A DNA stretch of 64,000 bases from Rhodocollybia butyracea (lineage: Eukaryota > Basidiomycota > Agaricomycetes > Agaricales > Omphalotaceae), in contig JADNRY010000074.1 in assembly GCA_015501585.1 (NCBI GenBank), positions 62,001 to 126,000 of the forward strand. The letters run 5' to 3'. A program made the translations under genes and the position numbers. The notes beneath the pieces were generated by a model. It made no database searches and was not told the DNA's origin. It saw only the letters and a program-made list of their open reading frames with translations. Each line of letters begins with the position of its first letter. The stretch's first letter is position 1. Positions 1 to 64,000 of this stretch are shown here, in pieces.

Positions 1-1607
1 AAGTTCTTTTGGCCTCCATACAGCTCTATTATATATCTACTTAGCTTTGAATACACACTATCTTTTTATTAGTTATTTTGCATGAGACATTGCTAACAGT
101 ACTAACTAGCACAAAGGTTATGCCAGACATAAGAAAGGTCACGCTAATTGTAGTAAAAAGTTACGCTATTTCAGAGGTCACGCCTGGGTTACGCTAAGTA
201 TTGCACTCCTGTAGATTGGTAGACAGCTTGCTCATTATTTAAGACTGGTGTTAGATATTGTACATACGAGACACTACAGACTAATACATCATTGTTATAT
301 AGTACTTTTATCTTAGTGATACTTCCCCCTTGCTCTACGTGGAACGGTAAAGACGGCATAGTGCCGCTGATTAATTGTTTCCATCAATTTTTGATGCGTA
401 AACAAGCTTAAGAGACCCGTGGCAAGCCACGGGAACAGACTCGATTTGGCATTAAACCTCAGATATTTGTCAGTAGTAATAATAAGGGAAAGATGGAGGC
501 CTTAGTACATCTCTTGTACATAGCCCGGCCTCTCCAACCTACTACAAATGTACATAGTACTACAACTGCTCAAGTTCTGAGTTTTTCTCTTGGGACCTTG
601 AAGTCAGGAGCCGGAGCGGTACTAAGTTGGGGATAACAAATCATACAAATTAATTATTATATGGCAACGCTCAAGACAGATACATGCAGTGGTATTAGCA
701 TATATCCTAGTGTCATGTGTACATGTGAGGCGCAGATGCATTGACTTCTGATTGGATGCTCAGGCTGTTCCACAGAGTCATTTTGATTGCAGAAAGGCAC
801 AAACACATCCAGCAACTATGCAGTACAATTGACATCCAAGTAAGCAAAGGAAATTTGCCAGTTGCATCTGGATGATCTCTTCTTATACCCTTCCAATTCT
901 CCCCAAGATCTCCCTGCTTCTCACTGCTCAGTCATGCCAATGCATGTGTAGAACTAATAAGTATGATCCTCAGAAGTGTACACTGTACAAACAACTCGTA
1001 TTGGTGTAGATATTTACCTGTAAAACTAATAAGTGTAAGTACTAAATAAACAGGTATATAAATAAACAGACTTACCCTCAGAAGTGTACACCGTACAAAT
1101 GACTGAGGGATAAAAGGAGAACGTGTCCTGTATATAAGTAATAGCTTGAAACTTCCAAGTCAAACCTAGGCACTCGGATAATCGAATAGGTAAGGATAAA
1201 TAATAAAGGAAAGGAAAAACTACCGGCCCCCTTTGAGGGTAAACTTATTCTGTAACGAAACACGTCCCATGCCCTTCGGAGGCAAATGGCGTGGGGCGGG
1301 ACTCCTTGGCATTAAGCCTTTGCCTTCAACAACATGTGGTGCTATTAGCTAACTGCCTGGTACTGGTTGAATCTGACTGGAATAGTGGTCACCGTGGTCT
1401 TGTGCCATATCTGAAGACACTGTTCTGTTCTCTCCTTTCTTCTGCACACACATGGCAGAGCACCCCCCAGACATGAACTCCAGGATCTGCACTGCCATAA
1501 CCTTTGCTGTAATGATAAAAACACTTTTATAGCCATGTTTCATTTGTCAGTATATACTATATGCCAGGTCCTGGAGGCTGGAAGTCATACCGTATACTGC
1601 AATGTAT
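1..1607. other. No gene recognised; retroelement-like debris
   Basis: No reading frame here resembles a protein I know. Positions 120-200 contain short motifs (GGTCACGC, GGGTTACGC) that recur at about 34480-34850, so both places probably hold pieces of one repeat family. A TG-rich, AT-rich stretch at 200-330 could be the end of an LTR, but I found no partner or target-site duplication. The short open frames at 1078-1543 have no recognisable content. Confidence 0.4.
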
Positions 1608-1738
1608 CCATCAGCAAAACATGGGTGCACGGGAATTCGCTTTCTGGCACTGTACAGCACTGGGGGCCACTGGGAGCCGCTGGAAACGGTTGTATAGTGC
1701 CTGACAACGGCGCCAGCTCACCCATGTTTTGCTGATGG
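1608..1738. repeat. Fold-back (MITE-like) element with 20-bp inverted repeats
   Basis: The segments 1608-1627 and 1719-1738 are perfect 20-bp inverted repeats enclosing about 90 bp. The interior (CACGGGAATTCGC, GGCACTGTACAGC, GGGAGCCGCT) matches, in reverse orientation, the interior of the hairpin at 21066-21170, so the two are members of one family. No target-site duplication is evident. Confidence 0.6.
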
Positions 1739-2406
1739 CCTCTGTAAAGAGCTAATTTTGGAGACTTTACGCTGTATGGCCGTGACCGCAACGCAACCGT
1801 ACGCGCCGACAATAATCAATAATTATGTCACTATTTTAAATTTATGCGGCGCGGATAACGGTAACCGTTGACAATGTTGCGCCGCTACGCGGCAACCGTT
1901 GATTAGTCATTATTAGTAATAAGGAATAGACGCCACATAGGCGCCCCGTCCTTTTTTAAAGTAAAGGATGTACGTACGTGCGGCCGTACTTCAATGCCAT
2001 TAAGGGTAGTCAAATACTATGGGTCGCCAAGAAGTGCAACTTTTTGATAAATCGCTTATAAATTTGCGGCGACTCAATATCTCAAAATTCTGAATAGATA
2101 GATCGATTTGTAGTAGATAAAAACTCTTACCTTGAATTTCCTGTATTTTTAAAGCTTCTACATCAGGAAAAACACTTCTGACCTAGGCTTTCCAAGGTTC
2201 ACCTCATGGTGCAGAGGCTATCCAAGGTGCCCAAGTTACTTTGGCACCCTAGGTTTTGAGGTCAATTCCTATGTCTGCTTATTATATCTTTGAAGTGCCT
2301 GTAGGAAGTGTAGGGTTTGCTTTAAGTGGGCCTCATGTTGCTGTGGTTCTTTAGTCTCTCCAGATATCCTATGTACATTAGGTCATCTATGTCTCCCAGG
2401 GAAGCC
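1739..2406. other. Non-coding interval with small palindromes
   Basis: No gene is seen. Around 1850-1920 there are short GC-rich palindromic motifs built on AACGGTAACCGTT and GCGCCGC. At 2033-2044 the motif GAAGTGCAACT occurs; the same motif and its reverse complement bracket 33594-33961, hinting at a shared terminal inverted repeat. Confidence 0.35.
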
Positions 2407-2690
2407 CTAGGAAAGTTGTAGAGAAGCTGTAGAGAAGCCCCGAGAAGTCCCAGGGAAGTCGTAGAGAAGCCCCGAGAAGTCCCAGGGAAGTCGTAGAGAA
2501 GCCCCAAGAAGTCACAGGGAAGTCGTAGAGAAGCCCCAAGAAGTCCCAGGGAAGTCGTAGAGAAGCCCCAAGAAGTCCCAGGGAAGTCGTAGAGAAGCCC
2601 CAAGAAGTCCCAGGGAAGTCGTAGAGAAGCCCCAAGAAGGCCCAGGGAAGTCGTAGAGAAGCCCCGAGAAGCCCCGAGAAGCACCAGGGA
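2407..2690. repeat. 32-bp tandem repeat array, about 9 copies
   Basis: The unit GTCGTAGAGAAGCCCCAAGA plus AGTCCCAGGGAA repeats with a 32-bp period and few changes. Because 32 is not a multiple of three, the open frame on the minus strand through this array cycles with a 32-residue period (LLGASLRLPWDF and similar). That is a by-product of the array and not a gene. Confidence 0.9.
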
Positions 2691-2890
2691 AGTGGGATCT
2701 TCATAAGTATACCTTTGATTATGTATCATGACAAACATCATATTATCAAAATGTGAGCTAAACGTTGTGAGAAGTGCGACACTCTCAAGATAAACCGAAG
2801 TGAAAAGCCAGCTACTATCTATTGCACAAGACATACACTTTAATTATTTTTACGCAACACCGTACAGCCATATATACAGATATGTACTTG

Positions 2891-4366
2891 CTAGGATAGA
2901 CCAGCATCTGAGAGCATCTCATCTGCCAGCCTCAAACGTTTGCCTACCATATTATCTGTGAATTTGAGATGATTTGGCTGACAATCGTCCCCAAGATTGA
3001 CCTGGCGAAATTCCAAAATGTGTTGAAGATGCCACAATAAGTGAACCCCACAATTGTACCCGTTAGGCTGGAAATGAACCTGAGAATTGATGAATGCGGG
3101 CAGAAATTATGATGCAAGTCTAAGACAAACCTTGAAGTGGGGATTGAATATCCACCCACAGTCCACATTATTTTTGAGGTTGATGTCTTGGCCTTGAATA
3201 CTACCTAAGACTTCTGTAACCCATAATAAAAGCTAATGGTTCACTTGAACGTTTGAGAGTAGTAGTATGAATGGAATGAAAACGTACCATCATCAACTTA
3301 GCGTTCTTCCTAAGGAGCGGTGGTTTTTTTTGATTGTTAACACATGTAGGCTTCCAACTGTCATAGATATCGATTCGCTGGTCAAGGAAATCGATACGCG
3401 CAGAGTACCAATGGTGCTTATCGTTGATAGGAATGAAGACACTATCCCAGTCCCTGAGCTCCTGCGATAGCTACAGAAAACACTGAGAGTTCATACAAAC
3501 ACCTGGGACAAAAAGCACTTACTATGGTTTTACAACACCACTTAGAGATCATTTCCTCGTCCGTTTGTGTCAGGATTCCATCCTCCGGGGGAACAAAGTC
3601 ATTTGACATAAAAAGGCACTTAGAAGCGAAAAATGAGGAGAGCCCAAGAGTAGTGCCAGATTCAGTGCACCACTTGCCGACAAAATAGTTGACAACTTCA
3701 TCATTGATCCAACGGTTAACGCCAAGCGTCCGAAAGTCGGAGAGCTGAACATGGCTAAACTTGGAGGTGATTATTTCAGGGCTGTAGGATGACTAGGACG
3801 ATTGAGACGAGGGATGAGAGAAACAGCATGTCGCATACCAAGTCCAGCAAAACTCTCAGCCTGGCCTCTGCCTCCTCCGGATATTCATCGAGGCCTTTCC
3901 ACAAAGCATTTTCTATGGCTATCCTTTTCCTACTAATACACCCACGCAGAGTCTTCAAATTACAAAGGGCACGTAGAGCAGTGTTATCAGAAGGGATGGT
4001 GTGGTGGTACTTTAGGCGACGATTAAGGGAGGCCTCAACGCGGGTCGCCGTGGCAAGAATCCTGACGGTTTCGTGTAGTTGGGTCATTTGAAACGTTGAG
4101 TCTGGGTAGAATCGACTATTGGATGCGGACGGTATTGTAAAAGTCGAGTCGACAAGAGCATCGAGTTGGTCGATAGTTGTCAGATTGAAGAGTTGCTGAA
4201 GGGAGAGAGATGGAAAAAAAGTCTTGCAGTCTTTTATGATATTGACTATATCTCGAAGGACTGGTAGTGTACAACTTCAACTGGGTCCAAACAGTTCGAA
4301 GTTGGCAGGCAGACAATTTTTGTGAGATTTTGCGAGTCGGGAAAATGAAGGCAAATTTTGATACAT
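2891..4366 (-). pseudogene. Ulp1/C48-like cysteine protease, one in-frame TGA
   Basis: Several spliced exons encode a Ulp1-type (SUMO-protease fold) C-terminal domain. In order I read LGVNRWINDEVVNYFVGKWC (substrate-binding WLNDE-type motif), DWDSVFIPINDKHHWYSARI with the catalytic His in the HHWY block, and YNCGVHLLWHLQHIL with the probable catalytic Cys. The frame ends at 2891-2893. The N-terminal 180 or so residues match nothing I know except the second copy at 13951-14868. One clear intron is 3793-3838 (46 nt, GTATGC...CTAG); others lie near 3460-3520, 3190-3285 and 3040-3110, and the one near 3190-3285 leaves the frame one base out, possibly from slippage in an A8 run. An in-frame TGA at 4277-4279, early in the first exon, interrupts an otherwise readable gene. 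The domain call is firm from motifs; substrate and role are unknown. Confidence 0.75.
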
Positions 4367-4399
4367 TGTTCTATTTGCTTTCAGGTTTGAGCGCTGAGG

Positions 4400-6234
4400 A
4401 GGAAACTCTGAGAACTCACCTTGTGGTAGATACAGACATTGCTTAAAATGACTCATCTAGCGGCGTTAATTATTGCCGGAATTTTGCCGGAAAATGAACG
4501 TGAATTGTAAATTGTAAATCGTAAATCGAGAGGTCATCTTCCAACACGGATATCTCACAATGGTCTGGATAGTATCATCTAAGTCCTTTGTTTAAGCTGC
4601 AGAATATTGAGAGGGCGATACTGTGGCTAAGCGGAAAGTGTGAGAAATGGCCCATAAACAGCCAACCATCAACACCTACCACTAAACTACAATAAAGACT
4701 CTAAGTTCAGAGGGGGGATGTGAAATTACAAAGAGTTGAACTTTGAAATGAAAGGTGAATGCAAGAACTAAGGTAAAAAGGGGGGGAGAGGCGGAAGGCT
4801 ATATAATACAAGAAAGCACTGACCAGAGGTTGTCTACCCAGACAGAGCTCTGACTGCAGCCTAACTACAATACTTTACTGGACTGAACTTTACTAAACTT
4901 GAAGCAAAACAAACAAAACTAATAATACAACTGTGTGAAGTGAGGAGGAAATCCCTGCCTCTAATGTGAGGGGGGAATCCAAACCTGGGGATCAACTATC
5001 AATCTGGGCTACATTATATAGAGCAGGAGCGCGGCTGTGTAGTGTGCACAGACCACTTAAGGGTGTGTCAAACCGCTCTCTAGCTTCTAACGAGCCGAGT
5101 TTCATGTTTCTATTATATTTCAATTCAAATCTCAAATCAACACTCCGAAATTGGAGATTATCACTCTTCCCTGTACTTGGGAAGGGACAACAAGCTTCTA
5201 TAAATGCTTGTACTCGGTTATAGCGATGCTAGAGGGTCTAGGGACACTGTCCTATCTCGAAAGTACCACAGAGGATGCAGGGGAACGGCGGTTTTAGCTC
5301 ATGTTCGGCTTAAACAAATAGTGACCTAATTTCGGAGTTATAGCAAGATCTCCGTATTTCAACCACTTCCGGACATCGGCACGACTCGGGACTTCGGATT
5401 TGGACTCTCTAGTATATCTATTGAGTTCTCCAAATGCCGCCGCAATCATATTTCGCATGTGTGACACCTTTCTAAAGAGGTTCTCTTCTAATCCCAATAT
5501 TATAAGTAGTAATGGATACAGCCTTCATAACTCGTGAAGTGGTGCTGCACAAATGCTACAAATATTACTGGGAGTGCTTCTAGTGTATTTCCATTGAATA
5601 GACCTCAGGGAACCAAATATACATAACAAACTCCTTTTCTTTCAGAGTTGTCAAGCAGGGGATGAATTAACATATAGTGAGAAGTGCATATATCACAATT
5701 CTGAGCAAATAGAGGTTGGAGGAGCTTGTATTACATTGGATTCAAGCGAAACACATTGATACACAAGGTCCAGACCATAGTCTCTTGCATGCTTTATCAG
5801 ATGGAGCACTGCATACTGATCAATCCTTCTGGATATGTGAATTGTAGAGACAAGACAGATACATATGAGACTACAGGGTTTGAGGGTGGGTTTCAGTAAC
5901 TAGAGATCATGGGTAGCACTCCCAATGACTTCCAGATACTATGTACACTGCAGAAATGCCAAAAAAACAGTATTCTAGGGCCAAAAGGGTTTTGGGCGTA
6001 TCAATATATAGTACTAGGACACGAATCCGAAATATCAGAGAAAAAGTAGAACTAGATGATATAACTGTTGTCTCTCCGATTTATTGAACAGAAAATGCAA
6101 ACAATTAAAATGAAGGAGTTTCAAAAACGAAGGCAAAAGAGAAGCGCAAGTGGTAGGAGATGTAGATAATCTCCAGAACGATAAAGCGGGAGGCTGAAGT
6201 CACAGTAAGCATCGACACCACTGATCATTCCCCA
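4400..6234. other. No gene recognised
   Basis: About 1.8 kb with only short frames. The AT content and lack of codon structure on both strands suggest intergenic sequence or old transposon debris. A run of G and purines at 4780-4795 and TATAA-like motifs near 4800 could be promoter-like but nothing ties them to a gene. Confidence 0.35.
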
Positions 6235-6244
6235 CTATCCTTCT

Positions 6245-8507
6245 TCATCCACCCAAATCGTTATTATCCCCAGGGATCTGGGCTTCACCAAAGGCAGGAG
6301 CAAGCATCTGGTACTCCCCCTTGCGTGCAGCGTGACCACTAGCTTCCTTGGAGTCTTCCTTGGAGTCAATGTCACAGTACTCTGTTCTGGTGGTAACAAA
6401 CTGCTCATATTCTGCACCGATCTTCAACTTCTTGCATATAACCTCAGTACTCTGAAACTGGGTAGCCATCTCCTGCTCAGTCCAGTCAGGAGAAGTCGCC
6501 CTCCATGACTCATCCCTCAAAGCGTTGCTAAAGCAAGTAATCATATATTCATGGCTTTCCAAATTTCGCTCGGCAGTGAGGAGCTCGGGACTGAACATGA
6601 CGTTTAAGTCTTCCGGGGGCAATATAGGACGCAAACAGCAATGACTATTTCATTTATGAGTTTCTGGAAATGCAGTGTGTTCCAGCCCCAAAGAATGCGT
6701 CCGGGGCCGATGGTGTCTCTCTTGCCGGTAGCTCCTTCTCTGAAGGCATTGAGAGCCCCAGTCCACGAGAACTTATTGTCTCGGTAGGCCCGCATGTGAA
6801 TCGAAGTCAAGGGAGCGGATGCATAGCATGAACAACATGACATAAAAGAACGACTCGAGGTCATCACGAACTTGGTGGGGGTAATCTGGGTCCTCTAAAA
6901 GTTTAATGGACATGAATTGCCATGTGCCCTGACAGGATATTGAGGATCTTCAAACAGAGGGAGAAGAAGGGTAACTCACAGTTCTTTCCGTTGTTCTCGC
7001 CGCTGGGGGTATCCCAGTGACTTTTATCGAACGTTCCCAGTCAATAAGGTACCCGCGACTTTTGAAGAAGATGATGTTCCCGGAGGAAATATCTCTGTGG
7101 AGCACACCCGCTTTGCGGTATGCTTTGTAATGAGCTATAGTCATTATTTAACACATATGTTCTAAGATAGGGGGTGGTTCACTGTACCTTGGAGTGCATC
7201 AGAAATAATCTGCGCAAACTGATGCGTTGATATACACTTGGTGAGTGGCTCCCCGACAACGTCAAGCATTAGATGGAAGTGGACAGGTTTGATTCCGAGA
7301 ACTTCGGTCTGCTGAAAACGGCCAGCTATGTCTTCTCCTGCCAGGGCATGAGGGACATGAGAAACCCCTTTGCACTCCAGAGCCTTGTAGGTTTCGTATT
7401 CGGAGTCATATTTCCAGTTCCAGAAGTCTTTCAGAAGCACGAGGCGCCGGTTCTCATGGTCAAATGCTACAAAGCAGCGTGTGCCTTGTCCTACGGGGTA
7501 CAAGTGTGTGGTAGTGAAGGGTTGGTAGACATAGAGGGTACACAGGTTGACAACTACTCTATAAACCACATCCACCTCCCCGTAAAAGTGTTTATGCAAG
7601 GCTTTTAAGTTCGGATTCCCTCGCAAGCCTGCCATCAAGACCTGAGAGACTTCTTCGTAAATTGGATTGCAGGGAAGAACAGGTTCCATGGTCACATCAT
7701 GGCCACGATCAGCGGGGCTGCTGTGAGTCAGACGCCAAAGGAACTCGTGAAGGTAAGGCATGGTAGTATGATTAAATCAATCTGTGTACTGCGTGCCTGC
7801 GCGCGAATGGCAAAAAAGACAACACTGGTCTCCGAGTATAAAGAACAGGAATACACGGGTCCTTTGCTGCGCAGTCTGAATAGCATTGAGATAGAGGGTA
7901 ATTTGGCCACGGGTATCCTTAGCACTCTCAGGAAGAGTTTTGGCAGGAGGAAAAGGATCGTCGTGCTTTTTGACTTTGAACTCCCCAAAGAGTTCCACAG
8001 AGGCAGAGTTAGTCGTGGAATCCGGGTTGTATTTCGATGCCTCGTACAAGCCAATATCCGGCTTAATCGCAGACAAAGAAAAGTATTTTGCCGAAAATGA
8101 GGAGGCGTCACAGTGATTAGATGTGTTAATAAGCACCCATTCCGGAGAAAGATAGTCTTTCATAGCTGTTATCTGCATAATATTAGATATCACAACGATT
8201 CCACGAAAAACAGTCGATGTACGAACGGAGCATACTGCTGCATTTCCACTTTCATCTGGGCGATATTCACCAGAGCGTCGTACTTTACCCGCATACCTTC
8301 GGCCTCTGGTAACAAATCCAAGAAATTTCTCATATCTATTTTTTCATATTTATCCCTCATCTCCTTTTCTGCGACCCGGTGAGCTCGGTCAAGAACGTAG
8401 TGGCTCGACGTGGCGCCATGCATTGTCGTTGCGCGATTGTGGATTGGAGTAGAAGCAGGCTCTGGCTCTGGCTCATGCAGACGTTTTCTCGGAGTTAGGG
8501 GAGGCAT
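6245..8507 (-). pseudogene. FunK1-type fungal protein kinase, degraded
   Basis: FunK1 is a kinase family greatly expanded in mushroom-forming fungi. Reading the minus strand from ATG at 8507, an N-terminal part with LPESAKDTRGQITLYLNAIQ and HSRAGTQYTD is followed by MPYLHEFLWRLTHSSPADRG, then the catalytic loop VLHRDISSGNIIF (HRD, with Asn), the metal-binding region YLIDWERS, then GTWQFMSIKLLED and RDDLESFFYVML. Two introns are well defined: 7135-7187 and 6929-6979. A further 50-nt intron near 8170-8220 is likely. Defects: an in-frame TGA at 7777-7779 between GTQYTD and MPYLHEF, a frame loss after LDFDSHAG near 6800, and a frame slip at about 6630 before LPPEDLNVMFSPELLTAERN. The catalytic residues remain, but the chain cannot be translated as one protein, so I call it a pseudogene. 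Confidence 0.8.
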
Positions 8508-9423
8508 AGTGGGCGTTCAGGTTCAAGTTGCGAAGGTCCTGACAGAATGTAAAAAAAGGGCTTAATATAACCATATAAAGAAAGTGTCCAGTTGGCAGAC
8601 AAAAGTGAAGGGCAAGAAGGGAGTTGTGGCTTGCGTTTACTACTGCTATAGTCCGAACGAGATCATCTACAATTGGTGGCGCTAGGCGGCATCGACAATT
8701 GTTTTGATTGTCTCAAATATATACAGACAGATGACTTGAAACTCAGACAATGCATCGCCATACATAGCGCACGAGGTATTGCCATCTGGCAAGCTCAGGT
8801 ATCAAACCACTCAGAGGATCCTTAGCTCTACACTTAGCTATACATGATTAGAAAACCTAAAATGGAATGCATGCAACGGTACATACCAGGGAACAGAATC
8901 ACATCTCTGCCTGAATACTCTCAAACGTTTTTGACCAGGATATGCCTCTTTGTCGATAACAATCAAATTTCCATTTAATTAAGCAATCACACAGATTCAC
9001 TTTCGTCGGACACGAAGTAGGCTCTAATAAGAGAGACGGATAAGCATGCTCATATATAGAGGGAAAGGAAAATTTACTTCGTAATGCGTCGGGAATGCGA
9101 CAAAAGACCGTTTGCTGTTTACACTGAGCCTGACGGGAACAGAAAAATTGTTGGTTGGTTGTTTGGTTGGCTGGTTAGAAAAATAAAAGCTTAGCAGCAG
9201 AGGACGAACCCGGGACAAACATACAGAGATTGTCAAAGCAGAAAGGATCACATGAAAAACAGGTGACACGAAAAGAAATCTTTTCTTACAATTTGAATTC
9301 GGGCAGTACTGGGATATTTACGAAATAAAAAATCGTTCGACAAAAGATAAAGGCGTTGAAGTGAACTATGGTACAAATATTCATCGTTCGTAGATACATT
9401 TGGGCAGGGATTGGGTCAACCAT
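8508..9423. other. No gene recognised
   Basis: Upstream flank of the kinase relic. It holds only short frames on both strands. A short tandem of TTGGTTGG units lies at 9150-9175. No promoter element can be assigned with confidence. Confidence 0.35.
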
Positions 9424-10228
9424 TTATGCTATACCCCACCAAAACTCCGAAGGAAGTGGTTCAACAACGCCCTCAGCTTTCAGGAATTCAAAAAGGGCTT
9501 CCGCTTCGTTTATCGTCCCGATTAGACGGATGATCTCACCCCCATGCCATTTTAACCCCCGGCTTACAACAGTTCTGTCAGAAAGGAAGTCATTTTAGTC
9601 TAGAACCCAGCAGAAGAAATATTGCATACCGGCGAGTGTAGACACCAGGTCGCTCCCCCTTGATGACAATGAATCTCTCATTATCCATCTTGTTCTTCAA
9701 CGCAGCGAGGACCCCAGTCATTCAACATTCTTCATAAGCGGCTTCTCCCCGCTCAACTCCATTGAACCTCTTGTAAACAGCATCAGACAATCCAGCAGTG
9801 GCCTCCTTTGCTCCAATGGATCCTTCACTTCCTTCCCATTCCCGGTTCACTGTATCCAAATCGTTTAAGCCCCAATAAATAACATACAACCTTGACCCAT
9901 CGGATCCCACATTCGGCGGGTCAATTGGAGGCGAGTTTTTAATAAAGCTGAACGTTCGCCCTTTACCGGAACCAAGAGCCTGATAAATACCCCCCGCAGT
10001 GTAAGAAAAACTATAGTTGGCGGGAAATGCGATGGAGGTGGCGGCAGTGGCTGGAGTATATGGAAGGGAGCTCAGAGGCAACCTATCTGATAGCAAGACC
10101 GGTCAGTGGTTCAAGGCTAAGACGTACTAACCTGCCAACTTACTCAAGCAGTTGGGTGTAGCCGCGTCAACGACGCAGTCGGACTTGTTGTCCTTCGATG
10201 TGTCTGAGCTGTTGCATGGTGGCTGCAT
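9424..10228 (-). pseudogene. RNase H1 N-domain-like (viroplasmin-type) protein, in-frame TGA
   Basis: Starts at ATG 10228 (MQPPCNSSDTSKDN). An intron of about 55 nt ends near 10090, then comes a Ser/Pro-rich linker and the conserved block RLYVIYWGLNDLDTVNREWE ... VYKRFNGVERGEAAYEEC, which resembles the small RNA/DNA-hybrid-binding domain found at the N terminus of RNase H1. After the TGA at 9722-9724 the frame resumes with TGVLAALKNK and ERFIVIKGERPGVYTRR, a second intron, then GLKWHGGEIIRLIGTINEAE and a natural stop at 9424-9426. The gene inside the KDZ transposon at 46001-47196 has the same order (YIVYHGVGG, FIVIRGVNPGIYKKR, GLGWRGGYVIGATRGHN), so the two are paralogous. Where the TGA falls the ancestral codon was plausibly CGA. 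Confidence 0.65.
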
Positions 10229-11054
10229 AGCGGTGAGAGGAATGAGAAATTTTCAACTTACTTTATAAATCCTTCCACCGCGTTGCCGTTGTGACTCAGT
10301 GTGGAAAAGTTCTATCACACTCTGGAAAGATGGAATCTCACAAACAACAAGTTAGGAAGTTGGATTGCCTCGATTTAGTCGTCCGATAAGCGCTCGGCGG
10401 AGAACGGGAACGAGTATCTTCTACGACTCGTTAAGTATTCAAAATGTTAAGTATTCAAAACAAAGCGGAGTAGTGAAACTTTTCGTCAGCCATGGACAGT
10501 ATGTAGGCAGAAAGTATGTCATTCAAGTTTGTATGTACCTGCTCAGACCTGCTCCTTCTCTTCCTATTGATAAAACCTATATATATATATAGATGTTGTT
10601 AGATGCTACAGCAATGAATAGAAATGCAATTATTCATACCCTGTCTGGATTGATAGCGGTTCTCTGCATCGGGTGAAGGAAGAATCGTCAGGACCCGTCT
10701 GTGGTCTGGAATCGACACTAGCATTCCACCTTGACCACAACTGGTCTACAAAGCGATTAATTTTCAGTGCACGTAAAGGGGTAAAAACAAAAATGCGCAC
10801 TAGCTGCCATCCGCGAGAAAGAGATCTTTCAGTTGGTTCTTCCATTTTCAGGAAACGATGTTTAACAACAAAAGAAAGCTCTATTTTGATAGTTAGGAAC
10901 GAGCTCGAGTGCGACTCATGAAATTCCGAGTAATGATAAGCCAAACGGTCCGAAGCGGATGCGCCGCTGCCTGTTATAGATATGTTTACGGACTTGCTCT
11001 CCATATGTAGACAAATCATCAAAATTGTGAATTTTAATACAGAATGCTTGCAGC
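10229..11054. other. No gene recognised
   Basis: About 0.8 kb between two minus-strand relics. The frames at 10630-11058 and 10916-11149 show no domain; an AT dinucleotide run lies at 10577-10592. Confidence 0.3.
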
Positions 11055-12064
11055 TCAAGGCTCAATACGCCGCCTCTTCCTGACCTTCGTAGGAGTGCTA
11101 ACAGTCCATTCGGCGTCATCATCGATGAAAGGTTCGTCGGCACGAGCACCTTTACCAGGCGTTAGCATGAGAATATCTGGTGAACTGGATTCCAAATCTC
11201 TTCTTCTTCGCCAACGCTTCCAAGCAGGCTAGGCGCGCGCGAAAAGAGGCCCGTTCGACTTGTGGAATGGCTTTGTGATGTCCACACCGACTTCACCAGT
11301 GTTGCCTCCACCAGTATGGTCGTACTGTCAGCTATATGGACTTGCGACATTGATACAGTCCTGACTGGTTTCGACGGCGTCGCTTCTACCAACACAGTCA
11401 CGGATGGTTCATGTTTCGTTGGCTTGTCTTGTTCGCGTGGATGAGATTCTGACAGCCAAAAAGATGCAGTAGCAGCTGTCGTGGCAGTAGGCGCTTTGTT
11501 CTTGGATTTGAACGACATAGAGACCTCTCGGGAGAGCACTCTGCCTTTATTCAACCCAAGACCAGTGCGTTTGGCTTTTTGTTTTCCTTCGGCCTCTTCA
11601 GCCAGTGAGATGGATAATGAGCGAGAACGCTCGCGCTGTAGTCTGGACCGTTGAAAATCCTGCTGAGATGGAGCATGTTTGAGCTCTCAGTTGGACGCGG
11701 TGGAAGTCGTGGAGAGAGCAGGTGATGGATGTCGTGTAGGTGGATTGAATGGTCTGATTAGGCCATCGGAATCATCCAACGCTCATTGTGTCTCTCCAAA
11801 CTGCTCGTCTTCTTCGTCTGAGAATGGTGAATTAGGAGAGACTTTGGACCGAAAAAGCGCACAAGATTCTGGTAGGCTTAATTTGAATCTGTGAAAGATT
11901 TTAGCTGCAGATTATACGCTGAAGATGGTGACTAACAAAGGTTCGATAGTGTTTTGACAAAACGATTGTGCCCAGTCCAACTCGTTTTTCTCTTTCGTTG
12001 TTATACGAACGACTTTGTTCGAGTCTAAATCTCCCATTAGTTGCCACATGGAAAGCTTGTCCAT
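11055..12064 (-). pseudogene. Unknown protein with basic C terminus, two in-frame TGA and a frameshift
   Basis: From ATG 12064 (MDKLSMWQLMGDLDSNKVV) I read an exon, an intron of about 57 nt (GTTAGT...TTTCACAG), and a long polar exon: SPNSPFSDEEDEQFGETQ, then TGA at 11783-11785, ALDDSDGLIRPFNPPTRHPS, then TGA at 11687-11689, ELKHAPSQQDFQRSRLQRE and onward. Frame is lost in a (GAA)n run near 11200 and resumes as DILMLTPGKGARADEPFIDD with the end VRKRRRIEP. The tail KVRKRRR could be a nuclear localisation signal. Both stops are followed by long in-frame continuation, so they are mutations and not ends. I do not recognise the family. Its start lies about 100 bp from the divergent gene at 12172. 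Confidence 0.5.
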
Positions 12065-12171
12065 GAAACCTTCTAGGCGATCTTAGGGAGTTGCAACAGT
12101 CTCGAAAGTTCTTGTACTTGTACTGTTATAAAGATCAAAGTCACTGTCTTTTATCGGACAGAAAACTACTC

Positions 12172-13041
12172 ATGGATCACCGTGTCTGCGCAGGTGGCTT
12201 GACATCCGGCCAAACATTTGAACAGCAATGGACGTCTGCTGGGGTTCCCTTATCTCACTACAGACACCCATCTTACTATGGACAGAATCTAATGTGCCAG
12301 CCACAAACTTCAGCGAGCACTGATGCGCCGGAACAGTCCACCGTTTGGCAGGAAAGTTGGGTGGCTCGTGACACAGAGAATGCGGAGACTACTGAAAATT
12401 CAAAGGCCCATGAGATCAGCAATAACTTATTGAAGGAGTTCCATAAAATCTACAGAGGACCGGGAACAAAAGCCGAAAAACGAGAGCTGAATCAAAAGTA
12501 CCGTAATCTTGTTTGTATTTGAAATATTTTGGCAGATCCATTTACTGATAGTTACAACCAGGCGTGCGATCAATGCTACCACAAAGGAATTGAATGCACC
12601 AGCGATGAGTTTACACTCCTGTGTAAACAATGCACCTACTCGATGGGGTGTACAAAGAGGGACTTTCTGAAGAGAATGCGAGTTCAAGAGAGGATGAACA
12701 TCAATGGCTCTGAATATGCTGCCCTTTACAATGCCTCTGGTTTCGATCCGCAAAAAAGCCTACATGCTGCGGAACAGCAAGTGAGCCGAAGGTTGAAGAA
12801 GCTCCGTGACAAGGACGATGAAATCTTCAACAGGGAGGAGAAAATAAGGGATGACAAGGAGAGGCTCAGAATCCAAGAGGAGAGACTCTGCATCGAAAAA
12901 GAGAGACTCCAGTCCAAGGAGGAGGCTCTCCACATCAGGGAAGAGCGTCTTCAGCGTTTTGCCCCCATGTTTACTGGCTCCAAGGAGCAGCGAGTGCACT
13001 CTTATGCGGGAATCAAAGATACGCCCTCTCCCTCCTCCTAA
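12172..13041 (+). CDS. Unknown protein with a cysteine cluster and coiled coil
   Basis: ATG at 12172 (MDHRVCAGGLTSGQTFEQQ). The first 117 residues are polar. After a stop (TGA 12520-12522) the same frame continues into ACDQCYHKGIECTS ... LCKQCTYSMGCTKRDFLKRM, a set of Cys pairs (CxxC, C, CxxC, C) that suggests a small zinc cluster, then a long Glu/Arg heptad-rich stretch (about 12770-12960, EEKIRDDKERLRIQEERL) that should form a coiled coil, and a Ser/Pro tail. The TGA may lie inside a short intron (GTAATC...GGCAG, 33 nt, keeps the frame) or be a CGA-to-TGA mutation; the sequence alone does not decide. A DNA- or RNA-binding role is only a guess. Confidence 0.5.
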
Positions 13042-13950
13042 GATTCTGCTTTGCACGGCTCCTCCAGTATTATGCACCCCATGAATTTGAACTTTCCTAC
13101 AACATTTTCTACTGGTCTCATTCCTCCGGCATCATTATCGTTTGAATTTAAAGAGTCCTTTTTGCCCACTCCTTTAGCAGAGGGCCATCTGCGGGCGCCA
13201 TTGGTGAATACATGTACCCTTGCTATCCAATTTGATCACTCAATGTACTTACTAGCCTCCATCATTCATTGCACCAATTGGCGAAACTTGGGCTGATTCA
13301 AGCACGCCTGGGATGCATTGATCAGCAGATGTCAAAGTCGAATACCACTGTCGAATACCACTGTCATATAGCATGTCTCATTACTCCTCTCTCTTCTGGT
13401 GTGTAAAGGGTTCTGAACGTGGGACGTGGGTTGTTCGTTTTTCTTTTTTACTCAGCTTGTACTTGTACCCCTGAATCTGAAATTTGCTAGCCTGCTAGTG
13501 TATGAATCATTCTAAGGGAAAAACAGATAGCATTGAAGCTACTGCAAAGTGGAACAGCAAGCCCAAAGCAGATACAAAGCTCCTTAGCAACATTTAGCTA
13601 GATATCCGGACATTGCCAAGATGTACTCAGTAGAGTTGGGAGGGAAGATCGTGGGACAACATCCCGGCTCGGGTCCAATCTCATCGTAGCGAAAGCGATT
13701 CACCATGATAGCCAAGTTGTTGAGCCGTCTTGAGGCGTTATACCAAATGAAAGCGGCAGAAGCGTACTAGTTTGTCACCATGCGGACAAATCGCACAACT
13801 CACGCGGCGCCACTTTCATCGACTCCTTGTACTACCAAAAAATATGTAAATGAGGAAGAATTGGATATAGTGACGAAGCACTCACATTTGTTATGATTAA
13901 GTTCTTCTCCATACATATCTACAACGTCATGCGTTGAGCCTACAGGCTCT
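13042..13950. other. No gene recognised
   Basis: Downstream flank of the cysteine-cluster gene and lost C-terminal half of the protease relic that follows. Short duplicated phrase GTCGAATACCACTGTC at 13336-13363. No coding content is seen. Confidence 0.3.
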
Positions 13951-14868
13951 TCATATCGAGCAGCGGAAGTGAAAATCATTAATTGGAATGAACGTGCGAT
14001 CCCAGTTTGTAAGTCCTTGGGCCTTCTACTCTCGACTTAGCGAAACCCGTAAACCAAAATAAGAATCGTACCTCAGCAGTGCGACACCACTTTTGCACGC
14101 CCAGTTCATCTTCTGAGGTCAAGGTCCCGGTTTTGGTGTGCACACACTGAGTATCCTGAAAAAGGAACTTGCAGGCAAACCAAGTGCCGAGTCCAAGAGT
14201 TCTCAGGGATTTGGAGCACCACCTATTGACAAGATATTTTACAACATCATCATCTACCCATCATTGAACACCAAGTGTTTCAAAACTTCGGCGAGGAAAT
14301 TGCGATAGCGCTACTTTGCCACGCTTCACCGCCTGCAATCGCATTAAAACTTGAACATGGCATGACCCAAAAAATATCTGTACCGTCATCATTGACCTAA
14401 GAGTTTCCGACGTTTCGTCAGGATAGGCATCCAATATATGGAACAGGGCAATCTCCGTGGACGATATAATTTCGGGAAAGTATTGGCGCAGGTGATAAAG
14501 ATTGCGTAGCATAGTAGGTTCTCGTGCTGATAGAGGCAAGCGGTAAAGTTCCTCTAGATGATGGGGAGACAACAGAGAAGATCCTCCAAGCCACGCAATC
14601 GTTCGAGTCGAAGCTGAGATTGCTGGTAGAAATTTCTCTTCTGTTGTTGTAAAAGTGGACCGAACACCTGAGCGCTGTTTGTCGTGATATCATTCGAGGC
14701 AGATAGAACATCCGTAGAGCGACAATGTGAAATAAGCGTCGACAGCTCTTTGAGGTGTTTGGCAGCGGGATTTTGCATCTGTCCAAAGGGGGAGTCTGAG
14801 ACAGTGCGCCTTTGTAGTTCGTCTGTTTGTCCGGCAGGAAGCTCTGAGACGTAGCGACGGAAGTTCAT
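13951..14868 (-). pseudogene. Second Ulp1-like protease relic, truncated
   Basis: ATG at 14868 (MNFRRYVSELPAGQTDELQ). The long N-terminal part shares with the first copy (2891-4366) the block AYPDETSETLR (EYPEEAEARLR there). A frame slip lies near 14560. Then comes SFETLGVQ, TGA at 14261-14263, WVDDDVVKYLVNRWCSKS, matching LGVNRWINDEVVNYFVGKWC of the first copy, so the TGA sits exactly where the paralogue has Arg. After an intron I read LTNWDRTFIPINDFHFRCS, after which similarity ends; the catalytic His and Cys blocks are missing. It is therefore a truncated, inactive copy. The region upstream (14870-15034) stays open in another frame but shows no family features. Confidence 0.65.
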
Positions 14869-16039
14869 GACTTTGAGTCATAAATTCAGCCACCGCTAAT
14901 ACCTCTGAGTATTTAACTCTGAAATATGGAATGTCCTTCATTTTCATCGTCTCATGATGTCCCGACAAGCAAGAACCCTGCCTCTCAAAGCGAGTCGAAG
15001 GAAACGTAGGATGAAGGGTGAGTCCTGATGCCAATCCAGCACTTCTGTATACGGACGCCTTGGACTAAAACCTTCCTGTCGGTTAATGATAGGAAGACGA
15101 GAGAATTTTATTGCACAGCAAACTGAGAGTTATTTCCAAACGCAACATATGGCAGAGCTCCCCTTTCTTCGTAGAATGAGGGTTCGATACACCAAAAGTC
15201 GAGTTCCCGGATATACGCAGACTAATGGACATTTGCAGCAGGTTTTACCAAACGTCGAACAACCAAAGGGAGCCTGCACAGCTGGTTAGCCAGTCAATTA
15301 CTTTGCTCGTGCACTCACCTTACATCAATAGATATACCAAACAGTGCACCAAATACACCAGAGATACCAACTGCACCAAATACACCAAACGTATGATATC
15401 CAAGTCCTCGTGCAGGAAACCTTTTGACGCGACAGATGGCGTACCGTGACCTCGCAGAGCTATTTCCCTAATACTTAAGCCTCAGTTACGATCGTCGAAT
15501 GAATGAAAGCACATACTGATCATTTGCGAAAAGTTCTATACTAGTGCCTATAGGTCGGCGGTAGCTGAATTCAACAGCCTCGCACCGGGCCGGATATATA
15601 TCGAATGACGCCCGCGGTTTTGTCAGTTAGCGTCTTCCAGACTTAGTGCTCAGCGCTCAGTACTCAGTACTCAGTAGAGAGAAGGATGAATCATGGCTTG
15701 TGGTGGTAACAAAGTTATCTTATCTAATTTAAGCATCCAGTTTCAATTTCAGTGGATGACACGAAACTGACAGTGCGCCTATGTGTGATATTCTCCAACA
15801 CAGCTGCTCTCTTAGTGCCTGCAGCACATAGCCGTCTTATCATTTGTGTTTTATGGTTCGATAAATAAGGCACTGAAACACCCACTTTCAATTTGTGTTG
15901 TGGACGTTCTGTCAGTTCATGAAAGTTGAAACAGATTCACATTAGTACTAGTATATTGTCTGATATGTATATTTACTCCGAAAAAAAATGATTGACATTC
16001 ATCCAGTAAGTTCATCTCAGTTGCAAAACAAAAGGCAGC
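14869..16039. other. No gene recognised; small CACCAAATA repeats
   Basis: Contains an imperfect run of ATACACCAAAC/GCACCAAATACACC units at about 15330-15392 and a run of (A)CTCAGT(A) units at 15645-15675. No open frame with recognisable content. Confidence 0.4.
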
Positions 16040-16132
16040 GCCCTCGTGGGGAATTGAACCCCAATCTACCTCCAAATGCATTTACCGCGGAGCTAACAAG
16101 TAAGGTCGTGCTAACCATTGCACTACGTGGGC
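16040..16132 (-). tRNA. tRNA-like gene with a probable intron, isotype unresolved
   Basis: On the minus strand GCCCACG (16132-16126) pairs with CGAGGGC (16046-16040) with one mismatch. The D arm GTGCAATGGTTAGCAC and the T arm TGGGG-TTCAATT-CCCCA are well formed. The anticodon region is about 20 nt too long, so an intron is likely; the anticodon stem can be drawn in more than one way and I do not assign an amino acid. A covariance-model scan would settle it. Confidence 0.6.
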
Positions 16133-16918
16133 TGTATAATTTATACAGTGCAACTGTCAAAGGTGCTGAGGAAGGAATTTGTCATAAGCAATTGCTGCAT
16201 TGTACTCAGATGTGTCCTGGTCATTTTTGGGTCGGTTACTAACTCGGGACTGTTACATGCGAAAATATTTCCTGACCTTTGTAGATTCATTAGGTATAAC
16301 CAGTAACGCCGGTACACGGCAGTGCCCGCTACCTCCCTAAGCAAACACCTGAAAGCATCCAACAAGGCCAAGGCCTCACAACATTTCTGACAGCTCAAAA
16401 GAGATACAACATCCGCGACATATGCCATGGATGTTCTTCCAAATCTTGGAACAAGCGCGATCGAAAACTCAAGCACCATAAGACCCTCTACCCTAAAGAG
16501 GTAGCGGGAATAACATAACATTACAGTTTCCGATTCGCGCGATACTTTCGCAAACGAGGCATGGTCGACTGAATCTTTTGAAACGATCGTACAAGTCGTT
16601 ACGGCTCTATATATTCAAGGTTGGGTCTCACTTCGCGTTCAAAATGCAGATCAGACTTCAAACTTGAGTCAGAAGCAAGTCAGAAGACTCAGAAATTGCT
16701 TACTGGGAGCTCGAGAAAAAATAGAAGAGATATGGGAACTAAGTATAGATGCTATCCACTCCAATTCTCACGTTTTATCAAGATGGTATGATCCTGTATG
16801 ATCTCGAACAGTTACCATAGTCATCTGATATTTTCACTGATGCAGCAATCTCATATAAATGTTCCCTCTGTTCTTTCACTCTGTGACTTTGTCCTCCCAA
16901 CTTAGTACTCCTACCGGT
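16133..16918. other. Flank of the Plavaka element
   Basis: No gene recognised. The minus-strand frame 16141-16521 has no domain. This should contain the left end of the Plavaka element, but I found no matching inverted repeat on the far side of the transposase. Confidence 0.3.
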
Positions 16919-19900
16919 ATGGCCCCAGAACCCATCAAATGTCCTGTATGCTATCGGGAATTTTCCGTAGCTGGGTACCTAGAGCGACACATAAAACAGA
17001 CTAAGGATGATGCGCATAAGCAGGAATTCGTGCGCCAAGAGAGAACACAAATAGATAGAATATCCAAAACTATCGAAAGAGTAGAAGCACTTGCTCGTTC
17101 TCGCCTTCCCAGCCATGCACAGCGTCAGCCTTTACAACAGCCGAATGATAATCTAAAATTAGGCTCCAACGAGGCCATGCATGTAGATTTGTACAACATA
17201 AATGACCAAGAAGAATATAGCGATTCCGAAGATGAAGACAGTTACTCCAACTTTGGACCTGACCCTGGTTACGGAGATGAGACTGATCATGGGAATTCAG
17301 ACATTGAAGACAATGTGTCTGATTGTCCATCATTACTTTCACTGTCCGATGACGAATCTGACTCTTCCAGCTGGCAAGGAGGTATGTTCAGCTTTATTTA
17401 AAATCTTGTAGTTGTGCAACTACTAATCAGTGAATGACTCAATCATATGCAGACTTCGAAGATGATGATATGCCAGATGTGTTAATGGAGCCTGAAGCAG
17501 AAGCCGGGTTTGACTTCCTACCCCCCCTGAAACCGGCTAGCCCAAACTTCCCCAATTACTCAACAAGTGGCATCCACTCTGATCCCACATATCCATCCGA
17601 AGACATTGATATGGGAGAGGTTTCTGAAACTGGCTCCTCTAATTCGGATACTGGGGCCTCTTCTATGATAGACCGTGACTCAGATATGAACGCCTCTTCT
17701 GACCCCGAGGCCTCAGGAGAGTCTGAGGCTTCTTCATCTCCAAGACGTTTCAATTTAGCCGGCATCCTCAACAGTGTTGATGACGAAGATGAACCAAGAA
17801 CTTGGCAATGGAACGATACTGCTGGTAAGGTGATCAACAAATGTAAAACTGTCTATGAACGATGGGAAAGTATTTTAAAATTGAAAGGGCAACAGGAACT
17901 TAGTAGTGGTACTACTACTCATGATGATAATCTTGATCAGAAGTGCTATCACCCTTTTGCTTCCCAGTTGGATTGGGAAATTGCACAGTGGGCAGTCACA
18001 GAAAAGATTTCTCAAAAAGCTCTTGATCGCCTGCTTAACGTTCCTCAGGTAAAGTCTTTCAAATATTTTTTGATGACTCGCTCCAGTGGCAGTAGTCACT
18101 GAGAAGCTGTAGTAGTATTCAAGGTTGTTGACTTTTCAAATCTCATAGGTACAGCAAAAATTAGGTCTATCTTATGAAAACTCCCGAGGTATGCTAAAGT
18201 GCATTGATGAAATCCCCGAGAGATGTGGAAAATGGCGGACTAAACAATTATCATTCCGTGATAAACCTGGTGAACATTTCACTGTGTATCATCGGGACCC
18301 AGTTGAAGCAATCAAAGCACTCTGGTGTGATCCTGCCTTTGCTGAACACTTGGTGTACAAACCAGGAAAGCTTTTTCGTGGGGCAGAACAGACTGAAAAC
18401 AATTGTATCTACTCTGAGACGTGGACTACGGGTTTTTGGAATGCAGTGCAGGTGTGTAATTGAACTTATCTGTCGGCTGCCACTTCTTGCAAATCTCAAT
18501 TCAAAACCTAGCATGCAATTCCAGTTGGAGGGACAGTCTGTCCTGTGATTATAGCCTCTGATAAAACAAATCTGACCAGATTCTCAGGGAACAAATCGAA
18601 GCCCAGTGCCCGGGCATGTGTCCTTATTGCTTATCTCTCGGTTGATAAGCCGAATAAACAAGGCCTTACAAAAAAAGATCTTAAATTACGAACGTATGAA
18701 ATTTTTCATCGTTCTATGGCTCATGTGCTGGAACCATTAAAATCTGCTGGAAATCCAAAAACAGGGGGGATAGAAATGGTTGGAGGCGATGGCAATGTGA
18801 GGAAAGTCTATCCTCTGCTCTGTACATATGTTGCAGACTATCCCGAACAATGTCTCGTAACATGCACAAAGTATGGCACCTGTCCAAAGTGCCAGCGAAA
18901 GGCAAATGACTTGGGTCTTGCCAGTGCTGGGGATTCTCGGACGGTGTTATGGACCCTAGGAATAATGAAAGAAGCTCATGATACTTCAGTAGCTAATCAG
19001 AAGGCTACTCCGGGCCAAGATTCAAATTCCACGCGAAAAAGCAAGAGTCGCGCACATACCCTTGCTATGAAGCACGATGTTGCTGGGGGAATTGAACCTT
19101 TTTGGAAAGACTTTCCTCTAACGGACATTCATGATTGCATCACCCCTGATATTCTCCACCAGTGTTATCAGGATGTATTCAAGCATCTACTTAAATGGGT
19201 GCAAGAAATTGTAGGTGAAAATGAACTTGATGAGCGATTCCAAGTCCTACCGCCTACATGTGGAGTACGTCATTTCAAAAAGGGGATAGCAGATTTCAGC
19301 CAGGTAACTGGAACTGAGCATAAGCACATAGCACGTATCCTCCTGGCATCTCTAACAGGCAAAGTTGACCAAAGGGGAATCGTAGCTTGCAAAGCCTTGT
19401 TGAATTTCATACACCTTGCTCAGTATCCTTCACATGATGAGGATACCCTTGGCTATATGGATTTAGAACTAAATGTCTGGCACAAAAATAAGGCTTACTT
19501 TGTCGAACAACAGACTACCAAAGATCAAATCAACATTCCCAAATTCCATTCTCTGCTTCATTATGTAAATTCCATCAAGTGGCTTGGCACAACTGATAAC
19601 TACAACACAGAAGCATTTGAGCGTTTCCATATAGACATGGCAAAAGAAGCCTGGGATGCCACCAATAAACGCGATCACTTCCCTCAGATGACCCAGTGGC
19701 TTTCAAGACAAGAAAAAATATTGTCATTTGATTTTTATAGAAACTGGATTAATTCTACTAGTACCAATCAGGGTGCACAGAAAAATGATATTACTCTGAA
19801 GCTTGATGTTGCCAAACTTGGGTTGAAAAAGAGACAGATTCCGAACAGTGATCAAAGAGCCGCCACTGCTACTCCTGCCAGTACTAGTAATGCTAATACC

Positions 19901-20667
19901 AAAACATTGCTGCAGACCAACATCCGAATAGCTAAACACCCACATGAGACAAAAAAAAGTCTTAATGCAATTGCAAATTCTCATAATGCACCTGTTTTAT
20001 ACCGGCATTGAAGCTTTATATAAACTCTCTTCTTCCAAAAGAAGGACAGGTTACGAAAGCAGAAGCTTTATCAATAGGATGTCTTCCTTTTACTTTACTC
20101 GATGTTTGGCACCATTTTAAATTTACACCTGTGAATCTGTTTGATGATGCGTCAGATGTGCCAAAAGAAATAGTAAGAGCTGCCCCTTCTTCCATCAAAA
20201 AAAACTCCAAGTCAAAGTCAAAGTCTCAATATGATACAGTGATAATATTGATCAATGATGAAGCTGAATCTACGGCAGTAAGAGGCTGTAGGGTTGCCAG
20301 ACTTAGGGTCATATTCCGGCTCCCTAACGTGGTAAAAAGACTTGGGCAAAGATCTGAAGAGGACGCTCCCCCAAACTGGCCCAAGGCTGAAACACCTCTT
20401 GCATATGTTACATGGTTTTCTCGATTTAAAAGTGTACCTGATAGTAAAAATGGAATGTATCGCGTACAACCATCAGTCAGTGCCTCGAATGGCACTCCTC
20501 AAGGTGAAATCATTCCATTGTCAGATATTAGACAGAGTTGTATGCTCGTACCAAGCTCGAGTGATTGGGAAGGAAACGGCTGGACTTCAGACAATATACT
20601 GGATAAGTGTCCAGCATTTTTTGTGAATAATTTTCAGAGTAAATATACATATCAGACGATATATTGA
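16919..20667 (+). pseudogene. Plavaka-type (CACTA-like) transposase, frameshifted near the C terminus
   Basis: Plavaka elements are a fungal branch of the CACTA superfamily. Exons: 16919-17381, 17453-18048, 18149-18451, 18512 onward; all junctions are GT...AG and keep the frame. The protein starts MAPEPIKCPVCYREF, a C2H2-like finger (CPVC ... H), followed by acidic low-complexity sequence, then the transposase core: ETWTTGFWNAVQ, PVIIASDKTNLTRFSGNKSK, YVADYPEQCLVTCTKYGTCP, LTDIHDCITPDILHQCYQDV, PPTCGVRHFKKGI, NIPKFHSLLHYVNSIKWLGT and NTEAFERFHIDMAKEAWDAT. At about 20005 one base is missing and the frame stops (NAPVLYRH, TGA); the C-terminal part continues one frame over from 20008 to 20667 (CPAFFVNNF and so on). 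The core is otherwise free of stops, so the loss is recent. Terminal repeats were not found. Confidence 0.85.
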
Positions 20668-21065
20668 TTATCAACTTCCACTCCGATCCCATCGTTTCAA
20701 ACCTACAGAGTCTCGCTATGATATCTTCGAATGTCGCTAAATTCGATGACTGCGCTGCTGTTACCTTGGTCCAATCACGTTGGTCCAGACCTAGAAGTTT
20801 GGAGCGGTCAAGCAAGCGCGCGAGGATCATGTATGCAGACTTTCACACTCAAATTCCCTGTCGATAGATTGGGCTCTTGATTGGGCTGGTTTCCGGACTT
20901 TACACTTTACAAGTCTGTTGTCTTTCCATCTCGTCTTTTCTTTATCTTTTCTTTGTATATTTTGCTACTAGCTAGGATACTAGTGTTGGTATATTGTATT
21001 TTTTTGGAGAAATACTGTAAATACACATATACAGACTTATAGTGCATCAGTAAAACGTAAGTGAG
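20668..21065. other. 3' flank of the Plavaka transposase
   Basis: AT-rich sequence with no gene. It should include the 3' UTR and right end of the element; no terminal inverted repeat matching the left side could be found by eye. Confidence 0.3.
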
Positions 21066-21170
21066 CTGGAGCCACTCGAAACGGCTCAGGCACTATGCAG
21101 CCGTTTCGAGTGACTCCAGCCTAGCGGCTCCCGGCGCTGTACAGTGCCGGAAAGCGGCTTCCCGTGCGCG
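21066..21170. repeat. Hairpin repeat, same family as 1608-1738
   Basis: 21066-21086 and 21099-21119 form a 21-bp inverted repeat (CTGGAGCCACTCGAAACGGC with one mismatch), followed to about 21170 by a segment whose reverse complement (GCACGGGAAGCCGC ... GGCACTGTACAGC) matches 1626-1690. Confidence 0.6.
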
Positions 21171-21817
21171 GTGTCTTGTTTAAGCAAGAACGGTAGACCT
21201 GGCGACAACAAGTACTCGGACCCTAAATTGGACACCCTAACCACTCCCCCATCAGCACGTTTCAAATAAGTAGTGATTAATCTGCCTTTGTAAATCGTGG
21301 AATATCATTTGCCTTGATTGTGAACATCTCGCGTCGGCTGAATGGTACCGTATCATCAATGACAAGACTTTCTCATCCTATTCCCCGTTGACGAAGCACA
21401 TCTTATACGAACTTGGGGCTTTACCAGTTTCCGCCCTCAATTTGAGGAGATTGGAGCCTTTGTTAAACTTGTCGTTAAAGGTAGTCTTCCTAGCAACGTG
21501 CCAGTTATTACTACTGCAGCATGTGCACCAGGTGAAGCTACGCATGCACTTTGCACATCATTGGGGATGAATGGAGCTTCCTTTGGACTGTAATACAATA
21601 TTACACAGCCCATGCCAGCTGAAAGTGCCAGTCCCATACAGGTCCTTACGCCGACGCAGGCGGCGAGCTCGACTCCGGTAAAGAAGGTAAACTACGAGGC
21701 CAACGCAGGGATGGTACTAGCCAATGCCCGTAAAGACTAGCTGTTACAGCTACCTATCTAATTCTACCCTAACATGATTATGATCTTATTAGTACTAATG
21801 TAGAGAAGTACTACCAA
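21171..21817. other. No gene recognised
   Basis: Contains only short frames; none has recognisable domain content. Confidence 0.3.
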
Positions 21818-21899
21818 GGTCCAATAGTGTAGAGGTTAACATGCACGATGGCTTGATGATAGACCTCCGTGAGATCCAGGTTCGAGTCCTGGTTGGACC
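21818..21899 (+). tRNA. tRNA-like gene with probable intron
   Basis: The acceptor GGTCCAA (21818-21824) pairs perfectly with TTGGACC (21893-21899). The D arm is GTGTAGAGGTTAACAT and the T arm CCAGG-TTCGAGT-CCTGG, with a perfect B-box GGTTCGAGTCC. The anticodon arm (CACGA ... CCGTG) encloses about 18 nt, so an intron is likely; U33 cannot be placed cleanly and the isotype is left open. A decayed relative is at 25861-25944. Confidence 0.6.
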
Positions 21900-22262
21900 G
21901 TACCGTCAACCAGGACTTATGGCCTCGTATTTTGATTTCTTTTGGCAGTGACTCAAAGTAATTTTCTTTGTGAGCTATGAAATGGCTATGTTATACTGGA
22001 AGATGAGTTGCTTTGTGTACTGTCCGACGCGTGTCATATTCTCCTTCTCCTCACGAAAGCTTATAACAACATAATTTTCACGTGATTTCGGACTCTTTCA
22101 ATTTCACTGCCATTTCCAGTCGTCGACCATGACACTGACAGCCATCTCTTTCCACCTCGCCTGCACGGGCCCCGCAGAGCAGATCTTTACACTTCTGAAC
22201 CTGATTTCAACCAATCGCTGGCCTTCCTGGAAACTGAAAGAGATTTTTTGTCACTGATAAGT

Positions 22263-22376
22263 GTAAGCCTGGGCATACCAAGTTTCTATAATGTGCATAT
22301 ATAGTGGCCGGTGACTTTGAATGTCACTGGCCACTATATATGCACATTATAGAAACTGTGCTAAGCCCAGGCTTAC
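22263..22376. repeat. Near-perfect palindromic MITE-like element
   Basis: GTAAGCCTGGG (22263-22273) pairs with CCCAGGCTTAC (22366-22376), and a second block GTTTCTATAATGTGCATATA plus TAGTGGCC pairs with its reverse complement just inside. Only a few central bases are unpaired, so transcripts would form a long hairpin. No clear target-site duplication beyond AGT. Confidence 0.8.
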
Positions 22377-22449
22377 AGTAAGCTTTCGCACATTTGACAT
22401 CTTTCTTGCTTTAGCTTTCGCTTATCGCTGAAAAGCTTTAGATGTAGAC

Positions 22450-23640
22450 ATGGATTCACCGGTACGCTCTGTCAATGTGGATGAGGGGATCCTCCTGCCA
22501 AGCCTCCAGACAACTCCAGCTGTGTATCCAGTGTTTCCGCGACAGGTGTCCCTCAGGCACAAAGCGTTCGTTAGCACAATCTCTTTCAATCTTGATTGTC
22601 ATTACTGTAGCTGACACGGTCTACTGTTTTCTCCACCCCAAGCGTTTTATCGGAAAAGGCTACCAACTCTGATAAACTTCATCCATGCGATGCAATGGAT
22701 GCACAATTAGCTCACGACCTCACTGGTGCGTAATGCCAATCTCGTTTTCTTTTCATTACTTGTTCGTTATCTCTTCCATTTCGCACCTGAGTTTTGATGT
22801 TCATCGTTCAGCAATGACGCTACCACTACGAACGTCGAGATCTAGAACACTGATGTTTCTTCTGGTCACCAGATCTTGATCTCAAGTGATGTTCCCTTGT
22901 GACGACTAATCAGGGTCAGTGGTGTCATTTCTCTGCTTCCTCGAGTGGTATCCCATACCTCTTTACAGAAAAATCCACTCGACATTCTTCGGTTATATCC
23001 ATGCGTATGTCTCACCCTCTTCGATGCAGAAAAGGTGACTCTACAGTAAGCGACGCACACTTCATTTCCTTACATCTTTACATGTCGTTCACATATATCT
23101 CTTTGTCGACATTTCCTCACAATCATATGTGGTTGGTGGCAGTGACGAAGGCCAAAGTCGATGAACAACGGAAAAGGCATAACAAGGGGTGTGTATCCTA
23201 TCTTATAATACATTTCCATTTACTAATCTGAGAGCGCTCTCTGCTTGACTTGTGAAGGGATCAACAACCGCTCGGAACTCTCAGCCGCTGAGTCGCTGAG
23301 TCGCTGGGTCTAGGAGTTGTATGAATTATAGGCTCCCTCCTTTTGCCCTTCTAGCCGAAGACGCGATGGTTAAAAACACTCGTTGTAAACGCCGCAATTT
23401 GGTTGCTTGGTCGTCGTAGTTCGATACTTATCTTGTCATCATTTGACCTCCGACTCCTGGCCAGAAATACATAGATCTTTAGACAAATCAGGGATGTCGC
23501 AGATGAAGAGATTGTCAATTTCACTGAGACAGCGGTCGGTTGGGAGAAGTATCGATCTTGCCGTTATAAGAAAGCTTTCGAAACTTGGTTAACGTCAACG
23601 CTGAGCGCTCATGCACATACCACGTGATGCACAATAATAA
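22450..23640 (+). other. Decayed coding sequence of unknown family
   Basis: From ATG 22450 a frame reads MDSPVRSVNVDEGILLPSLQ and on to about 22560. The stretch 22407-22720 (TATCGCTGAAAAGCT, CGCTCTGTCAATGTGGATG, AGCGTTTTATCGG) is paralogous to 28200-28450. Later fragments such as RDVADEEIVNFTETAVGWEK (about 23490-23550) look coding. The frames cannot be joined and I do not recognise the protein. Confidence 0.35.
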
Positions 23641-24031
23641 ATTCCTATTTGTCGCGGGAGTTACCGCTTCCCTTCAACGTTCAGGTTGCGCTATGCGCTT
23701 ACATCTGGTACTTCTGCTTATACTTTCTCTCCATAACATTCAGGCCCGCGGGATGACGACCCAATGTAATACCATCTCCTGTTGTTTCATTCGTCTTTGC
23801 TACTACCTTACCCGCACTGCAAGCATACCCCGAGGGCTCGTCTTTGTGGCCTGGCGGATTGCTGCTTTGCCTTTTTTCTTTCTTCTTCTACCTCCTTACC
23901 ATTAACGCCCCGAGCCGACTTATCCTTGTCGCATTCTCTACTGCATTTCTGACTACTTCTACCTCACAGTACGCTCAGGAAAAGAGTTTAGAGCCTATGC
24001 GCTTTCTCCCGGCCTGCCAATCTGCGGGCCT

Positions 24032-25789
24032 ATGGAGTACGACATGTCTCTGGCTCTTGACCGGTATATCGACTCCCTCTCTGACGACGAAGGCGACCAC
24101 GACGTAGACCTAGAGAGCGACTGCGATGACTGCGACTATGGCGTCGAAGGCGCACCTTCTTTTCCACCTTCCGCCGCTAGCCACGGCTCGCCTCCAGCAT
24201 CCTCTGCTGCAGGAGACCGCAGCTGCTACGAGTTCTCCTCTGTCGCCCACGCCCCTTCTTCTGTGCACAGCAATGAAACCTCGTTCTCTTCTGCCCCTGG
24301 GAGCCGCGCGCCTCCCTCTCCTGAGGGCGACCCCGGCGCTTTCCCGCTTCCATCTTTTGGGCTCGTTCATCCGCTTCTTCACACCGCAGAAAGCGATGCC
24401 CTAAAAGCACCAGCGCCTGACCCGCAGAAGCCTCCTCGAGGGGATGCTGCTCAGCTGCCTCTGGATCAAGGGAAGGCAGCTCGAAGGAAGAGAAAAACCC
24501 AAAGAAAGCATGAGCAGCGAAGCGTTGAATGAAAGGTTGATCAGCCGGCCCAACCTCTTCTGCAGAAGGCTCTGAAAGAGGTTGCACGCCGTCGTGCTGC
24601 AGAGGCGCAAACCCTCAGCGCCGGCGATTCTTTTTCCACTGAAGACCTTCCTGTCAACAAGGGTGCATGGTCGGGGCTCAGGCAAATCTTTGAGAAAATA
24701 CTTCCAGACATTGCTGCGCTTACTGGTGAGGAATCTAAGCTGGAGCTTGTTCCATGGAATGGAAAGTGAGTGGGTCCATGCCTTCAAATTTGTTTTATTT
24801 GCTTACGCAGCACGAACTGCTCTAGGGATTGTTATGTTGTCGTAGATAAAGCAGGCCGTATCATTGCAGTTCTTGCCGGCAAACCTAGGGATGATAATTG
24901 GGATGCAGTTATGACCGAACTTACGGCCCAAATCAAAGATGCTCGCGGCAGTATGACGTTCAGTAAGAAACAGGAAGCTCATAAAAGAGGGAAGTTTCCT
25001 TCGGTTGCTGTAGGTACATTGTTTGGCGGGGGTAGTAAGGTATAGGCGCTGATTCTCCATCCCATCCCCAGCTAATTTTTCAACCGCAGAGACCTGGTAC
25101 AATGGCTTTCTATGGTGTAGCCAATTGTGCCATCCTTGTCAGCCTTATTGCGTCTTCTGGCTTCCATCGTCTTGTTGGGTTTGCAAACTGTAAGCTACTC
25201 CCTCCTTTTATTGATATTTAATTTCTAATTGTTTTCTTCTATAGCCATCTTCCAATGCTTTGCGGCGAATACGTTTGGATTGTACAACAAAAACCTCAAC
25301 AACCTTTTTGCTTCCAATCCTAGACTTACTCGATGGTTCAACGGTGTTTTCACAGGCGTTTCCTTTAACCTCGGCCCATGTACAGTCACCTGGCCTCATA
25401 CTGACTGCCACAACCTTGCTTTCGGATGGTGTGCTATCACTGCTCTAGGTAACTTTGATCCAGATCGCGGCGGGCATATGATTCTCTGGGACCTTGGTCT
25501 TGTCATACGCTTTCCTCCTGGATCTACAATTCTCATTCCCTCCGCACTGCTGACCCACTCGAATGTGCCCATTCAACCTGGAGAAGAACGTTACTCAATT
25601 ATTCAGTATTCATCTTCAGGTCTTTTTTGTTGGGTTTACAACGGCTTCCAGTCCGATAAAGACTTCATGGCAGCTGCGACGCCTGAGATGAAGATGAAGA
25701 GAGAGGAGGATCGAAAAGCCAGGTGGGGAAATGGGCTTCAGATGTTCTCTATATGGGAAGACCTTCGTAATCAGTACGCTAAAAAGTAA
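24032..25789 (+). pseudogene. TET/JBP-like 2-oxoglutarate/Fe(II) dioxygenase, one in-frame TGA
   Basis: TET/JBP enzymes oxidise 5-methylcytosine or related bases in DNA. Exons 24032-24765, 24811-25039, 25090-25189 and 25245-25789 sum to 536 codons in one frame. The N terminus is acidic and Ser/Pro-rich (MEYDMSLALDRYIDSLSDDE) with a basic patch (ARRKRKTQRKHEQR). Then come LTAQIKDARGSMTFSKKQEA, GGGSKRPGTMAFYGVANCAI and the catalytic core: WPHTDCHNLAFGWCAITALG with the HxD iron ligands (HTD), GGHMILWDLGLVIRFPPGST, the second iron ligand His in LLTHSNVPI, and Arg for 2-oxoglutarate in GEERYSIIQY. The only lesion is TGA at 24530-24532 (RSVE, stop, KVDQPAQP), upstream of the catalytic domain. It is a stand-alone relative of the gene at 48477-50263; no transposon ends were seen around it. 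A start downstream of the TGA could in principle still give the catalytic domain. Confidence 0.8.
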
Positions 25790-25860
25790 TCGTGTTGGTA
25801 TCAATTTTTTCGTTGGCTTCGGAGCAGTCAAATATCTCTGCAAAAGAAATAATTACATCA

Positions 25861-25944
25861 GTCCAATGGTGTAGTGGTTAGCGCGCATGGCGGTAGTGGA
25901 CGGCGGAAGGCTGTCCCGTGAGGCCCAGGAGTCCTGGTTGGACC
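25861..25944 (+). pseudogene. tRNA pseudogene related to 21818-21899
   Basis: GTCCAATGGTGTAGTGGTTA at the 5' end and CCTGGTTGGACC at the 3' end match the tRNA-like gene at 21818. Four bases (TTCG) of the T loop are missing, so CCAGG runs straight into AGTCCTGG and the B-box is lost. It lies 70 bp after the TET/JBP-like gene. Confidence 0.6.
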
Positions 25945-26259
25945 ATTCCTTTTTTTTTTTTTCAAATTACTTTCAACATAGATCTTTTTTGGGTTTCTCA
26001 AGGGATTCTCAAGGGCTTCGCGGTCAAGGTTGCATTTTTTCAAGGACAACAGGCAAGTGTACTGGAGTTGTAATACAATGTTAAAGAGAATGCTATTTCT
26101 CACCCTTGAGCGCTCATTTGTTTCAACCCATGACAGCACTTAGCTCACAGAGCTTGTTTAAAGCTTGACGATAAAGACATAAACGAACAGCTTTGATCTT
26201 TCTCAGGCCCCTCTGTTGTTTCAGAGGCGCGAAAAGTAATTCAACTGGTATCAAATGTG

Positions 26260-27789
26260 ATGGATGAAGACATCAAAATTGTCAAGGCTCAGATGGAGAA
26301 ACTTGATGCTCAAATCGAGGTTCTGTTTTCTGACCAACGTAACCTTGGCCATGAAATGGAGATACCGCGAAAGCAGAGAGAAAAAATCAAATTTTTGCCA
26401 TCTCCCTTTTGGATGGTGCCGGACAAAATATTAGTGATAATTATGGAGTACGCATGCGCAGAAAATTATCTGAAGAGCCACTGCTACACCTCTCTCCCTG
26501 CCATCGCGATAGGTTCTGTTTGTCATCGTTGGTACAGAATCGTAAAAGGATTACCGAAACTCTGGTCCAACTTAACAGTAGAGACAACCATTTCTAGGCC
26601 GGAAAACTGGGGAGCGCCTGAACGTTCAGTGGCTAGCTTTTCAGATAGGATCGTCGGGTTTCTGGAGAAATCTCATCAGGTTCCGTTAAACATAACGTTG
26701 CTTGCAAAGGGTACACAGCCCCTTCACTGGCATGGCCCTCTTACCTTTCCTGGCCTAACTATGCTCACAAATGAAAGTCATCGTTGGAAGATGTTCAGAT
26801 ACACTGGAGATAATTCAATCTCTGGTTATAATATACTCTCTGGCCTTGAATTTCCCCTTCTTGTTGAGCTGGATATCGGTGGTGGAAAAGGTGCCAGTGC
26901 CGCCAATCTTTGTCGGTTCGAAACTTCCCCGAAACTTCGTACAGTTCGGGGTTTTGTTGAACCAACGTCTCTACTGCCAATCCCCACCATCATCTGCCAA
27001 AAGATTACAAAATTTTGTGTCGACGGACACTTAGAGTCCCTGGAAACATTGAAGAAAGTTCTGGATTGCTGCGTTTCTCTGACTTTTCTCGAGATCAGTT
27101 TCATAGAAGACTCTATCAGACTTGAGAAAGCCAGCAAATACCCCAACATCACTTCACTTGCTACAAGAGATATAGTCTCACTAGAGGCTTTATTTCTCTC
27201 CTTCAATTTTCCTTCTCTGGCCGAGCTCGTGGTTGATGGTGGCAAGGAGTGGTCAACCGAGGCATTTGAATCCTTTGTGTCGAGATCAGAATGCATGATC
27301 ACTGCATTTGTTATCAAAAGGATATCTCTAACTGATGATAACCTTCTACGAACCCTCCATCTCATGCCATCTCTAACTTCCCTCAAAATTGAGGACGCCG
27401 CCACAATTTACCGCAATCATCAGAGACAAAGTCCAGTCACTTTAAAGCTGATGTCAGCGCTCACTGTTTGGGATGATATCTCCCTTGTTCCGAAACTACA
27501 CAGTCTCTACCTGTCTTCTGATAGCTGTTGCAGCCACTCTGAACTCGTTTCAATGGTTCAATCACGCTGGTTTCCACTGGGTTCAGAGCGGTCTGCAGCA
27601 ATGTCAAGGGGACAAGGCTGCATACGGTCTGTTATTCTCAAGTTTCCGCTCGGCACAGTCGATTGCGAAGTTTATGAGCCGTTAGAGAATTTGGATAGAC
27701 GTGAAGGTTTGCGAGTAGTGCTATTAGAATTCATGCGGGATGATGACTGGGTCTGTTATAGTTCTATTTTTCTTTGTACGTTTTGCTGA
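26260..27789 (+). CDS. F-box/LRR-like protein, intact single exon
   Basis: ATG at 26260 (MDEDIKIVKAQMEKLDAQIE), stop at 27787-27789, 509 residues. The N terminus is a short coiled coil; residues about 45-110 form an F-box-like module (PSPFWMVPDKILVIIMEYAC ... IGSVCHRWYRIVKGLPKLWS) that typically binds Skp1 in SCF ubiquitin ligases. The remaining 390 residues contain repeated L..L..L..L segments (CVSLTFLEISFI, FPSLAELVVDGGKEWS, MPSLTSLKIEDA) like the degenerate leucine-rich repeats of basidiomycete F-box proteins. The target is unknown. This is one of the few unbroken genes outside the KDZ element; such F-box families are large and fast-evolving in mushrooms. Confidence 0.85.
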   Translation: MDEDIKIVKAQMEKLDAQIEVLFSDQRNLGHEMEIPRKQREKIKFLPSPFWMVPDKILVIIMEYACAENYLKSHCYTSLPAIAIGSVCHRWYRIVKGLPKLWSNLTVETTISRPENWGAPERSVASFSDRIVGFLEKSHQVPLNITLLAKGTQPLHWHGPLTFPGLTMLTNESHRWKMFRYTGDNSISGYNILSGLEFPLLVELDIGGGKGASAANLCRFETSPKLRTVRGFVEPTSLLPIPTIICQKITKFCVDGHLESLETLKKVLDCCVSLTFLEISFIEDSIRLEKASKYPNITSLATRDIVSLEALFLSFNFPSLAELVVDGGKEWSTEAFESFVSRSECMITAFVIKRISLTDDNLLRTLHLMPSLTSLKIEDAATIYRNHQRQSPVTLKLMSALTVWDDISLVPKLHSLYLSSDSCCSHSELVSMVQSRWFPLGSERSAAMSRGQGCIRSVILKFPLGTVDCEVYEPLENLDRREGLRVVLLEFMRDDDWVCYSSIFLCTFC

Positions 27790-28863
27790 CGGTATTGGTA
27801 GTGGTAGCGGTAGTATAACCAACGTGGTCCCATTTAGGAACTGCCGGGGCCCCATATCACGCTAAATACTTGCCTGGGATGCGTAGCCAATGCGTAGCTA
27901 TGACTTGAGCTGTGATCAGCACTTGCAGTGCCATATCTATAGTAGACCCAAATTCAAAGGTATCAGGAGTTTTAAAAACATATGTTGCAGTGCGTTTGCG
28001 GCGTGACAAGCATAAGAACAATGATTCAACATGAAAAAGAAAATAATTCATAGTTGTGGCTTTCATCGATAGGGCTCGTTAATAGATCACGTGCTTACGA
28101 CTAACAAGCGCTGGGTTTTGTATCTTGCTTCAAACCGTTCACCAATGAAAATAAAAATAGAGTCTACTGCAAGACTTGGTACGTATTTCTTGCTTTTGTG
28201 CTCCATTATCGCTGAAAAGCTCCATCCTTCTTTAGTGCGCTCTGTCAATGTGGATGTTACACCGCCTTCCAGTGCTTCTCCCTCATAGATGTTGCAAAAA
28301 GTGTTTGTTAGTAGGTGCGTACAATTTCTTTTCTTATTACCATCGCCCTAGCTGACGCAATTACCAGTACTTTTCTCCCCTTTAAACGCTTTATTGGAAT
28401 AGACTAGAGGCTCCGACAATCTTAAATCTCATATGAGTCTTCGGCTCACAGGTGGACATGATGGTCGCAACCTACAAGAAGTGGGAGATTCGGTGTCTCC
28501 TAAACGGAATGAACTTTATGCTAGTTATCAAACACGGGAAGCGTGTGCATATCTTACTTTTCGACGGCTCTATTGAGAGGTTGAGCATAAAATTCTTTGA
28601 CGTGTACTCGAAGCCATACTTTCGTGAATGCACGTTGCTGTATTTGCTTCAACAATCATTTTTAACTAATTTTGCAAAAGCCTATCGTCCTGTTCACAAT
28701 GGCAACACTTTCCTTGTGCGAGAAGGAATGCGTGCTGTGGAATTCGAAGCTGTTGAGCCGAATTGTTGCACAAGCTACTGCCATCCGCACAGGTTCGAAT
28801 CTTGTATCCATCCGCCTGAAAAATCCGACTAAAACGTTTTACTTGCAGAGGACGATCCAGCGA
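27790..28863 (+). other. Decayed coding fragments, unknown; paralogous to 22.4 kb
   Basis: 28200-28450 repeats the sequence phrases found at 22407-22720, including ATCGCTGAAAAGCT and CGCTCTGTCAATGTGGATG. A frame at 28458-28832 (MMVATYKKWEIRCLLNGMNF) is open but unrecognised. It may belong to the same chimeric or decayed locus as the SPT16 relic just downstream, although I see no SPT16 N-terminal similarity. Confidence 0.35.
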
Positions 28864-29775
28864 AGGTGATTTTACCTACCTTCAAATCTATTTCCAGACG
28901 CCGGGTCAAGTTGTTGGTAAGTAATAAGTACCTTCAAATGTAGCCGTTGAAGATCCCGATGCTCCCTTTGTTCGGTCAATCTCATACCGTTCAACGGATG
29001 GACATCATTTTGACTCGATCAATAAACAAATCAACGCGCTGAAAAGGGACGTAAACAAACGGGAGGCGCAGAAGAAGGAAGTGATCGATGTTATCGAGCA
29101 AGAATTGCTTGTTGTCTGCTCCAGATGGTAAAAGGCTTCCGGGCGAAGTAGAAATCCATCGGAACAGCATTTGATACCAATCTCCAATGGGTCAGAAAGT
29201 CAGTGAGTACTTGCCTTGAAATATCGCTTGACGTTATTAACTTAATACGGTGTAGACGTGCTACTCAACAATATCAAACACCTTTTCTTTCAGCCTTGTC
29301 ATTGTTCATGTGCACCTTAGATCCCCAATTCTTGTCGACAAGAAGAAAACATTTGTCAGCTACATTTTTTCTGTTATGTTATGTATAGCTTACCTTTGTT
29401 CCAGGATGTATTTTTGTTTGTCACTCTGTCCAACATAGAGATTGCTTCACTTGAGCGTGTGCAGTACAGTCTCAAGCAATTTGATCTGTGTTTGATTTTC
29501 AAGAATTTTACCAAGCTACCATTGCATATCCACTTAATCTCAAAGCTCGTCAACAGACAATGTCAAAAATTGGCTAGAGTGAGTTGATTTTCTTTCTACA
29601 TCGAGTCGGTGCTAATCGCGTCTTTTGAAAAAAAGTTCTGTGGACACTGCGATGGCTGAAGGTCCTGTCAACTTGAACTGGGATCCTATCATGAAGCATA
29701 TCAACGAATCACCGTATGAGTTTTTCCAAGGGAGTTGGACCTTCCTGTGCAGCACTACCCAAGGAGTGGAGGTAT
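28864..29775 (+). pseudogene. SPT16: FACT complex subunit SPT16 relic (middle domain)
   Basis: SPT16 is the large subunit of the histone chaperone FACT. Fragments follow the SPT16 middle domain in order: GDFTYLQIYFQTPGQVV, EDPDAPFVRSISYRSTDGHH, INALKRDVNKREAQKKEVID, GKRLPGEVEIHRNSI-stop-YQSPMGQ, VDVLLNNIKHLFFQP, VIVHVHLRSPILVDKKKT, LFVTLSNIEIASLERVQYSL then KQFDLCLIFKNFTKLPLHI, and EGPVNLNWDPIMKHINESPY then EFFQGSWTF. The acidic C-terminal tail and most of the N-terminal peptidase-like domain are absent. Lesions include internal deletions, frame changes and TGA at 29172-29174 where the family has Arg (GIRYQSP). Intron remnants indicate a DNA-level copy and not a retrogene. The functional SPT16 must lie elsewhere. 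Confidence 0.85.
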
Positions 29776-30779
29776 GTACCTCTTCTGTCTTAAGAACGAG
29801 AATATCCCTGATGCCATCCTCATCTCATAGAGCAAAGCATCATGCAACTGATCTTCCTACAGAGTGGTGAACATTTGCAGCCACTGCGCCGCTGTTACTG
29901 TCCCTACCCGGTGCGAGGCGGCGATATTCTATACCAATGCGGCATATCGTATTACCCCAGTGCACCCAGCTCAGCGGAACGCTCTCTGCTTGGCATGGCA
30001 GGGGAAGGGAAGTCAGGGCAGAGTACGCAGTGTACTTTGTGCTTGCATCCCCAATTTACAAGTAGCAGGGCCTCTGGGCCCTGCTAAACCCTGCTAACGT
30101 GTGTCGACAACTTCTTTGCTATTTCCTTGGACCTTGAAGGAGATGAGACGGTTCTCCACGTCCCCGCTGTATTGAGAGCGTCCCTCGCCCTTACCCATCG
30201 CGAAGACAAGTCTTCTTTGAAATCTTTGACTTTTTTTTTTGTGTCATATCCCGCGCAGCTGGTTCTTTCGCTGCCCGCCTCTCCTTAATTCCGCGCTGCC
30301 TTTTGTTCTCTCGCCAAGACCAGTTTCACTCTCGCCCTTTTGTTTCTTGTGCATCTTGCTGACCCTAATCGTCGTGTGAAGTGCCTTGTCGTTGTTCTTC
30401 CTTTTCGACACTTCTCATTCACCGTCTGGTTATCGGTTTCGCGCGCCACAATGCTACATCGCCATCGTTCCGCTTCGACGCTTCATATTCACCATCTGAT
30501 TATATTGCATCGCCATTCCTCTGTTTCGACTACTTTCGTTCGCTGTGCTTGTTTGTTTCCGATTTGCTGTCGCATTGGCTCACTCTCGCCTGCCGTTAGC
30601 ATTGCGCTACGACTCCGACTCCGACATCGTCCTTCCATTGTCTTTCATTCTTCACACTAGCGCGTCTAGTTGCTGTACGCCTACTTGCTCTCCTGATTCT
30701 TCAGTATATCTTACTTTTCATTCCAAACTCAAAGGATGCTTAGATGGTGCTTAAGTAAATTACTTGTATTCCAGTAGTT
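29776..30779. other. No gene recognised; pyrimidine-rich upstream region
   Basis: Short frames only. 30110-30700 is C/T-rich with repeated phrases (TTTCGACACTTCTC, TTCGACGCTTCATATTCACC), which may be the promoter/5' region of the following gene. No recognisable protein. Confidence 0.35.
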
Positions 30780-32511
30780 TTGGTTAAGGATGGTTGCCAT
30801 GATTTGCGTTCAATTCTTAGAACAGTGTCTCCCGCTCCTGTCGACCTGCTCAAACCCTCATTTGCAGATCTATCACTGTATAACGGAGCATGCGAGTGGA
30901 ATGAGGCAGAGTATACATATCTCAGCAAAAAATCTCAGGGATCAGTCAGTGAACAACAGTCAATTGGTTTACTGTCACTAACTCGCTTTATCATAATTTT
31001 GCTGTAGATACAACGCCATATGGGAAAGCATTGACAGGATTCGGGTGAACTCTCCGGCATACTTCGATTTTCTAGAGAAAAAAACTTATGAAAGAATGAG
31101 GTAAGTTGTTGGTCGCACTTATCTAGCTAGGCCCTCATATGTAATGATGCTTTAGAGCACCCAGTCATTCGCTTCTTTCTGTTCAAACATTCGATTATGA
31201 CGCATTGTCATCTTTTGCAGAAAGTGAGGAGAAGAAGGACGAGGAGAAGAAGAAGGAGGCGGCAGAGAAGAAGGAAGCGAAGAAGAAGAAGGAGAGAAAG
31301 AAGAAGGAAGAGGCGAAAAAACCAGCGAAGAAACCAGTGAAGAAGAACGAGGAGACAAAGAAAGCAACGAAGCCGCCGAAGAAGAAGGAGGGGGCAAAGA
31401 AACCAGCGAAGCCGGCAAAGAAGAGGGAGGAGGAGGAGAAGCCGACAAAGGGGGAGGAGAAGCCGACAAAGGGGGAGGAGAAGCCAACAAAACGAAAGCC
31501 AGAGGCGAGGATTCCAGAGATAGCGTCGAAGAAGGCGAGAACAAGAATGCGATAAAGCTAAAGGCGACGAAAGAGGTGAAGACGGCAGGGAAGATGATGA
31601 GCGAAACGGAGGAGAACTTGAGGAAGGCGGCTAAGAGCAAGAAGGGGGAGGAGAAGCAGAAGGGGGAACCGGATCCCAAGAGGAGGAGCGTGGTAAACTC
31701 AAGCAATGGCGAGAGGTCTGACGCAGAGTCTAACCGTGACAGTGAGGGCGCTGAGTCCGATGAAGCGCCCAACCGAGACAGCGAGGGCTTTGACCATGCG
31801 TCCGGCGGCAACGACGACAACAACGGCGAAGACAACAGCAACGGCGACAACAACGGCGACGACAACAGCGAAGACAACAGCAAAGACAACAGCAACAGCG
31901 ACAACAACGGCAACGACAGCGACAACGGCAACGGCAGCGACAACGGCAGCGGAAACGACAACGACAACGAGGGCTCCAAGCTCAAACACAAGGACTCAGA
32001 TGGAAAGTCCAGCCATGAGGGTGAGGGGTTCGTCGAAGGGTCCAACCGCGATAGTAAGGGGCCCGGCGACAGTGGCAGCCGCAGGTCCAATGCTGGAGAC
32101 AAGGGGTTTGGCGCGGTGTTCAACAGTGAAGACACAGGAACTCCCAAGGTGCCCATTGTCGGGGCGGAGGAAGGTGGAGCTTTCAGCATCAAGTCGAAAG
32201 CGGAGGGATCAGATCATCGCCCAGACAATAGCCCAAACCTGGACGTTAGGAAGGAAATCGGGAGCAAGATGGGGATAACGGATTTAGAAGACGTGATAGA
32301 GCTTGACAGTGACGACGATGAGGATGGAAAGGAGGGAAATATACAATCCCCGAGCACGAGCAGGAATTCTGGCAAGGTGGAAGAACAAGACGTGGGAGGG
32401 AAGAAACCCAAAGGGCGAAAAAACACCAGAGGAGCAAAAAGCGCCGGGAACACTGGGGTGCAGAGAAATCTAAGATCCAAGACAATGGCTGGAAGCAATG
32501 AGGGTCGGTGA
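30780..32511 (+). CDS. Unknown protein with Lys/Glu-rich and Asp/Asn/Gly-repeat tail
   Basis: A short exon at about 30776-30970 (KDGCHDLRSILRTVSPAPVD, then LSLYNGACEWNEAEYTYLSK) is followed by an exon 31014-31101 (YNAIWESIDRIRVNSPAYFD, FLEKKTYERMR) and an exon from about 31156 (APSHSLLSVQTFDYDALSSF). The latter runs into a low-complexity basic region (EEKKDEEKKKEAAEKKEAKK; (E)EKPTKGE repeats) ending at a stop at 31553-31555. The next frame from 31576 continues with acidic NGDNNGDDNSEDNSKDNSNS repeats and a basic end at 32511. The two halves may be joined by an intron or by a frameshift in the repeats. The start is uncertain. The charge pattern suggests a nuclear protein, but no domain is recognised. 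Confidence 0.5.
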
Positions 32512-32848
32512 CACAAAATATTCAGTCGTTTTTCGCTACTCTTTGCATCTTCCATTCGCTTCATTCACTGTCTGCTCCATTCATCATTTGCTTTATTTGC
32601 CTTTCATATCTGCATTTGCTCATTCTGCTGTATATATATTGTCCTATCAAATATTATTTGAGTACAGGAATAATCCCGCTGTCGCTTATTTCAGGAAAGC
32701 AAAAATGATTTCAGAACTAAATTTAAAACTGCCAGCAGCTCTGTTGAGCTTCCTTGGGTCATTGTTTGAAAGTTGGGGCTCAGCCATAGCTGTTCTGAGG
32801 TATGTCTGGGGGTTTGAAGAGACATTCCACGACAGCCTGAAGGCAGAT

Positions 32849-33010
32849 TCCTGGGACAGCCCAGGGCATTCCTGGGACAGCCCAGGGCATTCCTGGGACA
32901 GCCCAGGGCATTCCTGGGACAGGCATCCCTAGGACAGCCCAGGGCATCCCTAGGACAGCCCAGGGCATCCCTAGGACAGCCTAGGACAGCCCAGGGCATC
33001 CCTGGGACAG
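32849..33010. repeat. 21-bp tandem repeat array
   Basis: Units of CCTGGGACAGCCCAGGGCAT(T) repeat at least three times exactly, then shift to CCCTAGGACAGCCCAGGGCA variants with a few partial units. Some units are themselves palindromic around GCCCAGGGC. Purely non-coding. Confidence 0.85.
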
Positions 33011-34204
33011 CCTAAGAACATCCTGAGACATTCCTGGGACATTCTAGACGGTACTGTAGGAAAGTTCAAGTGCAGCCATAGCTATTTGAAGATATATCTG
33101 AGGGATTCACAGAGGCATTAGGGATGCTTCCTGGGCAGGACAGGAGGCAAGTCAGTTTCTTCTTCACAAACCTCAACTGCTCACAGAGTATTAAGAATTT
33201 TCCGAAGTCATTTTGAAAGCTCTACATGGAACCTTTGTAATAATCAAAGGATGTTTCTCTGTAACCTCTGATAGGTATTGTCCTCTCAAGAGATATCTCA
33301 GAGGTATTCTAATTATCCTCCAGGCTCCTTGACTGTTCTTTAGCCACACCTGAAGCTTACAAAAGCTACTTGAGGGACATCTTGAGGATAGCCTAAAAGT
33401 ACTCTCCTGGGTCTCCTTTGTTGCCTAGAAACTGAGGGAATCATAGCTTGTCCCCTGGCAGCCTATGAAATCTAGAGCTTCCAGGTCATTGGGACCACCT
33501 GGTAGCTCCTCAGGAAGATGTGAATCATCCTTGGCAAAGGGGTGTTTTTCCGGATGTATTGCCTGCGTCGGGCAATGTCCGAGCAAAAGTTAAGAAGTGC
33601 AACTGGGCGCTTAGCAGCTAAAACTCTTGCCGGTTTTCGCAGGCTCTCACTCGTTATTTTGCTTCTTGTTTCATGAATACTGTACGGATTCTCGTAGGAA
33701 TTAAAACTTGGCCTGTTATTGGAATAGTAAATAACCCTCTGAAGTCATCTCAGCGGTCTCAATAGATATTCTATATGTTCCTGGCGATTGATGTAAAGAT
33801 CATACTCACGATTCTGAACATTCTGTTCAGTATTCAAGCCCTGTTCGCAAAAGAATCAATCTGAGTAGATAAAATTGCTATAAAGTATCTAAATATTGTT
33901 ACAAAAAATCCTCAAATTTGTAGAGTGACGGGAACCAATGTTTTTAAGCAAGTTGCACTTCCTGACGGTGAGCACTTCTGGACGGACCATAGTACTGACG
34001 GTAAAAACCAACCGTAAATGACCAAAGTGCCAATCAAATGGATGTTGACTCTGATATTGATCCTTCTATAACAAAGACAGCATGCCCTCACAGCACGTAG
34101 CCAATCCTCACCCTGACCAAGGACTCAGAAGGTCCAACAGAGACCGAAAAGTAAGAATCAGAACAGAGTAGTACACAAGGAGGCAGAAAGAGATACTATA
34201 TACA
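33011..34204. other. Repetitive non-coding sequence with a possible 370-bp inverted-repeat element
   Basis: No gene is recognised. GAAGTGCAACT at 33594-33604 and AGTTGCACTTC at 33951-33961 are inverted copies of the motif also seen near 2034, and may be the ends of a short transposon; no target-site duplication was found. Confidence 0.35.
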
Positions 34205-34345
34205 GATACAGAGCTACTGAACATTTGTAGGTAGATGATCGGTTTCTACCTACGGACTCACTTATAGGTGCATCTGATACAGAGCTACTGGACATTTGTA
34301 GGTAGATGATCAGTTTCTAAGTATACCTACAGACTTCCCATGCTT
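34205..34345. repeat. 71-bp tandem duplication
   Basis: GATACAGAGCTACTG begins at 34205 and again at 34276, each followed by ACATTTGTAGGTAGATGATC with slight differences. Two units only. Confidence 0.7.
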
Positions 34346-34439
34346 TTAAAAATTAGAATCGCCCTGTGTATAGTACTTTTAAACTTGTATATAAATGGAA
34401 ATAATTGCATTTATATGCGTTCCATGGCACTCATGAGCT

Positions 34440-35340
34440 GGACACTTCAATGAATAATAGTCATCCAAAGGTCACACAAACTTGGGGTCACGCCAGTGTA
34501 AAGCCCCTGGGCTGTGAGGCAAAGGGGCTGAGAGCGGGCTAGCTGATATAGCAAGATAAGAGCAGGTAAGGCTGAAAGCTTAGCTGATAGCAGCTAAAAG
34601 AGTCCTTAAATCCCACCAAGTGCACACAACCCAATTCTATTGAGAGTACACACGAAGTGGCAGGAAGGAAAGGAACTAAAGATTACATAATAAGCGCTAT
34701 TGATAATAACCAAAGCGGCGCCAATTCCGTAGCCGTTACAGCCAGGGTTACACCAGCTTAGAGTGACTTCAGGGTGACACAGGGGTGACGCCTGGGTTAC
34801 GTCTCTGGGTTACGCCAGGTCACGCCTGAGGGGTCACGCTAAATGTTCTATGCCCACCATAAGACAAAGGCGGAAAAAGCAAGACTCATGCAGGTTTTAC
34901 AAGGAAATCAAGCCCATGGCTGTAGCACAAAGATTGGGATAGTGCGCATACCGGATCATCAGTTAAATATCCCGACATAGCGGATCTGGTACATAGCACA
35001 TGATATGATTAGCTAGGACTTCTGAAACAACTGGCATTGTGGCGACTCATGAGTGGATGAACCGGCAGGTCGGCTTAACATCAGGTGGGAAAGAAATACC
35101 CAATCTGGCGGTTTTGGAAGAATCCAACACTCATTTGACACCTACAAGACCCTCCCTTCCCTTCGGTCAGAGTCGGGGATCATTACTATTTAAATTCACA
35201 TGATATTTGCGAGCTGGTCCGCAAATATCATGTGGGCTGGACAGTTGCCGGCAGCCTAGATCTTCGGCACCAAAACCGAGTCTGGCTTTTTGGCGCTCAT
35301 TACACTAATCATCTTTGTAAGTTTCTCGGATGCGGGAATA
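34440..35340. other. Repeat-derived non-coding region
   Basis: 34480-34850 contains repeated GGTCACGC/GGTTACGC phrases shared with positions 120-200. A 15-bp hairpin (35197-35211 with 35220-35234, CACATGATATTTGCG) lies at the end of this stretch. No gene. Confidence 0.4.
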
Positions 35341-35348
35341 GCAAAATC

Positions 35349-35683
35349 TAGGGATCTCCACCGTAAGAATACGGCCCGTAAAATTGGCCAAAATTGGTCT
35401 ATACGGTACGGTATACGGCAAGTATACAGTACGGCTGGCACCCGTATTTTTACGGTATACGGCACATCAGATCTTGAGCTGGTGGGTCCTAGCCAATATC
35501 CATGAGGCAAAAAGTATTGGTTTAATTGTTTTCCGACTCATTCTGCCCCTACAAGGTACCCGTATGGCACCCATAAAAATACGGCCGTAAAAACTGCTCA
35601 CAGAAACCGTTTACGGTACGGTTATGGGTACCCATATAGCCGTAACCGTAAGCCGTATCTTACGGTTACGGTGGAGATCCCTA
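35349..35683. mobile_element. hAT-like MITE (335 bp) with 8-bp target-site duplication
   Basis: The ends TAGGGATCTCCACCGTAA (35349-35366) and TTACGGTGGAGATCCCTA (35666-35683) are perfect 18-bp inverted repeats. The flanks GCAAAATC (35341-35348) and GCCAAATC (35684-35691) form an 8-bp duplication with one mismatch. The interior has many copies of TACGGTA/CGTAC-type motifs, as expected for hAT subterminal repeats. There is no coding capacity. The end sequence is close to that of the element at 56154-56820. Confidence 0.85.
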
Positions 35684-35691
35684 GCCAAATC

Positions 35692-36525
35692 GCGGCCCAA
35701 AGGGCCCAGAAGCCTGGATTGAAATTTTCTGGAACACTGGAAAGACATGAGAGAACTAAACTCAAGTAATATACACTAAGAAGAGGGAAAAACTCGAAGC
35801 ATACCTGTCAAGATTGAGAGAAGAGTAAGCTAAGGCTCTGTCTCACCAGGCAACTGAATATAGCTTGAGCATGCATGTCTCAGCTGAGACAAAATGACTC
35901 ACCTGAAAGATTTGACCACTTTTGGCCATACGAGGCGGGTCAAAATCATACATTTCACTTGCAACCTTATGAGGTGGAAATGTTCAGGTGAGTGATAGAT
36001 AGCTGCTGTAGAGCCTACTCACTTACTCGATGATTAGACTCCAGTAATCATAGATTAAATCTGATTAATAGTATAATCATGAAATAAGTTAGTAGCCTCT
36101 GCAGCAGCAGTGTCCATACTTGCCTACTTTGCCCGGCTCGTATCTAGTTGTCTCAGCTGAGATTTGCGCTTGCCTGGTGAGAGGTGCAGCTTTGTCTTTC
36201 CAGGTACAATTAAAGTTCCCTTCTATCATTTAATGTACACTAGTTGAGCTTAGTTGTCTTTGAGCAAAACCACCCTGTATTCTAGCCCTCCCTTTCTTTC
36301 TTTGTTTTCTACTATCGCCATCTAATATGGCGTGTACTTGGCGTGTACAGTACCCATCGTCTCGTGTTTCAATCTATTCTGGGCCTTCTAGGCCACGACC
36401 TGGCTGGTCTGTGTTCAAAACATGATCAGAGATTCAGAGTATTGTCAGTAAGTAAGTGTATAGGTACTAAAATATGTGGGTGAACAGCCGCTATAATCAA
36501 GTGGTTGTGGATCCCCAGTAGCCAT
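35692..36525. other. No gene recognised
   Basis: Mostly AT-rich non-coding sequence; TCAGCTGAGA occurs as a short inverted pair (35878-35888 and 36153-36163), enclosing about 280 bp that could be another small fold-back element. No reading frame of note. Confidence 0.3.
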
Positions 36526-36530
36526 CTAAG

Positions 36531-36783
36531 TGTAACGCCTCCGCCTCTCCATAATCACCACTGACCGTATCCGGCGATACGGTCATCCTAGACGCCGCCG
36601 ATAGACCAAACAGTCTATCTTATCATTCTATTTATTATTAATTATATAATAAATCCGTTACTATAAGTATTGTATGATTACTTAAGAGTCTAGTTAGTCT
36701 TTTACACCGTCGTACACACAATAGTATCCTATTTGTCGTGTTCACCGGTGTTCTTAAGGACTTTGCCCATAGGGCGCATTATA
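36531..36783 (+). repeat. 5' LTR of the Gag-only element
   Basis: 253 bp, TGTAACGCC...GCATTATA. Contains AT-rich TATTATTAATTATATAATAA that could include the promoter. It pairs with 39614-39866. Confidence 0.9.
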
Positions 36784-36951
36784 CTTTTTTGAACATCAAA
36801 AAATTACTATTGTGTGAATAACACAAAGCTATTAGTTTAACAAGCTAAAAACAGTTATACTACCAAGTATAACAACCATTATTCCAACTCACTACACAAT
36901 CCACACAAACCCGCTCCATTTTTCCGTCCCGCTATATCATTTGCTGTCTCA

Positions 36952-39273
36952 ATGACCTCTCGAAATCAATGAGAGAAGTCATATCGGAGCGTGCGCGATC
37001 GCGCACCTTCCATTCGTGGTGACGTGTCACCACAATCAATCTTTTCAGTCGCATCAGCGACTCATTCTGTGCGTGGGTCTGAAGGACGGCACTACAGGCA
37101 GGACAAAAGTCCACCTAATGAACAGTATATGACTATTCGTAAGAAACGGCCGACCCGAGAGGGTTTAAGTGAGATTTCTTCTGCGCTACGAGATGTAGCG
37201 GCATCACTTGACAAGAGTACGCAAGTACTCAATCGTATCCTCAATATAACTGAGAAATGGGATGCATCTAGCATCTGATCTAATGAAGAAAGATCTTCTT
37301 CATCGAGAAACAGCAATAGAATCACTATTGCTGCACCCACACCGAGACAGCCTGCCGTCACACTGCCGGTATTGCACAATGCAGCACCATCTGTTCCTAC
37401 CGAGGCAAACAACTTGGTACGCCAATGGCGTGAGACTGTGCCCAAGGCACCGTCAGTCCAACAATCACTGTTGGACAAACAGTATTCACAAGGGATGACC
37501 AAGTCACCCCGTCATGTTCCTGTATTCCAACAGGAATACGCACCAGTGTCAGTAACTATACCGACACCCATCTACACATCCCGCATGAGACAGAGTCCAA
37601 ATGCGGAGGCAGCGTCTCTGACACTGCGAGGTCCCAGGCCATTACCGGTGACCAAATCTTGCTCACCACAAAGCGCGGTGAACATTAAAAGTGAACTGAA
37701 GTTACCTCGTAACTTTAATCAGGTAGTAGCGATACCACCACAGGAAAGTACAATGTACTTCCCTACTGCAAGGGCGCCAATGGTACCCAATATTATTACA
37801 CCTCCAGTAGTTGTACCAAACACTACTGGAAATCATTCCAGTATGGGACCGCAACACGGTACCCTTCCGGTAGTTCCTACTACCATATCCATTGCCCCAG
37901 CGACACAAAGTGTTGCCCCTCCGGTAGTATACACTACCGTAAGACTGCCCAAATTGCCGCCCAGCAATGCGCCAGAGCCAAGTTCAATGCCAGTACCAAC
38001 GGTATTGGCCGAGTTGCAACCACAGCCGCTTCCGTTGGGAGTAGCTAAAGATTGGATGAGTTGCATAGCAATTCAACGCCAACATAACACCAGTCTCCGA
38101 GATTTCAGATTCGCGCCATCTGGGCTTCCCGACCAAATGGTGGGATATAATGTCGACGGAATACCCGTTGATAAATTGACTACTCCCAGAGAAATCTGGG
38201 ATCGATTTTACATTCCACCCGCTGAGTCCTTTCCAGGACCAAGCAATAATGCCGGAGCGAAAGCGCCTAGCAAAGAATCCCGTGAAGGGGGGAGGAAGCA
38301 CAAGAGTGCTAAATCCAAAGGCCGCAAACGCAGGCCATGGTCGGATGAATCATCTGCCTCTAGTGATACCGAGTCAAATACTGACTCTTCGTCTGATGCC
38401 TCTTGGCTAGACAAATTTGCTACCTGTAAGGGTAAAATTACTCCTAATGAGCGCCGTAAAATACTGCGTTCACTTGCATCTAAGATGCGAGAAACAACAG
38501 GTGACGACGAACGTCGTTCCCGATGGAAACACAAGGTACACAAAGTGTACCGTAAACAAATTCGAGATAAGGTAGGGAATCCTATCCCTCCCATTGAGAG
38601 CCGTAAAGCTCTTAAAGTTCCATCTCCGGATGTCGATGTCTTCGAGCGGTGGCTAATGTCACTTCTCCAATGGATGGTAGTCAACCGCATGTGCGGTGAC
38701 GATTATGATGCTACACGGACTGCCGTGCTTGGCATGTTTCTAAAGGGCAAAGCCCTTGACTGGTATAACGACAAAGTCGCTGGTATACACCGCACTGTCC
38801 TTAAGTGGACATTTGAAGGCGCCATCATTGGTGTCTTTGATCGTTGCATCCAAGCAACGACCATTCATCAAGCTGCACGGCAGTTTGACCTTATTGAGTA
38901 TTCACCCGATACAGGTGTGAGGGATTATTATTCCTCACTTACACAATGGGCATCACGGATGCTCCAAACACCGGATGATGCAACAATGCGGAAACGGTTC
39001 ATTGAGGGATTACCCTTCAATATTATCAGGCAACTCACGAACGAGGGGATTGTTCCGGAGTATGCCAAATTAGAAGTGATGGTCAGAGCTGTCACACGCA
39101 TTGAGGACCACACGGCCCTCACTAAATATTATGTCTCTTCTAGGAATAGAGACGATGAATTTGAATCATCAGAACACCCTGATGAGTCGGACACCGAGAA
39201 CATTAAAAATGTTCTTGAGCCAATCGAGGAGGACACCTCCTTAAGTATTGGAAAGGATAAACCTTCCGAATGA
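36952..39273 (+). pseudogene. gag: Retrotransposon Gag protein, two in-frame TGA
   Basis: ATG at 36952 (MTSRNQ), then TGA at 36970-36972, EKSYRSVRDRAPSIRGD and onward to a TGA at 37276-37278, then open to 39273 (about 770 codons in all, one frame). Residues 1-420 are Pro/Ser/Thr-rich with repeated VVP, PVVPT and APA motifs; then a basic stretch (RKHKSAKSKGRKRRP) precedes the Gag capsid-like domain: FERWLMSLLQWMVVNRMCGD, GMFLKGKALDWYND, WTFEGAIIGVFDRCIQ, RQFDLIEYSPDTGVRDYYSS, RFIEGLPFNIIRQL. The tail is acidic. No CCHC zinc knuckle is present. At the second TGA the sister copy has CGA (ATC CGA TCT), so that stop is a C-to-T change at a CpG. Confidence 0.85.
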
Positions 39274-39613
39274 TTTATTGGTTTATTCCAACGCCCAGGT
39301 AATATGCCTTACCTGGGCATCACTACTTATCCTCAGCCCGGATTCTCACTGAGAATCATCATTAAGCAATACTCGGAAACTTCCGAGTCTGCGCATTGAA
39401 CATTCGGACATTTCCAAATCAAATCATGCTCTAGTGGTACACCCCACTATCGTTTGATTTGGACAAGTCCAAAAGTCTGATGCGCCGCATCAATTAATCC
39501 CGTACTTGATACGGGATCATTCTATGTTAAACCAAATTAAAAATGGTTTGGATGGTGATGATGTCATTACCATTTTCAATTCACATCCCTGATGTTAATC
39601 TGGTGGGGGAGGG

Positions 39614-39866
39614 TGTAACGCCTCCGCCTCTCCATAATCACCACTGACCGTATCCGGCGATACGGTCATCCTAGATGCCGCCGATAGACCAAACAGTCTA
39701 TCTTATCATTCTATTTATTATGATTTATATAATAAATCCATTACTATAAGTATCGTACGATTACTTAAGAGTCTAGTTAGTCTTTTACACCGTCGTACAC
39801 ACAATAGTATCCTATTTGTCGTGTTCACCGGTGTTCTTAAGGACTTTGCCCATAGGGCGTGTTATA
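39614..39866 (+). repeat. 3' LTR of the Gag-only element
   Basis: 253 bp, preceded by the polypurine tract. Compared with the 5' LTR it reads GATGCC for GACGCC, CCATTAC for CCGTTAC, ATCGTACG for ATTGTATG and GCGTGTTATA for GCGCATTATA, all CG/TG/CA exchanges; two other changes lie in the AT-rich block. Confidence 0.9.
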
Positions 39867-40256
39867 CTAAGGTACAGTAGTTGGACTCAGCCCAGTATGT
39901 TGAGTAGGCCTAGGTATAGGTCCACGTTGATTTACTTTTGCTGTTTGATGTAACACTGTTTTGGCAGCGTCTGTCATGTTTGCAGCAGGGGCAAGAGGGT
40001 GATCTGACCTTTCCAATGGGGAATAGGTATTTTTCGAGAAGGATATGGCCTGTACGTAGCTGTGTCAAGATGCTGAGCAGCTTTATTGGTAACTCTTGCT
40101 CTGCGACTCCAAGCTATATACATCTTGAGGGATCCAAAGTTACCAAAGTTACCAAAGTAGCTTAAGATTTGAAACATAGATAAGTCGTGGGATGGAGCGG
40201 AGGGTCTTAAGTCACTTTAAGCATGTTTATATATGGTGTGCAAAAAATGGCGCGGT

Positions 40257-40482
40257 ACAGCCGTTTGCATAATGTTTTGAAGTTTTCAACGCTGATTGAC
40301 AGATTGATTGACAGTTTTTGTATATACTTTTGAACACGGCAGTAATGCCGACTTGGATCTTTATGCTTTGCGTCCTCAGCTGCAATGCCGCATACAGCTA
40401 TGTATAAGGCGCCAATCAAATGTCAATCAATCTGTCAGCATTGAAAAAAATCGAAACTTCAAAACATTATGCAAACGGCTGT
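40257..40482. repeat. Fold-back MITE-like element (226 bp)
   Basis: ACAGCCGTTTGCATAATGTT (40257-40276) and its reverse complement (40463-40482) are the ends; pairing continues through TTGAAGTTT and, with gaps, GATTGACAGATTGATTGAC on the inner side. No coding capacity and no clear target-site duplication. Confidence 0.75.
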
Positions 40483-40585
40483 GTGTAACGAGGCGTAAAG
40501 CAAGGCGACAATAAAACCTTGATAATACCATGTGATAAAATCCAAAGGCACTGCCAGACCTTGGCCAAGGGCTGTCTTGAGAAAA

Positions 40586-40671
40586 TAACCCAAGACTCAG
40601 TTAAGTACTCTAAATAAATAGTCATTTTAGCTTTATATACTTAGGGCTCAGCCCAACTGAGTCTTGGGTTA
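40586..40671. repeat. Short inverted-repeat element (86 bp)
   Basis: TAACCCAAGACTCAGTT (40586-40602) and AACTGAGTCTTGGGTTA (40655-40671) are perfect inverted repeats. A larger pair of inverted motifs, CCAAGGGCTGTCTT near 40565 and AAGACAGCCCTTGG near 41301, encloses this and may mark the ends of an element of about 750 bp. Confidence 0.6.
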
Positions 40672-43128
40672 ATTCAATTATTCACAAACCGGTGAAACGT
40701 AAAGTGTTTGTCTACTCCACAACGTGTGCGTCATAGACTGTCATAGAACATGATATGGTCCGCTAACTGCTGTTTCTCCTTTTCATTCCGCTAATTAGTG
40801 ATAACTAGTTACATATCTACTGGACTTATGAATATTTTATAGCTATACAAAAACGCGGTTTGTGACCTACCCCTTGTCAGCCATACCCCCAGGACCCCTG
40901 AAAATGCCTACTAAGGTCTTTCAGCAGTTTGGACAAATCTGAGGAAATTTTAGCAAAAACCCTTTTGGGTTTCGGCCAAAATTCAAACAAAATCATCCTC
41001 AGATATTGAAGATTGTAAGTCTGCAGAACACCAGAAATTGAACACCAGATAGTTAACATGCTGCTATTGGTGTTCTGAAGCCCCATGGTCCAAAATAGGA
41101 CAGGAATTACACTCAGAAACTGAAAAAAATGCAATGTAGAACGGGCGCTAAACCTGATAAGCGCCGGAAGCCACTCGGTTTTCGGACATTTTCATGACCA
41201 GGGAGGCGATTTTGGCTCGGACATTTTGGCCCAAAATCAAAAAATTTACCAAAAGGCCTTGAGGTGTACTTTCAGGGGTCCTATACCCCCCCATTTGTGT
41301 AAGACAGCCCTTGGTCTGGCCTCCGGCACGCCTGACTTTCGGTGTGGGGTGAGCAATTTCCTCAGAAGCCTTGGATCAAAACTTGAATAATTTGACACGA
41401 ATCACAGCCTATTAGGGAAATGCCAAGACTATACCAAGATAGCCAAGACCTGCCGAGATCCATCAATCTTGATCGCTTGATCGATATTCAAATGTGTGAC
41501 AAGTGACGCCCCGATTTCCAGGTGAGCTTCAAGGTGCCCGCTTAAGTGATATGAACGCACCTGATTTTCAGGTGCCACGGTGAATGCCCCCGGTGTTAGT
41601 CTAGTTTGTCATACTTATTAGAAGTAATCGTCAAGTAATCTACGGTTGCATGCTATCTATGTATTTGTACCATTCTCGAATCCAACACCAACCCCAACCG
41701 CTACTTCAATAATCCCAATTTCTTAGTCCAGGGAACAATAGACCGTGCCCTCATCGCACAGCTGCATCCCCACCGTCGATGCCATATGTGAAACCACCGG
41801 TCTCAACATTGACGGGGTTGTTCACGCAGGATATGGCCCTTGTATTGGCCAGAAACTCCTCAAAGGTGGTATCGGATTCAGCGACCGGCTGGGTCGCAGT
41901 CTCGCTACGCCTACGCAACCGCCAGCCAGACTCATAACCCTCAACTGTTTGTCATGGAGGTGGCTTTGAACGTAGGTCTCCTTTGCTCTACTCCTTTCGT
42001 TTCTGTTTAATATCTGGAAGAGTTCATGGGGAACAATCCACTCTTCTATATCTCTGTGCTCAATCAAGGGTGCGAGACGCGAGTGACTTGTATTCCTTTC
42101 CATGTGCGTTGGTTTCCTATCATTAACCTGCTGACCGCATACCTAACTCGTTCCAGATCATACGCTCCTTTCGCCGCACATGAACCTGCCCCACGTTATA
42201 GTACTTGGATCAAAGGACAAAGAGGTAAGTTCCGGCTGATTATCTTCGGTTTTGAAGATCATCCTTTGTTTCAGGCTTCCAGATCTACAGAGGTCGTGGT
42301 AACTCGACGTATGTCCCTTGCCACGCTATCTTTGATGAAGTCACCTCGCTGAGGCCATGACTTTGCCATCTCGTACATCATGAGGTTGCTTACTCTACGC
42401 CGAACTAACTTAGCGTTGTCTTGTATTATTAGTGAACGGATGATTCAGACCTTACTTTTTCTATTAACGACTCTAGTACATGAGCATCAGGCTCCTGGAG
42501 TTGCGACCGGAAATCATGCTGGTGACCCGCACGGATGAAGTCCAAACCACAGCTCTCAGCAGCCTACGTTCACAGAGAGGCCAACCCACTTCAATTCACG
42601 TGAAAATGGACGAAGTCTTTCCAGAAAATGATCCAGGTCAAATACTCATGCATACAACCACTATCGTGGATGTTCACATTGCCACCACAGCCACTGCTCA
42701 CGTTTCAATAGCAAGGATAGAAATCCATGCTCATAGTCCATACAGCCATTGAAATTGCTCACATTATCACAGGCGTGAAGACTTCCTACGCATTTTATTG
42801 ACCTGGTACGTTTGTCATTCTGTGTGCGCTACTTAGTCTTGTTGGTGTTCACGAAACCGGGATAATTCTATTTGGCAACCCGGTTGCCAGTGCAGCAACC
42901 CCTTTGTTATTTAGCAACCCGATTGCCAGTGGCCGGACTGCGCCGCGAGGATGGCCAAAAAGGTCCTATGTGTAACATTATAATAAATTATGTAAACTCA
43001 GACTTAAGCGGCGACCTTGAAGATCTGGGCACTCCGCATCAACGGTGACCTTTAAGATCTGATCTACTGAGTAATCTATGCAGTTATACCCAACAGGGTA
43101 TACAACAGCATGCAAGTGGCATTACAAG
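40672..43128. other. No gene recognised
   Basis: About 2.4 kb. The frames at 41745-41969 (SHSCIPTVDAICETTGLNID) and 42480-42752 are open but show no family I know and are not linked by convincing introns. 42860-42950 has short repeats of GCAACCCGGTTGCCAGT-like motifs. The region ends at the target-site duplication of the split LTR. Confidence 0.35.
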
Positions 43129-43177
43129 CTTGATGTAAGAGCCCTGACTCTTAATGCCTCAGACCATGAGCAAGATC

Positions 43178-43397
43178 CACCTGTAAAGCCCCAGTATTGG
43201 GTTATGTAAAAGCGGATGTCCGGTTTTAGGATCCGCTTGTAGATAAGTGGCCAAGGTTATATTCGCACATATGCCTAAATACTGCACCTCTTAGGGTACT
43301 TTGGGGTAGAATCAGTACCCAGGCCTTCGGGACCTCCTCGGGATCATGTAAAACTGCCGGACATTGCGGCGCACAACGCTCCGGAGTTCGGAATATA
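43178..43397 (+). repeat. Left terminal inverted repeat of the KDZ transposon
   Basis: About 220 bp matching the reverse complement of 53581-53802 at roughly 85%. It contains a subterminal palindrome AAGCGGATGTCC...GGATCCGCTT that could be a transposase-binding hairpin. Confidence 0.9.
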
Positions 43398-43584
43398 ATT
43401 TTTATATACTGCGCTACTCATTTTTGTAAGTATAGAGTGTACAGCGTACAAGATATTGATTACACTAACGACATGGTATGATAATGAGAACAGCTAGTAA
43501 AGACAGCGTACAGACAAGCGAGAGTAAAACATTGACAAGCAACAAAAGGACGGCAAGAAACAGCAAGAAAAACTGAGCGGTGAC

Positions 43585-45956
43585 CTACTCGCTCACCTCC
43601 TCCTCCTCCTCCTCCTCCTCCTCCCCATTGCTATTGCCATCGTCCTCCTCTTCATTGGTATCGACCACAAACTTGGATGACTTTCTTCTAGCTCCGCCAG
43701 ACTTCTTTGATGCCCTCACAGAACCACCCTTCAAAGACCCCTTCTTCACCAGGGTCTTGGCCAATGCTTTTGACGATGTTTTCATTTCAGAAGATTTCTT
43801 CACCTTTGAGTTCTTCGTTTGAGCGCGGACCTCCTCGTTGCCGTTATCGCGTTTGCGCTTCCTATGAGATCCACCAGCGTCGCTGCGCTTTGCCTTCGCG
43901 GTTGGGTTAAGTGCATCTTCTTCCTCCAGAGCTCGAACGAATGCCTTGTGGTCCAAGGATGACATGCGCTCCCAACGAATGGCGCCTGCCTTCCAGCCTT
44001 CGTATACAACCCTGACATTAGCTGCAGAAAGTTTCTGCGGGCTAGCCATCACAACTCCCTCAGGCCATCCGACGATATTCACCTTGTAAGGCACAATGAT
44101 GGTTTTTTCGTATGTGGCGTAGCTCATTAAGACATTATTGAGACCGGTGATTTCACCTATATCTGAAAATAAGTATAAAAAAAACGAAATAAAAATGAGC
44201 CACGGCTTACGCAAACGAGAGGTGATAAGATCAGCGAGTTCTTTGTCTGTTTCATTTCGGGTGAGCTTTCGATTACCTCCTACATGATAAGCAAATAAGC
44301 GGCAGATCCAGAACATACTCAATAGAAAACTTACGCTTTTCCAACTCACATACGTGGTTCTCCCACATGATAGCCATGTCCTGGGCACCAATGTTGAAGT
44401 TTTTTCGAAGAAACTCGTCGCCGGGGCCTGTACCATAGTAGCAGGAGTGTACGGTATAGTCCCATGAGCCACGAGCCACGAACCCAAGGGTTTGAGAGCG
44501 CGTTGCTTCAAACATGAAATCTGCCTGGAGATAAATGAGCTACTGACAATGGAAGAATGAGAAATAAGAGATAAAATGCTCACCTCCTGTTGCAGCAGAT
44601 TTATTTTTCCTGCTACAAACTTCGCCGCAGAAGCTTTGCTCACCCGGATAGCCTTGAGCGTTTCTTCACTCTTCTCAGAGTCATACTGTTGTCGATATTC
44701 CTCCATGAGGTCAGGATCGTTGAGAGCGTCCATGAGTTCGTCATCAGCCTTGAGCGCAGTGTGGAGATCCCGTAGATGAATCTTGTCACCGACAGCAACA
44801 CCTGCAAAAAATTAGAGTAGAAGCCCATCAGTAATGGGATAGTATATGTCACATCACAAGCCTACCGTCATTGAGCTGTTGAGTTTTAAAGTAGAGGAGA
44901 ACATTATAGTTACTTGCTCTTTTTTGAGGCTTGATTGAGGGAAGGTGTCGAGCGAGCTCCTTGACACGATGAACACCGACGTTGTTGTCATCAGCAACCT
45001 TCTTGTACAATTTGTCAATCTCATCCAGCATATTGTCAATATCGCTGGTAAGTTGGGAAGCCCTATCGTTCGCAGCTTGTCGCATCAGCTTCCGCTCTTC
45101 AGGGCCCATCTCCGATCTCTTCTTCTTCTTAGTTGGCACACTGTTTGAAGAGGAGGCGGCAGCGTGATGTCCAGAATCCTGATCTCCAACACGATGTCCA
45201 GAGTCTCTGTCTGTGGCGCAACCTCTGGAATCTTCAACGCGACTTTCAGAACCATCGACGCGACTTCCGGAACCCTCAACGCAGCTTCCAGAGCCTGGAA
45301 GAGCACTGCCGATGCCAGAGGTCCTGCCCAGTGTGTTTTCACCACTATCAGGGTGTGAGCCGCCGTAAAAACCAGATCCATCCTCGCTGGAATGATTAGA
45401 GGCTGGAGTAGCATTGGATCTAGGCTGAGCTTGGCTGCCACCAGACAGTGCTGACAAGAGAGAGCTTTGTGTGGGTGCATAGTTGGGCCGAGGAGCTGGA
45501 GTTGGAGGATATGAACCTAGGGGAGGAAACGCATTAGATCAAAGTAACAAACCAGTTGAACAATTGTATGAAAAATCAAGAAAATGAAGGATACAAGGGT
45601 CAAACCATGAGATCTATCCATGATGAGTAAAATAAAACAAATCAAAAGCTTACTGGCCAATTCAGCGGTTTTCATTGAAACCTCAGGTAAAGTCGCGTTT
45701 TTGGAGAGTGCCGCCGCGTCCACAACATTGGCAACCTGGGGTGTTTGCCACTGGAGCCCCGTCATCGATGTAAAGACCAAGTAAACAAAGAGCAACCTTG
45801 AAAAAATATTGGGCAGCAGAACCAACTTGGATTTTTGACGAAGTCTAGCACCTGTGGCGGAGCCCGTGATCACTAGGTTTTTAGTCAAATTATCGGCCAA
45901 TACGTACTCAGTGCTTCTCTCTTTCCAACTACCACCATCTCCTCCTCGTCGTCCAT
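43585..45956 (-). CDS. 650-aa unknown protein of the KDZ element (GWP-motif family)
   Basis: Seven exons (45956-45908, 45851-45654, 45516-44866, 44801-44584, 44524-44335, 44279-44211, 44162-43585) keep one frame and sum to 651 codons with stop TAG at 43585-43587. The N terminus is acidic (MDDEEEMVVVGKREALS), then a Pro/Ser/Gly-rich repeat region with SGSCVEGSGSRVDGSESRVE, a basic patch (KKKKRSEMGPEERKLMRQAA), and a conserved-looking middle (LRDLHTALKADDELMDALND; DYTVHSCYYGTGPGDEFL). Near the C terminus IIVPYKVNIVGWPEGVVMAS is followed by WKAGAIRWERMS, a motif that I recall from many unannotated basidiomycete transposon-linked proteins. The tail is Lys-rich then (E)n. No enzyme fold is recognised. 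It is likely nuclear and may be a DNA-binding accessory. No stops, so it is the best preserved gene of the element. Confidence 0.75.
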
Positions 45957-46000
45957 TGTGAAGCCCAAGTTTCGAACAACCGTGAAAGTAATAAGCAAAG
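45957..46000. promoter_or_regulatory. 44-bp divergent start-to-start interval
   Basis: Only 44 bp separate the ATG of the minus-strand gene (45954-45956) from the ATG of the plus-strand gene (46001). Either promoter elements overlap the coding exons, or one true start lies further in. The interval is GC-moderate with no TATA box. Confidence 0.45.
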
Positions 46001-47196
46001 ATGACTGGTAAGCATCTCATCATATGTCTGACATGTGAAATCTGACATATGATCATGATATTTCAATAGAAAAAAATCTCCCACCTAGCCAGCGCCTTTC
46101 CGCTGACGCCCAGGCAAAACGCTCAACTTCAGCTATCAATGCGCAAGATACGCCGTTCAATCAAGTTGCTGAGCAACATGCAGCTCGGAAGTTCGCACTT
46201 CAAGACGTCGCCAAGCAAGCCTTTGGTAAGAATTTTTTATTTTTTATTTGCCTTTTGATTTTCATTTTTTTCCCCTGTAGCATTGCATGATGTGGAAGTT
46301 GCCCGCGCAAAGGCTCAAACTGACCTTGCGGTTGCGGAGCGTGGCGTCACTGACGCTCTGGCAAAAGCAAACAAAAGTTTTTGTGAGTTTCTGCAGCTAC
46401 GCCATCCATTTAGTACTGATATTCTGTTTCCAGCCTCACTTCAAGCCAGCTTCACGCCTCCAAGCACGCCAGCGTGCCAAAGCGAGATTGTGATGCTCTC
46501 TATGCCTTCCAGCTTCACGGCTCTGAGCACGCCAACACGTCGAAGCGAGGCTGTACTCTCCACGCCCTCTTCTTTTCCATCCCCGCGCAAGCCGCTTTTC
46601 AGCCCGGCAACCCGCATTGAGCTTGCGCCTGCTCCCCCGACTGCCTGGTACATTGTCTACCATGGTGTTGGCGGGGCCCAGGGTCTCTTTGATCATTGGG
46701 ATGGAGGAAACGATGCTGTCGGCGCTCGGGATATTGCAGACCATTGGTATGCTCATCGTTCGGTGAAAAAGTTTGATGACTTCCGTACTGCCAAAATGTA
46801 CTACAACGAGGTTTGCAATACAGGTATTCTTAACCTTCTGAAACCAGTTCCTTGCCGAGATGAGATCTTCATTGTCATTCGAGGTGTCAACCCTGGAATC
46901 TATAAGAAAAGGTAGGCTTTTTTCTGCTATTCATCTCTTTGCTAAGCTTATGCTGATGTTACAGGTACGAGCTTTTGAACAAAGGCCTTGGCTGGCGTGG
47001 CGGCTATGTCATCGGCGCTACCAGAGGTCACAACGCAGCCATCCACGAGTTCGGACTCCATGTCACCGAGGTTGAGAGGCTTGATGCGCAAGGCCCCCGC
47101 TCTGATTTTGACTACGGCCTCCTTGACGATGACAAGGTCAAGGAAGAGGATAAAGTCAAGTTGGAAGATACGGACGCTGGCCATTTCGCTGCGTAA
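46001..47196 (+). CDS. RNase H1 N-domain-like protein (two modules), KDZ cargo
   Basis: Exons 46001-46007, 46070-46225, 46281-46382, 46434-46911 and 46965-47196 total 325 codons (324 aa) in one frame with GT...AG introns of 51-62 nt. The N-terminal 90 residues are helical and polar (KNLPPSQRLSADAQAKRSTS; LHDVEVARAKAQTDLAVAER). A Ser/Thr/Pro linker (SFTPPSTPACQSE, STPSSFPSPRKP) leads to WYIVYHGVGGAQGLFDHWDG ... KKFDDFRTAKMYYNEVCNTG, which resembles the hybrid-binding domain of RNase H1 (also seen as a viroplasmin-type domain), and a second half FIVIRGVNPGIYKKRYELLN, GWRGGYVIGATRGHNAAIHE. The tail is acidic/basic mixed. No RNase H catalytic domain follows. A paralogue lies at 9424-10228. Its role in transposition is unknown; binding to nucleic acid is the natural inference. 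Confidence 0.75.
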
Positions 47197-47454
47197 CAGC
47201 TATCATGTAGTCATTGTTGTAGTATCACGCTAATCTGCTGTTTTATCTTGCTATCAATGTAACATTTGTTGAAATCAACGTGCTCAAGTACTGAAATTCT
47301 TAATAAAAAAGTAGTGAATGGCTTGATAATTGTACTAAGCTAAGTAAGAAACTGAATGAAATGGCATATGATATTAAGGCCCACAAAACTGCAACACTAT
47401 GTAACTAACCTGCAGAAGTGATATTCATCGCTCACTGGCTGTTATTCTCACTGA

Positions 47455-48072
47455 CTATTCCCCTTCTCGAGGCCCAGTGTGACGCTTAGACCTCCGAGAA
47501 CGATATGTCCCATATGCCCAATCAGCATCACCGTTCTTCTCAATATGCGCCCTGTAAGTACATCCAAAAGCATGAGTATGGGTAAGTAAGAAAAAGAGGA
47601 GAGCCAATGACGCACTTCCAACGCTTGTCTTCTGCTTTGGAAAGAATATGGTCTTGATTTCTGTTAGGTAGGTAAAGTTTGAATATATTGAAATTCCACG
47701 CCAGCCGCTCACTTGAGATAATGCTTTTTATCAATGTTCTTGCGGTGTTCCTTCCTTTGAGCATGCTCAGCATTATCTAGACCAGCCCGTAATCTAAAAA
47801 TTCTAAATGTTGAGCTGAGATTGAGAGGTACACGAGAACCTTACTTTGCCATTCGTGCCTTTGCAGCTTTGTTGATTTCATCTTTGTTTCTGCGAGCAAA
47901 AGGAACAATAGAAGCTAATGAGCAAAAGCTCAAGCTAATAGATGTGAGATTTGACTTACTTGAGGCGGTATCTCTTGGAGGCCCATCGAGCATTATCTTT
48001 TCGGATTTGCTCTTTGGCAGCTTCATCTCGCTTAGATTTTTGAATAGAAGACGGAGTACGCTCCCTGACCAT
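47455..48072 (-). CDS. Small basic multi-exon protein, KDZ cargo
   Basis: ATG at 48070-48072 (MVRERTPSSIQKSKRDEAAK), stop TAG at 47455-47457. Exons: MVRERT...ASKRYRLK, then (N)KDEINKAAKARMAK, then LRAGLDNAEHAQRKEHRKNI plus DKKHYLK, a short exon near 47610-47660 (KAEDKRWK) and AYIEKNGDADWAYGTYRSRR to the end SKRHTGPREGE. Introns are about 60 nt with GTAAG-type donors. The repeated RxKxRxRY-type segments make a positively charged helix-rich protein; similar short Arg/Lys-rich repeat proteins are common unannotated genes in agaric genomes. Nucleic-acid binding is possible, nothing more can be said. Exact exon edges are uncertain. Confidence 0.55.
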
Positions 48073-48476
48073 TGCTGAGAGAGTTCTACAGCAGTTTATA
48101 ACAGTAATTTGAAAGAGATGTTATAGTGGTAGGAGAAAGACAAGGAAAGTAAGTAAGCGCGCAATGCATACGTCAAAGCTATTCTGCTTTGATCGTTAAT
48201 CATTTCCTAAATAAATAAAAACATTTAATATTCAGAGCTACAGCAAACAAGAGTATGGAATAAATACACCGAAAGCAGGCCTAGACCTATGTTTACAACA
48301 TACAATAATCTTAGGGCATTTGAAAATTCTACTAGCTCAAAAATACACCAGATACGGCAAAAACGGTGTTTTACGTGTTCGTAATGTTTTTGTACCAGAG
48401 GTATAACACGTTCAAAAACATTAAGTATAGCAGAAAACCGACATCTATAGTACCGTACGACATACACAATCTATTA

Positions 48477-50263
48477 TCAACCCTCCTGGAGGAGCTCTAG
48501 GCCTGTCTCCCAAAGCTTTTCCCGATATTCCTTCCATAACCGTAGCTGCCTGGGAGAAGCACGCTCCTTGAACTCCTTATCAGACATATATCCGTTATGA
48601 AACCAGCGAGCAATACCCGCCGGTGTGAAAAAAGCAATTGATGACCGAGTCTCCTCGGGTGCGATGGGAACATTACCATGGGTGACGCATGCAGAGGGAA
48701 CATAGATGGTTGCCCCAGCTGGGAAGGGTACAACGACGCCAAGAGACCAAGCAATGAACTGACCACCTCGAGTGTGATCGAACTTCCCACTTGCGTGAAC
48801 TGCGCACATAGCAAAAAAAACGTTAAAAAAGTCTTCATGCAGTTGGGCCCAAGCCAAGTGCAAGTTAAGATGGCAAGCGGTATAGCAACAGCCCTCAAAC
48901 ATTCGCCGAATATCTGGGCTATCCATGAGCACCTTCTCTTGGAGGTTGGTGAGGAACAGGTGTAGCTTGGGGAAGTAGACCTGCAGGCCAGCTAATTGAA
49001 CGTCAGCCAGGGAAACAAAACAACGTGTGGCAACCTACAGTCAACGAGTCGAGCAATGCACTGAATAGCCTTATCCCGTAAGACTTTCTCGACAAGAGGA
49101 GCGTTGTGAGGTGAGTTGGCGTAGTTTCCAGGACAAGTTCAGCCACCTCCAAACCCAAAGCCTGCAGGCAATGATACGTAGCGACCGCGGCGGTGGATCC
49201 GATGAGCCAGGTCAACAACAGCGCTCTCATACAGCCATTCGAGCGCCATGCTCACCGCAGCTTCAGTAGCGGGCCAGGTTTCTCCCTTGGGAGGAGGTAG
49301 ATAGGCCATAAAGCGATGCCCGCTGGCTGTTTGAACGACATGGCCAACCCTGTGAAGCTGCATGAGGTAATATGCCAAAACATGAAGAGCTCACCTGACA
49401 TCCCATTCAACATAGCGGAGGCCAGATGCCTCAAAAACCTCCCTGACCGAAACTATTCTAGGCGTGAACGTCACCTGCTTTCCACTCCAGCCAGAGCCGA
49501 GGCACAAGTTAGCCAAATCCACAGTAACGGCGCCAGTCTCCTTTACCCGACGCCTGACGACGGCTTTCAAAACACTGCCGGAGGCCTTCTGAGCAGAAGT
49601 GCGAGCTATCCTCCGCTTGGCACGATACCGAGCCTTCTGGCGGGCTTTCCCCTCCCCAGCCTGACTAGCAGAAGCCGGAGGTTCAGCCAACCGAACTTTC
49701 TTATGGGGTCTAGCGCTGATGTCGGCAAGTAGTGTTGAGATGGGGACAGGGTCGGCGATGGAAGAGGGCCTAGGCAAGAGAAGAGACGAGAGAGGAAGAG
49801 AGGCAAGCTTCTGGGGGCGTAACCGGCTTCGGGATGAAACAACTTCATCGTGGTCATCACCCGACTCAAAAGCGGCCTCCTGCCTTGCCAGTGCTTCAGC
49901 CAGCAGGCCTTGAGGGTTGAAGTTAGCAAGCAAGATGTCAGAGCCTCGGCTTGACTCGCTGAATTCACGACCACTTCGAAGCGTGCGGAACCCGTCTAGA
50001 AATACAAATTAGCGGCGCGTTGGAATAAGTCAGGCTAGAGCTATCCAAACGCCCCGCATCTAGAGGCCCACCCTCTGCGTTCACACTTCCCCATAGCACG
50101 GGGTGGTGGAACTCGCCAACAGCTGTTAGACACGCGAAGCGCGCTGCTCAGGGGGAAGGCCGAGTGGCAACAGGCAGGGAAAGGTGTGAAAAAAGAGAGA
50201 GAAAGACTTACATCCAGCCGAGAGGTTTTGCTCAAGTTCATTGGACACAACCTTGCGCTTCAT
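48477..50263 (-). pseudogene. TET/JBP-like dioxygenase of the KDZ element, one in-frame TGA
   Basis: ATG at 50263 (MKRKVVSNELEQNLSAG), intron 50211-49996, then YGFRTLRSGREFSES and a basic linker (ARQKARYRAKRRIARTSAQK) likely to be a nuclear signal. Next come YVEWDV, an intron whose junction leaves the frame one base out, TASGHRFMAYLPPPKGETWP, SLPAGFGFGGG, TGA at 49139-49141, TCPGNYANSPHNAPLVEKVL, another intron, and the catalytic domain: FEGCCYTACHLNLHLAWAQL, HxD ligands in LHEDFFN, GGQFIAWSLGVVVPFPAGAT, second His in CVTHGNVPI, and 2-oxoglutarate-binding Arg in PEETRSSIAFF. The stop is at 48477-48479. All expected metal and cosubstrate residues remain. The sister gene at 24032-25789 has the same layout. 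It diverges from the transposase gene with 145 bp between starts. Confidence 0.8.
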
Positions 50264-50408
50264 GCTGTCCTGAACATCAAGAAGAACAGAGGGCGCTTAT
50301 ACGCCTTGCGCTTTTTCTATATGTCGGGCACATGACCGATTATGGTCATGTGGTTTAACTGTCTCGCAAAATCGCCAACTCCAGGAACTCCTCCAACGCG
50401 CTGATACT
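50264..50408. promoter_or_regulatory. Shared divergent promoter of TET/JBP and KDZ transposase genes
   Basis: 145 bp separate the two ATG codons. It contains TATATG near 50320 and short palindromic ATGACCGATTATGGTCAT (50331-50348), which could be a regulatory protein site. The head-to-head arrangement implies joint expression. Confidence 0.5.
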
Positions 50409-53400
50409 ATGTCCAATACACGCCGAGTCAATGCCGCTGTGAGGGTAAGAAAGAACCGTAACCTTCGAGGGCCGGCTCATGGACTTCGAGGCGACGCCGA
50501 TACTCAACGTAAATCCTCTACAAGACGAGGTGCAACTCAATCTTTACGTCTCTCGCAGGTCAATAGAGAGCGCAAAAAGGGTGCTGCAGCCGATGCTCGA
50601 CGATTGATCCTGCAGACGCCTGACATTTTTGAACAGCAAGACTACCATCTTCCTGTCGATGAACATCATGACTACAATATGCAAAACTACCAGGACGGGC
50701 CTGACCTTGCAGAATGGGATGATGATCCGGACTGGGTGGCACTGGGGGATAATGGGGAGCCTGAAGATGACGTTACAAAAGCTATGAAGGAGATGCGGCA
50801 CTCCTACCGCGATTTTTGTACCAGGCGAGACCGTACCCAGACATCGAATGAGCACTGGGCTCCTCAGCTGGATGGAATGGTTCGTGCCTATATGGATTTC
50901 TGCCTTAGGGAGAAGTCTGGAGGCCAAGAGGAAGAAGAAGCAGGGGCGGCTAGTATAATGATGGAAGTGATAGACATATTTGGTATGGCCCATCTCCGTC
51001 ACAATGAACGGGTTTACTGATTTGAGTCTTGAAGGTACTGAATTCAAACATATTCCCTCTTCTCATGACAAGTGGCAGTCCGAATCCTTAGTGAGGTCAG
51101 GGATCATCCCCACAGCTCCTCTTGTCCACAACAAAGGCGTTACCATTCGAACGGTCAACCTATATCATAAGCTCTTTGTTCGGTGCCCAAGACTAGGGGT
51201 TCAATCCTTTGCCAAGTCGCTGTGTGACCTTGAGGAAATGGCTTTCAGGCCTTACCTTTCTACAGAGCTCTACGCTGCCTTCGACGTCTATCTCTCCATT
51301 CTCCGGGAGGTACAAAAGCGTACAAAGTTATCGCTTGGGCATTCAGGACGGGAATGGCGGCTGCTGAACGCATGCCCATCATGCCAATACCGACTAAAAG
51401 AGGACGATAAGCAGGATGTCCGGATGTTGATGGCAATGGATGGGAACGACTCCCTGAAACGCGTTGAGCGCAAAGAGGACGTTCTCCAGGAGCGGGAAGA
51501 TGCAGGAGAAGATTTGCCAGAGGCATTGAAGGAACGCATTGACCGTCGAACTGCGGGGGAGGAATTCTTTGTCTCGCGTGCGGAGACATCCAAGTGGGAT
51601 GAAGGAAATTGGGGTTCACTTCAGCTACCCCAGGGAGATGATGTCTCGCCCACAGATACCTTTTGGGGAGACAGCGGTTGTGAAGAGAAATGGCAGAACA
51701 TGGATGAGAAGAAGACTGCCAAGGAGAGCTCGAAGTTTTTTGAGAACGGATGGTTTGTGCTTCTCTGTCGCCACATGGTGATGATGCTGGCTTGTGATAT
51801 GGTGAAGAGTGGTGAGCTGTATGTTATATCTTCTAATTCTTTGGCTGTCTGAAGCTCACAATTCTACAGATACCAATATCCGCTGGCGCTGCTAGCTATC
51901 TACCTGTCCGCTGAGAAGGAGGAGCGTGAAAGAAATCGGGAAGGGCCACCTGAAGGAAAACTCGGAAACGCTTACGATATACACTGCAAGTTCTCGAAGC
52001 ATCTTCGGCGCAGCCCTCTCAAGGCGCTAGCTGAATGGTCGAGGTACCTCCCTGTGATAGGAACAATGCATGGATATGCCCACAAACGCCAATGTCAGCT
52101 CCTCTTTCTTATGCTCTACATCTTAGGCGTCGGGATCGAAGACGGAGAAGTATGCGAGAGATACTTTAGTATCTCGAATGGTCTTGCTGCCATCACTCGC
52201 CACCAATCCGCTTTTCATTGACAGCAAGCCATCTCCGAGTTCGTATATTACCAGGACCTTCAGACGTACTCAAACATCAGCAAATTTATCTATGGGAACT
52301 ATAAACAGGCCCTCTCTATTACTCGTCGAACTAATGCTCTTCGACACAGCATGCTTAAGGCTGGAATCACCTCGCCCAAGGTATTCTTCGAATGGCTGGC
52401 AGAGGAGGGAGAGTATTTACAAAGCCTCTCTCGTACACCTCCGAAAGAGACCCTGGAGTGCGAATATTACCTGAAGTTGGAAGCTCTCCAGGCTTGCCAG
52501 GATCGTCTTCACAAGGCTCGAAAGGCTTGGCTATCTTTTGCCCCAGGCATCCGCGATCAGACCAATACGTTGGAAACAAAACGCCGAAACGAAGAAGAGA
52601 ACGAACGGAAGCTTCTGGCAGATGTGCATTGTTTGGAAGAGGTGCTGGAGGTCCGGGAGCGCTGGCTGGAAGGCTCAGAAAAATGGGAGGAAGCAAAGAA
52701 GGCAGCGAAGGAGACTACCTACAGGAAAGCACTGGATAAACTGGAGGGGCTGCTTGTCGCTCGAGTGTTTGAGATGAGCCGCTTAAATGTTGCAGGAACT
52801 GGTGAGTGTTTAAGGCTAGTAAGCTTCATATACTAACAGGTGAGCTTTTACTAGGCTATAAACTTCGAAAACATATTGCAAACGCTATGAAGATTCGTTC
52901 AAAATCGATCTCTGCCGCTATCATTGCCTACAATGACGCCGCTACCAGCCTCACCCCGCCACGACCAACGCTGAAGTGCGAGGAAGCGCTTGAGTTCATT
53001 TATCTATCGGAGTTTGACATCCTGCGGAACGCAAGAGAAGACGTGCGAGAGAGGCCGTGGGCTACCCCTGGAAACCGACTTATCATGACTGAGTTCTTCA
53101 AACTCATCCGTGCAGAGGAGGAGATAGGATGGCTGCACCTGGAAATTCAGCGGCTGATCACACACATGTTCGATGAGGAGGAGTTGATACTGGATAAGGC
53201 GGAAGCGGTTGAACTGGAGGACCCAGGGCTAGCGCTGCAGCTCAGGTCCTATTGGAATGAACGAGGGAAGTTCAATGAGCTTCATCGCAGACGTCTCTTT
53301 GCCATCAAGAAATTACCAGGATTTCAGCCTGAAAATTTACGATACTTCCGCCGAGGGACACATGTTAGCCAGGAAGATGCCTCGATGAGCTCAGAAAGGT

Positions 53401-53528
53401 CTGATCGTACCGCAGGCGTTGAAGCAGAGCCTGACGAGCCATGGGCTGAGGATGAGGACGGAGGTGAGGACGATGATGAGATACTGGGGCTAGTGGACAC
53501 AGTTATGAATCTTACAGTTGACGACTAG
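50409..53528 (+). pseudogene. KDZ-family transposase, one in-frame TGA
   Basis: Exons 50409-50982, 51035-51818, 51870-52801 and 52855-53528 sum to 988 codons in one frame (987 aa). The core reads EVIDIFGTEFKHIPSSHD, LYHKLFVRCPRLGVQSFAKS, LLNACPSCQYRLKED (CxxC), MAMDGNDSLKRV (first catalytic Asp, residue about 326), SGELYQYPLALLA, NAYDIHCKFSKHL (second Asp, about 487), GTMHGYAHKRQCQLLFLM (conserved His), and GIEDGEVCERYFSISNGLAA (catalytic Glu, about 544). TGA at 52219-52221 interrupts HQSAFH-stop-QQAISEFVY, where the family has Arg (FHRRQAI). After it the C-terminal helical region is complete (GTGYKLRKHIANAMKIRSKS; REDVRERPWATPGNR) and ends in an acidic tail. A single C-to-T change at a CpG explains the lesion. 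Confidence 0.9.
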
Positions 53529-53580
53529 ATTCATGTATTATATGTACTTCATTTAGCCTACGTTAATATGAGAGCGTAAT

Positions 53581-53802
53581 CCCGAACTCCCGAGCGCTAT
53601 GCGCCGCAATGTCCGGCAGTTTCACATGATCCGAGGAATTTCGAAGGCACCAAAGGCCTGGGTACTAATTCTACCCTAAAGTACCCTTAGAGGTATGGTA
53701 TTTAGGCATATGTGTGAAAATAACCTTGGCCACTTATCTACAAGCGGATCCTAAAACCGGACATCCGCTTCTACATAACCCGATACTGGGGCTTTACAGG
53801 TG
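53581..53802 (-). repeat. Right terminal inverted repeat of the KDZ transposon
   Basis: About 222 bp, reverse complement of 43178-43397, starting 52 bp after the transposase stop codon. Most differences between the two repeats are transitions. Confidence 0.9.
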
Positions 53803-53957
53803 GCAAGATCTCGTTCTATTAGAGAAATAGACCGAAACGAGTATGTGGTACGAGGATAAGAGTAGACTAATTATGTAATATCGGCGCTAACGGCAATGAA
53901 CGTGCCGTAGGCGTTACACTTGACCGTGCCAACCAGTTATAGCACAAATGCATTCCC

Positions 53958-54028
53958 GGTAGCTGTGCTATTTATTGTGGTGACCGAAATCCCAGCTTTG
54001 CAGTGGCTACAATAAATAGCACAGCCAC
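53958..54028. repeat. 71-bp hairpin repeat, copy 1
   Basis: GGTAGCTGTGCTATTTATTG at the left pairs with CAATAAATAGCACAGCCAC at the right. Preceded by TGCATTCC, as is copy 2. Confidence 0.75.
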
Positions 54029-54109
54029 AGTGCACCTATCATTTTGTCTTCTGAGTCAGTGGTCACTAGGCTTGCACATCTTGGCGTTCACGTCAGATGA
54101 TGCATTCCT

Positions 54110-54181
54110 GGTGGCTGTGCTATTTGTTGTGGCCACCGCAAAGCTGAGATTGCGGTGACCACAATAAATAGCACAGCCACC
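54110..54181. repeat. 72-bp hairpin repeat, copy 2
   Basis: GGTGGCTGTGCTATTTGTTG pairs with CAATAAATAGCACAGCCACC; a second inner stem GTGGCCACCGC lies next to it. The pair of hairpins 80 bp apart, each after TGCATTCC, indicates a duplicated segment. Confidence 0.75.
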
Positions 54182-54352
54182 GGAACGGCGTGACTTTGCC
54201 ATAGATTTAATAGTATATATAAAACTCACGATCTGACAGAAATCACGTGAGAATAGTCAGTCCGGTAGTCAGTTTCCTTCCGACCGACAGTGCCGACCAG
54301 ACGGGGCTATTCAATGAATACCAGCTATTTGGCAGTGAGATAAGTGTCACTG

Positions 54353-55524
54353 CATAGCTAGTATTCAGTGAATACCTCATTGAATACCTCGCTGAACTTT
54401 ACCTCACTGAATATACCTCAACACTGAATGCCTCACTGAAAACCTCGGTGAATAGCTCAGTGAATAGCTAGCATTCAGAACTCACTGAACACATTGTTGA
54501 ATACCCGAATAGCATCTCTGACACTGAATACCTCACTGAATGTTTAACTGAACACCTCACTGAACAAAATGTCACTGAATAGCTCACTACAGAATACCTT
54601 ACTAACGCTGAATATCTCACCGAACACCTCACTGAATAGCGAGGATTCAGTGAAGATCTCACTGAAAAATAGTTGACTGACACTGAATATCTCACTGAAT
54701 ACCTCACTAGCCGGGATTCATGTCAATGAACAGTGAATACCTCACGGAATATACCTTCTCAGTGAATAGCTAGTATTCAGAACTCACTGAACACATTGTT
54801 GAATACCTGAATGGCATCTCTGACACTGAATACCTCAATAAATATTTCGCTTCGGAACTCCTCACTGAATAGCCAGTATTCACCGAAGATCTCACTGAAT
54901 TTGCTGAACCCTTCAATATCTCACTGAATACCTCACTAATCAGTATCTCACTGGCACTGAATACCTCACTACTGAATACCTCACTGGAACTGAATATCTC
55001 ACTGAATACCTCACTAATCAATATCTCACTGGCACTGAATATCTCACTGAATACCTCACTGGAACTGAATCTCTCACTGAATACCTCACTGGCACTGAAT
55101 ATCTTACTGAATATCTCACTGAATATCTCACTGAATATCTCACTAATCAATACCTCACTGGATACCTCACTACTGAATACCTCACTGGCACTGAATATCT
55201 CACTGAATACCTCACTGAATACCTCACTAATCAGTATCTCACTGGCACTGAATACCTCACTACTGAATACCTCACTGGCACTGAATACCTCACTACTGAA
55301 TACCTCACTGGAACTGAATATCTCACTGAATACCTCACTAATCAATATCTCACTGGCACTGAATATCTGACTGAATATCTCACTGAATACCTCACTGGCA
55401 CTGAATATCTTACTGAATATCTCACTGAATACCTCACTAATCAATACCTCACTGAATACCTCACTACTGAATACCTCACTGGCACTGAATATCTCACTGA
55501 ATATCTCACTACTGAATACCTCAC
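54353..55524. repeat. 12-bp minisatellite (CTCACTGAATAC)n, about 1.2 kb
   Basis: Roughly one hundred units of CTCACTGAATAC/CTCACTGAATAT with interspersed CACTGG and AATCAGTAT variants. The 12-bp period gives an artificial minus-strand frame EVFSEIFSASEVFSSEVFSE that is not a gene. The array stops abruptly at the 5' LTR at 55525. Confidence 0.9.
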
Positions 55525-55777
55525 TGTAACACCTCCGCCTCTCCATAATCACCACTGACTGTATCCAGTGATACGGTCATCCTAGACGTTGCCCATAGAC
55601 CAAATGGTCCATCTTATTGTTCTATTTATTATTAATTATATAATAAATCCATTACTATAAGTATTGTATGATTACTTAAGAGTCTAGTTAGTCTTTTACA
55701 CCGTTGTACACACAATTGTATCCTATTTGTCATGTTCACCGGTGTTCTTAAGGACTTTGCCCATAGGGCACGTTATA
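55525..55777 (+). repeat. 5' LTR of the second Gag-only element
   Basis: 253 bp, TGTAACACC...CGTTATA. It begins directly inside the minisatellite. Confidence 0.85.
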
Positions 55778-56153
55778 CTTTTTTGAACATCAAAAATTAC
55801 TATCGTGTGAATAACACAAAGCTATTAGTTAAAACAAGGTAAAAACAGTTATACTACCAAGCATAACAATCACTTTTCCAACTTGCTTCACAACCCGCTC
55901 CATTTTTCCTTCTCGCTATATCATTTGCTGTCCCCATGACCTCTTGAAATCAATCAGAGAAGTCATATCAGAGTGTGCACGATTGCGCACCTTCCATTCG
56001 TGGTGACATGTCACCACACTCAATCTATTCAGTCGCATCAGCGACTCATTCTGTGTGTGCGTCTGAAGGACGGCACTACAGGCAGGACAAGAGTCCACCT
56101 AATGAACAGTCTATGACTATTCGTAAGAAATGGCCAACCCGAGAGGGTTTAAG

Positions 56154-56820
56154 TAGAGATGTCCACGAGTCCAAGTCTTCACAAGTACTCGCAGGTAAGA
56201 TCCGTGGGAAAACCCGCAAGTATGTGACTCGCGGATCCCAGGATCCATTTCCCACGGGTCAGGCGCGGGTCACAAGTCAGCCATTTGCAATTTTTGGTTG
56301 ACTTGCAAGTACTTGTGCAAGCAATATGAACTCATATATTTGTTGTTGGTGATCAAAACTTACAGTAATTAATAGTATCATATCTATTATAGTACTTATC
56401 AAGTACTGCCACACATGTTTGAGGTTGTAGACAGCTCACAGCGACTGAGCGCTTATTTTAGCGCCCAATCGCCGTAGGCTGTCTACAATCCAAAGCCTAA
56501 CTGTCAGTACATTTTACTTCATACCATAGTATGAAATTAGTGTAACAAGTAAAGTACAGGTTTTTAATAGCATTATACACTGTACAATCACTGTATGCAA
56601 GTAAATAATGGTAAATACTTGTGAATATAGCTGTAACTACTTGATTAGTGTGCGGATCCACAAGTACTTGTGAGACCCGCAAGTACTTGCAGATAATACT
56701 TGCGAGTCAGTGACCCGTTTCCCACGAGTCAGCCGTGGGTCATGAGTCAGGCCTTCTAGGCCACAAGTACTTGCGCTCTGGATGCAAGTATACTTGGATC
56801 CGGACTCGTGGACATCTCTA
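56154..56820. mobile_element. hAT-like non-autonomous element, 667 bp, 8-bp duplication
   Basis: Ends TAGAGATGTCCACGAGTCC and GGACTCGTGGACATCTCTA are perfect 19-bp inverted repeats, flanked by the perfect 8-bp duplication GGTTTAAG (56146-56153 and 56821-56828). The undisturbed site GGTTTAAGTGAG is present once in the first Gag element, so the limits are exact. Subterminal ACAAGTACTTGC-type repeats occur on both sides. No coding capacity. Confidence 0.95.
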
Positions 56821-57200
56821 GGTTTAAGTGAGATTTCTTCTGTGCTACAAGATGTAGCAGCATCAATTGACAAGAGTACGCAAGTACTCAATTGTATTCT
56901 CAATATAACTGAGAAATGGGATGCATCTAGCATCCGATCTGATGAAGAAAGATCTTCATCAAGAAACAGCAATAGAATCACTATTGCTGCACCCACACTG
57001 AGACGGCCTGCCGTCACACCGCCGGTATTGCACAACGCAGCACCATCTGTTCCTATTTGGGCAAACAACTTGGTATGCCAATGGCGTGAGACTGTGCCCA
57101 AGGCACCATCAGTCCAACAATCACTGTTGGATGAACAGTATTCACAAGGGATGACCAAGTCACCCCGTCATGCTCTTGTATTCCAACAGGAATATGCACC

Positions 57201-57352
57201 TGTAATGCCTACGGCACGTTCATTGCCGTTAGCGCCGATATTACATAATTAGTCTACTCTTATCCTTGTACCACATACTCGTTTCGGTCTATTTCTCTAA
57301 TAGAACAAGATCTTGCTCATGGTCTGAGGCATTAAGAGTCAGGGCTCTTACA
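57201..57352 (+). mobile_element. 152-bp solo LTR with 5-bp target-site duplication
   Basis: TGTAATGCC...CTCTTACA, flanked by GCACC (57196-57200 and 57353-57357); the first Gag element has GCACC once at the matching place. It is the same LTR family as the one split by the KDZ transposon. Confidence 0.95.
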
Positions 57353-57979
57353 GCACCAGTGTCAGTAAATATACCAACACCCATCTACACATCCCGCATG
57401 AGACAGAGTCCCAATGCAGAGGCAGCGTCTCTGACACTGCAAGGTCCCAGGCCATTACCGGTGACCAAATCTTGCTCACCACAAAGTGCAGTGAACATTA
57501 ACAATGTACTTACCTACTGCAAGGGCACCAGTGGTACCCAATATTATTGCATCTCCAGTAGTTGTACCGAACATTACTGGAAATCAATCCAGTATGGGAC
57601 CGCAACATGGTACCCTTCCGGTAGTTCCTACTACCATACCCATTGCCCCAGCGACACAAAGTGTTGCCCCTCCGGTAGTACACACTACCGTAAGACTGCC
57701 CAAATTGCCGCCCAGCAATGTGCCAGGGCCAAGTTCAATGCCAGTACCAATGGTATTGGCAGAGTTGCAACCACAGCCGCTTCTGTTGGGAGTAGCTAAA
57801 GATTGGATGAGTCGCATAGCGATTCAATGCCAACATAACACCAGTCTCTGAGATTTTGGATTTGCGCACCAAATGGTGGGATATATTGTCGACGGAATAC
57901 CCGTTGATAAATTGACTACTCCCAGAGAAATCTGGGATCAATTTTACATTCCACCTGCTGAGTCCTTTCCAGGACCAAG

Positions 57980-58947
57980 AGTTACATTCATGCCTTTCCA
58001 TCATTATTCCGAGATGTTCCGACTCATTCCGAGACTCTCCTAGGCTCCCTTACATTCTCTCATGGTCTCTCACGGCTCCGATAGTTCCCATGACCTCTGG
58101 CGGCTCCAAAACTCCATTCTCTATTCTATCCCTTCCAATATACCTTTGGACTTCACAAATTCACTCCTACTTTGGCACTCACATTTCCGACACCTTTATT
58201 GGCCATACCTTCGGCCTGATATATCGGCGGACTCTTTTGGTACTCATTACTTTCCCGCGGCAGTCCGCAGTGCACCGACGTTCATCTCTTGTCTTTTCTA
58301 CTCTATTGCTTATTGTTTTATCATTTGTATTGATTCCACCTCGTTCCGGCCTTGGCATTACCTCAGTCCGACTTTATTGTCTTTATTTAACAATTAGGTC
58401 ACTTGTATATAGGCTAGGTACTTTGTACTATTGTTCTTCAGCCAAAAATCACGAGTTACACAAGTAATCAAGTTATACCAGTTATTGCATACTTTTCCGA
58501 GCTTTCCTTAAGTCTTTCTTTGTTCCTTATTCTCGCCATTCTGTCCGATACCGGCCAACTCGGCTCGGTCCCTACCTCGGACATACCTCGGACCATTCTC
58601 ACGCCTATACCTCGGTCCGATCTTGGTGATTCCTTGCACTTTACTTCCTCTCCTTCTGGGACAACCTTGGTGGTGTGTTGGGGGTGTTGCTAATAGCTTC
58701 ACCAAAGTCCCACCGTTTCCTTGGCCTTGTAGTCTATTCCGGATATCATTCCCACGATCCTGATCCTGCCTTTCGGCCCTACATCCGCTCCGCTTCCTTT
58801 CTGGCCTAGGTTGCATGACCTTGTCACCAAGCAATGTTTCCTTGGCCTTGTAGTCTATTCTGGATATCATTCCCATGATCCTGATCCTGCCTTTCGGCCC
58901 TACATCCACTCCGCTTCTGTTCTGGCCTAGGTTGCACAACCTTGTCA
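57980..58947 (-). mobile_element. 968-bp insertion of reversed LTR-retroelement sequence
   Basis: ACCAAG is present on both sides (57974-57979 and 58948-58953). The 5' half is C/T-rich like basidiomycete gypsy LTRs; the minus strand of the 3' half encodes a Gln/Arg/Gly-rich Gag-tail-like peptide (RDRAELAGIGQNGE). A 120-bp unit is duplicated (58715-58834 and 58835-58953), each ending CACCAAGCAA. Because that motif is native to the unit, the flanking ACCAAG could be microhomology and not a true duplication. Confidence 0.6.
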
Positions 58948-60349
58948 CCAAGCAAAAATGCTGGAGAAAAAGCACCTAGCAAAAAATCCCGTGAAAGGGG
59001 GGGAGGAAGCACAAGAGTGCTAAATCCAAAGGACGCAAATGCAGCCTGTGGTCAGATAAATCATTGGACCCAAGTGACACTGAGTCAAATACTGACTCAT
59101 TGTCTTATCCCTCTTGGCTAGACAAATTTGCTACCTGCAAGGGTAAAATTACTAAAAATGAGCAGCGTAAATTACTGCGCTCACTTGCATCTAAGATGCG
59201 AGAAACAACAGGTGACAATGAACATCATCCCCAATGGAAACACAAGGAACACAAAGTGTACCGTAAACAAATTCGAGATAAGGTACTAGGGAATCCTATC
59301 CCTCCCATAGAGAGCCGTAAAGCTCTTAAAGTTCCATCTCCGGAGGTCTATGACAGATCTCCGGATGTCAATGTCTTCGAGCGGTGGCTAATGTCACTTC
59401 TCCAATGGATGGTAGTCAACCGCATGTGCGGTGATGATTACGATGCTACACGGACTGCCGTGCTTGGCATGTTTCTACAGGGCAAAGCCCTTGACTGGTA
59501 TAACAACAAAGTTGCCAGTATACACCGCACTGCCCTTAAGTGGACATTTGAAGGCGCCATCATTGGTGTCTTTGATCGTTGCATCCAAGCAACGACCATT
59601 CATCAAGCTGCACGGCAGTTTGACCTTATTGAGTATTCACCCGATACGGGTGTGAGGGATTATTATTCCTCACTTACACGATGGGCATCACGGATGCTCC
59701 AAACACCGGATGATGCAACAATGCGGAAACGGTTCATTGAGGGATTACCCTTCAATATTATCAGGCAACTCACGAACGAGGGGATCGTTCCGGAGTATGC
59801 CAAATTAGAAGTGATGGTCAGAGCCATCACACGCATTGAGGACCACACGGCCCTCACTAAATATTATGTCTCTTCTAGGAATAGAGACGATGAACTTGAA
59901 TCATCAGAACACCCCGATGAGTCGGACACCGAGAACATTAAAAATGTTCTTGAGCCAATCGAGGAGGACACCTCCTTAAGTATCGGAAAGGATAAACCTT
60001 CCGAATGATTTATTGGGTTATTCCGACGCCCAGGTAATATGCCTTACCTGGGCATCACTACTTATCCTCAGCCCGGATTCTCACTGAGAATCCTCATTAA
60101 GCAATACTCGGAAACTTACGAGTCTGCGCATTGAACATTCGGACATTTCCGAATCAAATCATACTCTAGTGGTACGCCCCACTACCGTTTGATTCGGACA
60201 AGTCCGAAAATCTGATGCGCCGCATCAATTAAATCCCGTACTTGATGCAGGAGCATTCTATGTTAAACCAAATTAGAAATGGTTTGGATGGTGATGATGT
60301 CATTACCATTTTCAATTCACATCCCTGATGTTAATCTGGTGGGGGAGGG

Positions 60350-60520
60350 TGTAACGCCTCCGCCTCTCCATAATCACCACTGACTGTATCCGGCAGTACA
60401 GTCATCCTAGACACCACCGATAGACCAAATGGTCTATCTTATCATTCTATTTATTATTAATTATATAATAAATCCGTTACTATAAGTATCATACAATTAC
60501 TTAAGAGTCTAGTTAGTCTT
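60350..60520 (+). repeat. Partial 3' LTR followed by a 379-bp tandem duplication
   Basis: 171 bp of LTR (60350-60520) ends abruptly in TAGTTAGTCTT, then 60521-60728 repeats the 208 bp at 60142-60349 and leads into the complete LTR 60729-60981. The duplicated unit is 379 bp. Confidence 0.9.
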
Positions 60521-60728
60521 GACATTTCCGAATCAAATCATACTCTAGTGGTACACCCCACTATCATTTGATTTGGATAAGTCCGAAAATCTGATGCGCT
60601 GCATCAATTAAATCCTGTACTTGATGCGGGATCATTCTATGTTAAACCAAATTAAAAATGGTTTGGATGGTGATGATGTCATTACCATTTTCAATTCACA
60701 TCCCTGAAGTTAATCTGGTGGGGGAGGG

Positions 60729-60981
60729 TGTAACGCCTCCGCCTCTCCATAATCACCACTGACTGTATCCGGCAATACAGTCATCTTAGACACCACCGAT
60801 AGACCAAATGGTCTATCTTATCATTCTATTTATTATTAATTATATAATAAATCCGTTACTATAAGTATCATACAATTACTTAAGAGTCTAGTTAGTCTTT
60901 TACACTGTTGTACACACAATAGTATCCTATTTGTCATGTTCACTGGTGTTCTTAAGGACTTTGCCCATAGGGCACATTATA
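60729..60981 (+). repeat. Terminal LTR of the second Gag-only element
   Basis: 253 bp, TGTAACGCC...CATTATA. Relative to the first element it reads GACTGTATCC for GACCGTATCC, GACACCACCG for GACGCCGCCG, and CACTGTTG for CACCGTCG. Confidence 0.9.
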
Positions 60982-61008
60982 TGAAGCCAAAGTCAAAAAT
61001 TGGCCTCA

Positions 61009-62221
61009 TGTTATGACCCAGATCTAAATCCTATACACCCAATCTTTTTTCTTCTGTAACCAACTATGAACACTATCATTAATACTTCTACTTAACATTT
61101 TACATTCATTAGTTATTCAACACCATTTGGGTTAATGCTGCACACATTCTTCCAGAACACCAGAATGATCTTTAACAGTCACTGCACAGTCTGCACAGTC
61201 ATGACATCATTCTAGCTCCACAACTATGATGTCATCTTGCTACTCCACAATCATGATGTCATTCCATTGCTCCGCAGTTATGATATCACATCACTGCTCC
61301 ACAGCTATGACATCATTGCATAGCCTCTTTACATCAATGACTCAATATCAGTCATTGCACAGCCAGATATCTGAGTCAACTACGGTTCCGCATACATGAC
61401 TCAATATTAGTCATTGCACAGCATTACATAGTCAGACTGACTCATCCGCAGTATTTCCGCAGTTATGACTCAAATCTAGTCATTCCGCAGCATTTCCTAA
61501 CTAGTACACATTGCACAGTATATAAGTAGTCTAGATTTACCAATGTACGTGAGACGTATTATTTTTCTTAAATCCAAACCCCCACTTGTTTGCTGTTATC
61601 ACTTGTGTGAATCACCAGACCAACTCATTGTATATTGTTGAGCTATCTCCAAGTTACAATACACATTTATACATCTTGTTGAGCTAACTCCAAGTTGTAT
61701 CCACTAACATTCACCTGTTGAGCTATCTCCTAGTGAATACTTCTTTAATTGCCACTTGTTGAGCTATCTCTGAGTTGCAACTTCCTATTACTTGTTGAGC
61801 TATCTCCGAGTATTAGACATCACACTCACTATTACTTGTTGAGCTATCTCCGAGTACTAGACACCACACTCACTATTACTTGTTGAGCTATCTCCGAGTA
61901 CTAGACACCACACTCACTACTACTTGTTGAGCCATCTCCGAGTACTAGTTCTGATTCATATTACTGCTTGTTGAGCTATCTCCGAGGGTAATCATATTAT
62001 TATTTGTCGAGCTATCTCCAAATAATAACTTCTGTGAGTTTCGTATTACAAACTAGTTACTAACTTTACTTGAGCCTAGTTGTTTGAGTATATATTTTTT
62101 GCCTAGCGGTTTCAACGAATGGAAAGGCTTGCTCTATAATCTCATTAATTTCTCTTATCATTTTTACTGCCGAGTTACGTACTGTGAAGGTTTGGACGAG
62201 ACTATTGATCGAGTCATAACA
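61009..62221. mobile_element. Solo LTR of 1,213 bp with 5-bp target-site duplication
   Basis: Ends TGTTATGAC and GTCATAACA are perfect inverted 9-mers and the flanks CCTCA (61004-61008, 62222-62226) match. The left half has repeats of ATGACATCATT/TATGACTCAATA motifs; 61640-62040 has about nine units of CTTGTTGAGCTATCTCCGAG spaced 30-45 bp. No coding capacity is seen. Confidence 0.9.
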
Positions 62222-62474
62222 CCTCACCTTGAGTGAGATGAATCAAAGAACCCAGGCGTAAGAAGACATTTCATCCTATAGAAATAGGTTGGTTAATTAG
62301 CAGTGAAAAGCAAATCAGCAAGTAGCAAGACATACCTCGCTGTTAGCCCTACTCCTTGCTTTTATCTTGCTTTATCTTGATTCTGCCCGCTGCAACTATC
62401 TGGCAGATGTTGCCACTGAAGACATGATCCACATAATCAATATCAGCACAAAATTCTGATCAAGGACATCTGGC

Positions 62475-63205
62475 TTACATTTTCGCGTATCCCATATCCC
62501 AAAGCAAGTAGAATCTTCCAGTCCAGGGTGCAATCCACCCTTTATAAGTTATCATGATAAAGGCGCATGCACCAAGAAGGGTAATGACCGAGACCCTCAA
62601 AAAGTCCTGGAACTGCTTTGAGCTCAAGTGACTCCTCACTAAGCTTACAAAAGCAACAATCTGCAACAAACCAAAGATTCCTAGCACACCCCCCATTGTG
62701 CATCGAGGACAATGTCCAATAGCCTACCACAAGTGGTAGGCTACTCCGCTAAACCGTCAGGACTAGTGCGTGAATGTGAATCATGTTGGTAATGTTAATT
62801 AATGTGTATCCACCCCACGCAGCAACCGTGTAGATGTAGAACAAGGGTGTTGTAGAGTGCAGGGATCCAGGAGCGAGCAGGACACAGATTATTCCTGATA
62901 TTGACAGGGAGGTCAAAGTTGGTTGTAAATGACACTGGTGGCCATGAGTCCAGGATAGACTGTACAGCCGACGACACAGCCAAGAGGATACTTGTTGGGT
63001 TGAACCAATTCCAGATTCCTGTTGAAAAAATGAGATAGAAAGAAGTAGAAAAAAGTCCAGATGCACTGAGATAAAAGAGATTTCCTATCCTCCTAGCCAA
63101 ACTCCTAGATGCTGACGCCGAAGAGACCATGTATGCTGCAGCTGAGTGTAGGTTGGTGTCTAAAGGTAAACTCTTGAGTTCTGGGTGTATTTCAAAGTTT
63201 GGCAA
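62475..63205 (-). pseudogene. STT3: STT3 oligosaccharyltransferase relic
   Basis: STT3 is the catalytic membrane subunit that transfers N-glycans in the ER. Fragments on the minus strand follow its order: IWNWFNPTSILLAVSSAVQS, SISGIICVLLAPGSLHSTTP, FYIYTVAAWGGYTLINITNM (STT3 has YMVSAWGGYVF), then GGVLGIFGLLQIVAFVSLVR, SSKQFQDFLRV, and GWIAPWTGRFYLLWDMGYAK (STT3 IAPWSGRFYSLWDTGYAK). The catalytic WWDYG region and the large middle part are missing, and several frame changes separate the pieces. It is a partial, dead copy beside a retroelement LTR. Confidence 0.85.
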
Positions 63206-64000
63206 TAAGGTTGGGAATATATTTGCCGGTCAAAGCATGGTTTGAGAGCTGAAATTGCTTGTGGTTGTGGTAATAGTACTAGTGGTTGTAAGTCGAGAGC
63301 GCTCACGTAATGCAGTCATGTGACTCTGTTGAAACGACTTGTCTTTCAAGACTCTTCAAACAAAAATTTGTTATCACAAACATGAAACTGCCTATCCTTT
63401 TGGGAAAATTTGGTTCTGAAACCTCATTTATTGTACAATTCAATGAAAGGAAAAAATTAGTCAAAGCTGAACCCAACTTTACAGTAACAGGATGGACAGT
63501 ACTAATCTTGTGCTCTACTGATTATGCTAACTATGTAGGACATGCTAGAGCTGCTCAAGGTTGAGTTTGTCATGCCCTAGGCATATACAGACTGCCGACG
63601 TTTCCCGCTTACCATTACATAACCCGCTTCCGCCGCATTTCCAGTTCCGATACACTTCCACTTTGCTTCCATTTTACTTTTTCCTTCACTGTACACTTTC
63701 TATGATCCCGTCAATCCATTCTCCATCATTCTTACAATCATACATATGCTTTATGCTCATCCCGCCGCTTCCGCTTATGTTCATTGTTGTCTTTCATCCC
63801 TTGTACTTCTTTTGGCTATTCTTGTCTTTTCTACTCTCAGATTATTACCTATCGCTACTCCGGTCCTCGAGTACCCTTTATATAGTTCCATACCATGTCA
63901 AGTACAATAGATTGGAAATATTGCTTAACCCCTTGACTCGTGTGCTCTTGTGTGTTCTGGTTTCTCGCTTTATCTGTTTCTTTAACTCTGTTTCTTTACT
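63206..64000. other. No gene recognised; possible start of an LTR
   Basis: The frame 63310-63564 is short with no domain. From about 63569 (TGTCATGCCC) to the window end the sequence is C/T-rich with CCGCTTCCGC motifs and TTTATATAG, resembling a gypsy-type LTR and the insertion at 57980; the far end lies outside the window. Confidence 0.4.

Follow-up and report, generated by a model that had tools for sequence, protein, structure and literature searches.

A complete 10.6-kb KDZ transposon with exact ends, nested in a solo LTR of Rhodocollybia butyracea

Complete KDZ elements, and among them elements that bear TET genes, are already in print. Kojima 2025 (PMC12730594) reports on complete KDZ elements that carry TET genes, for whose enzymes the proposed function (counter-defence) is not experimentally validated; the Marasmius oreades genome paper (PMC8290104) characterises KDZ ends, and KDZ1, KDZ2 and KDZ3 of Cryptococcus neoformans (~11, ~9.2 and ~10 kb; inverted ends of 241, 139 and 169 bp; duplications of 8 bp in KDZ1 and of 4-8 bp in KDZ2 and KDZ3) were caught inserting in culture (PMC12810828). 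These papers have overtaken the remark, made in the sequence-only reading of the present locus, that full elements are hard to come by. What is added here to that reading is a cargo gene that is TET-like by its predicted fold, and a gene set found again in a second family of transposons. The locus lies in a window of 64,000 nucleotides (the whole stretch of DNA analysed) on contig C1094, the genome totalling 95.6 Mb.

Anatomy, insertion site and sister copies

The element (E1; Table 1) is a complete 10.6-kb KDZ element, now broken, whose exact ends are backed by sister copies; as a whole, it is with good confidence best explained as a KDZ-superfamily DNA transposon of the cut-and-paste type, resident in Rhodocollybia butyracea. 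The inverted ends of about 220 bp and the perfect 8-bp duplication first read from the letters are both present: the arms (first bases CACCTGTAAAGCCCC) match at 88.7% over 222 columns of a self-comparison, a second self-comparison extending the match to 43394/53579, and GCAAGATC is exact on either flank. The KDZ identity claimed for the element also stands, as the spliced T matches Pfam KDZ PF18758 with an E of 1.1e-54 (185.9 bits, cut-off 26.6; profile positions 2-216 of 217); up to E 10 it matched no other Pfam family, including no Pfam CxC family for the CxC cysteine cluster of Cryptococcus KDZ1-3. Genome-wide, 144 KDZ matches merge to 88 loci. The combination of inverted ends with an 8-bp duplication is exact in E1, in its sister copy E2 and in two copies of a second family (C650 and C902), and extends to 7 of 8 bases in the sister copy E3. 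Membership in the Kyakuja subgroup of Kojima (7-bp duplication, no inverted ends) was considered and rejected on the duplication and inverted ends of E1. Mechanistically, T would bind the inverted ends, excise the element and insert it with an 8-bp stagger; that it would cut at the CACCTG ends and insert in this manner, as Cryptococcus KDZ1 does, is the most likely reading and, judged from the anatomy, a nearly certain one.

Table 1. Features of E1 and of its insertion site (positions in the window).
Feature	Position	Strand	Remark
Host repeat receiving the LTR	42859..54220 (42859-43133 + 53924-54220)	.	contiguous 572-bp copies on C453, C918
LTR duplication CTTGA, left	43129..43133	.	single CTTGA in empty copies
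LTR, first 44 bp	43134..43177	+	joined: 3 differences vs solo LTR 57201-57352
Target duplication GCAAGATC, left	43170..43177	.	
KDZ transposon E1, 10,625 bp	43178..53802	.	inverted ends, 8-bp duplication, copies E2 and E3 with same ends
Left inverted end	43178..43391	+	88.7% vs right end, 222 columns
Gene A	43585..45765	-	6 exons, 605 aa, open in E1
Gene B	46001..47196	+	5 exons, 324 aa, open in E1
Gene C	47455..48072	-	basic protein of 126 aa from 5 exons; open in E1, E2
Gene D, predicted TET-like dioxygenase	48477..50263	-	4 exons, 492 codons, one premature stop in E1
Gene T, KDZ transposase	50409..53528	+	4 exons, 987 codons, one premature stop in E1
Right inverted end	53582..53802	-	paired with left end
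Target duplication GCAAGATC, right	53803..53810	.	
LTR, other 108 bp	53811..53918	+	
LTR duplication CTTGA, right	53919..53923	.	
Intact solo LTR, same family	57201..57352	-	

The outer LTR and its CTTGA duplication were likewise recovered as claimed: the two parts (44+108) rebuild an LTR of 152 bp, equal in length to the intact solo LTR nearby (flanked by its own duplication GCACC), and this family has at least 40 scored matches among 264 first-look candidates in the genome (a lower bound). When joined, the outer flanks of E1 form one 572-bp piece on C453 (98.1%) and match C918 at 93.0%, each with CTTGA once; furthermore, the uninterrupted target GCAAGATC is found in two LTRs on C531, near E2. 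Since the contiguous copies of the flanks carry a single CTTGA, the repeat took up an LTR element and the transposon then entered the remaining LTR, so that the proposed nesting holds and a succession of insertions is shown (repeat, then LTR, of whose element one LTR was left, then transposon). Inside the host repeat (window 53948-54183) there are also two fold-back sequences of ~70-80 bp, with inverted and direct copies.

A genome search with the 15-bp end of E1 (at most 1 mismatch) returned 20 places, of which 6 were exact, and these form three facing pairs, more than chance would give. E2 (C531:12175-22793, 10,619 bp, target duplication CAACCATT) is 98.5% identical to E1, and its similarity ceases within 3-4 bp of the ends that had been proposed for E1. 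E3 (C25:85929-109001, 23,073 bp) reaches 72-75% identity in the longer of its matching pieces and has the duplication AGGTTTC, with the eighth base mismatched. Neither of the outcomes named beforehand as telling against the element (no other copies, or a similarity ceasing well inside or outside its bounds) was found. A Gypsy retroelement is nested in E3 (C25:93068-105421; L011-L012), and as its 1813-bp LTRs are 99.9% alike, this insertion is recent.

Five genes and the predicted fold of gene D

The exon models were hand-built (GT-AG borders, E3 as guide), and calls of broken genes presume a correct assembly. E1 holds five genes in the order A(-) B(+) C(-) D(-) T(+), three of them unbroken, in agreement with the sequence-only reading, the stops in T and D being in frame. 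E2 has C open, one stop each in B and D and one frameshift each in A and T, all placed elsewhere than the defects of E1, and E3 has stops in both T and D; T and D are thus both open in 0/3 copies. The model of gene A is 100% identical over the whole query to the public R. butyracea protein P0005 (655 aa), which starts upstream of it; P0001 and P0003 are further public proteins of this saprotroph. Known domains were searched for in A, B and C, three conserved transposon genes, and none was found (for B, neither Pfam nor PDB gave a match). Residues 158-251, from the middle of B, have a relative of 28-30% at window 9620-9895 (-), with several similar places elsewhere in the genome; it would seem to be a further repeated gene that shares this domain.

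Gene D is TET-like by its predicted fold. Its metal triad (H-x-D...H) is present in E1, and the H, the D and the distal H are nearly invariant in 31 D relatives, at least one paralog (C434) having H-x-N in place of H-x-D. In a structure comparison, the model of a Gymnopus homolog (P0013, pLDDT 80.9), standing in for E1's own D, was found to have a TET-like fold: CcTET and NgTET fill its six best rows and TET2 the following five, aligned over longer stretches than PHD2. The link in sequence is weak, with 14-16% identity to CcTET and no TET retrieved from PDB sequences by the D-family profile up to E 10. Tet_JBP is the Pfam family matched by the most D relatives, the matches (4/31, best E 0.01) lying under the cut-off, and genome-wide it matches at 4 places (0 over the cut-off), 3 of them D-family loci. 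A second TET-like D-family gene occupies window 23906-25789 (+), where ORF 25229-25789 matches Tet_JBP at E 9e-4 (under the cut-off); as there is no KDZ match within 15 kb of it, D-type genes occur outside KDZ elements too. D relatives without stops exist in Lentinula and Gymnopus, L. raphanica and G. androsaceus among them.

As a TET-like iron/2-oxoglutarate dioxygenase, D would oxidise 5-methylcytosine on the element and thereby permit expression before host silencing, and A, B and C may help either the transposition or the demethylation step. That D oxidises methylcytosine and so frees the element from silencing, in line with Kojima's proposal for other transposons, we consider probable. 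The enzyme could instead act on a protein (in the manner of a prolyl hydroxylase) or on a metabolite, to some other benefit of the element, and this we regard as unlikely, both the precedence of the TET rows over PHD2 and the distribution of the Tet_JBP matches speaking against it. The resemblance of D to enzymes that remove DNA methylation suggests that such elements fight host silencing.

The search for other copies sharing the five genes, proposed at the outset, found them in the order and orientation of E1 at C650 and C434, with C weakly matched (E 0.014 and 0.056, respectively) and stops inside some matched stretches at both. The C650 copy (C650:324446-335512, duplication GCTACTCA) belongs to a second family with 361-bp ends (first bases CACCTGTTAATCCC), which includes C902:8391-23154 (duplication GAATCGGC) and C620:149-11253 (ends paired); C434 has 81-bp ends, at which a target duplication was searched for and not found. 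The gene order is thereby shown to recur in a second family, which has exact ends of its own, the protein identity between the five-gene families being about 30-50%. Moreover, A and D match in order and orientation at C620, C902, C58, C456 (where D ends ~1.4 kb short of the contig end) and C1300, accompanied by B at C620, C58 and C456 and by T at C620, C902 and C58. Remoter relatives of the 361-bp ends (73-86%) occur at C827:516219-537726 and on C1238; those on C827 face one another across 21.5 kb that include a D-family match.

A D-family gene lies within 6 kb of 25 of the 88 KDZ loci (1.2 expected under uniform placement), and in each of these 25 pairs the two genes lie on opposite strands, divergent in 17 (the arrangement of E1) and convergent in 8. 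Since 83 of the 108 D-family loci are more than 6 kb from any KDZ match, D genes exist outside KDZ elements as well. Against E3, dN/dS is 0.08 in T (978/987 codons; 6 stop-bearing pairs dropped), 0.16 in D (470/492; 2 dropped), 0.24 in A (519/605; 0 dropped), 0.19 in B (314/324; 1 dropped) and 0.09 in C (only 35/126; 3 dropped), values that are rough because dS (1.6-2.1) is near saturation; the E1/E2 comparison gives 0.43 in T, 0.49 in D and about 1 in B and C. These ratios indicate that the genes were maintained while the family moved, and drifted once inserted. D and the other cargo might also be captured passengers with no role in the element, as the absence of known domains from A, B and C, the D relatives away from KDZ loci and the loss of D and T in E1 and E2 would allow; we hold this to be quite improbable in the face of a gene order kept between such divergent families, of the low (if rough) ratios against E3 and of the adjacency of D to KDZ far beyond chance.

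CpG-biased decay of inserted copies

E1 and E2 differ by 137 substitutions, of which 128 are transitions and 110 of CpG type; C-to-T changes at CpG amount to 79/1002 and 31/910, those at other C to about 0.2%, and TCG changed 2-3 times more often than other CpG (C531:20413-22793, window 43178-53802). Since a flanking repeat pair is CpG-biased as well (15/27), the decay is not peculiar to the element. Five matches in the genome exceed the cut-off of the DNA methylase family. CpG decay in basidiomycete transposons has been tied to methylation, with a TpCpG bias reported in Microbotryum (Amselem 2015, PMC4352252), and Kojima 2025 (PMC12730594) reports that hypermutation was not detected in Agaricomycotina. 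The E1/E2 data show a CpG-biased decay, short of proving hypermutation. We propose that inserted copies would be methylated and then decay by C-to-T change at CpG, E1 acquiring stops in T and D and E2 other defects.

The second-family end on C9 (L053) has a 20-bp flank identical to that of C650 (L052) and may be the other haplotype of that copy; judging from this identity, the assembly has probably retained the two haplotypes separately at some places. That E1 and E2 are likewise two assembly copies or alleles of a single insertion is, in spite of such seemingly duplicated haplotype pieces, too improbable to retain, since it is already contradicted by flanks and exact 8-bp duplications that differ, by a similarity that ceases at the ends and by the 137 differing positions.

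Comparison with described systems

A text search of the literature (most subscription papers and supplements being outside its scope) found no five-gene KDZ set and no R. butyracea KDZ element. We tentatively advance the possibility of an old Omphalotaceae KDZ lineage with a fixed five-gene kit, whose dioxygenase would represent a further TET class outside the PE, AG and perhaps PU types. If true, the kit and the CpG decay of stranded copies would preserve, in nature, the traces of an arms race in which the host methylates and the transposon demethylates. With its clean boundaries, its sister copies, its stable gene kit and the stop-free D relatives of Lentinula and Gymnopus, the lineage makes the counter-defence idea testable (purified enzyme, methylome).

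Cryptococcus KDZ1-3 (PMC12810828) resemble E1 in their KDZ transposase, size, inverted ends and duplications, but their transposase has a CxC1 domain, of which none was found in T, and the word 'dioxygenase' is absent from the main text of that paper. The preference for TCG in the decay of E1 and E2 has its likeness in the TpCpG context of Microbotryum. CcTET of Coprinopsis cinerea differs from D not only by its low identity; placed by spacing from H-x-D (rather than by residue alignment), D would have Asn for Gly331 and Cys for Asp337, and the AG type of Kojima calls for Gly/Ser and Asp at these two positions. The PE type, with HxE for HxD, was considered and rejected, as D of E1 and its relatives have HxD; D is hence without the hallmark of the one type and, by spacing, may lack the residues of the other. 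Kyakuja (7-bp duplications, no inverted ends) is unlike E1, and no five-gene set was met in main-text sections of PMC12730594. On the other hand, TET-bearing Kyakuja, Dileera and Zisupton elements are described there as complete KDZ elements with a TET/JBP gene, to which the TET-like D of E1 would correspond, these elements have Agaricales among their hosts, and Zisupton and Dileera share with E1 the 8-bp duplication.
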